From Leucobacter chromiireducens subsp. solipictus (lineage in GTDB: Bacteria; Actinomycetota; Actinomycetes; Actinomycetales; Microbacteriaceae), in contig NZ_QYAC01000002.1 in the NCBI RefSeq assembly GCF_016758195.1, positions 62,001-126,000 of the forward strand: a DNA stretch of 64,000 bases. The letters are read 5' to 3'. Under the pieces are notes generated by a model. The model was not told where the DNA came from, did no database searches, and saw nothing but the letters and a program-made list of their open reading frames with translations. Made by a program: the position numbers and the translations under genes. Within the stretch, counting starts at the first letter, position 1. Every line of letters starts with the position of its first letter. Below are positions 1 through 64,000 of the stretch, piece by piece.

Positions 1-121
1 GAGCCTCGGGCCGCTCACCGCGCTCCTCCCGGTGCCCGCCACGGCGCTGCTGTGCGGGCTCGCGGGCATCTCGCTCCTCGGCGCCGCGAGTCTCACGGTG
101 CTGCTGCGCCGCACGCCGTAG
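1..121 (+). CDS. C-terminal end of a membrane protein (partial)
   Basis: The reading frame starting at base 2 is open from the window edge to a TAG at 119-121. It encodes about 39 residues, rich in Leu, Ala and Val (for example ALLCGLAGISLLGAAS), and ends with Arg-Arg-Thr-Pro. This looks like the last transmembrane helix and short basic cytoplasmic tail of a membrane protein, possibly a transporter. Nothing more specific can be said because the rest lies outside the window. It converges with aceE across the hairpin at 182-247. Confidence 0.5.
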   Translation, partial: SLGPLTALLPVPATALLCGLAGISLLGAASLTVLLRRTP

Positions 122-181
122 CCGCCCGGCGCGCGCCCGGCGTCCCGTGCGGGCCACCCGCCCCACCCGCCCCACCCGAAA

Positions 182-247
182 CGAGGCAATTTATCTGGCG
201 CGATGGATTCTCCCGCGAAAATTCCTCGGGCCAGATAAATTGCCTCG
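182..247. repeat. Dispersed hairpin repeat, copy A (convergent junction)
   Basis: Two perfect 17-bp inverted arms, CGAGGCAATTTATCTGG at 182-198 and its complement at 231-247, flank a 32-nt loop. The AT-rich core (TTTATCT/AGATAAA) stands out in a very GC-rich genome. It lies between the partial gene and aceE, which converge, so it can act as a bidirectional transcription terminator. The same element, aligned without gaps over about 75 bp, recurs at 30224-30290, so it is a repeat family and not only a local terminator. Confidence 0.8.
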
Positions 248-286
248 GTTGGGGTGAGGCCGGGCGGGGCCCGGTACCGCGCCGGG

Positions 287-3061
287 TTAGGCGTCGCCGC
301 CGGCGTTGCCGGTGGTGCCCGCGGTCAGATCGTCCAGGCGGTACTTCCGCGCCGCCTCGGCGGGCAGCGCCGGATCGATCACGCCGTCGAGCGCGAGCGC
401 CTCCAGGGTGCGCACCACGATCGACTCGATGTCCACGTGGAAGAAGCGCCGCGCCGCCGCACGGGTATCCGAGAAGCCGAACCCGTCGGTGCCGAGCGAG
501 AGGAAACGCTGCGGGCTGTACGGGGCGATCTGATCCTGCACCTGGCGCATGAAGTCGCTCACCGCGATCACCGGCCCGCCGCTGCTCTCGCGCAGGCGCT
601 TCGTGACGTACGGCTCGCGCGCGGGCTCGCCCCGGAGCACGCCCTCGTCCGCGTCCATCGCTTCGCGCCGCAGCTCGTTCCAGCTCGTCACCGACCACAC
701 GTCCGCGGCAACGTTCCAGTCCTCCGCGAGCAGCCGCTGCGCGGCGAGCGCCCACGGCACGGCGACCCCCGAGGCGAGGATCTGTGCCGGGAATGACCCA
801 CCGCTCGCCTGCGAGACCCGGTGCATGCCCGCGAGAATGCCCTCGGCGTCCACGTCGGCGGGCTCCGCCGGCTGGGCGATCGGCTCGTTGTAGACCGTGA
901 GGTAGTACATCACGTTCGGGTCCGGGTGCGCGCCGCCGTACATGCGCTCGAAGCCGGCGGCCACGATGTGCGCGAGCTCGTAGCCGTACGCCGGATCGTA
1001 GCTCACGACCGCGGGGTTCGTGGAGGCGAGCAGCTGCGAGTGTCCGTCGCCGTGCTGCAGCCCTTCGCCCTGGAGCGTGGTCCGTCCAGCGGTGGCACCG
1101 ATCACGAAGCCGCGGGCCATCTGATCGCCCGCCGCCCAGAACGCGTCGCCCGTGCGCTGGAAGCCGAACATCGAGTAGAACACGTACACCGGGATCAGGG
1201 GTTCGCCGTGGGTGGCGTAGGAGGTGCCCGCGGCGGTGAACGCGGCGACCGCTCCCGCTTCGTTGATGCCGACGTGCAGGATCTGTCCTGACGTTGACTC
1301 CTTATACGCGAGCAGCAGTTCGCGATCCACCGACATGTAGGTGTGCCCCTGCGGGTTGTAGATCTTCGCGGTCGGGAAGTAGGCGTCCATCCCGAAGGTC
1401 CGGGCCTCGTCCGGGATGATGGGCACTATGCGGTGGCCCATCTCCTTGTCGCGGAGGATCTCGCGCAGGATCCGGGCGAACGCCATGGTCGTCGCCGCCT
1501 GCTGCTGCCCGGAACCCTTCTTCGCGAGCTCGTAGGCCTTCGCGCCCGGCACGGGGATCTGCGTGTACTTCGACCGGCGCTCGGGAACGGCACCGCCGAG
1601 CGCGCGGCGGCGCTCCAACATGTACTCCAGTTCCGGCGAGCCCGGTTCGGGGCGGTAGTAGGGCGGCGCGTACACGTCCTCCGAGAGCGCGGAGTCCGGG
1701 ATCGGGATCCGCAGCAGGTCGCGGAAGTCCATCAGATCCTTCGCGGTGAGCTTCTTCATCTGGTGCGAGGCCATCCGGCCTTCGAAGCTCGGGCCCAGCT
1801 TGTAGCCCTTCACGGTCTTTACGAGGATCACCGTGGGCTGACCCGTGTGCTCGCTCGCGGCCTTGAACGCCGAGTAGAGCTTGCGGTAGTCGTGACCGCC
1901 GCGCTTCAGGTTCCAGATCTCGTCGTCGCTGTGCCCCTCGACGAGCTTCGCGGTGCGCGGGTCGCGGCCAAAGAAGTGGTCGCGCACGAAGCCGCCGGAC
2001 TCCGCCTTGTAGGTCTGGAAGTCCCCGTCGGGGGTGGCGTTCATGAGGTCAACGAGCGCGCGGTCGTGATCCCGCGCGAGCAGATCGTCCCACTCGCGGC
2101 CCCACAGCACCTTGATGACGTTCCAGCCGGCACCCCGGAAGAAGGCTTCGAGTTCCTGCACAATCTTGCCGTTGCCGCGGACCGGGCCGTCGAGGCGCTG
2201 CAGATTGCAGTTGATCACGAAGTTCAGGTTGTCGAGGCCGTCGTTCGCGGCGAGCTGGAGCAGGCCGCGCGACTCCGGCTCGTCCATCTCGCCGTCGCCG
2301 AGGAAGGCCCACACCTGCTGCTCGGAGGTGTCCTTCAGGCCGCGCGCGGCCAGGTAGCGGTTCGACTGGGCCTGGTAGATCGCGTTCATGGGGCCGATGC
2401 CCATGGAGACGGTCGGGTACTCCCAGTAGTCGGGGAGGAGCCGCGGGTGCGGGTAGCTGGGCAGGCCGCCGCCCGGGCGCGAGCGCTCCTGCCGGAAGGC
2501 GTCCAGCTGCGCCTCGCTGAGCCGGCCCTCGACGAACGACCGGGCGTACATGCCGGGGGAGGCGTGCCCCTGGAAGAAGACCTGATCGCCACCCGAGGGG
2601 TGGTCCTTGCCGCGGAAGAAGTGGTTGAAGCCGGTCTCGTAGATCGTGGCGGCCCCGGCGTAGGTGGCGATGTGCCCGCCCACGCCGATTTCGGGGCGCT
2701 GCGCGCGGTGCACCATGACGGCCGCGTTCCACCGGATCCACGCCCGGTAGCGCCGCTCGGCGGCCTCGTCGCCGGGATAGGCGGCGTCCGCGCTCGCGGG
2801 AATCGTATTCACGTAGTCCGTGGTGATGGCCCCGGGCGCCGCGGTTGCGGTTGATCCGGCGCGAGCGCCCAGCACCTCGAGGATGTGGCCTGCGCGCGCG
2901 GCGCCGCCGGACTGCAGGAGGCCCTCGAAGGACTCGAGCCACTCCGCGGTCTCTTCGGGGTCGCTGTCCCCGCGTGGGGTGCCGCCCGAGTTCGCGGGGA
3001 GAAGGCTCCGCTGCAGCTTCTCGCGGAATCGCTGTGGGGGGAAGTCGCCTGGGGCGTTCAC
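287..3061 (-). CDS. aceE: Pyruvate dehydrogenase E1 component, homodimeric type
   Basis: Thiamine-diphosphate enzyme that decarboxylates pyruvate and acetylates the lipoyl groups of the E2 subunit, feeding acetyl-CoA to central metabolism. The 924-residue product matches the length of the single-chain (alpha2) E1 family. The TPP-binding motif is visible: GDG at residues 255-257 and INCNLQ at about 283-288. A GTG start is preceded by a purine-rich stretch (AGAAAGAGAGC). The gene follows the urate permease on the same strand, 70 bp downstream, with a strong hairpin between them. Its own promoter is not obvious in that gap, so it may rely on read-through or on a promoter inside the permease gene. 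The E2 and E3 genes are not in the window. Confidence 0.95.
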
Positions 3062-3081
3062 GTCTGCTCTCTTTCTGCAAG

Positions 3082-3117
3082 GGAGCGGTGCAGGGCCGTG
3101 GGGCCCTGCACCGCTCC
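3082..3117 (-). terminator. GC-rich hairpin between permease and aceE
   Basis: Arms of 16 bp (GGAGCGGTGCAGGGCC at 3082-3097 and its perfect complement at 3102-3117) enclose a 4-nt loop. It lies directly after the permease stop codon and before the aceE ribosome binding site. No T-run follows, as is common for actinobacterial hairpin terminators. It should at least attenuate transcription from the urate genes into aceE. Confidence 0.75.
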
Positions 3118-3131
3118 GAAGGGGGGTGCGA

Positions 3132-4709
3132 CTACGGTTTCGTGCTCACATTGCCCGTGTCGGCGCGAACCTTGTCGACGGTGGGGATGTGGAGGGAGGA
3201 GGTGATGTCGCCGGTCTCGTCGACGCGCTGCACGAGAATCTCCTCGCCGTCCTTCGAGTAGAGCTTGCCGCCGATGAACGTGTCGCCGTCCTCGAGAGCG
3301 CGGATCTCGTCCTCGCGGACCATGCGGGGCGGGCTTGCGGCGAACGCATTCTTGTTGCGGGCGCGTTTGCCGATCTTCAGCTCGTTGAACAGGATGTTCA
3401 GGACGATGGCCATGAGCGCCGCCGAGGAAATCCCCGAGTGGAAGATCACCTCGAACCACGAGGGGAACTGGCTGTAAATGTCCGGCTTCACGATCGGGAG
3501 CATCCCGAACGCCAGGCTCGTCGCCACGATGATGAGGTTCATGTTGTCCTTGTAGGACACCTTGGACAGGGTGCGGATGCCCGAGGCGGCCACCGAGCCG
3601 AACAGCACGATCCCGGCCCCGCCGAGCACCTGCATCGGGATGGCCCCGGCCACACGCCCCATGATGGGCAGCACGCCGAGGATCAGCAGGATGAAGCCAC
3701 CGGCGGTGACCACGAAGCGGCTGCGCACGCCGGTGATGGCGACGAGTCCCACGTTCTGCGCGAACGCCGACTGCGTAAAGGAGTTGAAGACCGGCGAGAC
3801 CATGCTCGAGATCATGTCGGCGCGCAGGCCGTTGGCGATGCGCTTGGAGTCCACCTTCGAGCCGGTGATCTCGCCGACCGCGAGGATATCGGCCGCGGTC
3901 TCCGTGAGGATCACGAGCACCACGATGAACATCGAGATGGTGGAGGCGACGTGGAACTCGGGCCAGCCGAACGCGAACGGGGTGGGCAGGGCGAAGATAT
4001 CGCCCTTCAGCACGCCGGAGAAGTCGGCGATGCCCATCGGGATCGCGACGATCGTGCCGATGACGAGGCCGACGAGCACGGCCAGGCGCGACAGCATGCC
4101 GCTCCCGAGCTTCGAGCAGACGATCACGATGAGGAGGGTGAGGCCCGCGAGGCCGATCCCCTTGACCGAACCGTAGTCGTCGGCCGACGCGTTGCCGCCC
4201 ATAATCCAGTTGCCGGCCACCGGCATGAGGGTGAGGCCGATCGCGGTGATCACGATGCCGGTCACCACGGGCGGGAAGAACCGGATGATCTGCGCGAAGA
4301 ACGGGGTGATGATGAACCCGAACACCGAGGCCAACAGCACGGCGCCGAAGATCTCGTTGATCGTGCCGCCGCCCGCGATGATCGCGGTCATCGTCGAGAC
4401 GGAGGCGAATGAGACACCCTGCACCAGCGGAAGCTTCGACCCGAAGAACGGAATCCCCACGGTCTGCAAGATCGTGGCGAGGCCGCCGATAAACAGACAG
4501 CACGCGATCAGCATGCCGATCTGGTCGGGGGTGGCCCCCACGGCGCTGCCCACGATCAGCGGGGGCGCAATGATCCCGCCATACATGGTGAGCACGTGCT
4601 GCAGCCCGTACATGATCGTACGGGACAGCGGCAGGCGCTCGTTCTCCGGCTCCCCTTCGACATCAATGGTTCCCGGGAATCCGCGCTTGGTATTCGTACT
4701 GCGACTCAC
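3132..4709 (-). CDS. NCS2-family uracil/xanthine/urate permease
   Basis: Inner-membrane proton symporter for oxidised purines, most likely urate, given its position directly after uricase. The chosen GTG start (4709) follows a strong site GGAGGT at 7-nt spacing and gives 525 residues; an upstream extension of 22 residues is possible but lacks a ribosome binding site. About 12-14 hydrophobic segments are visible. The NCS2 signature [10 protein letters not shown] is at residues 318-327. Family members of this subgroup include bacterial urate permeases such as PucJ/PucK and YgfU, so urate is preferred over uracil; substrate choice is inferred from context. Confidence 0.9.
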
Positions 4710-4748
4710 TGCTGACCTCCTCGTCGGCATGAATTTTTGGTGCAGGGT

Positions 4749-4785
4749 GTGAGTCCGGGTGGCTCCGTCGACCACCCGAACTCAC
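4749..4785 (-). terminator. Hairpin between uricase and permease (attenuator-like)
   Basis: Arms GTGAGTCCGGGTGG (4749-4762) and CCACCCGAACTCAC (4772-4785) pair with one mismatch around a 9-nt loop. The hairpin begins 10 nt after the uricase stop codon and lies before the permease start. No T-run follows on the transcribed strand. It may set the ratio of enzyme to permease mRNA or stabilise the upstream message. Confidence 0.55.
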
Positions 4786-4794
4786 GATGTGTGA

Positions 4795-5700
4795 CTAGAC
4801 GAAGGCGGGGACGCCCTTCCAGATCTTGTCCGTATCGCCGAGGCTCTCGCGGCGCAGCGTGCCCTCGATCTGGCCGTAGGGGCTGTGCGCCGCCCAGAAC
4901 ACCTCGTTGTCGTTTTCCATGCCGTAGGGCGTGAAGTCGACCACAAAGTGGTGCAGGTTCGGCATCGAGAACTTGATCTCGTCGATCTCGGGGTGGGCTT
5001 CGAGTACGGCCTTCCCCATGAGGTACTGCGTTTCCTGCAGCGCGCGCGAGTAGTGGTTGGTGAAGACCTCGAGCAGGATCTTCTTCACCGAGGCGTAGCT
5101 GGCGTTGAAGTCGACGTCGGTCGTGTTGTACAGCCAGCGGCCGGTCACGCTCGTCGCGAGGATCCGGTCCGTGGTCTCCTGCAGCGTCGTGTACTGGTCC
5201 ACGGGGAAGCCGACGAAGCCGGACTGCGTGGTCTTGAGGACCGAGAGGTCTTCGAGGCCGGCGATGACGTACTGCTGGTCACCGTCGATCTTCACGACGG
5301 CGGTGCGGGTCTCGCCCCCGGAGCCGCCGCGGTAGAACGAGTGGTCGTGGCCCTCGCCGTTCACGGGGATCCGGTCCCACTCGACCTGGCGCGCGGCCCA
5401 GCGGCCGCCGGTGACCCACTCGAAATCGTCGACGTAGTGCTGGCCGAGCCGCAGCAAGAAGTCTTCGGGCGAGCCGACGCCGTCCTTGGCGAAGGCGAAC
5501 ACGGTGTTCTTCTGGGTGTCGGTCGGGACGACGTGCTCGTTGTTGCCGTCGTAGTACGCAGAGGCGAAGTCGCCGTGCAGCTGCGAGATGACGGTCAGAT
5601 CCTCGATCGTGTGCCGATCGCCGTTCTTGGTGACCTTGACCAGGTGGTTCTCGGCCTTCCCGAACTGGTTATCACCGAGCACGATGTTGGTGTTGGACAT
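4795..5700 (-). CDS. uox: Uricase (urate oxidase)
   Basis: Cofactor-free cytosolic oxidase that converts urate, O2 and water to 5-hydroxyisourate and H2O2. The 301-residue product has the usual family length. The conserved block VPTDTQKNTVFAFAK near residue 60 carries the Thr-Lys context of the uricase signature, and the N-terminal Lys region (QFGKAENHLVKV) is present. The second half shows the expected repeat of the T-fold. It follows HIU hydrolase by 6 bp and the operon order is uraD-hiuH-uricase-permease. Its H2O2 by-product probably explains the peroxiredoxin upstream. Confidence 0.97.
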   Translation of the reverse strand: MSNTNIVLGDNQFGKAENHLVKVTKNGDRHTIEDLTVISQLHGDFASAYYDGNNEHVVPTDTQKNTVFAFAKDGVGSPEDFLLRLGQHYVDDFEWVTGGRWAARQVEWDRIPVNGEGHDHSFYRGGSGGETRTAVVKIDGDQQYVIAGLEDLSVLKTTQSGFVGFPVDQYTTLQETTDRILATSVTGRWLYNTTDVDFNASYASVKKILLEVFTNHYSRALQETQYLMGKAVLEAHPEIDEIKFSMPNLHHFVVDFTPYGMENDNEVFWAAHSPYGQIEGTLRRESLGDTDKIWKGVPAFV

Positions 5701-5706
5701 ATCTAC

Positions 5707-6033
5707 TTAGCTCCCTCGATAGGTGGAATATGCAAACGGACTGAGAAGAATGGGGACGTGGTAGTGCAGTTCTTCGCTGCGGACGGTGAAGTCGATGGTG
5801 ACCACCGGGTAGAACGCCGGTGTCTGGCTTGCGGCGAAGTACTCCGCGACCGCGAAGCGCAGTGCGTAGTGGCCGGCCGGGAGGGTTTCCGGGCCGAGGT
5901 CGGCGATGCGGCCGTCGCTGTCGGTGATGCCGGCGGCAATCGGGGTGCCGTCCCCGGTCTGCAGGGTGACGGCGATCCCGGCGGCCGGCCGGCCGAGCGA
6001 CGCGTCGAGCACGTGGGTCGTGATCAGGCTCAT
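5707..6033 (-). CDS. hiuH: 5-hydroxyisourate hydrolase (transthyretin-like)
   Basis: Hydrolyses 5-hydroxyisourate, the unstable product of uricase, to OHCU. At 108 residues it is a typical bacterial transthyretin-related protein. The N-terminal THVLD motif supplies the catalytic His, and the protein ends in the diagnostic YRGS tetrapeptide. Its ATG overlaps the uraD stop codon (ATGA), so the two are translationally coupled. Confidence 0.97.
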   Translation of the reverse strand: MSLITTHVLDASLGRPAAGIAVTLQTGDGTPIAAGITDSDGRIADLGPETLPAGHYALRFAVAEYFAASQTPAFYPVVTIDFTVRSEELHYHVPILLSPFAYSTYRGS

Positions 6034-6524
6034 GGTTCGAGGAGTCCTTCCAGTCGAAGTGCGGCGATTTGGCCCAGCTGTTCTGCGACCTCGGCGGCCT
6101 CGGCCTCCGGGGTGTTGGTGAGTCGACGCTGCAGTTCCGTCAGGATCTCCGCGGCGGATCGCCCCGCGGCGCGGATCAGGAACACGCGGCCGAACTGTTC
6201 CTCATACTGCCGGTTGCCGGCGAGGAGTTGAGACGCGGTCACGCTGTTGATTCCCGTACCCTGCTGCTCGCTGCGCGAGAACTTCGCCTCCTGCGATGCT
6301 CCCGCGGCCTGCTCGCCGATGCGGGGGTGCTGCGCCAGCGCCTGCTCGAGGTCGGCCGCGCTCCACGCGGCGACGGCGGCGTTCGCGGCGGCGACGGCGG
6401 CCGGAATCGAATCGTACGGGCGGCCTGCGACCACGGCATCTACCCAGATGTCGATGTCCACGCAGGGGCGGATGTACTGCCCGGCCTCAGCCTGGGAGAG
6501 CTGGTTAAACAGTGAAAGCAACAT
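6030..6524 (-). CDS. uraD: OHCU decarboxylase
   Basis: Decarboxylates 2-oxo-4-hydroxy-4-carboxy-5-ureidoimidazoline to S-allantoin, the last step of the three-enzyme urate pathway. The catalytic motif HPRIG is at residues 66-70, and the C-terminal pattern NTPEAEAAEVAEQLGQIAAL is family-typical. The start at 6524 gives 164 residues. A longer frame reaches 6605 but runs through the palindromic operator and the promoter, so the shorter start is preferred. First gene of the urate operon. No allantoinase is in the window, so allantoin must be used elsewhere or excreted. Confidence 0.95.
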   Translation of the reverse strand: MLLSLFNQLSQAEAGQYIRPCVDIDIWVDAVVAGRPYDSIPAAVAAANAAVAAWSAADLEQALAQHPRIGEQAAGASQEAKFSRSEQQGTGINSVTASQLLAGNRQYEEQFGRVFLIRAAGRSAAEILTELQRRLTNTPEAEAAEVAEQLGQIAALRLEGLLEP

Positions 6525-6536
6525 TGCTCGCCTTAA

Positions 6537-6605
6537 TTCCACCTTGTGGAAGTAGATTTCCGTTTCTTGACCTTGAGCGTAGTCACAAGGGTGGGGGAAC
6601 CACAA
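6537..6605 (-). promoter_or_regulatory. Promoter and palindromic operator of the urate operon
   Basis: On the minus strand TTGTGG (6600-6605) and TACGCT (6576-6581) are separated by 18 bp, a plausible -35/-10 pair. Downstream of it, within the 5' untranslated region, lies the perfect palindrome TTCCACCTTGTGGAA (6537-6551), followed by a TTTCC half-site at 6557-6561. The site resembles IclR-family type operators (TTCC/GGAA arms), but the regulator is not in this window. A closely similar site precedes the peroxiredoxin gene. Confidence 0.55.
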
Positions 6606-6680
6606 GTCTGAAAAGCTCTGGTTTCCCCGAAGATTGCGCCCGGCCCCCGGGGCTGGGTGCGGGGTCGAGGGGTCGCCAAG

Positions 6681-6711
6681 ACGCCCGCGCGCAGTGGGTG
6701 CGCGCGGGCGT
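6681..6711 (-). terminator. Hairpin after peroxiredoxin gene
   Basis: Perfect 12-bp arms ACGCCCGCGCGC (6681-6692) and GCGCGCGGGCGT (6700-6711) enclose a 7-nt loop, 14 bp after the peroxiredoxin stop codon. It separates the peroxiredoxin transcript from the urate operon. Confidence 0.7.
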
Positions 6712-6725
6712 GGGGTCGAGTGTGG

Positions 6726-7202
6726 TTATACGCCGAGTTGTTCCCGGAGGCGCAGGACGTGCCCCTCGGGGTTGACGCGGTATTCGGCGTGCGTGACACG
6801 CCCGTCGGCGTCGAGCACGAAGGTGCTGCGGAGCGCGCCGGTGATGGTCTGGCCGTTGATCTCCTTCTCGCCCCACGAGCCCCAGGCCTGGGCCGCGGCG
6901 TGCCCGGGATCGCTGAGGAGCGTGTAGGTGAGGGCGTGTTCCTCGGCGAAGCGCGCGAGCGTCTCGGGGTCGTCACCCGACACGGCGTACACCGTGTATC
7001 CGGCGGCGCTGAGCGCGCCCAGGTTGTCCCGGAAGTCGCAGGCCTCGGTGGTGCATCCCGGCGTGAACGCGGCCGGGTAGAAGTACACGACGGCGGGGCT
7101 GCCGAGCAGGCTCGCGAGATCGCGCGTGGTGCCCTCGGTGGTCGTGAAGGAGACCGCGGGGGGCAGGTCTCCGGGCTGAAGTTCAGGGTGTGGCGTCGAC
7201 AC
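6726..7202 (-). CDS. bcp: Thioredoxin-dependent thiol peroxidase, BCP/PrxQ type
   Basis: Reduces H2O2 and organic peroxides with electrons from thioredoxin. The motif FTPGCTTEACDFRDN contains the peroxidatic Cys and a resolving Cys five residues later, the PrxQ/Bcp arrangement. The GTG start at 7202 has a strong GGAGGAGG site and yields 158 residues, the normal size. Two upstream in-frame ATGs are rejected because they lie in or before the operator. It stands directly upstream of the urate operon with its own promoter and a matching operator, which suggests a role in clearing uricase-derived peroxide; that role is an inference. Confidence 0.93.
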   Translation of the reverse strand: MSTPHPELQPGDLPPAVSFTTTEGTTRDLASLLGSPAVVYFYPAAFTPGCTTEACDFRDNLGALSAAGYTVYAVSGDDPETLARFAEEHALTYTLLSDPGHAAAQAWGSWGEKEINGQTITGALRSTFVLDADGRVTHAEYRVNPEGHVLRLREQLGV

Positions 7203-7241
7203 GATGGCCCTCCTCCGCCCGACTGCGGGCGACGTTGTTGA

Positions 7242-7271
7242 TTCCATAATGCGGAAGAATGTTTCCACAAG
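7242..7271 (-). promoter_or_regulatory. Operator-like site before peroxiredoxin gene
   Basis: TTCCATAATGCGGAA (7242-7256), followed by a TTTCC half-site at 7262-7266, matches the urate-operon site at 18 of 25 positions with identical spacing. It lies 40-65 nt upstream of the GTG start. TTGTGG on the minus strand (7266-7271) may be a -35 element. The two sites imply control by the same regulator. Confidence 0.5.
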
Positions 7272-7338
7272 ACTACGGTAGCACCGGCGGCGGCGGAGGG
7301 GAACGGCGAATGTCCGTGGGGCGGGGCACCCGGAGGCG

Positions 7339-8337
7339 CTAGGGCGCGCCCGGCGCGGCGGGTGTCGGCGCGGCGTGCGTCGGCGCCGCGGGCGCGGCTG
7401 CGGCGCGGCGCCGCCGGAAGGTGCGCAGCGCCAGCGCAGTGGCGATCAGGTACACGGCGGTCGTCACCAGGCTCCCCTCGATGCCGAACGCGCCGCCGGT
7501 GAGCAGGGGGGTGGCGCCGGGGCCGGCCGTGTAGGTGAAGACGGAGTCGGCGGCGCTTTGCCCCGAGACAGCGACGCCGAACAGATTCCCCTGGGCCCAG
7601 TTCCAGATCCCGTGCATCGCGCAGATTCCCCAGAGGCTCCCGTCGGCGAGGGAATAGCAGCTCGCGAACACGGCGAAGAGCAGGAGGTTGATGATCGGCA
7701 AGGGCCCCATCCCCGGGTTCATGCCGTGCATCAGCATGAATACCGCGGCCTGCACGGCGATCGCGATGATGAGGCCGAACCTGCGCGCGACGGCCTGGGT
7801 GAGGAAGCCGCGCGTGAGGATCTCCTCGGTGCTGCCCTGGAGGAGAAACGCGAAGAACATGGCCCCGATGAATAGCAGCGCCCCCGCGTCGGGGGCGGCC
7901 CAGCTGAGGGTGGCCTGCCCGGTACCCAGGGGGACGGCCACGCACGCCGCCATCATGAGGAGCCCCACGCCGAGCCCGCGCAGGATCTGGACACCGGCCT
8001 CGGGGCGCCGCTCCAGGCCGAGCGTGGCAAACGGCCGGCGCTCTTTCGCGCGAACCCAGAGCCACAGGGTGGCGAGGCCGGCACCGAAGCCGAGGAGTGA
8101 GATGAGGAAGCCCGGGCGGGTGGCCATGAGTGCCAGGAAATCGCTCGTGCGCGGCCCGCCGGGAGGCGCCGAGATGAAGGACTGGGTCACGAGCGCGATC
8201 GCCGTGACGATGGACTGCGCCCCGAGCGCCAGGGCGATCACCACGAGGGCCATCACGACCCCCGTCGGGCGCTGGGCGCGGTGCATGCCGGCGGTGGGGG
8301 CGGGGAGGGTGTGGGCGGGGGCGATGCGGCCGGTCAT
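7339..8337 (-). CDS. CPBP family intramembrane metalloprotease (CAAX protease-like)
   Basis: Polytopic membrane protein of 332 residues with about eight hydrophobic segments. The abi/CPBP motifs are intact: EEILTR (Glu171, Glu172, Arg176), His204 in MLMHGMN, and His242/Asn246 in MHGIWN. These residues form the intramembrane glutamic/metal protease site in related proteins. Bacterial members are linked to bacteriocin immunity or prenyl-protein processing, but no peptide gene is next to it, so the role is open. The ATG is preceded by GGAG, and the upstream region is unusually AT-rich. Confidence 0.9.
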   Translation of the reverse strand: MTGRIAPAHTLPAPTAGMHRAQRPTGVVMALVVIALALGAQSIVTAIALVTQSFISAPPGGPRTSDFLALMATRPGFLISLLGFGAGLATLWLWVRAKERRPFATLGLERRPEAGVQILRGLGVGLLMMAACVAVPLGTGQATLSWAAPDAGALLFIGAMFFAFLLQGSTEEILTRGFLTQAVARRFGLIIAIAVQAAVFMLMHGMNPGMGPLPIINLLLFAVFASCYSLADGSLWGICAMHGIWNWAQGNLFGVAVSGQSAADSVFTYTAGPGATPLLTGGAFGIEGSLVTTAVYLIATALALRTFRRRRAAAAPAAPTHAAPTPAAPGAP

Positions 8338-8372
8338 AATTTTAGACTCCGTCTATAGATGCATGTGATCCT

Positions 8373-8402
8373 AATATAGGTCTCGCATCCCCCTGTGGGT
8401 AA
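8373..8402 (-). promoter_or_regulatory. Probable promoter of the CPBP protease gene
   Basis: On the minus strand TTACCC (8397-8402) and TATATT (8373-8378) are spaced by 18 bp, in a short AT-rich segment. The -35 region overlaps a DnaA-box-like sequence. Confidence 0.45.
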
Positions 8403-8499
8403 CTTTTTCTGCACTGCCGGGGCTTTTTCCTCGAGGTCGCGCCGTTGTCCACACCCTTCCCACACGTTCCCCACAGAGTTATCCACAGGCTGTGGATGA
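8394..8499. other. Cluster of DnaA-box-like sequences
   Basis: Five 9-mers lie within 106 bp: TTACCCACA (reverse strand, 8394-8402), TTGTCCACA (8445-8453), TTCCCCACA (8467-8475), a perfect TTATCCACA (8479-8487) and TCATCCACA (reverse, 8491-8499). The last two are arranged head to head. dnaA and dnaN are not nearby, so this is unlikely to be oriC. It could titrate DnaA or mediate DnaA control of the CPBP gene. Function is unproven. Confidence 0.45.
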
Positions 8500-8533
8500 A
8501 TTACGCGCCTGTAGTTCATCCGGGCGCGGCGGA

Positions 8534-9910
8534 CTAGTGGCTGAAGGCTGGGTGCGCGGTGGGGTGGGGCAGCGGGCTGGTGAGCGCGTCGAGATAGGCG
8601 GTTTCCTCGCGGATCGCGTCAAGGAGCGAGTCGGCGAGCTCGATGGTGAGCCCGTTCCGCACCACTATGCGCTGCACGGTCAACTCGGCGAGATCGTCCG
8701 GCATGGGATAGGCCGGCACCAGCCACCCGCGCATGCGCAACCGGTCCGAGAGGTCGTATAGCGTCCAGTTCTTCGTGTGGCCGGGCCGCAGTCGCCACGC
8801 GAACACGGGGATCGTGCTGCCGTCGCTCACGAGCGCAAACGCGGGCATGTCGCCGATCGCGCTCGACAGGTGGAGTGCGACGCGCTGAGACTCGCCCTGC
8901 ACCGCCGTGTACCCCTCCCGTCCCAGCCGGAGGAAGAGGAAGAACTGGAGCAGCACCTGCGCGCCGGGGCGGGAAAAGTTCAGCGCGAGCGTCGGGGTGT
9001 CCCCGCCGAGGTAGCTGACGCGGAAGACCATCGATTCCGGGAGCGCCGCGGCGTCGCGCCACACGACCCACCCGAGGCCGGGGTAGACGAGCCCGTACTT
9101 GTGGCCGGAAGTGTTGATCGAGGCGACGCGCGCGAGGCGGAAGTCCCACTCCAGTTCGGGCTGCAGGAAGGGGGCGATCATGCCGCCCGAGGCGGCGTCC
9201 ACGTGGATCGGGATGTCGAGCCCGCGCTCCCGCTCGATCGCGTCGAGCGCCGCGGCGATCTCGGCGATGGGCTCGTAGGCCCCGGTGTAGGTGACGCCGA
9301 GGATGCCGACGACGCCGATCGTGTGCTCGTCGACCACGGCGTCGAGCGCGGATCCGTCAAGGACGGGGTGCTCCTCGCTCACCGGGACGAAGCGGGGCTC
9401 GACCTCGAAGTAATTGCAGAACTTCTCCCAGCAGACCTGCACCGCGCTGGACATCACGAGATTCGGGCGGGACGTGTCCTTGCCGGTGTCGGTGCGGCGC
9501 TGCTGCCAACGCCGTTTGAGGGCGATCCCCGCGAGCATGCACGCCTCGCTTGAGCCGACGGTCGACGTCGCCGGGGCCGTGTCGGGGTCCGGCGCGTGCC
9601 AGAGGTCGGCGATGATGTGCTGGCAGCGCTGTTCGATCGCCGCGGTTTGCGGATACTCGTCCTTGTCGATCATGTTCTTATCGAAGGCCTCTCGATACAG
9701 TTCGGAGGCCTCCTCTTCCATCCACGTCGTGACAAAGGTGGCGAGGTTCAGGCGTGCGTTCCCGTCGAGCATGGTCTCGTCGCGGACCGAGTGGAACGCG
9801 GTGAGTGGATCCATGCCCGCGTCGGGAAGTCGATGCCGGGCCGCGTACGTCGGATCGCCGGGGCGGTGGTGGAGTGGGTTGAGGCGAGATCCCTCGGTCG
9901 AAGTGGTCAT
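8534..9910 (-). CDS. gadB: Glutamate decarboxylase (PLP-dependent)
   Basis: Converts L-glutamate to GABA and CO2, consuming a cytoplasmic proton; used for acid resistance or GABA metabolism. The 458-residue product has the group II decarboxylase layout: the cofactor-binding Asp in HVDAASGG (residues 236-243) and the Schiff-base Lys271 in TSGHKYG. The N-terminal segment around PDAGMDPLTAFHSVRDE is typical of bacterial GadA/GadB. The ATG follows AAAGGAG at good spacing. No glutamate/GABA antiporter is adjacent, although a dicarboxylate/amino-acid symporter lies 2.2 kb away. Confidence 0.96.
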   Translation of the reverse strand: MTTSTEGSRLNPLHHRPGDPTYAARHRLPDAGMDPLTAFHSVRDETMLDGNARLNLATFVTTWMEEEASELYREAFDKNMIDKDEYPQTAAIEQRCQHIIADLWHAPDPDTAPATSTVGSSEACMLAGIALKRRWQQRRTDTGKDTSRPNLVMSSAVQVCWEKFCNYFEVEPRFVPVSEEHPVLDGSALDAVVDEHTIGVVGILGVTYTGAYEPIAEIAAALDAIERERGLDIPIHVDAASGGMIAPFLQPELEWDFRLARVASINTSGHKYGLVYPGLGWVVWRDAAALPESMVFRVSYLGGDTPTLALNFSRPGAQVLLQFFLFLRLGREGYTAVQGESQRVALHLSSAIGDMPAFALVSDGSTIPVFAWRLRPGHTKNWTLYDLSDRLRMRGWLVPAYPMPDDLAELTVQRIVVRNGLTIELADSLLDAIREETAYLDALTSPLPHPTAHPAFSH

Positions 9911-10015
9911 GTCGGAGCTCCTTTGCGCCGCGGAGGTGCGGCCCCAGTGCCGCCGGTGTGCCCCACCCTAGCCCGGCGTGAGGCGATCTGGGGAGGGGAA
10001 GTCCTGATCGCGGGC

Positions 10016-10065
10016 TTGACACGCGGGTACACAACCTCCTAGGTTCATTAGTGAAGTAATGAACC
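10016..10065 (+). promoter_or_regulatory. Promoter and operator of the YtrA-type operon
   Basis: TTGACA (10016-10021) and TAGGTT (10040-10045) form a near-consensus promoter with 18-bp spacing. A perfect inverted repeat, GGTTCATTA (10042-10050) and TAATGAACC (10057-10065) around a 6-nt spacer, overlaps the -10 element and start point. This is the expected place for autorepression by the GntR protein encoded just downstream. Confidence 0.8.
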
Positions 10066-10081
10066 AGTGAACGAGGTGATG

Positions 10082-10447
10082 ATGTTCGACGATACCCGGC
10101 CGATCTTTCTGCAGCTCGCAGAGCGGATCGCCGACGAGGTGCTTCGGGGCATCTATGCGGAGGGCGAGCAAGTGCCCTCGACGAACGAACTCGCTCTGCA
10201 CCTCCGCATCAACCCCGCGACGGCGGGGAAGGCGCTCGCGCTGCTCGTGGAGCAGGGCGTGCTCTTCAAGAAGCGCGGGATCGGCATGTTCGTCGCGCCC
10301 GGGGCGCGCGCGCAGATCGCGCTGGATCGGCAGCGCGTGTTCACCGAGCGGTTCGTCGAACCGCTGCTCGCCGAGGCCCGCAGCCTCGGGCTCACCACCG
10401 AAGAACTGATTGCACTGATCACCACACAGGGAGGGGCGGACGCATGA
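10082..10447 (+). CDS. GntR-family regulator, YtrA subfamily
   Basis: A short (121-residue) GntR repressor: an N-terminal winged helix with the YtrA-type pattern TRPIFLQLAERIADEVLRG and PSTNELALHLRINPATAGKA, and only a brief C-terminal dimerisation segment instead of a ligand-binding domain. The start ATG at 10082 has GAGG 5 nt upstream; GTG at 10067 and ATG at 10079 are less likely. Its stop overlaps the ABC ATPase start. Homologues control ABC exporters induced by cell-envelope antibiotics. It probably binds the inverted repeat at 10042-10065. Confidence 0.93.
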   Translation: MFDDTRPIFLQLAERIADEVLRGIYAEGEQVPSTNELALHLRINPATAGKALALLVEQGVLFKKRGIGMFVAPGARAQIALDRQRVFTERFVEPLLAEARSLGLTTEELIALITTQGGADA

Positions 10448-11367
10448 CCTCGATCGCCATACAGACCCGCGGGCTCGGAAGGAGCTACCGCGGCACCACC
10501 GCACTGGACGGGGTAACGCTCGACATCCAGGCCGACGTCATTACCGGACTCCGCGGGCGCAACGGTGCGGGGAAGACGACGCTCATGTCGCTGCTCACCG
10601 CGCAGGATCGGCCGAGCTCGGGCAGCATCACCATCGACGGGCACGATCCGTTCGAGCGGGCGGAGACCATCGAGCGGATGTGCTTCGTGCGGGACAACCA
10701 GCGCTACCCGGATGACTACAAACTGAAGCACGCCATCCAAGCGGCCCGCATCTTCTACCCGAACTGGTCGCAGGAGCTCGCGGATCGCCTGATCGCGAAG
10801 TTCCGCATCCCCACGAAGCCGGTCGTGAAGAAGTTCTCCCGCGGACAGCTCTCGGCGCTCGGGATCGTGCTGGGTCTCGCCTCGCGCGCGCCGATCACCT
10901 TCTTCGATGAGCCGTACCTGGGCCTCGACGCCACCGCGCGGAGCATCTTTTACGACGAGCTGCTGCGCGACACCGTCGAACGCCCGCGCACGATCATCCT
11001 GTCGACGCACCTGATCGACGAGATGGACCGCCTGTTGGAACGCGTCATCGTGCTGGATCAGGGACGCGTGGTGCGGCACGCCGACGTCGAGGAGCTCCGC
11101 GGCGACGCCTACCAGGTCGCGGGAAAGGCGGCGGCACTCGCCGAGTTTCTCGCCGGACGCCCCGTGCTGTCGCGGCGGGGGATCGGCGGGCTCGCGTCCG
11201 CGGTCGTCTCCGAGCCGCCCACACCTGACGCCCGGGCGGCCGCGGCGGCTGCCGGGCTCGAGATTACCCCGGTCTCGCTCCAGGACCTCGTCGCCGCCTA
11301 TGGGCTGGGGGACGACGGGCAGGCCGACGCGACCCACTCGTTCCACGCTGAAGGGATCAGCTCATGA
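10444..11367 (+). CDS. ABC transporter ATP-binding protein
   Basis: Cytoplasmic ATPase of an ABC exporter, 307 residues. Walker A GRNGAGKTT is at residues 38-46; Walker B with the DEP motif is in ITFFDEPYLGLDA and the H-loop in STHLIDEMD. The signature helix is SRGQLSALG instead of canonical LSGGQ, as in YtrB-type ATPases. Overlapping stop/start codons couple it to the regulator before it and the permease after it. Confidence 0.93.
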   Translation: MTSIAIQTRGLGRSYRGTTALDGVTLDIQADVITGLRGRNGAGKTTLMSLLTAQDRPSSGSITIDGHDPFERAETIERMCFVRDNQRYPDDYKLKHAIQAARIFYPNWSQELADRLIAKFRIPTKPVVKKFSRGQLSALGIVLGLASRAPITFFDEPYLGLDATARSIFYDELLRDTVERPRTIILSTHLIDEMDRLLERVIVLDQGRVVRHADVEELRGDAYQVAGKAAALAEFLAGRPVLSRRGIGGLASAVVSEPPTPDARAAAAAAGLEITPVSLQDLVAAYGLGDDGQADATHSFHAEGISS

Positions 11368-12077
11368 ACCGCATCCTGAAGATCACCCGGCTCCACCTGA
11401 ACCGGCTGGCCAACTTCCTCGGCACCCCGGCGATCATTCTCGGCGTGGTGCTGCTCGTGTCGATCATCATCGCGCTCGCGATCCAGCGCGCCACCGGCCT
11501 GCCGAGTGACCACGCCGAGTACATCGACGGGGCCCGGATGAACATGGGCGTGGTCTGGTCGCTGCCCGGCTTCCTGATCTACTACGGCGTGCAGGCCGTG
11601 GCGACCACCTATCCGTTTGCGCTGGCGCTCGGCACCACGCGGCGCAACTTCATTCTCGGCACGATGCTCTCGAACGTCCTGCAGGCGGCCTACGTCGCCG
11701 TGATGCTGGTGATCCTGCTCGGCCTGGAGCTCGCCACGGGGCACTGGTTCTCCAACACCTACGTGCTCGATGTCTACGCCGTCGGCTCGGGCAACCCCTG
11801 GATTCTCGCGATCTCCGGGTTCCTCGGGGTGCTCTTCTGCCTCACGGTCGGTGGCCTGTTCGGCGCGATCTGGGTGCGCTTCGGGGCGAAGGGGCCAGCG
11901 GTACTCGGCCTGGGGCTCGGCCTCACGCTCGCCCTGGTGCTGCTCGTGCTCGCCCCGAACCTCGGCGACATCATCGCCGGGCTGACCCGCGGCGGGCTCG
12001 CGATCGGCGCGCTCTGCGCGATCCTCGTGAGTCTCGTGGGCACCTGGTTCGCAATGCGCCGGGCCTCGGTGCGCTGA
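11364..12077 (+). CDS. ABC-2 type membrane permease
   Basis: Integral membrane subunit of 237 residues with about six transmembrane segments and short loops, including the amphipathic TTRRNFILG turn seen in ABC-2 permeases. It begins with ATGA overlapping the ATPase stop codon. With the GntR and ATPase genes it forms a three-gene operon of the ytr type, probably responding to envelope stress; the exported substrate cannot be read from sequence. Confidence 0.88.
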   Translation: MNRILKITRLHLNRLANFLGTPAIILGVVLLVSIIIALAIQRATGLPSDHAEYIDGARMNMGVVWSLPGFLIYYGVQAVATTYPFALALGTTRRNFILGTMLSNVLQAAYVAVMLVILLGLELATGHWFSNTYVLDVYAVGSGNPWILAISGFLGVLFCLTVGGLFGAIWVRFGAKGPAVLGLGLGLTLALVLLVLAPNLGDIIAGLTRGGLAIGALCAILVSLVGTWFAMRRASVR

Positions 12078-12084
12078 GCGGCTC

Positions 12085-12135
12085 GCACACGACGAACTCC
12101 CCGGAGCAGCAAGCTCCGGGGAGTTCGTCGTGTGC
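12085..12135. terminator. Long bidirectional terminator hairpin
   Basis: A perfect 23-bp stem (12085-12107 with 12113-12135; outer bases GCACACGACG) closes on a 5-nt AGCAA loop. It lies 7 bp after the ABC permease stop and 8 bp before the symporter stop, between convergent genes, so it can terminate both transcripts despite having no T-run. Confidence 0.9.
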
Positions 12136-12143
12136 GGGGTCGC

Positions 12144-13580
12144 CTAGCGTGCGGCGTCCGCGGAGACCGGCTCGGAACTGGAGGCCGGCTCCGCGCTCGG
12201 TGCCAGCTCCGCGTCCACGTCGTCGTTGTCGAAGGCCTGGCCGCGGCGCGGGGCGTCGTAGAGGCCCTGGTCGAGGATGCCCTCGCGCTTCGCCACGATC
12301 GTGGGGACAAGCGCCTGCCCCGCGACGTTGACCGCGGTGCGGCCCATGTCGATGATCGGGTCCACCGCGAGCAGCAGGCCGACACCCTCGAGCGGCAGGC
12401 CGAGCGTGGACAGGGTGAGCGTCAGCATCACGGTCGCGCCCGTGGTGCCGGCGGTCGCCGCCGAGCCGACCACCGAGACGAGCACGATCAACAGGTACTG
12501 CACGAGCGTGAGCTCGATCCCGAAGAACTGCGCGATGAAGATCGCGGCGACGGCCGGGTAGATCGCGGCGCAGCCGTCCATCTTGGTCGTGGCGCCGAGG
12601 GGTACCGCGAAGGACGCGTATCCGCGGGGCACGCCCAGGTTGCGCTCCGTGACGCGCTGGGTGAGCGGGAGCGTGCCGATCGAGGAGCGGCTGACGAAGC
12701 CGAGCTGCACCGCGGGCCACACGCCGGAGAAGTACTGCTTGACGGAGAGTCCGTGTGCACGGACGAGGATCGGGTAGACCACGAACAGGACGAGCGCGAG
12801 TCCGAGGTAGAGCACCGCGACGAACCAGGTGAGCGAGCCCATCTTGCTCCAGCCGTACTCGGCGACCGCGTTGCCGATGAGGCCGATCGTGCCGAGCGGG
12901 GCGATACGGATGATCCACCACAGCACCTTCTGGATGACCGCGAGGGCCGACTCGGTGAGCCGGATGAACGGCTCCGCCTTCTCGCCGATCTTCAGCGCGG
13001 CGATGCCCACGGCGGCCGAGATCACGATGACCTGGAGCACGTTGAAGCTCGGGCTCGCGCTCAGGGTGCCCGCCTCGACGTCGATCGAGCCGCCCACGGT
13101 GAGGCCGAGGAAGTTGTTCGGCACCAGCCCGGTGAGGAAGTTCCACCAGGTGCCCACGGTGTACGGGTCCCCGGTCGTGAGCTCGGTCTGCGAGGCGGAG
13201 GCTCCGGGCCGGAGCACGACGCCGAGCACGATGCCGATGGTCACGGCGATGAGCGCGGTGATCGCGAACCAGATGAGCGTCTGGCCGGCGAGGCGCGCGG
13301 CGTTCGTGACCTGGCGCAGGCCGACGATGCTCGACACGATCGCCGTGAAGATCAGGGGGACGACGGCCGCGCGGAGCAGCGAGACGTAGCTGCCGCCGAT
13401 CGTGGCGAGTGTGGCGTGGAGGCCGTTCGGGTTGCCCTCGGCGTCGGCGCCGAGCGACATGGCGATGCCGCCGAGGATCAGGCCGAGCACCAGCGCGGCG
13501 AGGATCTGCCACCCGAATGAGGTGACCCAGCGGGGGAGGCGGCGCGTGGGCGTCGCGGGAGAAGCGGTGGAGGCGGTCAT
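12144..13580 (-). CDS. Dicarboxylate/amino acid:cation symporter (SDF/DAACS family)
   Basis: Membrane symporter of 478 residues that imports glutamate/aspartate or C4-dicarboxylates with Na+ or H+. Family landmarks are visible: the serine-rich hairpin [11 protein letters not shown], the substrate motif [13 protein letters not shown], and the C-terminal helix with [13 protein letters not shown]. The ATG at 13580 has AAAGGA upstream; a longer open frame to 14570 overlaps yajQ antisense and is not coding. The Lys in TTKMDG replaces the small residue of GltP-type proteins (TINMDG), so the substrate is uncertain. The C-terminus is acidic and Ser/Pro-rich. Confidence 0.93.
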
Positions 13581-13709
13581 AGAGCGGGAGTCCTTTGCGG
13601 CTGGGGGTTGCGTCGGCGCGGGGGCCACGGAGAGTGTAGCAACATATTCGCTTTTGTTATTCCAGGTATTGCAAAACGTGTCATGGTGCGGTGTCGCTAT
13701 GCTGAGTGC

Positions 13710-14198
13710 ATGGCTGATTCTTCGTTTGACGTGGTGAGCAAGATCGACTCGATGGAGGTCGAGAACGCGGTGAACCAGGCCCGCAAGGAGGTCGAGCAGC
13801 GCTACGACTTCAAGGGCGTGGGCGCAGACGTCTCCCTGAGCGGTGAGACGATCCTCATTAAGGCGAACACCGAGGAGCGCGCGACCGCCGTCCTCGACGT
13901 GCTCCAGTCCAAGTTCATCAAGCGCTCCCTGTCCCTCAAGGCGCTCGAGACGGGCGAACCGTTCCCGAGCGGCAAGGAGTACCGGATCGAGTCGAAGCTC
14001 AAGGAGGGGATCGACCAGGCCACCGCGAAGAAGCTCAACAAGCTGATCCGCGACGAGGGCCCCAAGAGTGTGAAGTCGCAGATCCAGGGCGACGAGCTCC
14101 GTGTCTCCTCGAAGAGCCGCGATGACCTCCAGGCCACGATGGCGCTGCTCAAGGGGGCCGACGTCGACGTCGCGCTCCAGTTCGTCAACTTCCGCTAA
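13710..14198 (+). CDS. yajQ: YajQ-family nucleotide-binding protein
   Basis: Small cytosolic protein (162 residues) with two ferredoxin-like domains; the Pseudomonas/Xanthomonas homologue binds cyclic di-GMP. The typical N-terminus [20 protein letters not shown] and the motifs RYDFKG and [21 protein letters not shown] identify it. The ATG is preceded by TATGCT at 6-nt spacing and no ribosome binding site, which suggests a leaderless mRNA. Divergent from the symporter gene. Confidence 0.95.
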
Positions 14199-14235
14199 GC
14201 GGCACCCCACCGCGGTGGGGTGGAACGGGGGAATC

Positions 14236-14976
14236 ATGCAGCAGCGCCGGATCGCCACGGGACTCGCGGCACTCCTCCTCGCGGCCGGGCTCAGCGCGTG
14301 CGCGCCGGAGCCGGTGACGCCCCCGAAACCCACCACCTCGGCTCCGCCGACGACCGCGAGCCCGAGCCCCACGGAGACCCCCGCGCCCACGACGGCACCC
14401 CCGACCACGCCGCCGCCCGCGCCGTGGGAGCGATTCACGGACCCCCGGATCACGCACTCCTTCGAGATCCCACCCGGATGGACGGTGCAGGATCTGGGCT
14501 CCGCGAACGACATGGGGATCGTACAGCTCGGCGTGTTCGATCCGGCCGGCACCCAGCGCCTGATCTTCATGAACCGCGTGCAGGGGCTCGGTGGCGCCTG
14601 CGGCGCGCTCCCCGTGATGACGGTGGAGGAGCTCGCGGCGCAACCCGTCGAGATCCCGGGCTACACCCCGGCTGCGGAGCCTCCCGGGCTGCAGCTAGTC
14701 GGCCCGAAGGTCGTGTTCCGGGCCGCGCCGGTCGCGGAGGGCGTGCTCGCGAGCCTCGCGCTCGCCGACGACGTGGTGCCCGACTCCTGCATGTACGTCA
14801 ACCTGCTCCACACCGACGCGGGCCCGACCCTGTTTGGCACGAGCCTGCAGGTCGACACCTACGACCCGAGCTCCCAGTGGCTGTTCGGTTCGATGGACGA
14901 GGCCCGCGCCTACCAGCAGAGCGAGGACTACGCGCAGCTCGTGCGGATCCTGGGCTCGCTCCGCATCGCCGGCTAA
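14236..14976 (+). CDS. Secreted lipoprotein of unknown function
   Basis: 246 residues. A signal peptide ends in the lipobox LSAC at about residue 21, so it should be lipid-anchored outside the membrane. A Thr/Pro/Ser-rich linker (about residues 25-60) precedes a compact domain beginning FTDPRITHSFEIPPGWTVQD, reminiscent of small surface domains of actinobacterial lipoproteins. No catalytic motif is recognisable. It follows yajQ by 37 bp with GGGGGA before the ATG. Confidence 0.8.
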   Translation: MQQRRIATGLAALLLAAGLSACAPEPVTPPKPTTSAPPTTASPSPTETPAPTTAPPTTPPPAPWERFTDPRITHSFEIPPGWTVQDLGSANDMGIVQLGVFDPAGTQRLIFMNRVQGLGGACGALPVMTVEELAAQPVEIPGYTPAAEPPGLQLVGPKVVFRAAPVAEGVLASLALADDVVPDSCMYVNLLHTDAGPTLFGTSLQVDTYDPSSQWLFGSMDEARAYQQSEDYAQLVRILGSLRIAG

Positions 14977-15017
14977 CGGCCCCGCCCGCTCAGAGCCCGA
15001 ATCGATACACTGGCGCC

Positions 15018-15428
15018 ATGATCGGTGAGAACCTCCTCGGCCCTGAACCCACCCTCCTCGCCCCCGAGCCGGAGGTGTCCGCTGCGCTCGCCGCAGGGAC
15101 CGACCCGGAGACGGTGGTGCGCGAGTTCCCCGAATCGCCGCTGGCATGGGTGGAACTCGCGGATGCCGCGGCCGCCGAGGGGCGCGAGATCGAGGCCTAC
15201 GCCTTTGCGCGCGTCGGCTACCACCGCGGGCTCGATCGCCTGCGGAAGTCGGGCTGGCGCGGCGCCGGGCCGGTTCCCTGGTCCCACGAGCCGAACCGCG
15301 GGGTCTTGCGGGCACTCTACGCGCTGCGGCGCGGCGCGATCGCGATCGGCGAGACGGGCGAGGTCGAGCGCCTCACCGACTTCCTGGTGGGCGCAGACCC
15401 CGAGGCGATCGCCGCCATCGAGGCGTAG
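15018..15428 (+). CDS. DUF3151 family protein
   Basis: 136-residue cytosolic protein of a family confined to actinobacteria and of unknown function. Recognised by ENLLGPEPT, PLAWVELAD, YAFARVGYHRGLDRLR and GWRGAGPVPWSHEPNRG. The family is commonly found near purA, as here (1.3 kb away). TACACT (15006-15011) sits 6 nt before the ATG and there is no ribosome binding site, so the mRNA is probably leaderless. Confidence 0.93.
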   Translation: MIGENLLGPEPTLLAPEPEVSAALAAGTDPETVVREFPESPLAWVELADAAAAEGREIEAYAFARVGYHRGLDRLRKSGWRGAGPVPWSHEPNRGVLRALYALRRGAIAIGETGEVERLTDFLVGADPEAIAAIEA

Positions 15429-15473
15429 CGGGCTCAGGCCCGTAGCGGGGCGCGGACGCACCGGCGCTCATCG

Positions 15474-15527
15474 ATGGGTGAGTTTCCGGGGCTTCCGACC
15501 GTGCTGAAGGCCCGGAAACTCACCCAT
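15474..15527. repeat. Intergenic hairpin element C
   Basis: Perfect 17-bp inverted arms ATGGGTGAGTTTCCGGG (15474-15490) and complement (15511-15527) around a 20-nt loop whose ends (CTTC/GAAG) can extend the stem. It lies between convergent DUF3151 and epimerase genes, so it may serve as a terminator. Sequence is unrelated to copies A and B, but the architecture is similar. Confidence 0.7.
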
Positions 15528-15546
15528 GGGTGGGCGTGAGTGAGAA

Positions 15547-16533
15547 TTACGCCCGCCGGATCCGTGCGTCGACGTCGCGCACCGCGGGTTCGAGCTCGGG
15601 CCACGCGAACGTGTAGCCGGCTTCGGCGAGCACCGCGGAGGGGGCCCACCGGCTCTTGAGAACCATCTCGGACTCGGTGCGGAGCGCCCACGTGGCGGGC
15701 TCGAGCATCCACCGGAACGCGGGCAGCCCGACCCACGCGCCCACCGTGCGGCGCAGGATCCGCATCAGGGTGCGGTTGTCGCTCACGCCGGGGGCGGCGA
15801 CGTTGACCGGGCCGACAAGCGCATCGGAGTCCAGCGCGAAGCGCACGATCCCGACGAAGTCGTCAATGTGGACCCAGGTGAAGCGCTGGCGGCCGGCGGT
15901 GCGGCGTCGCTCGGGGGCCGCCGGGGCCGACGCCTCGGGGCCGATACCGCGGTACCGCGCGTGCGGAAACCAGGCACCGTCGAGCTGCGGCCCGCCCACG
16001 CCGAGGCGCGCGAGCCGCAGCAGCGTGCGGAACGCGGGCCCGTCGCCGAGCACCACGGACGTGCGGAGCGCCACCCGCCGTGTTCCGGGCAGATCAGCCG
16101 CCATAAACTCGCGCTCCCACGCTTTCGCGACATCGACCGAGAAACCGCTCCCGATCTCGCCGTCATGCTCGGTCTGCGGCCGATCCGTTGCGTGCCGGTA
16201 GATCGTGGTGGTGCTGGCGTTCAGCCACACTCGCGGCGGTCGCGCGCTCGCGGCGATCGCGTCCGAGAGTGCGCGGGTCGTATCCACGCGTGAGCGCAGG
16301 ATCTCGTCGCGGTTTCCGTCGGTGTACCGGCAGTCGACGCTCTTGCCGGCGAGACCGATGACGGCGTCCGCGCCGTCCACGAGTCGCAGAATCGCTGCCG
16401 GATCGTCCCAGCCGGCGTCCGCGCCGACCCGCCCGATCGTGGCAGTCTCCCAGCCGTCGGCGGCGAGGTCGGCGATCAGCCGGGCCCCGAGAAAGCCGGA
16501 CGCTCCTCCGATCACGATACGGCGCGGTGTCAT
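15547..16533 (-). CDS. TIGR01777-family epimerase-like protein (extended SDR)
   Basis: NAD(P)-binding Rossmann protein of 328 residues. The N-terminus [15 protein letters not shown] gives the GxxGxxG motif; the C-terminal part [19 protein letters not shown] is DUF1731-like. The family includes YfcH and SDR39U1 and lacks a defined reaction. A Pro/Ala/Arg-rich insertion at about residues 203-222 ([17 protein letters not shown]) interrupts the usual sequence and looks lineage-specific. Confidence 0.9.
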
Positions 16534-16690
16534 AGCTCTCCCTGCAGCAGATCGCGAACGGTGGCGTCTCCAGCCTATGTGGTTCGCGTGTTGGGGGTGC
16601 GTGCCAGCCGCGAATCTCCGCCCGGAGCGGTGTCCGAGGGGACCGGGTAGACTGGCTCGGTATTTGCCTAGTGCTCAGAAAGGGGCTGAA

Positions 16691-17983
16691 ATGCCCGCAG
16701 TACTCATCACCGGTGCCCAGTGGGGCGATGAAGGAAAGGGACGCGCGACCGACCTCCTCGGAAGCCGCGTCGACTACGTCGTCAAGTTCAACGGTGGCAA
16801 CAACGCCGGTCACACTGTCGTGATCGGGGACCAGAAGTACGCGCTCCACCTGCTGCCGTCGGGCATCTTGACCCCCGGCGTCGTGCCGGTCATCGCGAAC
16901 GGCGTGGTCGTTGACCTCGCCGTGCTGAAGCTCGAGCTCGACGCGCTGAAGGAGCGCGGCGTTGACGTCTCGCGACTCAAGGTGAGCGCCAACGCGCACG
17001 TCATCACCGAGTACCACCGCACCCTGGACAAGGTCACGGAACGCTTCCTCGGCAAGCGCCAGATCGGCACGACCGGCCGCGGTATCGGCCCGGCATACGC
17101 CGACAAGATCAACCGCGTGGGGATCCGGATCCAGGACATCTTCGACGAGGGGATCCTGCGCCAGAAGGTCGAAGCGGCGCTCGAGTTCAAGAACCAGGTG
17201 CTCGTCAAGATCTACAACCGTCGCGCGATCTCCGCCGATGACGTCGTGGCGGACCTGCTGAGCTACCGCGAACTGCTTGAGCCGATGGTGTGCGACACCG
17301 GGCTGCTGCTGCACAACGCCCTCGCCGAGGACAAGACGGTGCTCTACGAGGCAGGCCAGGCCACGATGCTCGACATCGACCACGGCACGTACCCGTTCGT
17401 GACGAGCTCCAACGCGACCTCCGGCGGGGCCGCGACGGGTTCGGGCGTGCCGCCGCATGCGATCCAGCGCATCATCACGGTGATCAAGGCCTACACGACC
17501 CGGGTCGGCTCGGGCCCCTTCCCGACCGAGCTGTTCGACGAGATGGGCGAGTTCCTGCAGACCAAGGGCGGTGAGTTCGGCGTCACCACCGGACGCGCTC
17601 GGCGCTGCGGCTGGTACGACGCCCCGATGGCGCGCTACGCCGCGCGCATCAACGGGGTCACCGACTTCGTGCTCACGAAGCTCGACGTGCTCTCCGGCCT
17701 CGAGACGATCCCGGTCTGCGTGGCCTACGACGTGAACGGCGTGCGCCACGACGAGATGCCGGTGAACCAGTCCGACTTCCACCACGCGAAGCCGATCTAC
17801 CAGGAGTTCCCCGGCTGGAGCGAGGACATCACCGGCTGCCGCACCTTCGCGGAGCTGCCGAAGAACGCGCAGGACTACATCACCGCGCTCGAGGCGATGA
17901 GCGGCGCGCGATTCTCCGCCGTTGGCGTGGGCCCGGAGCGCGAACAGGTGGTCGAGCTCCACGATCTGCTGAGCGAGGTCTAG
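16691..17983 (+). CDS. purA: Adenylosuccinate synthetase
   Basis: Joins IMP and aspartate with GTP to make adenylosuccinate, the first step from IMP to AMP. 430 residues; the N-terminal P-loop WGDEGKGR and the downstream GGNNAGHT block are diagnostic, as is [16 protein letters not shown] with AAAGGGG upstream; the promoter may include TAGACT about 45 bp before it. A longer frame upstream is antisense to the epimerase and is rejected. Followed after 3 bp by chorismate mutase. Confidence 0.98.
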
Positions 17984-17986
17984 CTC

Positions 17987-18283
17987 GTGAGCGCCCTGAC
18001 CCCGGAGCAGCGCCTCGACCGGCTGCGCTCCAGCATCGACAACATCGACGCCGCCCTCGTGCATATGCTCGCTGAACGGTTCCGGTGCACGCAGGAGGTC
18101 GGGGTCCTGAAGGCGGAAAACGAGATGCCCGCGTCGGATCCGTCGCGGGAGGCGCGACAGATCGACCGGCTGCGCAATCTCGCGGAGGACGCGCACCTCG
18201 ACCCGGAGTTCGCCGAGAAGTGGTTCAACTTCGTGGTGGCCGAGGTGATTCAGCACCACACGCAGATCGCCAACGAACGGTAA
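17987..18283 (+). CDS. Chorismate mutase (AroQ class, monofunctional)
   Basis: Rearranges chorismate to prephenate for Phe/Tyr synthesis. A 98-residue all-helical protein with the AroQ pattern RLRSSIDNIDAALVHMLAERF, then VGVLKAENEMPASDPSREA and a C-terminal helix VVAEVIQHH. GTG start, 3 bp after purA, with a purine-rich site inside the purA 3' end; probably cotranscribed. Confidence 0.93.
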   Translation: MSALTPEQRLDRLRSSIDNIDAALVHMLAERFRCTQEVGVLKAENEMPASDPSREARQIDRLRNLAEDAHLDPEFAEKWFNFVVAEVIQHHTQIANER

Positions 18284-18292
18284 CCGCACGCG

Positions 18293-18330
18293 CCGAGGGG
18301 CGGGTGGGCAGCTGCCCACCCGCCCCTCGG
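18293..18330. terminator. Palindromic bidirectional terminator
   Basis: A perfect 38-bp palindrome (19-bp arms, first arm CCGAGGGGCGGGTGGGCAG) lies between the convergent chorismate mutase and formaldehyde dehydrogenase genes. No T-run. Confidence 0.85.
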
Positions 18331-18339
18331 GCGTCTCCG

Positions 18340-19551
18340 CTACGAGACCATGCCGTGCGGGTCGATCACGAACTTCTGCGCGGCGCCCGCGTCGAACTCC
18401 GCGTAGCCGCGAGGCGCGTCGTCGAGCCCGATCGTCGTGGCACCCACGGCCTTGGCGATGTGCGCCCGATCCGCCAGGATCAGGTTCATCAGCTTCCGGT
18501 TGTACTGCTTCACCGGGCACTGCCCGGTGACGAAGCGGTGCGATTTTGCCCAGCCGAGCCCGAGGCGCACGCCGATCTGGCCGTGTTTCGCGGCCTCATC
18601 GACGGCCCCCGGATCGCCGGTGACGTAGAGCCCCGGAATACCGAGCGATGCCCCGGCACGCGAAATGCTCATCACATCGTTGAGCACGGTTGCGGGCGCC
18701 TCGCCGGCTCCCTCGCCGTGGCCACGCGCTTCGAACCCCACCGCGTCGACGGCGGCATCGACCTCCGGCTCACCGACCGCGTCGGCGATCATGTCGGCGA
18801 GGCTGTTGCCGCTCGAGAGGTCCACGGTCGCGCAGCCGAAGCTGCGCGCCTGCGCCAGTCGCTCAGCGTTCATATCGCCCACGATCACGGTGGCCGCGCC
18901 GAGGATCTGCGCCGAGTACGCCGCGGCCAGGCCCACGGGGCCCGCGCCAGCCACGTACACCGTCGAGCCGGTCGTGACGCCCGCGGATACCGCGCCGTGA
19001 TAGCCCGTCGGGAAGATGTCCGAGAGCATCGTGAGATCGAGAATCTTCTCGAGTGCCTCGTCGCGATCCGGGAACTTCAACAGGTTGAAGTCCGCGTAGG
19101 GAATCATGACGTACTCGGCCTGGCCGCCGAGCCAGCCGCCCATGTCCACGTACCCGTAGGCGGCTCCCGCGCGTGCGGGGTTCACGTTCAGACAGATCCC
19201 GGTCTTGCCCTCGTCGCACATGCGGCAGCGGCCGCAGGCGATGTTGAACGGGACCGAGCAGATGTCTCCGACCTTGTGGAAGAGCACATCGGCGCCGACC
19301 TCGATGACCTCGCCGGTGATCTCGTGTCCGAGGGTCTGGCCGATCGGCGCGGTGGTGCGACCGCGCACCATGTGCTGATCGCTGCCGCAAATGTTTGTCG
19401 TGACGAGTTTCAGGATCACCGCGTGCGGGGCGGCGCGCGAGATCCCGAGCCACTCGGCCACTTCGGCGGGAATCTCGAGGGTCGGGTACTCAAGCGACTC
19501 CACCGCGACGCTTCCGGGACCCGTGTAAACCACTGTCTTGTTGCCAGCCAT
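18340..19551 (-). CDS. fdhA: Formaldehyde dehydrogenase, glutathione-independent
   Basis: Zinc-dependent medium-chain dehydrogenase with tightly bound NAD that oxidises formaldehyde to formate (related enzymes dismutate it). About 403 residues. The catalytic zinc region NICGSDQHMVRGR, the GHEITGEV motif, and the four structural-zinc cysteines in CGRCRMCDEGKTGIC are present; the Rossmann motif is GAGPVGLAAA. GGAG lies 6 nt before the second ATG, which is taken as the start (an ATG 6 bp upstream is the alternative). Divergent from an AraC regulator that may control it. Confidence 0.94.
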   Translation of the reverse strand: MAGNKTVVYTGPGSVAVESLEYPTLEIPAEVAEWLGISRAAPHAVILKLVTTNICGSDQHMVRGRTTAPIGQTLGHEITGEVIEVGADVLFHKVGDICSVPFNIACGRCRMCDEGKTGICLNVNPARAGAAYGYVDMGGWLGGQAEYVMIPYADFNLLKFPDRDEALEKILDLTMLSDIFPTGYHGAVSAGVTTGSTVYVAGAGPVGLAAAYSAQILGAATVIVGDMNAERLAQARSFGCATVDLSSGNSLADMIADAVGEPEVDAAVDAVGFEARGHGEGAGEAPATVLNDVMSISRAGASLGIPGLYVTGDPGAVDEAAKHGQIGVRLGLGWAKSHRFVTGQCPVKQYNRKLMNLILADRAHIAKAVGATTIGLDDAPRGYAEFDAGAAQKFVIDPHGMVS

Positions 19552-19778
19552 GCCCATCTCCGATCACTCAGGGACGCCCCATCGCGTCCGATGTTCACCG
19601 TGTACACTCACCGGTACCCTCACGGTAGTTCGGGTCGAGCACCTCGGCGTGTGCCGGGTCTGCTCGGGTGGTGACACGGTCTGCACGGGCCTCCGGGCTC
19701 GGACCGGGGATTCCGCCGCACTCGCAGGTCGTGAGCTGACGCGAGGACGCGGCCCGGGCCGTGGGAGGGGCGGGTGGC

Positions 19779-20732
19779 ATGTCGACGGTGGACACGGTGA
19801 GCGTGACGGATGTGTCGGAGTGGCAGCGGGCGGCGAGCCGCCTCCTCTTCCCCCTGCGGTGCCGGGCTCGGGGGAGTGAGTTCTCCGGGCGGATCGCGCA
19901 ACGGGAGATCACCCCGGGGTTGCGGGTGAGCCGGATCGAGACCGGACCGTTCGCCGCCGAACGCCCCGCCTCGCTTATTGCCGAGGATGCCGAGGACGGG
20001 GTGCTGGTGGCGCTGCAGCTCCGCGGGCAGTCGACGCTGCGGCAGCGCGGGCGGGTGGCGACCGCGCGCGCCGGCACCGTGACCATCTGCGAGGTTGGCG
20101 TACCGTCGCGTTACGAGGTCAGCGAGCCGGGGCAGACCATCATCGCGCTGCACCTGGCCCCCGCGCTCGCGGGACTCTCCGGGCGTTTGACCGCGCGGGT
20201 CAGCGCAGTCCCCATCGACATGGCGGTGCCGGGGCAGGCCGCGCTGCAGGGGCTCATCGAGGGCGTCGAGTCGCCGGAGCTGACGCTCGGGCCGGACACC
20301 GGAGAGAGCCTGGCGCGGGCGATCGGGGATCTGCTCGCGCTCGTGGTGCGGGCGATCCTTGCGCCGCACGATCAGGTGCGGCAGCGGCGGTTCACGCAGC
20401 TGGCCGAGCTGCGGCTCTCGCTCCGGGAACAGCTGAGTGATCCGGAGTTGACCGTGGACCAGCTGGCCGCCCAACACTACCTGTCGGTGCGCCAGGTGCA
20501 CACGCTGTTCGCCGAGGACTCGGACACCCCGGCGGCCTATCTGCGGCGCACCCGCCTTGCCCATGCCGAGCGGTTGCTGCTCCTGCGTGAGCACAGCGGC
20601 ATGACGGTGAATGCGATCTCGCAGGCCAGCGGCTACTCCGACTCCGCCGCGTTCATCCGCGCGTTCACGCGGGAGCGCGGCACCTCGCCGGCGCGGTGGG
20701 CGGAGCTGCGGCGGGAGCCGATCCGGCCGTAG
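19779..20732 (+). CDS. AraC-family transcriptional regulator
   Basis: 317 residues: an N-terminal sensing domain of the AraC-binding-like type and a C-terminal double HTH (LTVDQLAAQHYLSVRQVHTLFAED ... and MTVNAISQASGYSDSAAFIRAF). The ATG at 19779 has GGAGGGG at about 8 nt. Divergent from fdhA across 227 bp that contains a GTGTACAC palindrome and two related TACnCTCAC boxes, possible binding sites. Control of formaldehyde detoxification is an inference from this arrangement. Confidence 0.9.
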   Translation: MSTVDTVSVTDVSEWQRAASRLLFPLRCRARGSEFSGRIAQREITPGLRVSRIETGPFAAERPASLIAEDAEDGVLVALQLRGQSTLRQRGRVATARAGTVTICEVGVPSRYEVSEPGQTIIALHLAPALAGLSGRLTARVSAVPIDMAVPGQAALQGLIEGVESPELTLGPDTGESLARAIGDLLALVVRAILAPHDQVRQRRFTQLAELRLSLREQLSDPELTVDQLAAQHYLSVRQVHTLFAEDSDTPAAYLRRTRLAHAERLLLLREHSGMTVNAISQASGYSDSAAFIRAFTRERGTSPARWAELRREPIRP

Positions 20733-20866
20733 CGGGCGGCCCCTCAGCTGGGGTGCCTTGCCGGGCCTCGCCGTGCCCGACCCTGCGTCCGCCGCGCCGC
20801 GCCGTCCAGTGCCTTCCCGATGCCTCAACTGTGGTCCTGGCCGGGGTTTTTCGAGAGAATGCAGCT

Positions 20867-22768
20867 ATGAACTGGATTCGCCGGGCACTCCGCGCCTACC
20901 CCGCAGTCGCGACGACGCTGGCGGTGGGGGCCATCGGGCTCCTCATGCTGCTCACCCCATTCCGGGATGCCGCGCCGTGGCTGGTCGGGGGATACTCCCT
21001 GCTCGTCGCCGCCTGGGAGGCCGTCGGCATGGTGCGGCAGCTCCTGCGCGGGCACGCCGGGCTGGACATCCTCGCGGTGATCGCGATCACCGCGGCCGTC
21101 CTGGTCGGCGAGCCCTGGGCCGCGCTCGTCGTCGTGCTCATGGTGACGGGCGGGCAGGCGCTCGAAGACTACGCCGAGAACCGCTCCAAGCGGGAACTCA
21201 CCGCCCTGCTCGAACGCGCCCCGAGCCGGGCCACCCGGCTCGTGCTCGGCGAGCTCGACGAGGACGGGGTGCAGCTCACCGAGACCGTGGACGTCGGCGA
21301 GATCGAGGTCGGAGACACGCTGCTCGTGCGGCCGGGCACGCTCGTGCCGGTGGACGCGATCCTGCTCGACGATGCGGCCTCGTTCGACGAGTCCTCCCTC
21401 ACCGGCGAGAGCCTCCCCGTCGACCGCACCGCGGGGGAGAAGGTCGCCAGCGGCGTGATCAACGGGAGTTTCGCGGTCCGCATGCAGGCCACCGCGCTCG
21501 CGGCGGATAGCCAGTACCAGCAGATTGTGCGGCTCGTGGAAGAGGCCCAGGGCAGCAAAGCGAAGACCGTGCGGCTCGCGGACCGCTACGCGCTCCCCTT
21601 CACCGTGCTCGCCCTCGCGATCGCCGGGATTGCCTGGGCCGTCAGCGGCGATCCGGTGCGCTTTGCCGAGGTGCTCGTGGTGGCCACACCCTGCCCGCTG
21701 CTGATCGCGGCACCGGTCGCGTTCCTGGGCGGCATGAGCCGCGCCGCGAAGGCGGGCCTGATCGTGAAGGGCGGGAGCACCCTCGAACAGCTCGCGAAGG
21801 TGCGCTCGGCGGCGTTCGATAAGACCGGGACGCTCACCACGGGCAAGCCAGAGCCGCGCCGGATCGTCGCCCAGCCCGGCTTTGCCGAGGAGGACGTCCT
21901 GCAGCTCGCCGCCTCAGCGGAGGTGTACTCCTCACACGTGCTGGCGAGCGCCGTGGTGCGGGCGGCGAAGGAGCAGCGCCTCGGGCTGCTCCCCGTTGCC
22001 GCGGCGGAGGAGTTCGCAACGAACGGGGTGTCCGCCCGGCTTGCCGGCGGCACGGTACGGGTGGGCAAACCGTCCTGGGTGCGCGAGGCCGCGCCCGATC
22101 TGGTGCACGCGGAACTGGAACCGGGCGAGCTCGCCATCTATGTGTCGCGCAACGACCGCTTCGCCGGCACGATCGTGATGCGGGATCGGCTGCGCGACGA
22201 CGCGATCGACACGGTCGCCGAGCTGCGCCGCAGCGGGATCGAACGCGTCCTCATGGTCACCGGCGATGTCGCGGCGACCGCGAACCCGCTCGCCGCGAGG
22301 CTCCGGATCTCGGAGGTGCACGCGGAGTGCACGCCCGAGGACAAGGTGCGGATTGTCGCCGACGTTCAGCCGCGGCCGCTGCTCATGACGGGGGACGGCC
22401 TGAACGACGCCCCGGTGCTCGCCGCCGCCGACGTCGGCTTCGCCATGGGGGCCCGCGGCTCCACCGCGGCGAGCCAGTCCGCCGACGTGGTCAACCGCTT
22501 CGATCGCATCGCCGGGGTCGCCGACGCGATGCGGATCGGCCGCGATACCGTGCGCATCGCGGTGCAGAGCATCTGGCTGGGGATCGGCTTCAGCGTCGTC
22601 CTGATGCTGATCGCCGCGTTCGGCTTCCTCCCCGCGATCGTGGGGGCGTGGATGCAGGAACTCGTGGATCTCGTCGCGATCCTCGGCGCGCTCCGCGCGA
22701 TCCGCGGGCGGAAGGAGTCGGCACCGGCGGGGGCCGTGCCGGATCGTGCGCAGGAGCCGGTGCGCTGA
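20867..22768 (+). CDS. P1B-type metal-transporting ATPase with TPCP motif
   Basis: Membrane pump of 633 residues. TGES (179-182), DKTGT (318-322) and GDGLND (509-514) are the actuator, phosphorylation and hinge motifs. The membrane metal-binding motif is TPCP (274-277), not CPC or SPC; TPCP is described for the P1B-5 subgroup (Ni/Fe export). There is no N-terminal heavy-metal-binding domain and no C-terminal hemerythrin-like domain, and the usual His-Pro dipeptide of the nucleotide domain is SSHVLA here. Metal specificity is therefore unknown. The ATG start is preferred over an upstream extension that overlaps the AraC gene. Confidence 0.9.
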   Translation: MNWIRRALRAYPAVATTLAVGAIGLLMLLTPFRDAAPWLVGGYSLLVAAWEAVGMVRQLLRGHAGLDILAVIAITAAVLVGEPWAALVVVLMVTGGQALEDYAENRSKRELTALLERAPSRATRLVLGELDEDGVQLTETVDVGEIEVGDTLLVRPGTLVPVDAILLDDAASFDESSLTGESLPVDRTAGEKVASGVINGSFAVRMQATALAADSQYQQIVRLVEEAQGSKAKTVRLADRYALPFTVLALAIAGIAWAVSGDPVRFAEVLVVATPCPLLIAAPVAFLGGMSRAAKAGLIVKGGSTLEQLAKVRSAAFDKTGTLTTGKPEPRRIVAQPGFAEEDVLQLAASAEVYSSHVLASAVVRAAKEQRLGLLPVAAAEEFATNGVSARLAGGTVRVGKPSWVREAAPDLVHAELEPGELAIYVSRNDRFAGTIVMRDRLRDDAIDTVAELRRSGIERVLMVTGDVAATANPLAARLRISEVHAECTPEDKVRIVADVQPRPLLMTGDGLNDAPVLAAADVGFAMGARGSTAASQSADVVNRFDRIAGVADAMRIGRDTVRIAVQSIWLGIGFSVVLMLIAAFGFLPAIVGAWMQELVDLVAILGALRAIRGRKESAPAGAVPDRAQEPVR

Positions 22769-22790
22769 GGCGAGCCGGGGTGCCGCTGCG

Positions 22791-23813
22791 TTATGCGGCC
22801 TGCGCGTCCGCCGGATCCTGCAGCGGCACCCCGGCGACCTCGCGCGCGTGGGCGATCGCGGCGAGCACCCGCGTTCGGATCGCGTTGCCGCGCGCAGCGA
22901 AGCCCCGCTGCAGTCGCGCGTACTCGCGCTTGCCGTCGGCGGTCTCGATCATGATGGGCGTCAGCGGGGTGCCGGCTGCGCCGGTGTAGCCCGCGACGTC
23001 GTAGGGGGAGGCGCGCATGTCGACCTCGCGGATATCGCGGGCCAGGACGAACGCGTCGAGCAGTACCGCGCCCGGCACGATCGGGCTGAGCTTCGCGGTC
23101 CACTTGTACACGTCCATGCCGGCGTGGAGGCACCCCGCCTGCTCCAGCTCGAGTTGATTCTCCCGGGTCGGCTGCACCGTGTTCAAGGGCACCGCGTCGG
23201 GGGTGAAGAAGCGGAACGCGTCGAAGTGGCTGCAGCCGATACTGTGCGATTCGACGACCCGATCCGTCGCCGCGTGCCCGATGCGCAGCGGCAGGCGGGT
23301 GTGGCGCAGCTGTTCCGGGGTGAGCCGGTACACCATCGCCCACTCGTGCAGGCCGAAGCAGCCAAAGCGCGGGGTGCGGTCAAGCGTGGCTGACAGGAGT
23401 CGTTCGATGTAATCGACGGTGCGGCCGCGGCGCGCGAAAAATTCCGTCAGGTCGACCGTCGCGTCCGCGAGATCCGGCCCGGCGGCGCGGTAGTGCCGCC
23501 AGGCTCCCCGCTCGGCCGCGGCCCCGGCGAGGACCACGCCGGCCCCCGGGTGCCAGCGGGCAAGCTCGCCCGGGCTGACCGAATAGTAGGTCCAGAGGAA
23601 ATCCTCGATCGGGTGCGACTCCCGGCGGATCGTGCGCGCGCGATGCCCCGCGCTGAGCGCCTCCGCGCGCTCCCGATGCGCGTTCGCCTGTGCGGTCCAC
23701 TCGGCCGGATCCAGCGTGCAGGGTGCATCCGGCCGCGCTGCCAGAGGCGCATCCGGTCGCGGTACCAGAGGTGCATCCGGCCGGTCGTCCGGTCGCGCCG
23801 TCGCCGCGCTCAC
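22791..23813 (-). CDS. Conserved actinobacterial protein (annotated as 3-methyladenine DNA glycosylase)
   Basis: 340 residues. Recognisable conserved core: SHPIEDFLWTYYSVSPGELA, RWHPGAGVVLAGA, FGCFGLHEWAMVY and LEQAGCLHAGMDVYKW. Homologues are labelled 3-methyladenine DNA glycosylase in many actinobacterial genomes, but I see no helix-hairpin-helix or other glycosylase motif, so the reaction is uncertain. The N-terminus contains three or four repeats of a P-D-A-P-L unit. The GTG start overlaps the stop of the S4 gene (GTGA), so the pair is coupled. Confidence 0.75.
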   Translation of the reverse strand: MSAATARPDDRPDAPLVPRPDAPLAARPDAPCTLDPAEWTAQANAHRERAEALSAGHRARTIRRESHPIEDFLWTYYSVSPGELARWHPGAGVVLAGAAAERGAWRHYRAAGPDLADATVDLTEFFARRGRTVDYIERLLSATLDRTPRFGCFGLHEWAMVYRLTPEQLRHTRLPLRIGHAATDRVVESHSIGCSHFDAFRFFTPDAVPLNTVQPTRENQLELEQAGCLHAGMDVYKWTAKLSPIVPGAVLLDAFVLARDIREVDMRASPYDVAGYTGAAGTPLTPIMIETADGKREYARLQRGFAARGNAIRTRVLAAIAHAREVAGVPLQDPADAQAA

Positions 23814-24193
23814 GCCGGATCCGAGGACCGGCCGCGCAGCCGGTCGATCTCGCGGCGGTCGCGTTTCGTGGGGCGCCCGGCCCCGGGATCCCGCACCACC
23901 GTTGCCGGCCGTTCCACCCGCGGCGGCGGGGGCGGCGTCAGATCCTCGAAGTGCTTCGCGGCCTCGACGGCGCTGCCCCGACGCACGGGGAGTCCGGTCA
24001 CGCGGTAGATTCGCTCGGTGTTGTGGAGCCGGACGCGGACCTCGTCGCCGAGCCGCACCGCCTGCGCCGCCTTCGCCGAGGCCCCGTTCACGCGAACGTG
24101 ACCAGCCCGGCACGCGGCGGTCGCCTGGCTGCGGGTCTTCGCCAAACGAACACCCCACACCCAGGTGTCTACCCGTACGCTCTCGCCAGCCAT
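23810..24193 (-). CDS. S4-domain RNA-binding protein (HslR-like)
   Basis: 127 residues. An S4 RNA-binding domain spans about residues 7-70 (RVDTWVWGVRLAKTRSQA ... GHVRVNGASAKAAQAVRLGD), followed by a basic tail with a Pro-rich linker (TPPPPPPRVERP) and KRDRREIDRLRG. E. coli HslR binds stalled 50S subunits carrying peptidyl-tRNA. A longer upstream frame overlaps the divergent yigZ gene and is rejected. Confidence 0.88.
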   Translation of the reverse strand: MAGESVRVDTWVWGVRLAKTRSQATAACRAGHVRVNGASAKAAQAVRLGDEVRVRLHNTERIYRVTGLPVRRGSAVEAAKHFEDLTPPPPPRVERPATVVRDPGAGRPTKRDRREIDRLRGRSSDPA

Positions 24194-24266
24194 AGACTCG
24201 ATGGTAGCGAGTCCCGGTGGGAACCCACCCGGGCCGAGGCCAGGACGTAGGAGCGGGGAGGACGCG

Positions 24267-24893
24267 GTGTACGAGACCATCCGGTCGAGCGTCGACGCGG
24301 AGATCGAGATTTCCCGGTCACGATTTCTCACGCGGCTCGAGCGCGTAACCACCGAAGAGGACGCCCGCGCCGTCATCGCCCGAGTGCGGGCCGAACACCC
24401 GCGCGCACGCCACCACTGCTCGGCGTTCGTGCTCGGCCCCGAGGGGCGGATCCAGCGCTCCAACGACGACGGCGAACCGAGCGGCACCGCCGGGGCACCG
24501 ATGCTCGACGCGCTGACCTCGGCCGGGCTGCACGACGTCGTCGCGGTGGTGACCCGCTATTTCGGTGGCGTGCTTCTGGGGGCGGGCGGACTCACCCGGG
24601 CCTACCGCAGCTCGGTCGCGGATGCCGTGCACCGTGCGCAGCGGGTGCAGCGCGCGATGCGGCACGATGTCACCGTGCACTGCAGCTACGACGTGGCCGC
24701 GCAGATCGAGGCCGAGGCGCGACGTCGCGGCTACGGCATCGGCGCGGCGGACTACACCGACCGCGTGGCGCAACACTTGAGCGTGGCCGAGTCGGAACTC
24801 GTGCCACTCGCCGGCCTCGTCGCGGAGCTCAGCGCGGGCGCCGCCGAGTTCGAGCGTGGGCCCGCCGGGTACGTCGACCTACCGGGGGCGTAG
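24267..24893 (+). CDS. yigZ: YigZ/IMPACT family protein
   Basis: 208 residues; the UPF0029 N-terminal domain is clear from FLTRLERVTTEEDA, HHCSAFVLG, SNDDGEPSGTAGAP and VTRYFGGVLLGAGGLTRAY. The family is related to eukaryotic IMPACT, a translation-linked protein; the bacterial role is unsettled. GTG start with GGGGAGGA at good spacing. Divergent from the S4 gene. Confidence 0.93.
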   Translation: MYETIRSSVDAEIEISRSRFLTRLERVTTEEDARAVIARVRAEHPRARHHCSAFVLGPEGRIQRSNDDGEPSGTAGAPMLDALTSAGLHDVVAVVTRYFGGVLLGAGGLTRAYRSSVADAVHRAQRVQRAMRHDVTVHCSYDVAAQIEAEARRRGYGIGAADYTDRVAQHLSVAESELVPLAGLVAELSAGAAEFERGPAGYVDLPGA

Positions 24894-24995
24894 CCGAGGC
24901 GCGCTCTCCGAGGGGCTGCCGATGGAGCTGTCCGAGGAGGCTGTCCGAGTGGGCTGTCGAGGGACGCTGTCAGGGGCTCACGATACGCTTCTCGG

Positions 24996-26171
24996 GTGGA
25001 ATACTGGGCAGAAATCGTCGGGCAGGCCGAGGCCGTGGACACCCTGCACCGGGCCGCCGAGCCCGGCGCGGTCGCCGCGCACGCGTGGCTGATCACCGGC
25101 CCGCCCGGTTCCGGGCGTTCCAACCTCGCGTTCCGTTTTGCCGCCGCACTCATCGCCCGCACCGTCGAGGCGCGCGCCGGGGTCTTTGAACAGGTGCGCG
25201 CCCGCACGCACCCCGATCTCGGTGTCCTCACGACGCAGAAGCTCCTGATCGACATCCAGTCGGCGCGCGAGATCGTCACGACCGCGCACTACGCCCCCGC
25301 GGAAGGGCGCTACCGGGTGATCGTGATCGAGGACGCCGACCGGATGCCGGAGCGCACCTCCAACGTGCTCCTGAAAGCGCTCGAAGAGCCGCCGGAGCGC
25401 ACCATCTGGATCCTCTGCGCCCCGAGCGAGGCCGACCTGCTCCCCACGATCCGCTCGCGTGCGCGATCGCTGCGCCTTGTCACCCCGAATGCACAGGACA
25501 TCGCCCGCCTGCTCCACGAGCGCGACGGGATCGACGCCGCTGCCGCGGAGCGCGCCGCGCGCCTGGCGCAAAGCCACATCGGCATGGCGCGCCGCCTCGC
25601 GAGCGACGCCGACGCACTCGCCCGCCGAGACCGCAGCATCCAGCTCGCGCTCGGCATCGCCACGCTCGGGGACGCCATGCGCGCCGCCGCGGCCCTCGTC
25701 AAGGTCGCCGAAGCCGACGCCGCGGCCCTCACCGAGGAACGCGACGCGCGCGAGCGAGAAGACGCGATGCGGAGCCTCGGGCTCGCCCCGGGGGCCGCGA
25801 TCCCGCCGCAGATGCGCGCCCAGATGCGCGCACTCGAAGAGGACCAGAAGCGCCGCGCCACCCGCAGCCTCCGCGACGGAATCGACCGGATCCTCACCGA
25901 TCTGCTCTCCGTGTTCCGCGACATCCTGCTGCAGGCCCTGATCCTGGAGCACGCCGAGGCCTCGGGGCAGGAGCCGACCGAGGCGATCGAGCTCATCAAC
26001 CGCGAAGAGGCCGCGCAGATCGCCGAGCGCGCCGAACGCTGGGGCGCAGCGCGGGCGCTGGCCGTGGTGTCCGCGGTGGAGACCGCGCGTGAGCGGCTCG
26101 GGCGCGGGATCACGCCAGGCCTGGTGCTCGAAGCCCTGTTCGCCGCAATCATCGCCGAAACGGAGGCCTAA
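24996..26171 (+). CDS. holB: DNA polymerase III subunit delta prime
   Basis: Clamp-loader subunit, 391 residues. AAA+ landmarks: GPPGSGRS (35-42, with Arg for the Walker Lys, as in non-hydrolysing delta' subunits), VIVIEDADRM and ALEEPPERTIWIL with sensor IRSRAR. The zinc-binding Cys cluster usually found before THPDL is absent; the segment reads RTVEARAGVFEQVRARTHPDL. TACGCT lies 6 nt before the GTG start, with no ribosome binding site, which points to a leaderless transcript. tmk, often its partner, is not here. Confidence 0.92.
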   Translation: MEYWAEIVGQAEAVDTLHRAAEPGAVAAHAWLITGPPGSGRSNLAFRFAAALIARTVEARAGVFEQVRARTHPDLGVLTTQKLLIDIQSAREIVTTAHYAPAEGRYRVIVIEDADRMPERTSNVLLKALEEPPERTIWILCAPSEADLLPTIRSRARSLRLVTPNAQDIARLLHERDGIDAAAAERAARLAQSHIGMARRLASDADALARRDRSIQLALGIATLGDAMRAAAALVKVAEADAAALTEERDAREREDAMRSLGLAPGAAIPPQMRAQMRALEEDQKRRATRSLRDGIDRILTDLLSVFRDILLQALILEHAEASGQEPTEAIELINREEAAQIAERAERWGAARALAVVSAVETARERLGRGITPGLVLEALFAAIIAETEA

Positions 26172-27760
26172 TGGCCCGCCTCGCAACCGTGCGTCGCTCA
26201 CGTCGCCGGGGCCGCGTCCCCGCTGCCGTCGCGGCCGGCTTCGCCGCGCTGATCGCGCTCACCAGCTGCGCGCTGATCCCGGGACTCCCGTCTGGCGATG
26301 GCGGATCCGGCGCGCCCGTCCCGGTGCTTCCCGACGAACCCGCGGGCACCGTCGAGGGGTTCGGGGAGCAGCAACCGGTCTGGCAGGACTGCGGCGACGG
26401 CATGCAGTGTGCGACCGTGTTCGCGCCGCTGAACTGGGACGAGCCCGAGGGCGAGACCATCACGCTCAGCATGGTGAAGCACCCGGCCACGGGCGCGAAG
26501 AAGCTCGGCACCCTGCTCGTGAACCCGGGCGGCCCCGGCGCGTCGGGGGTCGAGTACATCCTGAATAGCGTCGACCACGCCGTGCAGCCCGCACTGCAGG
26601 AATCGTTCGACGTGATCGGGTGGGATCCGCGGGGCGTGGGGGAGTCCACCCCGGTCGGCTGCTACGACGCGGCGGGCATGGACGAGTACCTGTTCGGGGC
26701 AGACCCTGCCACCGCGGACCTCGAGCCCGGCAGTGACGCCTGGATTGAGGCGGCCCTCGCCTCCGAGGCCGAGTTTGGGGCGGCCTGCGTGGCGAGTACG
26801 GGCGAGCTGATCGGCCACGTCGGCACGGACTCGACGGTGCGGGACCTCGACATGCTCCGCGCCATCGCGGGCGACGCACAGCTGAATTATCTCGGCTTCT
26901 CCTACGGCACGTACATCGGTGCGCGGTACGCCGACGCCTACCCGGACCGGGTCGGCCGCCTCGTGCTCGACGGTGCGATGGATCCCGCGGCGAGCATGGG
27001 CGATGTGGTGCGCGAGCAGACCCTCGGGTTCGAGCAGGCGCTGCGTGCCTACGTGACCGATTGCCTGCAGCGGCGATCCTGCCCGCTCACCGGCAGCGTC
27101 GACACCGCAATGGGCCAGATCGGGTCGCTGCTGGACCGGATCGCAGACACCCCGCTGACCGGGGCGGACGGGCGCACGCTCGACTCCGGGGTCGCGCTCA
27201 CCGCGATCATCACCCCGCTCTACTCGCAAGACATGTGGGGCTACCTCGACGACCTGTTCAGCTCGCTCGCGGTGGATGATCCCGAGCTGGCGCTGAGCCT
27301 CGCCGACTTCTACTACGACCGCCAGGACGGGAAGTACCTCAGCAACTCGACCGAGGCGTTCTCCGCGATCAACTGCCTCGACTACCCGAGCGGGGAGCTC
27401 GACCGCGAGCAGATGCGGGCGGACGCGGCTGAGCTTGCGAAGCTCGCCCCCACGATTGGGCGATTCCAGGGGTACGGGGACATCGGGTGCGCGGCCTGGC
27501 CGGTTGCGGGCCCGAGCGAGCGCGGCCCCGTCGCGGCTGCCGGGGCGGCCCCGATCCTGGTGGTCGGTACCACCGGCGATCCCGCAACCCCGTACCGCTG
27601 GGCAGAGTCGCTGGCCACCCAGCTCGAGAGCGGCGTGCTCGTCACCTACGAGGGGGAAGGTCACACCGCCTCCACCACGAGTTCGTGTGTGGCCGACGTG
27701 ATCGGCGAGTACTTCCTCACGGGCGCGGTGCCCGCGAGCGACCCGCGCTGCACGGTGTAG
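26171..27760 (+). CDS. Lipoprotein alpha/beta-hydrolase, tripeptidyl aminopeptidase (TAP) type
   Basis: 529 residues. A signal peptide ends at the lipobox LTSC (Cys33), so the enzyme is anchored outside. The nucleophile is Ser244 in GFSYG; the oxyanion segment NPGGPGASG (about 118-126) and the late Asp (TTGDPATP) and His (EGEGHTAS) complete the triad. The C-terminal TAP-like domain indicates release of short peptides from N-termini of extracellular substrates. Start overlaps the holB stop (TAATG), giving translational coupling to an unrelated gene. Confidence 0.93.
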   Translation: MARLATVRRSRRRGRVPAAVAAGFAALIALTSCALIPGLPSGDGGSGAPVPVLPDEPAGTVEGFGEQQPVWQDCGDGMQCATVFAPLNWDEPEGETITLSMVKHPATGAKKLGTLLVNPGGPGASGVEYILNSVDHAVQPALQESFDVIGWDPRGVGESTPVGCYDAAGMDEYLFGADPATADLEPGSDAWIEAALASEAEFGAACVASTGELIGHVGTDSTVRDLDMLRAIAGDAQLNYLGFSYGTYIGARYADAYPDRVGRLVLDGAMDPAASMGDVVREQTLGFEQALRAYVTDCLQRRSCPLTGSVDTAMGQIGSLLDRIADTPLTGADGRTLDSGVALTAIITPLYSQDMWGYLDDLFSSLAVDDPELALSLADFYYDRQDGKYLSNSTEAFSAINCLDYPSGELDREQMRADAAELAKLAPTIGRFQGYGDIGCAAWPVAGPSERGPVAAAGAAPILVVGTTGDPATPYRWAESLATQLESGVLVTYEGEGHTASTTSSCVADVIGEYFLTGAVPASDPRCTV

Positions 27761-27780
27761 CCTCGCGGGGTTGGGCTTGG

Positions 27781-27900
27781 TCGGCCTGCGTCCCTTCGGC
27801 CTGAGCGTGGTCGGCCTGCGTCCGGTCGGCCTGCGCCTGCTCGGCCTGCGCGCGGTCGGTCTGCGTCAGTTCGGCCTGAGCCTGCTCGGCCTGAGCCTTG
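27781..27900. repeat. 15-bp tandem repeat, eight units
   Basis: TCGGCCTG (one copy TCGGTCTG) recurs exactly every 15 bp at 27781, 27796, 27811, 27826, 27841, 27856, 27871 and 27886. On the minus strand one open frame reads these units as Ala-Gln-Ala-(Asp/Glu)-x pentapeptides within an 80-residue ORF (27717-27959) that has no ribosome binding site and overlaps the preceding gene. Between 27761 and the tRNA at 28049 I see no other gene. Confidence 0.8.
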
Positions 27901-28048
27901 TCTTGGCGTGGTGACAGCCAGCGTGGCGTGAGGGCGCCCCGCGCCGGGCCCGCGCGCATGGCACGCGCCCGGGAGTGTCGCCGGTGTGCTGGGTGGCGCT
28001 GCGACGTGCTAGAGTAATTGCTTGTGCGCGAGAGCGATCCCGCGCCAG

Positions 28049-28124
28049 GCCGCCTTAGCTCAGTCGGTAGAGCGATTCACTCGTAATGAATAGGTCACCA
28101 GTTCGATTCTGGTAGGCGGCTCCA
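28049..28124 (+). tRNA. tRNA-Thr (CGT)
   Basis: Cloverleaf with 7-bp acceptor stem GCCGCCT/AGGCGGC, D-arm TTAGCTCAGTCGGTAGAGC, anticodon loop CTCGTAA (anticodon CGT, codon ACG) and T-arm with GTTCGAT. The 3' CCA is encoded (28122-28124). TAGAGT at 28010-28015 is a likely -10 element. Confidence 0.97.
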
Positions 28125-28446
28125 TTACTTCTCTTAGTCAACGCCCATTTTGGCGTGTCCCTCGTCGGTCGATCTCACAGGGTGATCCCGTGGCGTGATC
28201 CCGTGGGGTGACCTCGAAGCACCACCCCGCCGAGCGCGCAGTATTGTCCCATTTGCGCCGCCGATTTCGTGCGAAAGTGGCTTCTCAGTGCCTACCTCGC
28301 GGGGAGCCTGAGGCTTGGCCTGGCCTGGAACCTGGCTCTTGACGCGTCGAGAGCGCAATCCTGCACGTGTCGCGGCTTGAGAACGAGCGAAAGTGCGGTC
28401 TCGGCAAGAGGAGCAGGCGGGCGGGGTGGGGGGCTAGGGTGAGGGT
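28125..28446. other. Intergenic region without a gene
   Basis: 322 bp between tRNA-Thr and the next gene. A weak hairpin ACGCC/GGCGT follows the tRNA and may terminate it. The 12-mer GTGATCCCGTGG occurs twice in a row near 28182-28206. Two related GCGAAAGTG-centred 24-mers (about 28265-28290 and 28378-28402) match at 17 of 24 positions. No ORF here looks coding. Confidence 0.5.
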
Positions 28447-29049
28447 ATGAGCGACGCGAGCCCCGGTCAGATCCCGATTCGCCCCATGCGACCGTCGCCG
28501 CGCACGCCCGCGAGCCCCATGGATTTCACGGGGCTCGAGTTTCTCCGCGGCCTCGGCATCACCTTCGTCGCGTTCAACGTGCTCCTGCCGATCACGATCT
28601 TGGTGATCACCGCGATCAGTCAACTGCGCAACGGGCTGCCGATGTTCGCGGGAGCGCAGGCGCTGATGCTGGTGCCGCTCTTCTCGGTACCGATCTCGGC
28701 GCTGGCGAGCCTGAGCTACGCGGGCGCGCTCGCCTTCGGGCTCGGCAAGCTGCTGCGCCATGAACCGCGGCGGAGCAGGCATCGCCTCGCGTTTGTCGGC
28801 CTGGGGCTGGTCGTCGGCTATGCCACTTCGCTCGTCGTGCAGATATCCACCTACGGCTCACCGAGCTCGAACCCGGCAGAAACCTTTCTGAACTCAACGC
28901 ACCTCTTCTACGCGCTGCCCACAGCGCTTGCCGTGTGGGGCGGCTGGGAGTGGACCAGCTCCCGTGCCCTGCGTGCCGATCGGGTAGCAGCCGAGCTCGC
29001 AGTGACACCCCCGGCAAGCACCGAGACGACGGCCAGCGGCACCGTATAG
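28447..29049 (+). CDS. Hypothetical four-helix membrane protein
   Basis: 200 residues. After a Pro-rich cytoplasmic N-terminus there are four hydrophobic helices at about residues 32-58, 68-98, 117-138 and 154-170. No conserved motif is recognised. It precedes an acyltransferase gene by 9 bp on the same strand and may be its partner. Confidence 0.7.
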   Translation: MSDASPGQIPIRPMRPSPRTPASPMDFTGLEFLRGLGITFVAFNVLLPITILVITAISQLRNGLPMFAGAQALMLVPLFSVPISALASLSYAGALAFGLGKLLRHEPRRSRHRLAFVGLGLVVGYATSLVVQISTYGSPSSNPAETFLNSTHLFYALPTALAVWGGWEWTSSRALRADRVAAELAVTPPASTETTASGTV

Positions 29050-29058
29050 GTTGGCAGG

Positions 29059-30150
29059 GTGAGCACGACGACGAAGCCTCGAATCGCCCTGTGGGATAAC
29101 GCCCGATTCGTGCTCATCGTGTTGGTCGTGATCGGCCATTTGATCTCGACCATTCGCACCGATTCCGCCCTCGGCTTCGGGCTGTACGCCTACATCTACC
29201 TGTTCCACATGCCCGGCATGATCCTGCTCTCGGGTATGTTCTCGCGCGCCGACGCCTCCCCGAAAGCCGTCCGCTCCACCGTTCAGCTCCTCGTGACCTG
29301 GGGTCTGTGGGAACTGATTTGGGCCGCGATTCGCGGGGTCGTCGAGGGGCGCGCTCCGGGGGCCTCGTTCATGGTCTCCCCGGCCTGGACGCTCTGGTTC
29401 CTCGTGTCGCTCGCGACGATGCGGATCCTGCTCCCGTACCTGGCGCGGCTCCGTCACCCGCTGCTCGTGTCGATTGCGCTGGCGCTCGGTTCGGGGATGT
29501 TCCCGGCGATCGGCACCGAGTTCTCGGCGTCGCGGACCCTCGCGTTCCTCCCGTTCTTCATGTTGGGCTGGCTGGCCAGGGAACGCGGCTGGCTGATCGG
29601 GGAGTGGTTCACCGCACCGGCTCGCACCGCCCGCGCCGCGGCCTGGGGGGTGCTCGGCGTGGTGGCGCTCGCGTTCCTGCTCGTCCCGCAACTTCTGAGC
29701 GTGTGGCGGATCGACCGCTGGCTGACCTGGCGAGACGACTACTTCTGGCTGTTCGCGAACGCGCCGATCGGGGCGTGGCAACCCGCGTCCTGGGGCGGTG
29801 TGGTGCTCGGGGGGATGCTCGTTACCGCGGCGCTCCTCGCCGTGGGCGCCGCGCTCACGCTGGCGCTTCTGATCGTGGTGCCGCGCCGGGAGAGCGTGAT
29901 GACGGCCTGGGGCACCCGCACGCTGTTCGTGTACCTGCTCCACGGGCCGATCGTGTGGGTGCTGCGCGGGCCCGGCGCGATCGACTGGTTCGGGAGCTTC
30001 GGGGAATTCGGAGTGCTCGCCCTGGTGCTCGCGGGCGGTGTGCTGACCGTGCTGCTCTCGACGCGTGGGGTCTCGTGGCTCTTCCGCCCCATCGTCGAGC
30101 CCCGCATTGACTGGGTGTTCACCCGGGAGCCGCGCGACGCCCGCCCCTGA
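29059..30150 (+). CDS. Acyltransferase 3-like membrane protein
   Basis: 363 residues with about ten transmembrane helices. The N-terminal block LWDNARFVLIVLVVIGHLIS carries the membrane His expected of acyltransferase family 3, and LFHMPGMILLSGMFS is the second conserved block; closest in style to fucose-4-O-acetylase proteins. Such enzymes O-acetylate wall or surface glycans with acetyl-CoA. GTG start with AGG upstream. Confidence 0.82.
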   Translation: MSTTTKPRIALWDNARFVLIVLVVIGHLISTIRTDSALGFGLYAYIYLFHMPGMILLSGMFSRADASPKAVRSTVQLLVTWGLWELIWAAIRGVVEGRAPGASFMVSPAWTLWFLVSLATMRILLPYLARLRHPLLVSIALALGSGMFPAIGTEFSASRTLAFLPFFMLGWLARERGWLIGEWFTAPARTARAAAWGVLGVVALAFLLVPQLLSVWRIDRWLTWRDDYFWLFANAPIGAWQPASWGGVVLGGMLVTAALLAVGAALTLALLIVVPRRESVMTAWGTRTLFVYLLHGPIVWVLRGPGAIDWFGSFGEFGVLALVLAGGVLTVLLSTRGVSWLFRPIVEPRIDWVFTREPRDARP

Positions 30151-30223
30151 CCCCGGGTCGCCCTCGCCCCTGCCCCCGGGGTCACCCGGAGACGTCGCCT
30201 GCCCGCGACCGCCGCACCCTCCC

Positions 30224-30290
30224 CGAGCCTTTTTATCTCACACGAGTCAAACTCTGCAGAAAATGCCTCGGGCTAGATAAAATGCGTCGG
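30224..30290. repeat. Dispersed hairpin repeat, copy B (convergent junction)
   Basis: Gapless match over about 75 bp to the element at 182-247, strongest in GAAAATGCCTCGGGCTAGAT (copy A has GAAAATTCCTCGGGCCAGAT). The inner arms TTTTATCT (30231-30238) and AGATAAAA (30275-30282) pair perfectly; outer arms have diverged. Like copy A it lies between convergent genes (acyltransferase and ABC exporter). Confidence 0.8.
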
Positions 30291-30351
30291 TTTGGGAGGG
30301 CTCTTTCTGCGCGCAGCGCCGTCGCCCACCGACGCGGACGCACCGCCGGCA

Positions 30352-30369
30352 GCACCGGTGCACCGGTGC
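30352..30369. terminator. Short palindrome, possible terminator
   Basis: GCACCGGTGCACCGGTGC is an 18-bp perfect palindrome, about 30 bp beyond the ABC exporter stop on the minus strand. It may terminate that gene. Confidence 0.35.
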
Positions 30370-30400
30370 GGGCGCACCGTCGCCGGCGCGCCGCCCGCCC

Positions 30401-32389
30401 CTACGCCTCCGGCTCGGCGACGAGGAGCTGGTGCTTCGCGAGCTCGCGGTAGAGCGGGGTGCTCTCGACGAGTTCCGCGTGCGTGCCCTCGCCGATCACG
30501 CGGCCGGCCTCGAGCACCACGATCTTGTCCGAGTCGACGACGGTGGACAGGCGGTGCGCGATCACCACGAGGGTGCGGCCGGTCGCGACCGAATCGAGCG
30601 CCTCGCGCATGAGCCGCTCGTTCACGCCGTCGAGGCTCGCCGTCGACTCATCGAGCAGCAGCACCGGCGGCGCGGTGAGCAGGGCGCGGGCGATCGCGAG
30701 CCGCTGCTTCTCCCCGCCGGAGAGCATCACTCCGCTCTCGCCGACCTGCAGGTCGAGGGCCGCGGCGAGCCGCTCGGGCGTGAGCTCCGGCACGGTGTGC
30801 GGATTCGCGGAGGTCGCGGCACCGCCCTCGGCGCGGCCCAGTAGTCCGCCGAGGTTGACGGCACGCAGTACGCGGGCGCAGGCCTCATCGGTGGCGTGCG
30901 GCGCGCCCAGGCGAAGATTGTCGCGGAGCGTTCCCGCGAGCACGGGTGCGTCCTGTTCGACGTAGCCGAGCTGTGACCGGAGTTCGGTACGGTCGAGCGC
31001 GCGCAGATCGGCACCGAACAGGGAGACGGTGCCCTGTTCCGGATCGTAGAACCGCTCGATCAGGCCGAGAATGGTGGACTTCCCGGCGCCCGACGGGCCC
31101 ACGAGAGCGACGCGGGTGCCCCGATCCACGGTGAAGTTCACGCCGTGCAGCACGGGCGTCTCCACGATCTCGGCGGGCGGTACGTCACGCCCGGCGCCGC
31201 GGCCGGCGCGCACGAGGGCCCGCACGTCGGCGCGTTCGGGCGCGGCCGAGCGGTAGGTGAAGTGCACGTCGGAGAACTCGATCGCCGGGGCGGCGGGCGA
31301 GCTCACCGCGGACAGCGGCACGATCTGGCCGAGCGGCGAGAGCTTCGCGTCGTCGGCGGTCTCGGTGGAGAGCGCGGTGATCTCTTGAATCCGGCCGAGC
31401 GCGCCGAGGGCCTGGTTGACGGCGGAGATCGCGCCGAATGCTTGTCCGAGCGGCGTGATCATGAGGAACAGGAACACGATGAACATGACGAGCTGCGCGA
31501 TCGTGATCGCCCCGGTTGCGACCCGGAACCCGCCGAGCCCGAGCACGATGAGGAACGACAGCTGCATCGCGAGGAAGGAGATCGGCACGATGAGTGCGGA
31601 GATCCGGGCGACCTTGAGGCCGAGCCGGTACGCGGCGCTCGCGTCTGCCTCGGTGGCCAGCTGCTCGCGCTCGGCGGCCCCGGCGGCGCGGATGGTTCGG
31701 ATCGAGGAGACGGAGCGGTCCACCTGAGCGGCGAGATCCCCCACCTTCTCCTGCGCCTGCGCAACGGCGGGGCGGATCTTGCCCGACACGAGCACCACGA
31801 CGACGAGCGCGAGGAGGATCACCCCGAAGGTGATCCCGAACAGCAGCGGGTCGATGACCAGCATGCCGATCAGCGCGCCCACGAACACGAGCAGCCCACT
31901 GAGCGCCTCGACGAGCCCCTGCGTGAGGACGGCCCGGAGCAGGGTGGTGTCGCTGCCGATGCGGGAGACGAGGTCGCCGGTGCGACGCTGATCGAACTGC
32001 GCGATCGGGAGGTGCAGGATCTTGGCGATCAACTGCTTGCGGCTGGTCAGCACCACCCCCTCGCCCATGCGCTGGAGCACGTAGTGCTGGAAACCGCTCA
32101 GCACGGCATCGATCACGACGATCGCGGACAGGAGCACGAGCAGGCTCGTGAGGGCCTGGCCCGACTCGACCCGGGTGATGAGCTGCCCCAGGATGGGGGG
32201 CTGCACGAGCGAGGTGATCGCACCGATCACCCCGAGGATCAGCGCGATGACGAGCAGGCGACGCTGCTCGAACAGGTAGGGGATGAGCTCCCGCAGCGAA
32301 GCGCGCGGGCCGCGGGGGGCCGCCGACGTACCGCGGTTTCTGCCGCGTTTCGGTCGCTCCTGAGGGGTGGCCGCGGGGTGCTCAGACAT
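30401..32389 (-). CDS. ABC exporter, fused permease-ATPase
   Basis: 662 residues: a six-helix type-1 exporter membrane domain (about 45-325) and a nucleotide-binding domain (about 368-650). Walker A GPSGAGKST is at 431-439, LSGGE at 556-560, Walker B VLLLDES at 576-582. Two insertions are unusual: an Arg/Ala-rich stretch at about 381-410 before the Walker A region, and about 518-548 before the signature motif. It should work as a homodimeric drug/lipid exporter. Encoded just downstream of the riboflavin operon but separated by a strong hairpin. Confidence 0.92.
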   Translation of the reverse strand: MSEHPAATPQERPKRGRNRGTSAAPRGPRASLRELIPYLFEQRRLLVIALILGVIGAITSLVQPPILGQLITRVESGQALTSLLVLLSAIVVIDAVLSGFQHYVLQRMGEGVVLTSRKQLIAKILHLPIAQFDQRRTGDLVSRIGSDTTLLRAVLTQGLVEALSGLLVFVGALIGMLVIDPLLFGITFGVILLALVVVVLVSGKIRPAVAQAQEKVGDLAAQVDRSVSSIRTIRAAGAAEREQLATEADASAAYRLGLKVARISALIVPISFLAMQLSFLIVLGLGGFRVATGAITIAQLVMFIVFLFLMITPLGQAFGAISAVNQALGALGRIQEITALSTETADDAKLSPLGQIVPLSAVSSPAAPAIEFSDVHFTYRSAAPERADVRALVRAGRGAGRDVPPAEIVETPVLHGVNFTVDRGTRVALVGPSGAGKSTILGLIERFYDPEQGTVSLFGADLRALDRTELRSQLGYVEQDAPVLAGTLRDNLRLGAPHATDEACARVLRAVNLGGLLGRAEGGAATSANPHTVPELTPERLAAALDLQVGESGVMLSGGEKQRLAIARALLTAPPVLLLDESTASLDGVNERLMREALDSVATGRTLVVIAHRLSTVVDSDKIVVLEAGRVIGEGTHAELVESTPLYRELAKHQLLVAEPEA

Positions 32390-32422
32390 GGCATCAACTC
32401 TAGTGCCGGCCCCTGACAGGGG

Positions 32423-32482
32423 GCTGCCGCGGCGGCTCGACCCGGGCCTCTGAAGAAACTCGGGGTGAGCCGCCGCGGCAGC
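32423..32482 (-). terminator. Hairpin after the riboflavin operon
   Basis: Perfect 16-bp arms GCTGCCGCGGCGGCTC (32423-32438) and GAGCCGCCGCGGCAGC (32467-32482) enclose a 28-nt loop. It starts 21 bp after the ribH stop codon and precedes the ABC exporter start, so it most likely ends the rib transcript. Confidence 0.75.
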
Positions 32483-32503
32483 GGAGAGGGTTCGAGCGGC
32501 GAA

Positions 32504-33031
32504 CTACCGATCGGTGCCGGGGACGAGGCGCAGCGTCGGCCCAGCCTCGCGGATCCGACGCGCCGTGACGGCGAGGTGCAGCGCGGCCTCGGCGGCCTCC
32601 TGGCCCTTCGACTCGGGTGCCCCGGGACGGCCGGAGCGATCCAGCGCCTGCTGCTCCGTGTCCACCGTGAGGACACCGAAGCCCACGGGGAGGCCCGTGT
32701 CGAGCTGCACCCGGGTGAGCCCGTCGGTGACGGCGTTGCACACGTAGTCGAAGTGCGGGGTGCCGCCGCGGATGATCACGCCCAGGCACACCGCGGCATC
32801 GAAGCCGCCGCCGCCCGCGCTCGTCGGGGTGAGCGCCACCTGCGCGGCGAGCGGCAGCTCGAACGCGCCGGCGACCCGGAACAGGGTGTGCTCTGCGCCG
32901 GATCCCGTGAGGGTCTCCTGCGCGCCGCTCACCAGCGACGTCATGATTTCCTCGTGCCAGCTTCCGGCGATGATCGCGACGCGCAGCCCGGTGGCGTCGA
33001 CGGAAAGGTTCGGGGCTCCTGCTCCGCTCAT
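32504..33031 (-). CDS. ribH: 6,7-dimethyl-8-ribityllumazine synthase
   Basis: Condenses 5-amino-6-ribitylaminouracil with dihydroxybutanone phosphate; forms the icosahedral lumazine synthase shell or smaller oligomers. 175 residues with [22 protein letters not shown] (phosphate site), [15 protein letters not shown] (catalytic His) and [20 protein letters not shown] preceded by GAAGGAG. Last gene of the rib operon. Confidence 0.97.
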
Positions 33032-33078
33032 GGGGACTCCTTCAGTGTGAAACGGGTGTGGATGGGTGACCGCGGGGG

Positions 33079-34365
33079 TTAGCTGACCGTGTCGGGCAGT
33101 TCGTGCCCCATGCGGTCGCGCTTCGCGTTCAGGTAGCCGATGTTCTGCTCGGTCACGCCCACGAGCAGCGGGACGCGCTCGACCACCTCGAGGCCCTGCG
33201 CCTCGAGCTGCGTCACCTTGTCCGGGTTGTTCGTGAGCAGGCGAACCCGATCGATCCCCAGGTCGGCGAGGATTTCCGCGGCGGCGGTGTAGTCCCGGTC
33301 GTCCGCGGGGAGTCCGAGCTGGAGGTTTGCGTCGAGGGTGTCGAGGCCCTCCTCCTGGAGCTGGTAGGCGCGAAGCTTGTTCGCGAGCCCGATCCCGCGC
33401 CCCTCCTGACCGCGGAGGTACACGACGACGCCGCCGCGCTCGTTGATCAGGTCGAGCGCGGTGTCGAGCTGCGGCCCGCACTCGCACTTCAGCGACCCGA
33501 AGGCCTCGCCGGTGATGCACTCGGAGTGCACGCGGACGAGTGCCTCCCCGGAGGGCAGCGCGCCGTCCGGGCCGGGGGCGACGAGGGCGATGTGGTCGAC
33601 GCCGGCGCGGCGGTCCCGGTAGGCGAGGGCGCGGAACTCTCCGTGCTCGGTAGGGAGCAGGGTGTTCGCGCGGAGGCTGACGCGGCGATTGACGGCCTCT
33701 CCGGTGGGGGCGCCCTCGGGATCGTGTTCGTTGAGGTACGCGATGAGGCGGTCGATTGTGGTGACCAGCACGCCCTCGCGGGCACCGAGCTCGATCAGGC
33801 CGGGGAGACGCATCATCTCGCCGTCCTCGGCCACGATCTCGGCGATACCGGCGACCGGTCGGAGGCCTGCGAGGCGCATGAGCTCGACCGCGGCCTCGGT
33901 GTGCCCGTCGCGGGCGCGCACGCCGCCGTCGACCGCGCGCAGCGGCAGGATGTGGCCGGGGCGGCGCACGTCCGTGGGAACGGCGTCGGCGTTGGCCAGC
34001 GCCTTCAGGGTGGTCATCCGGTCGCTCGCGCTGATGCCGGTGGTGATGCCCTCTGCCGCGTCAACGGTCACGGTGTAGGCCGTGGAGCGCACGTCTTCGT
34101 TCCGGGACACCATCATGGGGAGATCGAGCTGGTTTGCGATCTCGTTGGTCATCGGTGCGCAGATCAGCCCGGACGACCAGTGCACGGTCCACGCGATCCA
34201 TTTCTGGCTTGCGAGCTCCGCGGAGATGATGACATCGCCCTCGTTCTCGCGATCCTCGTTGTCGGCGACGATCACGGGCAGGCCCGCCTTGATCGCGGCG
34301 ATGGCCTCCTCGATGGAGGCGATGCCGGGGGTGCGGGACTCGGCGGGGGTGGCTTCGGGGCTCAT
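33079..34365 (-). CDS. ribBA: Bifunctional DHBP synthase / GTP cyclohydrolase II
   Basis: Makes both riboflavin precursors. The N-terminal half (about 1-210) is 3,4-dihydroxy-2-butanone 4-phosphate synthase ([10 protein letters not shown] near residue 35, GHILPLRA); the C-terminal half is GTP cyclohydrolase II with zinc Cys residues in [15 protein letters not shown] and the [10 protein letters not shown] loop. 428 residues, normal for the fusion. Start overlaps the ribE stop (ATGA). Confidence 0.98.
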
Positions 34366-35054
34366 GCGTGTGATCCTTCGGTGGGCGTGGTGACAACTGC
34401 GGATGCGGAGGTGGTGTCGGGGACCGCGGGAACGACGCCGAGGCGCAGCATGCGGGCAACGTGACGGGCGAGGATGTCGGTCTCGACGTTCACCCGGTCG
34501 CCGGGCTCGAGCGCGCCGAGCGTGGTCGCGGCGAGCGTTTCAGGGATCAGGGACACCTCGAACCACGCGTTCGGTTCCTCGGGATCGGAGATCGCGGACA
34601 CCGTAAGCGAGACGCCCGAGAGCGTGACCGAACCCTTGTCGACGAGCAGCGGCGCGAGATCCGGCGTCAGATCGAAGCGCAGCACGCGCCAGGCGTCGGC
34701 GGGCGTGACCGAGCGGAGCGCGGCAGTGCCGTCAACGTGGCCCTGGACGATGTGACCGCCGAGGCGCGTGTCGACGCGGACCGCGCGCTCCAGGTTCACT
34801 GCACTGCCTGCGGCGAGCTCGCCGAGGGTCGACATGCGGATCGACTGCGCCATGACGTCGGCGGTGAAGGTGCCCCGGCCGTCCGCGGTGCGACCCTGGT
34901 CGATCACCGTGAGGCAGACCCCGGACACCGCGATAGAGGCGCCGTGGCTCGCATCGCTCGTGACGAGCGGCCCGGCGATCGTGAGGCGGAGCGAATCGTC
35001 AACGGGAGCGACCCCGACGATTTCCCCGATTTCCTCGATGAGTCCCGTGAACAT
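34362..35054 (-). CDS. ribE: Riboflavin synthase, alpha subunit
   Basis: Dismutates two lumazines to riboflavin. 230 residues with two lumazine-binding repeats (MFTGLIEEIG ... SGVCLTV and GGHIVQGHVD ... SGVSLTV). Overlaps ribD by one base (TGATG) and ribBA by four. The C-terminal tail of about 20 residues ([18 protein letters not shown]) is longer than usual. Confidence 0.97.
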   Translation of the reverse strand: MFTGLIEEIGEIVGVAPVDDSLRLTIAGPLVTSDASHGASIAVSGVCLTVIDQGRTADGRGTFTADVMAQSIRMSTLGELAAGSAVNLERAVRVDTRLGGHIVQGHVDGTAALRSVTPADAWRVLRFDLTPDLAPLLVDKGSVTLSGVSLTVSAISDPEEPNAWFEVSLIPETLAATTLGALEPGDRVNVETDILARHVARMLRLGVVPAVPDTTSASAVVTTPTEGSHA

Positions 35055-36187
35055 CAGTTTCCTTTCTGGGCCGGAACGACCGTGGCCTTGATGAGTAGAT
35101 CAGCTCCAAGCTGCGCGGTGTGCGTGACGCGGAGACGTGAGATGTCGGCGATGGTGGAGATTCCGAGATCGCCGAGGGCGAGCCGTGGCCCACCGAGCAG
35201 CGCCGGAGCGAGATAGACGAGTACGTCGTCCACGAGCCCGGCCGCGATAAACGCGCTGGCAACCGTCGGCCCGCCCTCGACGAAGAGGTGGCGGACCCCG
35301 TTTGCGTGCAGCGACGCGAGGTCGGCGGCGAGGTCGTCGCCGGCGATGCGGAGTGGAAGCTTGAGATCGCGCGCGGCGAGCGCCGGGTGGCGCAGGATCC
35401 GCGCATCCGCGGGGATCGCGCGGTGTCCCATGACGACGGGGACCGGCTGTTCGGCCGCGGGCACGAGGAGTCCGCCGGTTTCGCCGCGGGCGGTGAGTGC
35501 CGGATCGTCGGCGAGCAGCGTGCCGGTGCCCACGAGGATCGCGTCGGCCTCGGCCCGGCGGCGGTGCACGTCGCCGCGCGCGTCAGCGCCGGTGATCCAT
35601 TGGCTCGTCCCGTCTGCGGCGGCGGCGCGGCCGTCGAGGGTTTGCGCCCATTTGACGGTGACCCGGGGGCGCGCGGTCGCGGCGGCAGCGGTGCCGGATC
35701 CTGCGGTGCCGGATCCTGCGGTGCCGGATCCCGCGGCGCGTTGCCGGGCCAACCAGCCGGTCAGGAGTGCGCGAGCCGATGCGGCACGGACCCCCGCGTG
35801 AACCTCGACGCCCGCGCGGCGCAGGGTGTCGGCACCGCCCGATGATGCCTGGCCCGGGTCTGAGAGCGCGTAGACGACCGCACCAATGCCGCGCTCGGCC
35901 AGCGCGACGGCGCAGGGACCGGTGCGCCCCGTGTGATTGCACGGTTCCAGGGTGACGACGGCCGTGACCTCGCCGAGGCGGTCCTGCCACTCGGCCGGAA
36001 TGCGGCTCAGCGCGTCGATCTCCGCGTGCGGTGTTCCCGCGCCGCGGTGCCAGCCCTCCGACAGAATCCGACCCTCGGGATCGAGAAGCACGCAGCCCAC
36101 GCGGGGATTCGCATCGAATTCGGGGCCGCGCAGCGCAAGGGCAAGCGCGCGATCCATCGCTGATTCGATGAGCGTCTGCTCGAGCAT
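35054..36187 (-). CDS. ribD: Bifunctional riboflavin deaminase/reductase
   Basis: Deaminates and then reduces the pyrimidine intermediate. The zinc site is HAE (54-56) plus PCNHTGRTGPC (82-92). The reductase domain begins near RVTVKWAQTLDGR (about 175). Between the domains is a low-complexity Gly-Ser-Gly-Thr-Ala linker (about 151-172) encoded by three 15-bp tandem repeats. 377 residues; the longer frame upstream runs through the riboswitch and is rejected. First gene of the operon. Confidence 0.96.
   Translation of the reverse strand: MLEQTLIESAMDRALALALRGPEFDANPRVGCVLLDPEGRILSEGWHRGAGTPHAEIDALSRIPAEWQDRLGEVTAVVTLEPCNHTGRTGPCAVALAERGIGAVVYALSDPGQASSGGADTLRRAGVEVHAGVRAASARALLTGWLARQRAAGSGTAGSGTAGSGTAAAATARPRVTVKWAQTLDGRAAAADGTSQWITGADARGDVHRRRAEADAILVGTGTLLADDPALTARGETGGLLVPAAEQPVPVVMGHRAIPADARILRHPALAARDLKLPLRIAGDDLAADLASLHANGVRHLFVEGGPTVASAFIAAGLVDDVLVYLAPALLGGPRLALGDLGISTIADISRLRVTHTAQLGADLLIKATVVPAQKGN
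35688..35732 (-). repeat. 15-bp tandem repeat inside ribD
   Basis: Three consecutive units of GCGGTGCCGGATCCT (last unit ends in C) at 35688, 35703 and 35718, encoding a flexible Ala-Gly-Ser-Gly-Thr linker between the two RibD domains. Copy number probably varies between strains. Confidence 0.75.
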
Positions 36188-36249
36188 CCCGTCCGCCTTT
36201 TTCTGCGTACCGGGTGCGCGCAGGGTCGCGGAGTGCCGCGATCGCGCGT

Positions 36250-36376
36250 TCCTCTCATCCGGACTAGCGCGGCCTGGGCCGCGCATCACCGTCGGTCCCG
36301 GAATTTCACCGGATCGGCCCTGCGGAAGCAGGGTTCGCGGACTGTCACCGCCGGTTCGGATTCTCACCGACCCCGG
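36250..36376 (-). promoter_or_regulatory. FMN riboswitch (RFN element)
   Basis: On the minus strand the conserved RFN blocks occur in order: GGGGTCGGTGAGAATCC, GGCGGTGACAGTCCGCGA, CCGGTGAAATTCCGGGACC, GACGGTGATG and AGTCCGGATGAGAGGA. It lies 63 nt before the ribD start. TAGCAT (minus strand, 36388-36393) is a likely -10 element about 12 nt upstream. FMN binding should repress the rib operon, probably by blocking translation initiation. Confidence 0.97.
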
Positions 36377-36413
36377 AACACGGGACCATGCTACCGCGCC
36401 GGGCCGTGCGGGG

Positions 36414-38459
36414 CTACCCCGCCGGAGGGGTTCCGCCAGGGGCGGAACCCGGAATACGCGTGGCCGCAGCCCGGCGCCGTCCGAGCAGCAGTCCAGCCCC
36501 CGCCAGCACGGCACCGCCCGCGAGGGTGACGAGGAGCCCGGCATCTCCGGCGCCGGTCTGCGCGAGCGGTGTCGGCCCCGGCGGCTGCGGTGCCGGCGGC
36601 GGTGTGGTCGGAGGAGTGACGGTGGGCGGCGGCGTCACCGTCCCGGTGTCCGCTGCGGCGTAGGTGAAGACGTGCGTCGCGGCCCCGACCCCGAAGACCC
36701 CGGAGATCACGGGTGCCGAGCTCACCGTGTACCCGTCGATTGCGGCGGCCTCCGCGGAGTACGCGGTGTTCCAGCGCCCGACGAGCGCGGTGTCCTCCGG
36801 CACCGGGGCCCCGTGTTCGTTCACGTAGCGCACGGTGACGCGGAACTCAAGGGGGAACACCACCGCACGGGTGATGTCGGCGCTCTCCGGGGTGACCTGC
36901 TCCGGGAGCACCGCATCCTCGGGTGGCAGGACCGTCGCGTGGGCCGCGGGGTGCGTCACGGTGGGGTGGGGGACCGCCGGCAGCGTGTCGGTCTGCCCCT
37001 CGGGCACCCAGGTGGTTTCCCCGGTGATGGCGTTCACCTGGCAGGTGAAGACTGCCTCCTGGGTGACGGTGTCCGCCGCCGCCGAACCGTCTTCGAAGGT
37101 GTAGACGATTTCACGGGTCACCGTGTGATGCCCCTGCCGCGCGAAGAGCATGTGGGGCACGACCCGGTAGTTCTCGGCCCGGTACGTGTCGTAGGGGAGT
37201 TCCCCGGGGACGACCGCGTCACCCTTCCAATTGGGGAGCGCGGCCAGCGCGGGGCCGTCGGCGGCATTCGCGTAGAGCGACAGGTACTCGGGGATGAACT
37301 GCGCGAGCGCGGCCATGATCGGCTGCATGCTCGAGCCCGGTGTGGCGAGCATCCCGTATTGCGTCCGAATCGTCTGCTCGACGGCCTCGGTGACCGAGCC
37401 GGGATCGTGGTCCGGGATATTCTCGAGCGACCAGGTCGCCTGCTCGACGAGTGCCTGGAAGCCGTCCGAGGCAAATACGTCTTCCGGGCTGAGGAAGTCG
37501 GTGCCGTCGGGGGTCAGGTTCAGCGCCAAGAACGTTCCGTCGACGGAGAACGAGTTGAGGATCCACTGATCAAGGTCGCTGAGCTGCAGCGGCCGGGTCT
37601 CGACCCCGGCGGCGGGGAGCATCGCCGTATTGTCGGCGGTGCGCACAACGATTCCCATCGCTTGTGCGGTGCTCAGATACTGCCGCACCTGCGCCTGGTA
37701 GCCGCGCAGGTAGTCGAGATCGACCCGCTCGATCCACTCGAGCGTTGAGGCGCGCATCGCGTCGAAGACCCGTGCGCGGGCCTCGGGCTCCGCAAGGCCG
37801 GTGCTCGTGTACTCGGTGAACAGTTCGGCGTAGATCGCGTCGAGGCTCAGATCCGCGAGATCGGAGTAACCCAGTTGTTGGTAGCTCGAATAGGTGCCGA
37901 CCGACGGGGTCTGCCAAGTCAGGCTGGTGAGCGCGTTGACGAGCTGCGAAAATTCCGGGCCCTCCGGGGGGAGGATGGTGGCCACCTGATCCGCCGTGTA
38001 GGCGGCAACGAAGCCGTTGAAGAGTGCGAGCTTGAGGTCGTAGTCTGCGCTCAGGAGGTGCTGGAGCCCCGAGGCGTCGACCCGTTGGCCGTTCATCGAG
38101 GCCGCGAGGAAGCTGTCGGCTGCCGTCCGGTAGGTGTCGACTGCTGCCGGGACTGCGACGTCGAGATAGTGGAGCATGTTCGGGGGAACGCTCGCGGTTC
38201 CCGAGAACGCGAGTTTCATCTCCTGCGTGTAGTACGGGACGAACTCCTCTTGGTACGTGTCGAGGTGGTCCGGGAACCCTTCCGCGTACCCCTCGCCGAG
38301 GATCGGCGCGGAATAGAAGTCCTGCGTGCGGGCATTCTCGTCGGTGACGATGCACGCCGCGGCGGTGAGCGGGGCCGCCTGCGCGGGGCCGCCACCGAGG
38401 AGGAGTCCTCCGGACAGTGCCGCGGCGAGGAGCGCAACGCCGGTACGTGATGTGCCCAT
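36414..38459 (-). CDS. Wall-anchored surface protein with MucBP-like repeats and LAQTG motif
   Basis: 681 residues. Signal peptide at about 1-32 (ends GPAQAAP), then a large helical domain without recognised family (about 40-480). Two modules follow: HTVTREIVYTFEDGSAAADT resembles the Mub-B2-like repeat, and FRVTVRYVNEHGAPVPED resembles MucBP. A Pro/Thr linker leads to LAQTG (632-636), a hydrophobic helix and RRR, a sortase signal of the LAxTG type used by class E sortases. ATG with GGGGGA. Probably an adhesin. Its stop codon overlaps the rib promoter region. Confidence 0.85.
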   Translation of the reverse strand: MGTSRTGVALLAAALSGGLLLGGGPAQAAPLTAAACIVTDENARTQDFYSAPILGEGYAEGFPDHLDTYQEEFVPYYTQEMKLAFSGTASVPPNMLHYLDVAVPAAVDTYRTAADSFLAASMNGQRVDASGLQHLLSADYDLKLALFNGFVAAYTADQVATILPPEGPEFSQLVNALTSLTWQTPSVGTYSSYQQLGYSDLADLSLDAIYAELFTEYTSTGLAEPEARARVFDAMRASTLEWIERVDLDYLRGYQAQVRQYLSTAQAMGIVVRTADNTAMLPAAGVETRPLQLSDLDQWILNSFSVDGTFLALNLTPDGTDFLSPEDVFASDGFQALVEQATWSLENIPDHDPGSVTEAVEQTIRTQYGMLATPGSSMQPIMAALAQFIPEYLSLYANAADGPALAALPNWKGDAVVPGELPYDTYRAENYRVVPHMLFARQGHHTVTREIVYTFEDGSAAADTVTQEAVFTCQVNAITGETTWVPEGQTDTLPAVPHPTVTHPAAHATVLPPEDAVLPEQVTPESADITRAVVFPLEFRVTVRYVNEHGAPVPEDTALVGRWNTAYSAEAAAIDGYTVSSAPVISGVFGVGAATHVFTYAAADTGTVTPPPTVTPPTTPPPAPQPPGPTPLAQTGAGDAGLLVTLAGGAVLAGAGLLLGRRRAAATRIPGSAPGGTPPAG

Positions 38460-38643
38460 GGTTTCCCCCGGATGTCGTTGCCCGAGGAGCGTGCATGCAT
38501 CTTCGGCGCACAGCCTGTCGCCAGGCTGTGAGTAGTATCGCAGGTCCCGCGGTATTTTCACAGCGTTTTCTGGCGCGGAATCCGGTCACCTCGTGCGGTG
38601 GCCGGATCCCGCCGCGCGCTGCCGCCGGCCCCGGTGGACGGGC

Positions 38644-39378
38644 CTAGGAAAAGAGCTCCGCGAAGAGGCGACCGTTCGCGATCACGTTCATCGTGAGCAC
38701 GATGATGAGGGCATTAAAGAAGAACGCGAGCGTCGTGTGCCACACGATCGTCCACCGCATGTGCGTGTTGACGACCTTCACGTCCGAGACCGCGAAGGTC
38801 GTGGCATTCGTGAACGCGAGATACACGAAGTCGACGAGCCGGGGCTCGGCGGTCCCGGGAAACTCGAGCGGCGGTGTCGCCGCGCGGTGGTAGCGGGAGA
38901 AATAGATCCGTGCGTAGCCCCAATTGAACATCGCCCAGGCGAGGAGCATGGCCCACACCGCCGTGAACTCGCCGGCCGGATCGTGCAGATCCTGGCCGAT
39001 GCTCGTGATCAGATCCGTGGCGACGCTGAGGCCGATGAGGCTCGAGCCGAACGTGGTGATCGTCGAGAGCATGCGGGTGAGGGGGTGCCCCACGAGGACG
39101 CGCGTGGCCGCCGGATCCGGCTCGTTGATGCGCACCAGGATGTTCAGCGAGAGCACCGTCGAGAGCAGATAAATTGAGGCGATTCCGCACCACACCAGCA
39201 TGGGGATGAGATCGAAGGCCTGGTCGGTGCCCCACACGATGTCCCAGCCCACCCAGATCAGCAGCACCTGCATGATGAGGCCGAGCACCTCGCCGGTCAC
39301 GCTGAGCACAGCGCCAAAGGTGCGCAGCGAGACGTTGCGCGGTGTCGGGTGGTGCGGCCCGGTGGTGGGTGTGGTCAT
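38644..39378 (-). CDS. DUF1345 family membrane protein
   Basis: 244 residues with about six to seven helices. The conserved DUF1345 segments NWGYARIYFSRYHR, DFVYLAFTNATTFAVSDVKV and HTTLAFFFNALIIVLTMNV are present. Function unknown; the late segment resembles a channel-like domain. ATGA overlap couples it to the DUF2156 gene. The 184-bp gap to the surface protein gene holds nothing I recognise. Confidence 0.88.
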   Translation of the reverse strand: MTTPTTGPHHPTPRNVSLRTFGAVLSVTGEVLGLIMQVLLIWVGWDIVWGTDQAFDLIPMLVWCGIASIYLLSTVLSLNILVRINEPDPAATRVLVGHPLTRMLSTITTFGSSLIGLSVATDLITSIGQDLHDPAGEFTAVWAMLLAWAMFNWGYARIYFSRYHRAATPPLEFPGTAEPRLVDFVYLAFTNATTFAVSDVKVVNTHMRWTIVWHTTLAFFFNALIIVLTMNVIANGRLFAELFS

Positions 39379-41507
39379 GCGTTGTTCCCAGCGGTGGTGG
39401 CGGAGGCGACGAGATCGCGGAGGGACGCGTCGGGGAGATACGCGCGGGTGAGCGCGATGCCGATGCGGGGCAGGTCGCCCTCGTCGCGGAACAAGAGATA
39501 CAGTGACTCGGATCGGGGGTTGAACTTCTGCTTGAAACGGTGCAGCGACGTGAAACCGTACAGCGGTTCGAGCAGCCCGCCGAGCTGTTCGAGGACCTGG
39601 TCGACCGGTCCCGCGGCGGCGTCTTCGGGACGCACGAGCGGGGCCCCGGAGAGCGACACAATCTCATACCCCTGCTCCGAGAAGTGCTGAGCTGCGGAGG
39701 CGATGAGGTACTCCATGACGGGGCCGAAACCGCCGTCGCGGCGGCGCATGAGATCGAGCGTCCACCCAATGACGCGGGGATCGCCGGTCCCGGGATCCGC
39801 GGGCCCGTACACCGGGAGCCACGAGGTGACCCCGTGCAGGCTGCCGTCGGCGTCGACCGCGATCCCCACCCAGACTTCCGGGTCGAGCGCCTCGTCGACG
39901 GTGCCGAGCGTGAACCGCATCTCGGGCAGCCCCTTGTCGCCGGTCCACTGCTCCGAGATGGCGCGCACCTGAGCGAGCACGCTCCAGGGCTCCTCCGCGA
40001 GCCGGACCATGCGAAACTCGATGCCCTCCCGTTTGGCGCGATTGATCGCCGTGCGCACCGCACCCCAGGGCTTCCCGGTGAACGCGAGGCCGGGAAGATC
40101 CACGATCGTGTCCTCGGCGACACTCACTGAGCGCCAGCCCTCGGGAACCGCCGCCGCGCTCCGGGCACCCGCGGAGAACGCGCAGGGGATGAGGCCCGCG
40201 CGCTGGGAGAGATCAGCAAACTCCCCGAACGCGGCCCGGTGCTCGCCCTCGGCGACGATCGGGTCGCCGAGCATGATGGCCACGCCTGCGTGAGCCTGGA
40301 ACGTGATCGCGCCGGATCCCGATGAGACGTGCGTGTTGCCTCGCCACGTGGTCATCCAGGAGATGGTTCCGCCGCCGTAGGCGCGCAGCCGTTCCGTGGC
40401 CTGGGCGGCGGTGAGCGGCGCGGCGGCGAGCACACGCCGGGCTCGGCGCAGCGGGACGCGGAACGCGCCCCGGCCCGCGATCAGAACCACGATGAGCGTC
40501 GCCCAGAGCGCGGCGGGTGCGATGAGCGCACCCAGGATGTCGGCCGGGGACGCGATGAGCCGCAGCTCAACGAGGAGCGGCACGAGCGCAAAGCCGAACG
40601 CGGCGGTGAGGAGGTTGAAACCGCCCAGCGCGAGCGCGCAGATCCAGGCCACCCGGACCCCCTGGCGCACCCCGTTGGCGATGAGCGCGATCACGACGAC
40701 GTCGATGAGCACGTCCAGTCCCGAGGCGACCGGTTCGTTCTGGCCGAGCGGCCCGTCGTACGGCACGACGAGGTCGATCACCTGGACGACGCCAATCGCG
40801 ATGAGCCCCGCGAACGCCAGGAGTCGCCACTCGCGCTCGCTGGGCCGGCCCGCCGGGTGGCGGAAAGCGGGAATCCAGCCGCTCGCGAGGAGCGCCGCGA
40901 CCATGGCGACGGCGTGCTCGAGGTCGTGGAGCTGGCCGAGGTAGAGCACGGAAATACCGACCCACAGCACCACGGCGAGGCGGGCGCGCAGCCGCCAGGG
41001 TGCTCGGAGCGTGGCGATCGCGAAGACGAGCGCAGCGAGCGCCCCGCACGAGGGACCCACGTCGCGCGCTTCGGACAGCGCCACCGCCCAGTGCCAGCCG
41101 CTCGGGGCGACGAGGAGCAGGATTCCCGCGGCGCCGAGCACGCCCACCAGGTGCCCCGCGAGGAACAGCCCGGCCGTGCGCAGCGCGCCGAATCGCCACT
41201 CCGCCCACCCCAGACCGCCCGCGACGAGCGGGAGCAGCGTAAGGTAGACGAGTGGATGGTCGACGAAGAACGGCGACGTCAGGAGGGTCCACCAACGCCC
41301 CTCGGCGAAGGCCGGGAGGCCCGTCGCGACCTGCGGGTACCAGGGCTGCTCGCTCGCCGCGCGCCAGAGCGAGCCGCTCGCGAGGCCGACCGCCAGCAGC
41401 GCCACGAGAACACTCAGCGTGAACGGGACTCGTCGCAGTACGGTCAGCGCCGGCCTTCGGCTCGTGAGCGGAGCGGGCGCGGCGTGCGGTGCGACGTCGT
41501 CGGTCAT
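39375..41507 (-). CDS. Rhomboid-like membrane domain fused to DUF2156 (MprF-type synthase)
   Basis: 710 residues. The N-terminal part (about 30-230) has six helices with rhomboid-like features: EWRFGALRTAGLFLAGHLVG, GPSCGALAALVF and LHDLEHAVAMVAALLASG, although GPSCG differs from canonical GxSG. Further helices lead to a cytoplasmic GNAT-like DUF2156 domain (about 380-700; SWMTTWRGNTHVSS, AVRTAINRAKREGIEFR, SLSGAPLVRPED, LYGFTSLHRFKQKFNPR) typical of aminoacyl-phosphatidylglycerol synthases. It probably aminoacylates membrane lipid. TAGACT 6 nt before the ATG suggests a leaderless mRNA, so the GTG at 41513 is not used. Confidence 0.85.
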   Translation of the reverse strand: MTDDVAPHAAPAPLTSRRPALTVLRRVPFTLSVLVALLAVGLASGSLWRAASEQPWYPQVATGLPAFAEGRWWTLLTSPFFVDHPLVYLTLLPLVAGGLGWAEWRFGALRTAGLFLAGHLVGVLGAAGILLLVAPSGWHWAVALSEARDVGPSCGALAALVFAIATLRAPWRLRARLAVVLWVGISVLYLGQLHDLEHAVAMVAALLASGWIPAFRHPAGRPSEREWRLLAFAGLIAIGVVQVIDLVVPYDGPLGQNEPVASGLDVLIDVVVIALIANGVRQGVRVAWICALALGGFNLLTAAFGFALVPLLVELRLIASPADILGALIAPAALWATLIVVLIAGRGAFRVPLRRARRVLAAAPLTAAQATERLRAYGGGTISWMTTWRGNTHVSSGSGAITFQAHAGVAIMLGDPIVAEGEHRAAFGEFADLSQRAGLIPCAFSAGARSAAAVPEGWRSVSVAEDTIVDLPGLAFTGKPWGAVRTAINRAKREGIEFRMVRLAEEPWSVLAQVRAISEQWTGDKGLPEMRFTLGTVDEALDPEVWVGIAVDADGSLHGVTSWLPVYGPADPGTGDPRVIGWTLDLMRRRDGGFGPVMEYLIASAAQHFSEQGYEIVSLSGAPLVRPEDAAAGPVDQVLEQLGGLLEPLYGFTSLHRFKQKFNPRSESLYLLFRDEGDLPRIGIALTRAYLPDASLRDLVASATTAGNNA

Positions 41508-41594
41508 GGACACAGTCTAGAGTTTCTCGGCCCGAGCTGGGGGTCGAGATGTGCGCCTTCGGGCTCACCGCGCTCGCGCCCCGCCGCCCCGCGC

Positions 41595-41662
41595 TCACGA
41601 GAACCACGGAGATCTTTCGGCCAGGTGCCGTGTGCGGGCAGAAATGTCCGTGATTCTCGTGA
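41595..41662. repeat. Intergenic hairpin element D
   Basis: Arms TCACGAGAACCACGGA (41595-41610) and TCCGTGATTCTCGTGA (41647-41662) pair with one mismatch around a 36-nt loop, and further partial pairing (GATCTTTC/AGAAAT) extends the stem. It lies upstream of the DUF2156 gene and downstream of trpS. Architecture resembles elements A-C, sequence does not. Confidence 0.65.
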
Positions 41663-41761
41663 ATCTCCTCGCCGTTCGTGCACGGGGGCGGGGCGAATCG
41701 TGCGGGGAGGGGCGCCGGACAGGCGCGGGGGTGGCACGGCGGCGCGGGGCGTGGAAACGCC

Positions 41762-41790
41762 GCACGGCTCGCCCTCGGGGCGAGCCGTGC
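41762..41790 (-). terminator. trpS terminator hairpin
   Basis: Perfect 13-bp stem GCACGGCTCGCCC/GGGCGAGCCGTGC with a 3-nt loop, 18 bp after the trpS stop codon. Confidence 0.8.
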
Positions 41791-41808
41791 TCAGGAAGGC
41801 GGAAGCGC

Positions 41809-43723
<1,915 letters not shown>

Positions 43724-43770
43724 GCTCTCTAGTCTATGCGGGGCCACCGACACCGCGGGCGCTGGGCACC

Positions 43771-44649
43771 CTAGAACACCATCGGGCGGTCGTACTCGTC
43801 CTCGAACGTGTCGGTGAGCAGCGACGGATCGATGTCGCAGACCACGGGCACGTGATCGCTGGGGGAGTCCCCCTTGCGCTCGTCGCGGTGGATCGAGGCG
43901 CCGGTCACGGAGTCGGCGAAGGCGGTGGATCCCATGATGAAGTCGATGCGCATTCCCTCATCCTTCGGGAAGCGCCCCGCCTTGTAATCCCAGAAGGTGT
44001 ACCCCTCGGGGACGATCGGGCGCACGACGTCCTGCACGAGCGGCTCGAACGCGGCGAACGCGGCGCGCTCTTCGGGGGAGACGTGGGTGGAGGACCCGAG
44101 GCGGAAGCTGGGGTCGCCCATGTCGCTGTCGAGGGGGGCGATGTTCCAGTCGCCCATGAGCGCGAGCGGCAGGTCGGGATCCTCGTCGAGCCACGCGGTG
44201 GTACTGGTGCGCAGCGCCTCCAGCCAGGCCAGCTTGTAGTCGAGGTGGGGATCGCCGAGTGCGCGCCCGTTGGGGACGTACAGACTCCACAGCCGCAGGT
44301 CGCCGACGGTGACGCCCAGCGCGCGTGCTTCGAGCGGGAGGCCGTTCGGGCCGGTGCCCTGCACGGCTTCCTGTCCCTTGATGGGGGCGCCGAACCCGGG
44401 CATCCCGTCAAAGCCGTGCGCCACGTCGGTCATCTCGTGGCGGCTGGCGAAGGCGACGCCATTCCACTGGTTCAACCCGTTGATCTTAAGCTGATACCCA
44501 GCTTGCTCAAAGGCTTCGATCGGAAACTGGTCGGGTCGGCACTTGATCTCCTGCATGGCGAGGACATCGATGTCTTCGCGTACGAGCCAGTCGACGACGC
44601 GACCGAATCGTGTGCGGATCGAATTGACGTTCCATGTAGCGATGCGCAT
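43771..44649 (-). CDS. xthA: Exodeoxyribonuclease III (second paralogue)
   Basis: 292 residues, the more typical actinobacterial XthA: MRIATWNVNSIRTR, LAMQEIKC, SLYVPNGR, LMGDWNIAP, RIDFIMGS and SDHVPVV supply the complete active site. Repairs abasic sites and 3'-blocked ends. TAGGCT lies 6 nt before the ATG with no ribosome binding site. Divergent from the LuxR gene. Confidence 0.96.
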   Translation of the reverse strand: MRIATWNVNSIRTRFGRVVDWLVREDIDVLAMQEIKCRPDQFPIEAFEQAGYQLKINGLNQWNGVAFASRHEMTDVAHGFDGMPGFGAPIKGQEAVQGTGPNGLPLEARALGVTVGDLRLWSLYVPNGRALGDPHLDYKLAWLEALRTSTTAWLDEDPDLPLALMGDWNIAPLDSDMGDPSFRLGSSTHVSPEERAAFAAFEPLVQDVVRPIVPEGYTFWDYKAGRFPKDEGMRIDFIMGSTAFADSVTGASIHRDERKGDSPSDHVPVVCDIDPSLLTDTFEDEYDRPMVF

Positions 44650-44764
44650 GGAATCAGCCTATCGGCTGAGACTTTCCCCCGAGAATGAGGCAGGATTTGA
44701 GTGGGGGGACGTTGTGGTCAATGATTATTCTGAACACAGTCCAAAGTTTTACTGGGGGTAAATC

Positions 44765-47431
44765 GTGCAGGAAGATCTGAGTTCTCCCGACCTCGGTCCA
44801 CCGGAGCTGGCAGCCCGCTTCGCGCGCCAGCAGGCGAGCATTGCCGCGGCAGTGCCGGATCGGCTCGAGCGGGTCGTGGCCGACCTCGCGGCACCCGGCT
44901 CGGTCGTCCTCCTGGTCGGCGAGGGCGGCACGGGGCGCCTCGCCCTCGCGCGTGAAGCCGCGCGCCTCGTGGCCACGCACCAGGACATGGGCGAGGTCAT
45001 CGAACTCCCGCAGCCGCCGCACGAGACGAGCGGCATCGCCTCAGTGTTCGTGGAGCTCGCCGACGCGGGCGGAAACGATGGGGGAGATACGGCGACGATC
45101 GCGGCACGGGTGCTCGCCGGGATGCTGGCGGTCGCGCCCGCGGGCGCGGTGATGCTCGTCGCCCCGAGCATCGACGGGTACAGCCCGCGCGACACCCGCG
45201 TGCTCGAACTGGTGCTTCGGGACCACCGGGTGCGCGCGATATTGACGGCGCGACAGCTCACCACTCCGGTGGAACAGCTGAGCAGCGGAGAGCGCCGCAG
45301 CCGGGTGTCGGTGGCGCCGCTGGACCTCGCTGAGGCGGATACCTACCTGAGCAACCTGCTCGGCGTCGAGCGGATCGAAACCGAGACGCTGCGGCGCTGG
45401 GTCGAGTCGGCCGGGGGGAACAGCTATGCGCTGGCGGTCCTTGCGCTGTCGGCGGAGAGCGCGGGGACGCTGCGGCGGAGCCGGGGGGCCGCCTGGTCGA
45501 CGGCGACCTCCGATGAGGTGCCCAGCGGCTACTCCCGGGTGCTCATGGGGACGTGCACGCCCGCCGAGCTGGAGGTGCTCGAGCTGGTCGCCCTTGCCGA
45601 ACCGGTCACCGAGGCGGTGTTGCTGCGCAGCCTGGATGCCGCCTGCGTCTCCGTGCTGTTTGAGCGAGGCCTGCTCGTGTCGAAGCCCAGCGCCGAGGGA
45701 AGCTCGCTGGTCGCCGGACACCCGCTGCTCGCCTCGCTCTTGCGCGCGGGGATGTCCCCGGTGCGCCGGATCCAGCTCAATGACCAGATCTTTCGGCTCC
45801 TGTCCGAGGACCTCGGCACGCTCGATCCCGTGTATGCGCCGGATCGACTCATGCGCCTCGTCGTGTTCGGCCTCGAGGGCGGGCACGTACTGCCGTTCCC
45901 CTGGCTCTGGGCGGCATTCGAGCAGACGGTACGCGGGGGCGACCCGCGATTGGTGCTGAATCTTGCGCTCGCCGTGACCGCGCATCCGGGTGCCGACCCG
46001 GCCCAGGCCGCGACCGGCGCGCTGCGGGCCTACCGGATCGCGCGGCTCCTCGGGGACGCGGGGACGCTCCGCCCGGTGCTCGGCATGATGCGCGGGATCC
46101 TGGCGGACCGCGAACGGGTCGACGCCGTGACCCCGATGCTGCGCATCCGGCTGGAGACTTCGCTGCTGGAGCAGGACGTGTGGGACGACGGCGATGTGGA
46201 TACGGCCCTCGCAGCGATCGTGCGCCTGGAAGCGGACGTGAACGTGGCTGGGGGCGACGAGCTGATCGCCGAGGTCGTGCGCAGTGCGCGCGTGCAGATC
46301 CTCGCCTACGCGGGGCGCCTCCGGGAGGCCGGACTCGCGGCACCGGGACAGGACGTGTCCCCGGACCTCAAGACCGAGTGGATCCGCTCGCCCGCGCGCG
46401 CCATCAATACTCTGATCCTCGATCAGCGGGGCGCCTTCGAGCTGGCGCTCGCGAGCGCCGAGAACACCCGCATGCTGAGCCGCCTCGGCCCGCGCGCCCG
46501 CCCGGACTTCGTGGACATGCACAGCTTTGGCTGGCTCATTGGATTCTGGGTGAGCGGGAGCGCCGAATCCGCGCGTCAGGTGGTCGACGAACTGCTCACC
46601 GAAGTGCACACGGACACCCACGCTGAGGCCCGGTACTCCGGTCTGGTCGAGGCGGGATCGGTGCTCATTAGCGTGCAGGAGGGGCGGTGGGCGGACGCGG
46701 CGCAGGCCGCCGAGTTGCTGCTTGATCGCCTCGAGCTGCACGACAGCTATGGCGTCGCGCCGCTCGTCCAGGCGGCGTTGGCGCACGCGCTTGCCGTGTT
46801 GGGCGAGCGCGACGCGGCACTGCGCGCGATCCGCGCGGCAGGAGTGCCGTCGCGGGGCATGGGGCAGGTGCTCTCCGGCACGCGTCGGCTCCTGACGCTG
46901 CGCGCGCGACAGTGGCTGCGTCTCCCCGACACCGCGGCCGAGGCGGAGCGCGTCCTGACCTGGGCACAGGCCGAGGGCCTGCCGCTCATCGAATTGGTGG
47001 CGCTGCACATCATGGCGACGGAGGCGCGCGCCGCGAGCCCCGAACTGCTGGAGCGTGCGCGCGCGGCGGCGATCGCGGTGGATCCGCCACTCTCCGGTGC
47101 CTACCTTGCGCACATCGAGCGGATCGCCCAGGGCGCGGGCGCGGCCGCGACGGATTCTGACGAGCCCGAGGTGCGCATGCTCGCGGGCCTCGGCGTCTGG
47201 CTGCCGCTCCCGCCGGCGGGGGACCTCACCGCGCGCGAGCGGGAGATTGCGCTGCTCGCCGCGCTCGGGCACAGCAGCAAATTCATCGCGGAGCGCCTGC
47301 ATATCTCCTCCCGCACCGTGGAGACGCACCTGTCCAACATCTTCGCGAAGACGGGCGTGGAGAATCGAGACGAGCTGAGCCGATGGGCGGCGCGGGAGCG
47401 CGCCCCGCTGGGTGCCCTCGAGTCGAGCTGA
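44765..47431 (+). CDS. Large LuxR-family regulator (first)
   Basis: 888 residues, cytosolic. An N-terminal NTPase-like domain has a degenerate P-loop, GEGGTGRLAL, where Arg-Leu replaces Lys-Ser/Thr, so ATP binding is doubtful. A long helical middle region follows, then a C-terminal LuxR HTH (about 820-875): LTAREREIALLAALGHSSKF, IAERLHISSRTVETHLSNIF. GTG start with GGGGGT upstream; a TTG/TATTCT-containing AT-rich stretch before it is probably the promoter. No target operon can be assigned; the LCP gene downstream is one candidate. Confidence 0.9.
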   Translation: MQEDLSSPDLGPPELAARFARQQASIAAAVPDRLERVVADLAAPGSVVLLVGEGGTGRLALAREAARLVATHQDMGEVIELPQPPHETSGIASVFVELADAGGNDGGDTATIAARVLAGMLAVAPAGAVMLVAPSIDGYSPRDTRVLELVLRDHRVRAILTARQLTTPVEQLSSGERRSRVSVAPLDLAEADTYLSNLLGVERIETETLRRWVESAGGNSYALAVLALSAESAGTLRRSRGAAWSTATSDEVPSGYSRVLMGTCTPAELEVLELVALAEPVTEAVLLRSLDAACVSVLFERGLLVSKPSAEGSSLVAGHPLLASLLRAGMSPVRRIQLNDQIFRLLSEDLGTLDPVYAPDRLMRLVVFGLEGGHVLPFPWLWAAFEQTVRGGDPRLVLNLALAVTAHPGADPAQAATGALRAYRIARLLGDAGTLRPVLGMMRGILADRERVDAVTPMLRIRLETSLLEQDVWDDGDVDTALAAIVRLEADVNVAGGDELIAEVVRSARVQILAYAGRLREAGLAAPGQDVSPDLKTEWIRSPARAINTLILDQRGAFELALASAENTRMLSRLGPRARPDFVDMHSFGWLIGFWVSGSAESARQVVDELLTEVHTDTHAEARYSGLVEAGSVLISVQEGRWADAAQAAELLLDRLELHDSYGVAPLVQAALAHALAVLGERDAALRAIRAAGVPSRGMGQVLSGTRRLLTLRARQWLRLPDTAAEAERVLTWAQAEGLPLIELVALHIMATEARAASPELLERARAAAIAVDPPLSGAYLAHIERIAQGAGAAATDSDEPEVRMLAGLGVWLPLPPAGDLTAREREIALLAALGHSSKFIAERLHISSRTVETHLSNIFAKTGVENRDELSRWAARERAPLGALESS

Positions 47432-47557
47432 GCCCGCGAGTCTCCCATCCGAGTGGGGGTCGTGCGGGTTCCAAGCCGGCGCACAGTAGGGTCCGGTAAA
47501 TTAGGACGCTATCGTCGGATGCCTGCACCGTGGCGTCCCCGAGGAACTGGAATCTGA

Positions 47558-48856
47558 ATGGCCAAGAACACCGCAGGAGATGCCGCGCGTCCCGCCTTTG
47601 TGCGCCATGGAAAGCTGCGCCGCTCCAACGCGTGGGGCAATGCGCTGCGCGTGTTGCTCACCGCGATGATCGTGGTCGCTCTGTCCGGAGTGGCGACGGT
47701 GGCGTATGCGGTGTGGGGGCTCGTGCAGAACCTCAATACCGTGGAGCTCGGGAACGAGGCCTCCGGCGTGGACGCTGGTTCGCAATCCATCGATGGTGCG
47801 CTGACGATCCTGCTCGTCGGTTCCGACTCGCGTCAGGGCCAGTCGTGGGATGACGGCGAAGAGGGGGAGCTGAACGACGTCAACCTCCTGCTCCACGTTT
47901 CGGCGGATCATCAGAACGCGACCGTCGTCAGCCTGCCGCGCGACCTCATGGTGCCATTCCCGAGCTGCCCGGGTTTCGATGGCGAGCCCAACTACTTCCC
48001 CGCGATGAGCGAGCAGCAGCTCAACAGCGCCATGCTGTATGGCGGGCTGCCCTGCGTCGCTCAGACGGTTTCCGAACTGACTGGGATGGATATCCCCAAC
48101 GCTGGGCTCATCACGTTCGACGGTGTCGTGGGTGTGTCGAACGCGATCGGCGGCGTCGACGTCTGCCTCACGCAGCCGATCGTCGACGAGAAGGCCGATC
48201 TGGATCTGCCCGCCGGCATGAACACGCTCGTCGGCTGGGACGCGCTGCAGTTCCTTCGCACCCGCCACGGCGTGGGCAACGGCGGTGACACGAGCCGGAT
48301 CAGTAACCAGCAGGTCTTCATGTCGGCTCTCGTGCGCAAGCTCAAGGACGCCGAGACCCTCTCCGATCCGGTGAAGGTGTACGGCCTCGCCAAGGCCGGC
48401 GTCGAGAACATGACGCTCTCGAGCAACATGGCGAGCGTGCAGTTCATGCAGGCGGTCGCCGGGACGGTGAAAGACATCGATCTCGAGCGCATTAACTTCG
48501 TGCAGTACCCCACGTTCGATCACCCCTACGAATCGGGCCGCCTCACGCCCGATCGGGCGAGCGCGGACCTGCTCTTCGAGACGATCAAGAGCGGGCAGCC
48601 GTTCTCGGTGACCGGCGTGGGCGAGGGCGTTGCGGTGGACGGCGTCGACCCGAACGCGCCGGCGACGGAAGCGCCGGTCGATCCTGAGGCCCCGGTCGAG
48701 ACCGCCGAACCCGAGATCGATCCGAACACGGGGCTGCCGGTGGATCCCGCGACCGCGCCGCCGGTCGAGGACACGGGCCCCGCGAAGCTGCCCGAGAACA
48801 TCACGGGCCTCAGTGCGGACGTGGAAGCGTGTTCCGCCGGCCGGACCGTGTTCTAG
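47558..48856 (+). CDS. LytR-CpsA-Psr (LCP) family wall-polymer ligase
   Basis: 432 residues. One transmembrane helix at about 29-53, then the extracellular LCP domain: LLVGSDSRQGQ, DVNLLLHVSAD, SLPRDLMVPFP, and the Arg-rich active-site segment FLRTRHGVGNGGDTSRI. These proteins transfer teichoic-acid-like or other glycopolymers from lipid carriers onto peptidoglycan. The C-terminal tail is Asp/Pro/Glu/Thr-rich (NAPATEAPVDPEAPVETAEP), likely an extended wall-spanning segment. GAGGAA lies upstream of the ATG. Confidence 0.93.
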   Translation: MAKNTAGDAARPAFVRHGKLRRSNAWGNALRVLLTAMIVVALSGVATVAYAVWGLVQNLNTVELGNEASGVDAGSQSIDGALTILLVGSDSRQGQSWDDGEEGELNDVNLLLHVSADHQNATVVSLPRDLMVPFPSCPGFDGEPNYFPAMSEQQLNSAMLYGGLPCVAQTVSELTGMDIPNAGLITFDGVVGVSNAIGGVDVCLTQPIVDEKADLDLPAGMNTLVGWDALQFLRTRHGVGNGGDTSRISNQQVFMSALVRKLKDAETLSDPVKVYGLAKAGVENMTLSSNMASVQFMQAVAGTVKDIDLERINFVQYPTFDHPYESGRLTPDRASADLLFETIKSGQPFSVTGVGEGVAVDGVDPNAPATEAPVDPEAPVETAEPEIDPNTGLPVDPATAPPVEDTGPAKLPENITGLSADVEACSAGRTVF

Positions 48857-48938
48857 GGGCCAGATTCTCCCCGCGTGGGCGGGCCGATTTCCTGCACGCC
48901 CCACTCGTCAGGTAGGATTGTGGGCGGTGCTCACGTAT

Positions 48939-49030
48939 GGAGACGTGCCGGAGCGGCCGAACGGACTTCACTGCTAATGAAGGGTCGGGGTTAAACTCGA
49001 CCGGGGGTTCAAATCCCCCCGTCTCCGCCA
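48939..49030 (+). tRNA. tRNA-Ser (GCT)
   Basis: Acceptor stem GGAGACG/CGTCTCC, anticodon stem-loop CTTCACTGCTAATGAAG (anticodon GCT, codons AGC/AGT), a long class II variable arm (GGTCGGGGTTAAACTCGACC) and GTTCAAAT T-loop; CCA encoded. TAGGAT (48913-48918) is a likely -10 element. Confidence 0.97.
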
Positions 49031-49043
49031 GATGAACACCATG

Positions 49044-49080
49044 AAAACCCCCGATCAGCTCGCGCTGGCCGGGGGTTTTT
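49044..49080 (+). terminator. Intrinsic terminator after tRNA-Ser
   Basis: AAAACCCCCG and CGGGGGTTTT pair around an inner CAGC/GCTG stem, and the transcript ends in TTTTT (49076-49080). The only canonical T-tract terminator at a tRNA in the window. Confidence 0.92.
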
Positions 49081-49169
49081 GCTGTGTCTGGGAGGGGGCT
49101 GCACTCGGTTCGCCCGGAATACATAACGACTGTTTGCTAAATCCGCGGTGGAGGCGGTAGATTGTTCCT

Positions 49170-49279
49170 CGCGACCGGGCTGGATGGGCCTCAACCCCCT
49201 GAAATACTCCCGTGCTGGACGCACGTTGCGGAGGGTCGTCCCTCCCCACCCCCACTGAGGGGGCGGCTCTCCGCCTTTT
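49170..49279 (+). ncRNA. Candidate small RNA with own promoter and terminator
   Basis: TTGCTA (49134-49139) and TAGATT (49158-49163) with 18-bp spacing form a good promoter. About 110 nt later GGCGG/CCGCC (49262-49275) is followed by TTTT, a terminator on the same strand, although the next gene is convergent. Between them are hairpins GTGC/GCAC (about 49212-49224), GGAGGG/CCCTCC (49230-49245) and CCCCC/GGGGG (49249-49263, alternative to the terminator), and a single-stranded AACCCCCTGAAATA segment. No ORF fits. The C-tracts recall actinobacterial 6C-type sRNAs, but I cannot assign a family. Confidence 0.5.
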
Positions 49280-49891
49280 CTAGGCGTCCGCAGCGAGGCT
49301 GGGTGCCGCGTCGGTGAAGGCGAGCTGGGTGAACCCAGCGAAGAACACGTCAAATGCGTCCATGGCCTCCGGTCCGTCTTCGGAGACCATGTGGCCGTAC
49401 TGAATTCCGACCAAGAAATCTGCCATCACCCGGGCGAGCACTCGCGACCGTTCCGCGGCCACGCCCTGATTCATGAGCCAGGTGCGAAACTCGGACTTCC
49501 ACGCGAGGTACATGGTGCTGACGTGTGGATCGACATCGGGGTCGACCCCCTCGAGCGCCGCGCCCTCGAACTGAAACCGGATCGCGGCCGCTCCGTTCGC
49601 GGCGACGGCCGACAGGCACACCGCCCGGAGCGTTTCGGTCATCTCGGAACGCGACAGGTGCGCGAATTCCACCCCGCCGATCAGCCGGGTTTTGGTGCGG
49701 ACGGCCTGCTGGAGCACCGCATCGATGAGACCCTGCCGCGTGCCGAAGTGATACACCAGGGTGTACGGCGTGACCTCCAGGGCCGTGGCGACGGTGCGGA
49801 ACGTGAGCTTGGCGAGGGGCAACCGCTCCGTCAGCGCGAGGATCTGATCGATGAGCTCTCCGCGTCGGGCGGGGTTCTGTGGGCGTCCCAC
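49280..49891 (-). CDS. TetR-family transcriptional regulator
   Basis: 203 residues. N-terminal HTH about 10-55 (IDQILALTERLPLAKLTFRT, VATALEVTPYTLVYHFGTRQ, GLIDAVLQQAV), then a helical ligand domain ending in a TetR_C-like region (SEFRTWLMNQG, ADFLVGIQYG). GTG start with GGAAGGAA upstream. No divergent partner gene is close (mgtC lies 0.66 kb away beyond its leader), so it may act at a distant target. Confidence 0.92.
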   Translation of the reverse strand: MGRPQNPARRGELIDQILALTERLPLAKLTFRTVATALEVTPYTLVYHFGTRQGLIDAVLQQAVRTKTRLIGGVEFAHLSRSEMTETLRAVCLSAVAANGAAAIRFQFEGAALEGVDPDVDPHVSTMYLAWKSEFRTWLMNQGVAAERSRVLARVMADFLVGIQYGHMVSEDGPEAMDAFDVFFAGFTQLAFTDAAPSLAADA

Positions 49892-50058
49892 GATTCCTTC
49901 CTTCGTGCGATAGCTGGATAGTGTTCCGACTGTATCGGGTTTTCTGCGCGTGACTTCCCCCGGAGCTCACGGGCCGTCTGGGTGAAAGGTGTGCGTAGCG
50001 TTTCTGCTCGCAGTGTGACGCGCCTGCCCCAGGGGCGCCGATCCGACGGGTGGCGCGC

Positions 50059-50087
50059 TTGCGCCGCCGAGCGAACGGGCCTAGAGT
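50059..50087 (+). promoter_or_regulatory. Promoter of the mgtC leader RNA
   Basis: TTGCGC (50059-50064) and TAGAGT (50082-50087) are spaced by 17 bp. Transcription would begin near 50094, at the 5' edge of the M-box. The 170 bp between this promoter and the tetR start hold only the tetR upstream region. Confidence 0.6.
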
Positions 50088-50089
50088 TC

Positions 50090-50266
50090 CCTGCGTAGCG
50101 CTTCGTTCGGCGAGGCTCCTGCGCGAACACAGTCCGCTCATCCCACGACGTCGAGAGACGCCCAGGCTGAGGACAGGTCTTCCCGGATTAAGGGTCGGCC
50201 CCAAGCGGATTCCCTCGAGGATACGTCGCACAGTGCCAAAGCTCTGACGTGGAGGTGTGACGCAGG
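50090..50266 (+). promoter_or_regulatory. M-box (ykoK) magnesium riboswitch
   Basis: Conserved M-box blocks appear in order: CTTCGTTCGGCGAGGCTCC, GACGTCGAGAGACGCC, GGATTAAGGGTCGGCC and CAGTGCCAAAGCTCT. The closing stem can form between CCTGCGT (50090-50096) and ACGCAGG (50260-50266). A competing hairpin GGAACG/CGTTCC (50265-50279) overlaps its 3' strand and may be part of the switch. In the known family, Mg2+ binding turns off downstream Mg2+ transport or homeostasis genes; mgtC is downstream here. Confidence 0.85.
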
Positions 50267-50329
50267 AACGCCCCGTTCCGGCCTGCTCGTGGTGGTGAGC
50301 GCTGCCGAAGCTGAGGAGGTGCACCGTGA

Positions 50330-50545
50330 GTGACGGCCAAAGTCGATCTGAGCGCCCGCGCGGTGCCGCCGCCTCCTCCATTCCGCAGTCACTGCGTTGA
50401 CCCTTTCGGTCTGGGCGGCCCCACCTCGCGGGAGCGCGAGGGTTCCCTCGCTGCACGCGATGAATCAACGCCCCACGCCATCGCGACTGGACCGGGCCGG
50501 GCGACACGCCCCACGCGGCCGCGGATTCCGCTGCCCTGCCCCTGA
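50330..50545 (+). CDS. Proline-rich leader ORF upstream of mgtC
   Basis: A 71-codon ORF from GTG 50330, with GGAGG (50315-50319) upstream. It contains a run of five prolines (RAVPPPPPF, residues 12-16) and ends in RPTRPRIPLPCP. The stop codon is 5 nt before the mgtC ATG, which lacks its own clear ribosome binding site, so mgtC may depend on coupling. A competing start GTG 50326 in another frame gives a 24-residue peptide ending at 50400 and is better spaced (6 nt). Either could be a regulatory leader like Salmonella mgtP/mgtL; protein function beyond that is not implied. Confidence 0.45.
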   Translation: MTAKVDLSARAVPPPPPFRSHCVDPFGLGGPTSREREGSLAARDESTPHAIATGPGRATRPTRPRIPLPCP

Positions 50546-50550
50546 ATGAA

Positions 50551-51273
50551 ATGAGACTCCCCATGGAGACACTCGACCTTGCTCTGCGTATTTTCTCCGG
50601 CCTCGCGCTCGGCGCCGCGATCGGCTTCGAGCGGCAAATCCGATCTCGCACCGCGGGCCTGCGCACCAACGCGCTCGTGAGCCTCGGGGCCGCGCTCTTC
50701 GTGATTATGGGGGCGTTCAGTTTCGAGGGTCCGGGCGCGGACCCCACCCGCGTGGCCGCCCAGGTGGTGTCCGGGATCGGCTTCCTCGGCGCTGGGGTCA
50801 TTATGCGTCAGGGGGTATCGGTGTCCGGCCTGAACACCGCCGCAACGCTCTGGGCCTCGGCTGCGGTCGGTGCGCTGGCGGGCGGCGGCATGATCCCGGT
50901 GGCGGTGGGCGGCACCGCCGCCGTAGTGCTGTCGAACCTGCTGTTGCGTCCCCTGGGGCGACTCCTCGACCGGCGTGGTTCCCGGGCTACCCGCGAGCCG
51001 GCGATGACGGAGTACGTGTTTGTGGTGCGCTCTCTCGCCGAGGCCGAGGTGACGGTTCGCTCCCGCGTTGTCGCCGCGCTGCAGCGCCCCGAGTTCACGG
51101 TGCACTCACTGGAGGCGAACGACCTCGCGACGAGCGAGGTGGAGCTGACCGCGCGCCTCACCGCGTTGGAACGCAGCGATGCGGCCTTTGAGGCGGCGAT
51201 CGCGGATGTGGTCCCGGTGCCCGAGGTGACCTCGGTGCGGTGGCGTGCGCGGGAGTTCGAGGGGGAGGACTAG
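50551..51273 (+). CDS. mgtC: MgtC/SapB family membrane protein
   Basis: 240 residues. The N-terminal half has about five helices with family motifs LGAAIGFERQIRSRTAGLRT, LVSLGAALFV, VVSGIGFLGAGVIMR and GLNTAATLWASAAVG; the C-terminal half is a soluble ACT-like domain (about 150-235). MgtC proteins support growth in low Mg2+ and modulate ATP synthase or ion homeostasis. The start may be 50551 or 50563. Regulation by the M-box leader fits its role. Converges closely with the cupin-AraC gene. Confidence 0.92.
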   Translation: MRLPMETLDLALRIFSGLALGAAIGFERQIRSRTAGLRTNALVSLGAALFVIMGAFSFEGPGADPTRVAAQVVSGIGFLGAGVIMRQGVSVSGLNTAATLWASAAVGALAGGGMIPVAVGGTAAVVLSNLLLRPLGRLLDRRGSRATREPAMTEYVFVVRSLAEAEVTVRSRVVAALQRPEFTVHSLEANDLATSEVELTARLTALERSDAAFEAAIADVVPVPEVTSVRWRAREFEGED

Positions 51274-51281
51274 CGGCCAGG

Positions 51282-52787
51282 CTATGCGGCGCTCGCGGCC
51301 GGGCGGGCCGCCGCACGGCCCCAGGCGGCGTGCGCGGACCGGAGGTCGGTGACGCCGACGGCGCTCGGCCCGGCACCGTGGACCGCGCGGAACGCGCGCG
51401 AGAAGGCCGGGAGGTGCGCGTATCCGAGGGTGCGCGAAATCTCGGACGGTGACTCCCCGGCACCGAGCCGGTTCCGGGCGCGCGTCATGCGGGAGCGCCG
51501 GAACCACGCCGCGACGGGTTCGCCCGTGTGCTCGTGGACCACGCGCCGAAGCTCCCGGTCGGAGACGCCCAGCTGGGCGGCCGCGTTGGCCTCGGTGATG
51601 CTCGATTCGCGAGAAACGAGGCTTGCGAGGGCGGCCATGAGCACGTCGCCGCGGTGCACCGGCGTGCGGCGTGAGCCGCGGAGGACCGCATCGAAGCCCC
51701 GCGCCGGATCCACGCGGTGGGTGCCGATGCGGGTGTAAGCCGCGAGCATGGACTCGACGGTGTGGAGCGCGTCCGGGCTGCCCCAGCTGCCGAGCTGCGC
51801 CGGCTGGAGCGGGGCACCGATCGCGCCGGTCTCGCCTGATCTGAACCCGAGCGGCACCAGCAACGACCCCGGCGGGATCCGGACATCGTTCGGGAGACCC
51901 GCGGGGAGGATCACGGCCTCGCCCGGCTGCAGGGTGAGGGCGCGGGTTCCCGCGGTGATGTGTGCGGGGCCCGCCGCCGCCCACACCGCGATGTGCGCGC
52001 CGTTCACGCGCGACCAGGTCCGGTGCGGGCGGCGCTCCCAAGATTCGGGGACGCGCAGCTCCGCGGGGCCGTCCGCGGGCGTGGGCGCGGTGCGGCGCCA
52101 CTGCCCCGGGGTGAGCCCGGCGACCTCCGCAAAGCTGCGGGTGAAGCCGACCACGCTGCGGTACCCGACCCGGTGGGCGACCCACTCGATGCTGCGCCCG
52201 CGGGCAATGAGTTCCGCCGCCGCGCTGATGCGAGCCTGGCGCACCCAGGCGCTGAGGGTGAGGCCGGTTTCGGCCACGAAGCGGCGCTGTACGGTGCGCA
52301 CGCTCCAGCCCGCGACCGCGGCATCGACGGCGCCCGCGACGTTCAGATCCGGGTCGTCGATGAGGAGCTCCGCGAGGTCCTGGAGGTCGTCGGAGCGTGG
52401 GGCGGGCGGTGCCGAGAGTCGCTGTGCGCCGACGGTGCGCACCTCGATGGCGGCCGCCTGTGCGCCCGCGATGTGCCCGAGGGCGCATGAGAACTCGTGC
52501 AGGAGGCCGGGGATCTGTTCGGGTCGCACCCGCACGCGAGTGGGCCCGGATGGCCCGCCGGCCAGGGCGGGCGTGGGGAGCAGGATGGTGCCGGGGGTGA
52601 GGGTGATGTCGACCGTGTTCCCCGCGGGGATCCAGAGGCCCTCGCCGCTGTCGAGCCGATGCGTGGTGTCCGCGACGCGTATGCTCGCGGTCCCCCGCAG
52701 CGTGGAGTAGAGCGATGCTTCGGCGAGACGCACGGGGGCCTCCGGTGACGAGGGGCCTGGTAACACGGTGTCGCTCACAATCAACAT
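51282..52787 (-). CDS. Duplicated cupin-AraC regulator (two HTH modules)
   Basis: 501 residues built as two consecutive sensor-plus-HTH halves. Half 1: cupin-like domain about 20-125, AraC double HTH about 140-232 (WSVRTVQRRFVAETGLTLSA, SIEWVAHRVGYRSVVGFTRS). Half 2: cupin-like about 255-350, HTH about 385-475 (ITEANAAAQLGVSDRELRRV, SEISRTLGYAHLPAFSRAFR). An ordinary AraC protein has one such unit. Start ATG 52787 or GTG 52778. Divergent from the siderophore uptake operon, which it probably controls. A much longer frame (to 53300) is antisense to the binding-protein gene and rejected. Confidence 0.88.
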   Translation of the reverse strand: MLIVSDTVLPGPSSPEAPVRLAEASLYSTLRGTASIRVADTTHRLDSGEGLWIPAGNTVDITLTPGTILLPTPALAGGPSGPTRVRVRPEQIPGLLHEFSCALGHIAGAQAAAIEVRTVGAQRLSAPPAPRSDDLQDLAELLIDDPDLNVAGAVDAAVAGWSVRTVQRRFVAETGLTLSAWVRQARISAAAELIARGRSIEWVAHRVGYRSVVGFTRSFAEVAGLTPGQWRRTAPTPADGPAELRVPESWERRPHRTWSRVNGAHIAVWAAAGPAHITAGTRALTLQPGEAVILPAGLPNDVRIPPGSLLVPLGFRSGETGAIGAPLQPAQLGSWGSPDALHTVESMLAAYTRIGTHRVDPARGFDAVLRGSRRTPVHRGDVLMAALASLVSRESSITEANAAAQLGVSDRELRRVVHEHTGEPVAAWFRRSRMTRARNRLGAGESPSEISRTLGYAHLPAFSRAFRAVHGAGPSAVGVTDLRSAHAAWGRAAARPAASAA

Positions 52788-52789
52788 AT

Positions 52790-52808
52790 GTAGGTAAGGG
52801 TCTACTAA
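52790..52808. promoter_or_regulatory. Possible iron-regulator (DtxR/IdeR-type) box
   Basis: GTAGGTAAGGGTCTACTAA matches the DtxR/IdeR consensus TTAGGTTAGSCTAACCTAA at 13 of 19 positions. It lies in the 85-bp divergent region between the duplicated AraC gene and the iron-siderophore operon, immediately before the AraC start. The right half-site is weak. Confidence 0.4.
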
Positions 52809-52872
52809 CTTCAAGAGTACCGCGTGGTGCGCCGCCCACGCATCTCGACCGACACTGCCCGGAGGTGGCCGC

Positions 52873-53874
52873 ATGGCCAAACGACTCATTCCCCTGCTCG
52901 CCCTGACTGCCGCGGCAGCACTGCTCACCGGGTGCAGCGGTGCCGCCTCCGCACCCGCTGAGTCTGGCGCGGGCGATCCCGCGACCGCGGGTGCTGGCTT
53001 CCCTCGGACCGTCGAGCACGAGCTCGGAGAGACGGAGATCCCGGCGGAGCCGCTGCGCATCGTATCGACGTCGCCCTCGATCACGGGCAGCCTCCTCGCC
53101 ATCGATGCGCCGGTCACCGCGACCGCCGCGGCGATCATCACCCCCATGACCGATGACCAGGGATTCTTCACGCAGTGGGCGGAGGTCGCCGCCGAGCGCG
53201 ACGTGGCGGTCGCGTACGAGAACCTGACGATCGATCTCGACGCGATCGATGCGTTCGAACCGGACCTCATCATCGGCTCCGCGAACGGCGGTGACGCCAC
53301 CAGCGACGCCTACGAGCAGCTCTCCGAGATCGCCCCCACGGTGCTGCTGGACTACAGCAGCATCACGTGGCAGGAACTCACGACCGAGCTCGGCGAGATC
53401 ACGGGCCTCGAGCAGGAAGCCACCGAGCGCATCGCCGAGTATGACGAGTGGGTGGCCGCTCAGGCGAGCAAGATCACGGTGCCCGAACAGCCCACCACCG
53501 CGCTCGTCTACATGGGCCCCGAGGGTTCGTGGGCGTTCACGGACGACAGCCCGCAGGCGGAACTGCTGAGCTCGCTCGGCTTCACGTACGCGCCGGTGGC
53601 CGAGGAGTTCCGGGCCGATGGCCAGGGCGGGCGGGGCGTCGATATCCTCACCAGCGAAAACGCGGCGTCCGGGCTCGCCGGTGCCCAGACGATCTTCACG
53701 GTGGCGATGAACGGCGGCGATCCCGTCGCTGAGTTCACGGCGGACCCGCTGCTCGCGAACCAGCCGGCCGTCGCGGGGGACCGGGTATACACGCTCGGCA
53801 CGCAGTCCTTCCGGCTGGACTACTACAGCGCGAAGCAGACTGTCGACCTGCTCGTCGACGCCTTCGGAAAGTAG
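52873..53874 (+). CDS. Iron-siderophore ABC transporter binding lipoprotein
   Basis: 333 residues. Signal peptide with lipobox LTGC (Cys21); a mature domain of the FepB/FecB type (TEIPAEPLRIVSTSPSIT, FEPDLIIGSANGG, YEQLSEIAPTVLLDYSSITW). It captures ferric siderophores outside the membrane and delivers them to the permease. GGAGGT upstream of the ATG. First gene of a five-gene operon. The AIITPMTDDQGFFTQW segment resembles enterobactin-type binders, but ligand is uncertain. Confidence 0.93.
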   Translation: MAKRLIPLLALTAAAALLTGCSGAASAPAESGAGDPATAGAGFPRTVEHELGETEIPAEPLRIVSTSPSITGSLLAIDAPVTATAAAIITPMTDDQGFFTQWAEVAAERDVAVAYENLTIDLDAIDAFEPDLIIGSANGGDATSDAYEQLSEIAPTVLLDYSSITWQELTTELGEITGLEQEATERIAEYDEWVAAQASKITVPEQPTTALVYMGPEGSWAFTDDSPQAELLSSLGFTYAPVAEEFRADGQGGRGVDILTSENAASGLAGAQTIFTVAMNGGDPVAEFTADPLLANQPAVAGDRVYTLGTQSFRLDYYSAKQTVDLLVDAFGK

Positions 53875-53880
53875 TCCCGA

Positions 53881-54963
53881 GTGCTCCGCTCCGCTCCTGC
53901 ACCGGCATCGGACGCGCCCGTCACGCGCGCGTCCGATGCCGGCCCGGTCCGGCCGATCGCCGCACCAGCGCGGCGTACCGCCGTGCTGCTCGGGGGATCC
54001 GGAGCGGTGCTCCTCGTCACCGCCGTGCTCGGCCTCGGGCTGGGGTCGCTGCGCATCGATCCGGCCACGGTGGTCGCGGCACTGACCGCGTATGACCCCA
54101 CCAACGATGCGCACCTGGTCGTGGTGCAGTCGCGCCTGCCGCGGATCGTGCTCGGGATCATCGTGGGGGCGGCCCTCGGCCTCGCCGGGACCATCATGCA
54201 GTCGGTGACCCGCAACCCGCTCGCGGACCCGGGCATTCTCGGCGTGAACGCCGGGGCCGCCCTGTTCGTGGTGATCGCGATCGCCTACTTCGGTGTGCAT
54301 CACGTCGGGCACACGATCTGGTTCGCCTTTGCGGGTGCCGCCGCCGCCGCGGTGCTCGTGTACCTCCTCGGCACCGCGCGTGGCGGGGCCGCCGCGCCGG
54401 TGCGCATCGCACTCGCGGGCACGGCCGTATCCATTGTGATCGGCGCGGTCTCGCAGATGGTGCTCCTGAGTCACGAAACCGCGTTCAATTCCTTTCGATT
54501 CTGGTCGATCGGCTCGCTGCAGGGGCGAGGATTTGACGTGATCCTGGCGGTGCTGCCGTTCCTTGCGGTGGGGCTGCTCCTGGGGCTCCTCCTCGCGGCC
54601 CCGCTCGACGCGATCGCGTTGGGAGACGCGGTCGCCACCGGGCTCGGCACGCGGGTGGCCGGGGCGCGTCTCGGTGCCGCGCTCGCCGTCGTGCTGCTCG
54701 CCGGAACGGCGACCGCGGCGGCGGGCCCGATCGGATTCATTGGCCTCGGGGCCGCGCACATCGCCCGGCGCGTCACCGGGAACGAGCATCGCCGGCTGTT
54801 GCCCGCCGCGCTCATGCTCGGGGCGACCATGCTGGTGGTCGCGGACACGCTCGGACGAGCGCTCGTCGCGCCCGCCGAGCTGCAGACCGGCGTCGCAGCC
54901 GCGCTGTGTGGTGCCCCGCTGTTTGTCGCCCTCGTGCGCTCCCGCCGGGTGGCGGCGCTGTGA
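53881..54963 (+). CDS. FecCD-family siderophore permease, subunit 1
   Basis: 360 residues, about nine to ten helices. Conserved FecCD blocks: RLPRIVLGIIVGAALGLAGT, MQSVTRNPLADPGILGVNAG, SFRFWSIGSLQGR, AAGPIGFIGLGAAHIARRVT. GTG start 6 bp after the binding protein stop. Pairs with the next permease. Confidence 0.94.
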   Translation: MLRSAPAPASDAPVTRASDAGPVRPIAAPARRTAVLLGGSGAVLLVTAVLGLGLGSLRIDPATVVAALTAYDPTNDAHLVVVQSRLPRIVLGIIVGAALGLAGTIMQSVTRNPLADPGILGVNAGAALFVVIAIAYFGVHHVGHTIWFAFAGAAAAAVLVYLLGTARGGAAAPVRIALAGTAVSIVIGAVSQMVLLSHETAFNSFRFWSIGSLQGRGFDVILAVLPFLAVGLLLGLLLAAPLDAIALGDAVATGLGTRVAGARLGAALAVVLLAGTATAAAGPIGFIGLGAAHIARRVTGNEHRRLLPAALMLGATMLVVADTLGRALVAPAELQTGVAAALCGAPLFVALVRSRRVAAL

Positions 54964-56042
54964 CCGGGGCGGCCGGGGTGTCCCGGGACGCGGCGCGGTT
55001 CGTGCGTGTGGTTCGGTCGGGGCGTGCGTGCGCGGTGCTGCGCGTGGGCCCGTATTCGATCCGCGTGTCTCCGCGCACGCTGGGCGTGGGCGCGATCGGC
55101 GCGCTGCTCCTGGTCGCGCTCATTGTCGCGTCCCTCATGATCGGTGCGCGAGATCCGAGCTTCGGCGGTCTCGCGGCGGTGGTGACGGGGGAGGCCAGCC
55201 CGTCGGCAACCCGTTCCGTGCTCGGCCGGCGTCTGCCGCGAGCCCTCACCGCGGCGTTGGTCGGCGGATTGCTCGGGGTGAGCGGAGCGGTGTTTCAGTC
55301 GCTCTCCCGGAACCCGCTCGGTTCCCCCGACATCATCGGATTCACCGCGGGCGCGGCCACCGCGGCCGTGTTCCAGATCGTCGTGCTCGGTGGTGGGATG
55401 CTCGCCACGGCCGCGTCGGCCGTGATCGGCGGCATCGTGACCGCCCTCGCCGTGTACTGGCTGGCGCGGCGCGATGGCGTGAGCGGCGGTATGCGGCTCG
55501 TGCTGGTCGGGATCGGAGTCGGGGCGATCATGTCGGCCCTCGCCTCGCTGCTGATCGCCCGCGCCAATCTGGACGATGCGATGCTCGCACAGTTGTGGAG
55601 TGCCGGATCGCTCACCGGCCGCGGCTGGACGCACGTGCTGCTCCTGCTCGGGGTTGCGGCCGTGACCATCCCGGTGTTGGCGGTGCTGGCGCGGCCACTG
55701 TCGCTCATGGAGATGGGGGACGAAAGCGCGCAGGGGGTGGGCGTCCGCGTTGAGCGCGTGCGCTTCCTCATCATGGTCGTGGCCGTCGCCATCGCGGCCG
55801 CGGCGACCGCGGCCGCCGGGCCGATCGCGTTCATCGCGTTCGCCGCCGGGCAGATCGCCCGTCGCCTCGCGCCGGTACCCGGCATCCTCGTGGGGCTCTC
55901 CGCCGTCGTGGGCGCGGTCCTGCTCACGGCCGCGGACCTGCTCGCCCAGCACCTGGACGTGGGTGTGCGAACTCCGGTCGGGCTCGTGACCAGCGTGCTC
56001 GGCGGGTGCTACCTGCTCTGGCTCCTTGCCCGTCGTATCTGA
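54960..56042 (+). CDS. FecCD-family siderophore permease, subunit 2
   Basis: 360 residues, FepG-like partner. RRLPRALTAALVGGLLGVSG, FQSLSRNPLGSPDIIGFTAG, LWSAGSLTGRGW and AAGPIAFIAFAAGQIARRL are the conserved blocks. Its GTG overlaps the preceding stop (GTGA); the longer in-frame extension to 54906 is not needed. Together the two permeases form the heterodimeric channel. Confidence 0.94.
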   Translation: MTGAAGVSRDAARFVRVVRSGRACAVLRVGPYSIRVSPRTLGVGAIGALLLVALIVASLMIGARDPSFGGLAAVVTGEASPSATRSVLGRRLPRALTAALVGGLLGVSGAVFQSLSRNPLGSPDIIGFTAGAATAAVFQIVVLGGGMLATAASAVIGGIVTALAVYWLARRDGVSGGMRLVLVGIGVGAIMSALASLLIARANLDDAMLAQLWSAGSLTGRGWTHVLLLLGVAAVTIPVLAVLARPLSLMEMGDESAQGVGVRVERVRFLIMVVAVAIAAAATAAAGPIAFIAFAAGQIARRLAPVPGILVGLSAVVGAVLLTAADLLAQHLDVGVRTPVGLVTSVLGGCYLLWLLARRI

Positions 56043-56052
56043 ATGGACTGCT

Positions 56053-56958
56053 GTGACCTCTGACACCCCCGCATCCGCGCACACCGCGCGTTCCGTGACT
56101 CCCGGCGTGCTGAGCGCTGAGCAGATCGCGGTCCGCTACGGCGACCGACCGATCCTCGCCGATCTGACCCTCGAAGTTCCCACGGGAGGCTTCACCGTCA
56201 TCATCGGGCCCAACGGCTGCGGTAAATCCACGCTGCTGCGGTCCCTCGCCCGGCTGCTGCGGCCGCGCTCCGGGAGCGTCCGGCTCGACGGCGACGACCT
56301 TGCGGGGCTGCGCCCCAAAGCGATCGCGCGCCGGATCGGGATCCTCGCCCAGGCGGCCACGGCACCGGCCGCGGTGACCGTCGCAGACCTCGTGGCCCGG
56401 GGACGCAACCCGCACCAGAGCCTTCTGCGGCAGTGGAGCATCACCGACGAGCGCGCCGTCGACGCGGCGCTGGCCGAGGTCGGGATGACCGAGCACGCGG
56501 ACCGCCTCGTCGAAGAACTCAGCGGGGGGCAACGACAGCGGGCATGGATCGCGATGACCCTCGCCCAGGAGACGCCGATCCTGCTGCTGGACGAACCGAC
56601 AACCTACCTTGATATTGCGCACCAGATCGACGTGCTCGATCTGTGCGCCTCCCTCCATGCGGGCGGGCGCACCCTCGTCGCCGTGCTGCACGACCTCAAC
56701 CTGGCCGCGCGGTATGCCACCCACATTGTCGCCATGCGCGACGGGGCGATCGTCGCCCAGGGCACGCCGGAGGAGGTGATCACGGCACCGCTGCTCAGTG
56801 AGGTGTTCGCGCTCGATGCGCGCGTGCTGCCGGATCCCGAGACCGGCTGCCCCCTGATCATCCCGCGCGACCGTCGCGCCGGGACGCGTCGCAGCGCCGC
56901 ATCTGATTTCCCGATCCCACACCCGTTCGACCCCAGCGCGGCGCACCAGCCCGCCTGA
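56053..56958 (+). CDS. Siderophore ABC transporter ATPase
   Basis: 301 residues, FepC type. Walker A GPNGCGKST at 52-60, signature LSGGQRQRAW, Walker B ILLLDEPTTYLDI, H-loop LHDLN. GTG start 10 bp after the permease stop. The C-terminal tail (HPFDPSAAHQPA) extends a little beyond the family. Confidence 0.95.
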   Translation: MTSDTPASAHTARSVTPGVLSAEQIAVRYGDRPILADLTLEVPTGGFTVIIGPNGCGKSTLLRSLARLLRPRSGSVRLDGDDLAGLRPKAIARRIGILAQAATAPAAVTVADLVARGRNPHQSLLRQWSITDERAVDAALAEVGMTEHADRLVEELSGGQRQRAWIAMTLAQETPILLLDEPTTYLDIAHQIDVLDLCASLHAGGRTLVAVLHDLNLAARYATHIVAMRDGAIVAQGTPEEVITAPLLSEVFALDARVLPDPETGCPLIIPRDRRAGTRRSAASDFPIPHPFDPSAAHQPA

Positions 56959-56972
56959 CCCGAGGAGACCCC

Positions 56973-57803
56973 ATGACTGAGAACACCCCCATGCACCGCT
57001 CGGCCGCCATCAGCTCGGCGGATCACAACCGTGGTCTGCAGCTCGATACCGCGACGGTGCGCGCCATCCGAGAGATCAGCCCGCTGCTTGTCCGCGTCAC
57101 ACTGGCCGTCCCGCGGCTCTCCGAGGAGCCGTTGTGGGAGCGCCCGAACGTGGCGATCCGCTTCTATCTCGCCGAGCGATTCGGTTCCACCTCCCGGGTC
57201 TATACGGTGCGTTCCGCTGATCCTGCGTCGGGTTCGATCGACGTCGACGTGGTGCGGCACGGCGCCGCGAGCCCGATGATGCAGTGGTTGGATTCCCTGG
57301 CGGTCGGGGACACCGTCGAGTTTGGCGGGCCGCGGCCGCACTTTGCGATCCCGGAGACGCGAGGGCGCGAAGCGGTGCTGTTTGCCGATGCCACCTCCCT
57401 CCCCGCGCTGATCGCGATCCTTGCCCAGGCAGATCCGGGGCTCACCGGCCGCGGGTGGGTGGCGACCGACGACGAGGTCGCGTTTGCTGAATTGCCGCAG
57501 CACCCGGGCCTGCCCATCGCTCGGCTGACCCCGGGCACCGGGTTCGAGGCGCAGCTCGCGACGATCGCGGATCCGAGCGCCGTTGTGGTGTGGGGCGCGG
57601 GGGAGCGCGACGAGATGCGCCAGGTGCGCTCGTTCTTCCGCACCGAGGCGGGGCTTCCGAAGGAGGATGTCGCGGTCTTTGGGTATTGGAAGCGCGGCAC
57701 CACCAACACGGAGATCGACGCGCAGCGCCTCATCGCCTACGAGGCTGTCCTCGCCGAGGGCGGCACCGTCACCGAGCTCGACGATCTGGCCCTCGCGATC
57801 TGA
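56973..57803 (+). CDS. Siderophore-interacting protein (NAD(P)H:ferric-siderophore reductase)
   Basis: 276 residues. The FAD-binding motif SRVYTVRS (RxYT/S) is followed by VDVVRHGAASPMMQWLDSLA with the GPRPHF loop, and a C-terminal domain with VVWGAGERDEMRQVRSFF and GYWKRGTTNTE, all typical of SIP reductases. It releases iron in the cytosol by reducing the ferric siderophore, completing the uptake operon. ATG with GAGGAG. Last gene. Confidence 0.95.
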   Translation: MTENTPMHRSAAISSADHNRGLQLDTATVRAIREISPLLVRVTLAVPRLSEEPLWERPNVAIRFYLAERFGSTSRVYTVRSADPASGSIDVDVVRHGAASPMMQWLDSLAVGDTVEFGGPRPHFAIPETRGREAVLFADATSLPALIAILAQADPGLTGRGWVATDDEVAFAELPQHPGLPIARLTPGTGFEAQLATIADPSAVVVWGAGERDEMRQVRSFFRTEAGLPKEDVAVFGYWKRGTTNTEIDAQRLIAYEAVLAEGGTVTELDDLALAI

Positions 57804-57819
57804 GTTCGGGAAGCGCGGA

Positions 57820-57847
57820 CCCGGAGCGCGTCTCGCGTGGCTCCGGG
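57820..57847. terminator. Hairpin between convergent SIP and oxidoreductase genes
   Basis: CCCGGAGC (57820-57827) and GCTCCGGG (57840-57847) pair around a 12-nt loop, in the 49-bp convergent gap. Likely a bidirectional terminator. Confidence 0.6.
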
Positions 57848-57852
57848 GCGAG

Positions 57853-59322
57853 CTATTCCGATCCGACCCCGAGATCGGGCGCCCCGAGGCCGAACTCGCG
57901 CCGCAGCGCGGTGCGCGCCGCGTACCAGCCGGAGAGGCCATGCACTCCGGGGCCGGGTGGCGTGGCCGAGGAACAGAGGTACACCCCGGGGAGCGGGGTG
58001 CGCCACGGCTCGGGGGAGAGCACGGGGCGGGCAAGGAGCTGCCGCAGCGTGATCGCCCCCGCGCTGAAGTCCCCGCCCACGTAGTTCGCGTTGTAGCGGG
58101 CGAGATCGGCGGCGCTCGTCTGGTGCACGGCCACGATCCGGTCCCGGAAGCCGGGCGCGAAGCGCTCGATCTGGGCGATCACCGCGGGCACCATGTCGAC
58201 GTCCGAGCCGTGCGGCACGTGCGTGTAGCTCCACACGGCATTCGTCCCGGCCGGATTCCGGCCGGGATCGAAGTCGTTGGGCTGCGCGAGCAGCACAAAC
58301 GGTTGCTCGGGATGCTTCCCGCGGGCGACCTCGCGCTCCGCGGCGGCGGCCTGCTCGCGGGTGCCGCCCAGGTGCACCGTGGGGGCCGCGTGCACCCGCG
58401 GATCGCGCCAGGGGATCGGGCCGTCCAGGACGAAGTCGACCTTCGTCGCCGCGTCGCCGAAGCGGAAGCGGGTGAGGGCCCGCCGATATCCCGCAGGAAG
58501 CCGTTCCCCGGCGATACTGAGGAGCCCGCGGACGGAGGTGTCGAACATGGTGATGTCGAACTCGTCGAGTTCTCCGAGGTCCCGCACCTCGTGGCTGAGT
58601 TCGATCCGACCCCCGTGCGCGAGGAGATCCGCGCGCAGCGCATCGGCGATCGACCGGGAGCCCCCCACCGGGACGGGCCAGCCGGTCGCGTGGCCGAGCG
58701 CGCCGAGTACGATGCCGACGCCGGCGGTCGCCAGGTTCGGCATGCGGCCGATGCTGTGCGCCGCGACGCCGGAGAGCAACGCGGGTGCGGCCGCCTCGCG
58801 GAAGCGTGCCCCCCAGAGCGGCGTCCCCTGTTCCGCCGTGCGCAGCGCCATCGTGAGCGCCGCCGGGAGCTCTCGTGGCCACCGGAGGAGCCCGCCGCCC
58901 AGCGCGAAGTCGATGACCCCCTCGAGTCGTTCGAGCACCGGACGGTACACGCGGGCGTAGGCGGCCCCGTCCCGGCCGAGCTCGCGACGTGTGCGATCCA
59001 GGTCACGGTACGCGACGGGGGCCCGGTCGCCGTGAGCGCCGTCGAGCGGGTTCGCGTACGAGGCCTCGGGAACGACAAACTCGACGCGGCGGTCAATCTC
59101 GAACTGGCGGAAGAACTCTGTGCCCAGCGCCATCGGGTGGATCGCCGAGCAGACATCGTGGAGGATCCCTGGGCTGACGAGTTCCATCGTGCGGGTGCCG
59201 CCGCCGATCGACTCTGCGGCCTCAAAAACGGTGACGGGAATCCCTGCTCGCGCCAAAGTGACCGCGGCGGCCAGACCGTTTGGCCCCGCGCCAATGACGG
59301 CGGCATTCGCGGGAGTGCTCAT
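57853..59322 (-). CDS. FAD-dependent oxidoreductase (phytoene desaturase/PYROXD2-like)
   Basis: 489 residues. N-terminal dinucleotide motif VIGAGPNGLAAAVTLARAGI (residues 9-28) and FEAAESIGGGTRT; C-terminal FAD motif TPPGPGVHGLSGWYAAR. The overall plan matches the amine-oxidase-like carotenoid desaturase superfamily, nearest to PYROXD2-type proteins, and not the Crt enzymes with known substrates. No carotenoid genes are nearby. It lies 11 bp downstream of the large LuxR gene and is probably cotranscribed with it. Confidence 0.88.
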   Translation of the reverse strand: MSTPANAAVIGAGPNGLAAAVTLARAGIPVTVFEAAESIGGGTRTMELVSPGILHDVCSAIHPMALGTEFFRQFEIDRRVEFVVPEASYANPLDGAHGDRAPVAYRDLDRTRRELGRDGAAYARVYRPVLERLEGVIDFALGGGLLRWPRELPAALTMALRTAEQGTPLWGARFREAAAPALLSGVAAHSIGRMPNLATAGVGIVLGALGHATGWPVPVGGSRSIADALRADLLAHGGRIELSHEVRDLGELDEFDITMFDTSVRGLLSIAGERLPAGYRRALTRFRFGDAATKVDFVLDGPIPWRDPRVHAAPTVHLGGTREQAAAAEREVARGKHPEQPFVLLAQPNDFDPGRNPAGTNAVWSYTHVPHGSDVDMVPAVIAQIERFAPGFRDRIVAVHQTSAADLARYNANYVGGDFSAGAITLRQLLARPVLSPEPWRTPLPGVYLCSSATPPGPGVHGLSGWYAARTALRREFGLGAPDLGVGSE

Positions 59323-59333
59323 TCTTCCCTATC

Positions 59334-61883
59334 CTAGGGCCGGCTCGGCGGGCGTTCCCCGTGGGTGAGGGAGAGTTGCGCCGGGAGGTGGCCGCCCCGG
59401 TGCCCAGGCTGAGCGTCGTCGGGATGGCCGAGTCTGCGTGCGGTTCGAGTCGGGCTGCTTGCCCGAAGGGTCTCGAGGTGATCGCGGAGGTCGGTTCGGC
59501 TCGCTGCCCCGAGCTTCGCTTTGGCCTGGGCGACGTGAGACTCCACGGTGCGGATACTGCACGAGAGATCCTGCGCGATCTCGGCGTTGGTGAGCCCCTC
59601 CGCGGCCAACAACGCCGTGGCTTGTTCACGCGGTGTGAGGTGCACCCGAGTCACCGTGGGGAGATCACCGGAGCGATACCACGGGACCTGGGCGCGAAGC
59701 TGCGCGTCGATGTCCGCGAGCCAATCGTCGCAGATACGCACGTTGCGGACCGCGCGTCGCCCGAGAAAAATGGTGCGAGCTGAGGTGATGGCGTAGGCTG
59801 CCGGGGCCCACAGCTGAACCTTGTGCAGCCGCGCGGCGACGCGCAACAGTTCGTTCGGGTTCTGTGCTGACGTCGCGTTGAGGTGATCGCTCGCGATGCG
59901 GACCATGGGAAGTCTCAGGTGCGGGGCAATCTCGGCTCGTCCCCCGCTGCCGAGGGCGTCGTGTGCGCCGGAGAAGTAGCGATGCACCCGCTGGAGGAGC
60001 TGCGGCGGCGGGTCCTCGCTCAGTGCGCCGGGGACCGGTGCTCCGACCGCGAATCCCATCAGCTCAGCCACCGTGCGGAGCCGCCGGGGGATCATCCGCG
60101 GGATCGTCCGGAGCAGTCGTTCCCACTCCATCGTGCCGCGGCGCATGTTTCCGCATATCACGGCCTCACCGGTGGCGAGGAGGTGGCGCATCCACCGTGC
60201 ATGCGCGTCACCCGGCGGGATCCGGCGTGCTGCGGCGCGAAACTCTTGGGCCCGGAGCGACTGTTCGCCGGCCAGGAACGCGATCAAGGCGTGGGCGAGG
60301 AGGAGCGTCCCGGAGACGGTCCGCGCGAACTCACTCGATCGGTTGTAGGGCGTCGGAATGGTAGCGCCGGTCGCGAGCCATGATCCTGAGGGCAAACGTC
60401 CCTCCCAGACGGCGTGAAGATCACTCAACGCCGTCGCGAGGAAACGCACCTCGGGAACGGGGTGCTCGCGGCGCACCCGAAGAAACTCCGGGCTCGTCAA
60501 CTCGGTGAATTCGAGCGTGTTCCAGAGGCGGAAGACGAGCGCGGCGTCGGCGAGATCTGCGGCTGCCACCGCGGCCCGGCTCCCGGCAAGATCCCGCTCC
60601 GGGAGCGCGGTTCCAGCTTCGGCAGCCAGCAGTGCGGCGTACCACTCGGTGACATATGGGTCCTCGAGCGTATCCGCGTGGCGTAGCGTTTCGAGTTCGC
60701 CAAGCGCGGCCTCCGCTCCGGCAAGCGCGTACACCGCACGGATTCGGTCGAAACCCCGCAACGGGGCGGCGAGCTTGCCTGCGCGGAGCACGAGGGTGCG
60801 TGTCTGCGCCGGATCAAAGAAGTCGTTGAGCTCCTTGGCCGCGCGGTGCACGATTCGGACCCGGGCAGCATGGAGCTCCGTATCGTCCTGCAGCGTCCGA
60901 TCAGTGGGGAGGAAGCGGGCACCCAGGAGCGTCTCGGCCTCGGTGAGGGGCAGGCCCAGTGCCTCCTGCTGGACGGCGTGCTCCGCAACAGTCAGTTGCC
61001 AGCGTGTGATGGTTTCGGGGGAGGTCCTCACACGGAGCGCTGCGGCGACAAACGCTGGGACATAGAACGATTCGCTGCTGGCGACACGAAACAGGGCCCC
61101 ATGCTCGGCGAGTTCGGAGATGTGTGCGGCATCGACGAGATCGCGGGCCCCCGGCAGATCGAACGGCGGGAGGCCGGCGAGTCCGATCGCCGCGCCGGCG
61201 GCCTCGGGCGACAGGTCTCCGAGAGCGTCGGTGAGGGAGCGCAGCGCGGGGAACTCGTCCTCGGGGAGTGGCGCCTCAATAATGTTGGGCCGGGGGATGC
61301 TCGCAAGGAGGCCGAGTTCCGCGAGCCGGAGCAGGTCCAACGCCCACGCGGGGCGGCCTTCCGCGAGCTGGACGACGCAGTGCACCATGTCCGCATCGAC
61401 GAGGTGGGGGCTCTGCTCATGGATGAACCGTTCAAGCCGACCCGTGGAAAGGGGTTCCACGCGAACGGTCACACACGCGTTCCACTCCGCGCAGAGCGAG
61501 TCTGGTGCGGTGTCGGTGCTGGTGAGCTGGTGGAGGGGGCGCGTGCGCTGGGATCCCGCGAGCGTGGCGAGCACGGTGGGCGCGCCCGCGGCGGTCCGCA
61601 AGAGCGCGGCACGGACGAGCTCGGGGCTCGCCTGCTCGAAATCGTCGATGACGAGCACCGAATCGGCGCCGATCTTCGCGACGCGCTCATGCGCGGCCCG
61701 TGCGGTGCTGTGCAGTTCGGAAACGGTGGTGCCGCGAGCACGGAACGCGGCGGCGACCTCCCGCAGGACCATCGATTTCCCGGATCCGTTGCCACCGGTG
61801 ACGACCACGCTTCGCCCCGATTGGCACAACGCAATGATTTCCGTGCTCGTTGCAGCGTGCACGTACCCGCCAGCTCTCCCCAT
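59334..61883 (-). CDS. Large LuxR-family ATPase regulator (second)
   Basis: 849 residues. Unlike the first large LuxR protein, its P-loop is canonical, GGNGSGKS near residue 30, with a Walker B SVLVIDDFEQA. A long helical region follows, then a LuxR HTH (about 750-800): LTPREQATALLAAEGLTNAE, IAQDLSCSIRTVESHVAQAK. A 45-residue basic tail follows the HTH. ATG with AAAGGA. Divergent from the secreted protein gene; paired direct repeats lie in the shared 297-bp gap, so it probably controls that gene and itself. Confidence 0.9.
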   Translation of the reverse strand: MGRAGGYVHAATSTEIIALCQSGRSVVVTGGNGSGKSMVLREVAAAFRARGTTVSELHSTARAAHERVAKIGADSVLVIDDFEQASPELVRAALLRTAAGAPTVLATLAGSQRTRPLHQLTSTDTAPDSLCAEWNACVTVRVEPLSTGRLERFIHEQSPHLVDADMVHCVVQLAEGRPAWALDLLRLAELGLLASIPRPNIIEAPLPEDEFPALRSLTDALGDLSPEAAGAAIGLAGLPPFDLPGARDLVDAAHISELAEHGALFRVASSESFYVPAFVAAALRVRTSPETITRWQLTVAEHAVQQEALGLPLTEAETLLGARFLPTDRTLQDDTELHAARVRIVHRAAKELNDFFDPAQTRTLVLRAGKLAAPLRGFDRIRAVYALAGAEAALGELETLRHADTLEDPYVTEWYAALLAAEAGTALPERDLAGSRAAVAAADLADAALVFRLWNTLEFTELTSPEFLRVRREHPVPEVRFLATALSDLHAVWEGRLPSGSWLATGATIPTPYNRSSEFARTVSGTLLLAHALIAFLAGEQSLRAQEFRAAARRIPPGDAHARWMRHLLATGEAVICGNMRRGTMEWERLLRTIPRMIPRRLRTVAELMGFAVGAPVPGALSEDPPPQLLQRVHRYFSGAHDALGSGGRAEIAPHLRLPMVRIASDHLNATSAQNPNELLRVAARLHKVQLWAPAAYAITSARTIFLGRRAVRNVRICDDWLADIDAQLRAQVPWYRSGDLPTVTRVHLTPREQATALLAAEGLTNAEIAQDLSCSIRTVESHVAQAKAKLGAASRTDLRDHLETLRASSPTRTARRLGHPDDAQPGHRGGHLPAQLSLTHGERPPSRP

Positions 61884-61994
61884 CGCCGTTCCTTTCGACG
61901 AGCTGTACGGACCGATGCCCCTCACTGGGCCAGCCCCCTGTTCGGATCATACTTGCGGACTCGGTTTCGGGACAGGGTGAGCACGGAAACACGC

Positions 61995-62032
61995 CGATGA
62001 TCTCAGTAGTCGTGGCGATGATTCTCAGTAGT
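61995..62032. promoter_or_regulatory. Direct repeat in LuxR/secreted-protein gap
   Basis: CGATGATCTCAGTAGT (61995-62010) recurs as CGATGATTCTCAGTAGT (62016-62032), 21 bp apart, two DNA turns. It lies between divergent genes and could bind the LuxR protein as a dimer. The remainder of the 297-bp gap shows no gene; an AT-richer stretch (62030-62060) may contain promoter elements. Confidence 0.5.
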
Positions 62033-62180
62033 TTGTCCCCAAAATTCAGGCCTTCGGAGATGCCTGGACGCTGTGAAGTCAACAACTCTAGGCTCGCGCA
62101 CAGGCAGCGCTGTCGATTCACCATTTCTGCTTGCATGGCGCGCCGACCCGTAGCTCGTACGAAGTGAAGGTGAGGGGACC

Positions 62181-64000
62181 TTGAGACACCACAACCGGGC
62201 GACACCCCGTCGCCGCGACCGCCTCAGGGGGATTGCGCTCGGCACAGCTGCCGCCGTGATCGCTCTTCCTGGGCTGGTCGCGGCGCCGGCGGCGTTCGCC
62301 GATTCATCTACCGTGACCGCGGACTCCGCGGCGCATGGGCACTGGCTTTGGGCAGAGGGGCTGGGACTTGACGTCGTCGGTGCCGCCACCACCCAGTCAG
62401 AGTTTCCGGGGAACGCCGCACCGGCAGCCGACCCCCTCAACCTGACCGTGCTCAACGGTCTGGGGAGCCTGCAACTGGGCACGGTCAACCTGCCGTTGAT
62501 CAAGCCGAGCGACGCGGACCCGGGGCTCTTGCGGCTGGGAAATCTGGGCGCAATCTCGAGCTTCAGCGCGTCGCCGAGCGCGACATCGAGCACCGCCTCA
62601 AGCGGACTCATCAACTCTGACGGCTCGCTCAACATCGACGCGGCGAATAGTGGGCAGTTCGGTACCGCGCGGCTGGACGCGAACGCCCTCCTCACCCAGA
62701 TCATCGACCCCGCCCTCGTCGATACGCTGCTCGACGAAGCCGCGATCGAAATCGGTGCACTCGGCGCCCAAGCCGTGGGCACCGAGGGGTCGACCACCAG
62801 CGCCTACATGCTGAGCGACCTGACGGTCGACCTGCACAGCCCGGTGGTGGGGAACCTCGTCACGGGAGTGGACGCGCAACTCCAGAATGTGCTCACGCCG
62901 CTGCAAAGCCTCCTGGGGCCGGGCGGAGCCATCGAAACTGTGCTCACGAACCTCGTCAACGGCATCGGGGCGCTCCCGTTTGTCGATGCGGAGCTTAATT
63001 CCGCTTCGATCTCGACGCAGCCGCTCCTCGATGAGGTGCGAACCACGCTGCTCGCCGAGCCCCTCTCGAACACTGATGGAAGCGTGCTGGTCGATCTCAG
63101 TACCGGTACCATCAGCGTCGACCTGGGCGAGCTCGTGGTGGACCGGACCGGTGCAGCCGGGCTGAGTTCGCTGCCCGCCAACACCGAGGTGCTGCACGGG
63201 GATACCGTCAACGCGATCCTCGACGGGGTCACCGACGCGGTGACCGGTGCGGGTGAAAACTCACTGATTTCCAAGGTCGTCGGCGTCATCACCGACGGGA
63301 TCTACGACGTTGCTGTGGACATCAGCGTCGAGACGGATATTAGCCTTTCAGCGCTGATCCCGCTTGTGAAGGCACCGGTAACCATCTCTGGCACGATCGG
63401 CGGGTTTATCGGTGTCGATGGCGCACCTGCACCCGTGATCGATACCAGCAAGATCAACGTCGTAGGCATCCCCGTAGGTACCGTGCTGCAGCCGATCACG
63501 AACTTGCTGCTGGGCATCGTACAGCCGATCGGAAACGCGCTCGATTCCACGGTGGTCACGCTGTTGGGGAACCTGCAGCCCACCCTCATGAACTGGATCT
63601 CTCCGGTCGTTTCCGGACTGCTGACCGATGGCGTCGGGCCGGTACTGCGCGGGATCGCGGAAATCACGATCAACCAACAGCCCGAGAATGGTGATCTCGG
63701 ACCGAACAGTTTCACCGTGCGTGCGCTGAACATCAGTGTGCTCCCGAACGTGGGAACCAACGGAGCGGTTGCACTGCAGCTGGGTTCCGCCACGGTTCAG
63801 TCGGCCGATGAAGACCCCGGCACCGACCCGGGTACGGATCCGGCGGTAGACCCGGGCACGGATCCGGGTGCTGATCCCGGTACTGATCCGGGCACCGATC
63901 CTGGTACGGATCCGGCGGTAGACCCCGGCACTGATCCAGGCGCGGACCCCGGTACTGATCCGGGTGCCGATCCTGGTGCGGACCCCGGTACGGATCCGGG
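62181..64000 (+). CDS. Secreted surface protein of choice-of-anchor G type (partial, 3' end outside)
   Basis: Open from a TTG at 62181 to the window edge, at least 606 codons without a stop. TTG follows AGGTGAGGGG at good spacing; no ATG or GTG alternative fits. A basic N-terminus and a long hydrophobic signal segment end near AAPAAFADSS. The mature part is rich in Leu, Val, Ser, Asp and Gly, typical of large actinobacterial exported proteins described as choice-of-anchor G family, and contains repeated features such as LVNGIGALPF and PVGTVLQPITNLLLG. It ends in DPGT repeats. Function unknown, probably adhesion or a surface layer; the anchor is beyond the window. Confidence 0.75.
   Translation, partial: MRHHNRATPRRRDRLRGIALGTAAAVIALPGLVAAPAAFADSSTVTADSAAHGHWLWAEGLGLDVVGAATTQSEFPGNAAPAADPLNLTVLNGLGSLQLGTVNLPLIKPSDADPGLLRLGNLGAISSFSASPSATSSTASSGLINSDGSLNIDAANSGQFGTARLDANALLTQIIDPALVDTLLDEAAIEIGALGAQAVGTEGSTTSAYMLSDLTVDLHSPVVGNLVTGVDAQLQNVLTPLQSLLGPGGAIETVLTNLVNGIGALPFVDAELNSASISTQPLLDEVRTTLLAEPLSNTDGSVLVDLSTGTISVDLGELVVDRTGAAGLSSLPANTEVLHGDTVNAILDGVTDAVTGAGENSLISKVVGVITDGIYDVAVDISVETDISLSALIPLVKAPVTISGTIGGFIGVDGAPAPVIDTSKINVVGIPVGTVLQPITNLLLGIVQPIGNALDSTVVTLLGNLQPTLMNWISPVVSGLLTDGVGPVLRGIAEITINQQPENGDLGPNSFTVRALNISVLPNVGTNGAVALQLGSATVQSADEDPGTDPGTDPAVDPGTDPGADPGTDPGTDPGTDPAVDPGTDPGADPGTDPGADPGADPGTDP
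63813..64000 (+). repeat. 12-bp tandem repeats encoding Asp-Pro-Gly-Thr/Ala
   Basis: About 15.7 units of a 12-bp repeat, each encoding DPGT, DPGA or DPAV, starting GACCCCGGCACC at 63813 and running off the window. Synonymous drift between GAT/GAC, CCG/CCC/CCT and GGT/GGC suggests a Pro/Asp-rich stalk at the C-terminus of the surface protein, probably prone to copy-number change. Confidence 0.9.

Follow-up and report, generated by a model that had tools for sequence, protein, structure and literature searches.

A conserved short leader ORF between an M-box riboswitch and mgtC in Leucobacter, with similar leader ORFs before Mg2+ importer genes in other actinobacteria

The M-box (Mg2+) riboswitch that precedes mgtC in Leucobacter chromiireducens subsp. 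solipictus probably gates a conserved 24-codon leader ORF (referred to here as the uORF) and, through this uORF, mgtC itself. The leader lies in a 64,000-nucleotide stretch of the genome, referred to here as the window, and was compared with M-box leaders from other Leucobacter genomes and from the family, order and class. Judged by its conservation across these leaders, the uORF is the meaningful reading frame, and a longer proline-rich frame that overlaps it is not conserved. The features of the leader are collected in Table 1.

The aptamer belongs to RF00380, since it is full length and scores above the curated gathering threshold, and it is highly conserved in nine aligned Leucobacter leaders (alignment A1, which covers all 11 leaders that this class of M-box has in Leucobacter except L004 and L005). 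The linker behind it may form two small hairpins, one of which (GCTCG..GAGC) is also present in the Leucobacter consensus fold, and we regard both as candidates for a function. The Shine-Dalgarno sequence GAGGAGG that follows is invariant across the same nine leaders, and the uORF starts 64 nt past the end of the aptamer. No Shine-Dalgarno-led start was listed in the window's leader besides two overlapping GTGs, that of the uORF and, 4 nt further on, that of the proline-rich frame. The distance from GAGGAGG is 6 nt to the first and 10 nt to the second, a spacing that cannot alone choose between the two starts; conservation does. A second riboswitch aptamer, of the FMN class, is found elsewhere in the window (36243-36384, minus strand, 81 bits).

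Table 1. Features of the mgtC leader and of mgtC, in window coordinates.
Feature	Position	Strand	Evidence or remark
M-box (Mg2+) riboswitch aptamer, RF00380	50095-50261	+	cmscan 134 bits against a gathering score of 44; model positions 1-169
Aptamer-to-uORF linker, with potential small hairpins GGAAC..GTTCC and GCTCG..GAGC	50262-50312	+	Alignment A1
Shine-Dalgarno sequence GAGGAGG of the 24-codon uORF	50313-50319	+	Anti-Shine-Dalgarno pairing -12.8 kcal/mol
24-codon leader ORF (uORF), MSDGQSRSERPRGAAASSIPQSLR, conserved	50326-50400	+	Found at 60 of 86 M-box loci; AGT at codon 6; substitutions
71-codon proline-rich frame with PPPPP and terminal IPLPCP	50330-50545	+	Judged not to be a gene
CGCCTCCTC, able to pair with the leader Shine-Dalgarno sequence GAGGAGGTG (50313-50321)	50370-50378	+	9 bases, one G-U
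Junction of the mgtA loss, 2.77 kb missing relative to G044	50479-50494	+	blastn blocks
mgtC, MgtC family, start METLDLA, 236 codons plus stop	50563-51273	+	Pfam; conservation of the start

A preliminary description of this DNA had drawn attention to the proline-rich frame. Both frames that it named exist after the M-box, the longer one with PPPPP (50366-50380) and a terminal IPLPCP (50525-50542), the shorter one starting 4 nt earlier. Its proposals that the longer frame acts as a ribosome-stalling sensor, and that the leader offers a choice between the two GTGs, did not survive comparison. Among the 60 uORF-bearing leaders analyzed, the GTG of the proline frame was found in two (L001, which is the window's leader, and L011) and was absent from the other 58, and PPPPP was found in L001 only. 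A comparison of leaders across related genomes thus found the frame unconserved, an outcome that the description had itself named as counting against its proposal. The substitutions in the nine aligned Leucobacter leaders point the same way: over codons 2-14 the mean BLOSUM excess was +0.47 for the 24-codon frame and -0.18 for the proline frame, and the third frame scored +0.24 but contains stop codons. Over codons 2-24 the frame scores were closer (0.28, 0.12 and 0.08), conservation fading past about codon 13. One of two mycobacterial sets (38 sequences) showed no coding signal after codon 7, where the uORF frame scored -0.08, below the 0.26 and 0.26 of the other frames.

That the 71-codon frame stalls ribosomes at its prolines and thereby couples translation to mgtC is highly improbable on these results, although several properties made it attractive. 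It has a Shine-Dalgarno sequence upstream of its GTG, and a run of five prolines was uncommon in dinucleotide shuffles of the leader (12 of 2000; 7 of 2000 when a frame of at least 71 codons was also required). The frame is also open for 71-72 codons in three congeners (L008-L010), two of them with PPP, all three without its start codon. A frame of at least 71 codons arose in 1213 of the 2000 shuffles, so that its length is ordinary, and the six-frame translation of the window contains five runs of five prolines. Runs of three or more prolines were commoner in the proline frame (13 of 60 leaders) than in the other forward frames (3 of 60 and 5 of 60), which we read as C-rich RNA at that spot.

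Comparison with the closest relative, G044, accounts for how the frame came to be long. The order in G044 is M-box, uORF, mgtA, mgtC, where mgtA encodes a P-type ATPase of 899 residues and mgtC is 96% identical to that of the window. In a blastn alignment, query positions 1058-1480 stop at G044 position 2204 and query positions 1495-3500 resume at G044 position 4976; the window therefore aligns with G044 up to ∼50479 and again from ∼50494, and the sequence absent between these points includes mgtA. The gene occupies the same place in G019 and G016, and mgtC also lies ∼3 kb from the M-box in G030, G038 and G032. The rest of the window's own genome yielded no mgtA ortholog, the best match having 32% identity. 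After the loss, the uORF and mgtC are 162 nt apart. Because the proline frame spans the junction, its end, including IPLPCP, is former mgtA-mgtC intergenic sequence, and it was the joining of the flanks by the loss of mgtA that gave the frame its length. On conservation and the deletion junction together, we ruled out the proline frame as a functional ORF. Three other Leucobacter loci, L005 (G029:C15), L012 (G007:C3) and L006 (G021:C1), have the M-box ∼60, 190 and 530 nt from mgtC, respectively, with no mgtA there, and mgtA may have been lost from this place in Leucobacter once or several times. A long GC-rich inverted repeat stands between mgtA and mgtC in L089 and L095-L097 and is eroded in the window; the inverted repeat upstream of mgtC in G044 reads GCGGTGGGCCGGGGC..GCCCCGGCCCACCGC.

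The start of mgtC is very probably the ATG at 50563 and not the start at 50551, since METLDLA with a preceding Shine-Dalgarno sequence (GAGG or AAAAGAGG) is common to L089, L090, L092 and L093. Matches to PF02308 and PF21770 were obtained for the mgtC product on 50551-51270. Given this start, the proline frame ends 17 nt upstream of mgtC, rather than 5 nt as had been described, which further argues against coupling between the two. The site in front of the window's mgtC reads GAGA, where two of those relatives have GAGG, and its predicted anti-Shine-Dalgarno pairing is -2.7 kcal/mol, compared with +0.4 kcal/mol for 50551 and the far stronger pairing of the leader ORF. Contrary to the earlier statement that it has no clear ribosome binding site, mgtC does have one, albeit weak.

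The uORF was defined on a broader sample. M-box matches were obtained in 13 of 54 genomes of the genus, 19 of 398 of the family, 15 of 396 of the order and 26 of 394 of the class, in sets that overlap. From 87 M-box loci (L001-L087) we dropped one that scored below the gathering score (L039) and used 86; a further 17 class matches, for which there was no locus, were not used. By choosing by hand among Shine-Dalgarno-led starts, we assigned a short ORF to 60 of the 86 M-boxes and none to the other 26, counting L085, which has a Shine-Dalgarno sequence without a start, among the latter; the set of 60 includes cases with a weak motif (e.g., L004, L032, L035-L038, L046, L056 and L078-L083). The uORF starts 50-105 nt past the aptamer in 57 of the 60 and farther downstream in three. 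The region around the start is partly conserved, with a GGAGG core, a start codon and, within positions 5-7 of 38 of the 60 uORFs, a serine followed by proline or arginine. Residue 7 is proline in 24 and arginine in 19. AGT is used at codon 6 by 40 uORFs of the 60, which makes up 40 of the 46 serine codons at this position, whereas from codon 10 onwards it accounts for only 12 of 158 serine codons; 14 of the 24 genera have one or more loci with AGT at codon 6. The strict core M-[SND]-x-[GDS]-[HDP]-S-[PR] was matched by 24 of the 60 and excludes the window's uORF, which has glutamine at position 5. Lengths range from 13 codons upwards. For peptides this short, similarity cannot prove homology, and our claim is limited to shared position, Shine-Dalgarno sequence, core residues and the AGT codon.

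Searches with the uORF pattern, which by design demand the motif, suggest a wider distribution. At least 119 loci in named genomes matched the strict pattern, and among the 119 matches listed, 103 had an M-box aptamer with the uORF starting 60-116 nt past it. The loci with an M-box include Leucobacter, Leifsonia, Frankia, Rhodococcus and Nocardia, so the start motif extends beyond mycobacteria. A looser pattern gave 24 matches in 15 of the 394 class genomes, and the reversed pattern gave none. When 296 genomes of the phylum were searched with a sequence-only model, seven matches had E <1e-4, all from the window's genome and two genomes of genus g190 that carry M-boxes; with 20 candidates scored per genome, absence from this search is weak evidence. 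The weaker matches, 14 in number (E 0.002-0.01), coincided with gene starts of another kind, with frames embedded in other sequence, or with sites lacking a readable ORF, apart from L267, which reads MSSGHSSR and is a possible candidate. In the literature searched, which was largely outside subscription journals, we found no report of the uORF beyond mycobacteria, nor before CorA or MgtA genes in actinobacteria. Leucobacter also has a second class of M-box, represented by L002 (G000:C10:94667-94832) and L013-L021, which stands directly before an ORF and has no uORF; the L002 ORF (MPAAIHEPILFWQ...) begins 48 nt after the aptamer, and its 109-residue frame had no Pfam match.

We considered whether the block from the Shine-Dalgarno sequence to AGTC is an RNA motif, serving as a pairing partner or a protein site, that is merely readable as an ORF. 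The constancy of AGTC, at 90% or more in 35 leaders chosen by hand from the 60, and the preference for AGT over other serine codons are both consistent with such a motif. We nevertheless consider it unlikely, since the start codon is retained in differing spellings (ATG in 40, GTG in 16 and TTG in 4 of the 60 uORFs), since the changes within Leucobacter include TCT/TCA at codon 8, CCG/CCC at codon 11 and CGC/AGA (also CAC) at codon 12, and since the mycobacterial uORF2 is reported to be expressed (PMC12810186). A further idea is that the uORF encodes a functional small protein used together with Mg2+ importers rather than a cis-regulator. A similar N-terminus does precede different importers, and the authors of the M. 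tuberculosis study hypothesised a role for the Rv1805A peptide (PMC12810186). We think this idea quite improbable, because only the first ∼8-13 residues are conserved while lengths and C-termini vary, a pattern not expected of a folded partner, and because the M-box mgtC locus L005 has no such ORF.

How the M-box might act through the uORF is suggested by the M. tuberculosis pe20 / rv1535 M-box with uORF2 (Rv1805A), described by D'Halluin et al. (2026; PMC12810186). According to that paper, uORF2 is the main regulated ORF of the pe20 leader and has a conserved proline 7, a translational platform with Rho-dependent termination is supported by reporter and Rho-depletion experiments, and the uORF2/Rv1805A peptide is specific for mycobacteria. 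In the window, the aptamer is followed by a strong Shine-Dalgarno sequence and the uORF, a layout that recurs in many actinobacteria, and relatives have the order M-box, uORF, mgtA, mgtC, from which mgtA is missing here. By analogy with pe20, binding of Mg2+ would cause the platform to shut the uORF start, the leader would be left untranslated and C-rich, and Rho would halt transcription. At low Mg2+ the uORF would be translated and transcription would reach mgtC, which would be started from its own weak site. Less surely, the uORF peptide or its codons may add a second, ribosome-based response. The uORF starts at +59 to +65 after the aptamer in 9 of 10 congeners (+114 in L004), and in L005, which lacks the uORF, mgtC itself starts at +64. 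This suggests that any start at about that distance comes under the control of the riboswitch.

Regulatory signals in the leader were consistent with this proposal to different degrees. No intrinsic terminator was found in the leader, the sole site being at 49925-49939, and no sigma-70-like promoter was found in 49850-50700. Beyond the uORF start C outnumbered G at 58 of 60 loci, whereas before the aptamer it did so at 29 of 59. The absence of a terminator and the C bias would fit a pe20-like mechanism in the window; the bias does not single out the uORF, since it also occurs at 24 of 26 M-box loci without one, and we rejected it as a mark of the uORF. The consensus fold of the Leucobacter leaders contained no covarying switch helix (covariation term close to zero, +0.32), and the aptamer is nearly invariant in this set. 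When 24 loci were folded individually, the Shine-Dalgarno sequence was mostly paired, with partners that differ. One possible partner in the window, CGCCTCCTC, is read as prolines in the 71-codon frame and underlies PPPPP. Judged against 100 shuffles per locus, pairing of the leader's own Shine-Dalgarno sequence with downstream sequence was stronger than expected (p≤0.05) at 14 of the 60 loci, among which relatives are not independent; L001 is one of them (p = 0.04). For the linker this was so at 0 of 60. The signal for an anti-Shine-Dalgarno element inside the uORF is thus modest, and our proposed mechanism does not depend on it.

The likeness to pe20 includes the M-box, a strong Shine-Dalgarno sequence, a short ORF with a conserved N-terminus (24 codons in the window, 24-26 in many of the mycobacterial loci examined), mgtC in the operon and the lack of an intrinsic terminator. 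Within genus g190, which we take as Mycobacterium, L084 reproduces the pe20 layout of M-box, uORF (MSPGDSPYPRSMTISLRSNPGTLSAV) and PE gene (PF00934). The differences are that the Leucobacter uORF has arginine (CGA) in place of proline at position 7, sharing the serine 6 (AGT), that there are no pe-ppe genes, that the uORF starts 64 nt past the aptamer compared with 84-94 nt in the 14 uORF-bearing g190 loci, and that ORFs sharing the start motif are also found outside mycobacteria and in leaders that lack an M-box. On these features of sequence and position, we assign the window's uORF to a class related to Rv1805A and not to Rv1805A. The B. subtilis ykoK M-box, described as a transcriptional off-switch (PMC12810186), has a like aptamer (RF00380); the window differs in having no intrinsic terminator and in having a short ORF between aptamer and gene. 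Salmonella mgtP, in the mgtCBR leader, is likewise short and precedes mgtC in a leader regulated by Mg2+; it is described as having three consecutive conserved prolines and an attenuator (PMC3641672). In contrast, the conserved ORF of the window has no proline run, no terminator hairpin was found, and a run of prolines in a leader ORF is not conserved among the 60 leaders.

The uORF start motif is not confined to M-box leaders. Sixteen of the 119 listed pattern loci had no M-box, and 12 remained when four that lie within ∼110 nt of a stretch edge (L119, L130, L190 and L191) were removed. No Rfam family reached threshold at these 12, and a permissive scan of seven of them and of L249 gave no M-box. 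Scanning the downstream proteins of eight of the 12 and of L249 (L121, of the L196 type, L148, L162 and L175 were left out) identified an importer family in 8 of 9: CorA in three (L196, L147 and L232), a P-type cation ATPase in three (L128, L166 and L249), MgtE in one (L170) and Nramp in one (L214); the protein at L202 had no family match. Two of the M-box-free importer loci are from Olsenella and an uncultured Atopobiaceae (Coriobacteriia). Such cases are rare in random samples: among the 24 class matches, L249 had no aptamer and L253 had a remnant. At L253 (G1111:C90) and L162, neither of which has a complete M-box, the motif precedes an ORF whose product by eye resembles a TrkA-type nucleotide-binding protein, and a 44-nt stretch in L253 that is still aptamer-like suggests a decayed M-box. 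We conclude from these comparisons that predicted ORFs with the same start motif accompany importer genes with or without an M-box.

The presence of these ORFs before importers without a detectable M-box raises the question of whether the uORF is itself a sensor of Mg2+ acting on top of the M-box, its early acidic and proline residues causing ribosomes to drop off at low Mg2+ by intrinsic ribosome destabilisation, as in MgtL, and thereby altering RNA folding or the access of Rho. In reported work on E. coli/Salmonella MgtL (EPDP) and Salmonella MgtQ (Asp2/Glu5), both of them short ORFs that precede genes for Mg2+ transporters, acidic and proline residues close to the N-terminus are described as destabilising ribosomes, with Rho involved for MgtL (PMC11282234, PMC8092293). 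Of 54 distinct uORF peptides, 40 carry one or more acidic residues within positions 2-6, compared with 12 within positions 9-13, and in 25 an acidic residue is adjacent to a proline or one residue away from it. These early acidic residues with nearby prolines make a ribosome-based sensor possible. In the actinobacterial uORFs, however, the most constant feature is not an acidic residue but serine 6 (AGT) with proline or arginine as residue 7, positions 2-6 are free of acidic residues in 14 of the 54 peptides, and an M-box stands upstream at most loci; the comparison with MgtL and MgtQ is one of layout and residues. The constancy of AGT points to the codon or the RNA as much as to the peptide, and codon, peptide and RNA readings are inseparable by sequence alone. 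We therefore regard a sensing role for the uORF as conceivable but doubtful.

Gating of the uORF by the M-box remains our preferred reading for the window. More broadly, and only tentatively, we propose that the actinobacterial Mg2+ leader peptide may be a module of its own, marked by a serine AGT codon 6 and proline or arginine, which precedes genes of the MgtA, MgtC, MgtE, CorA and Nramp types, in most cases downstream of an M-box but also on its own, and which would sense Mg2+ through the translating ribosome. M-box leaders that carry the module would then hold two Mg2+ sensors of different kinds in series. The suggestion in the preliminary description that two Mg2+ devices are stacked in this leader thus persists in altered form, with the proline frame no longer the second sensor.

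These results show that the loss of a gene beside a riboswitch can create a leader ORF that looks attractive and is nevertheless spurious. In the leaders of corA and mgtA-like genes that lack an M-box, the role of the uORF, which is also at issue for Rv1805A, could be separated from that of the riboswitch. A leader ORF that had been described as specific for mycobacteria would, by its position and start motif, extend to other actinobacterial families.
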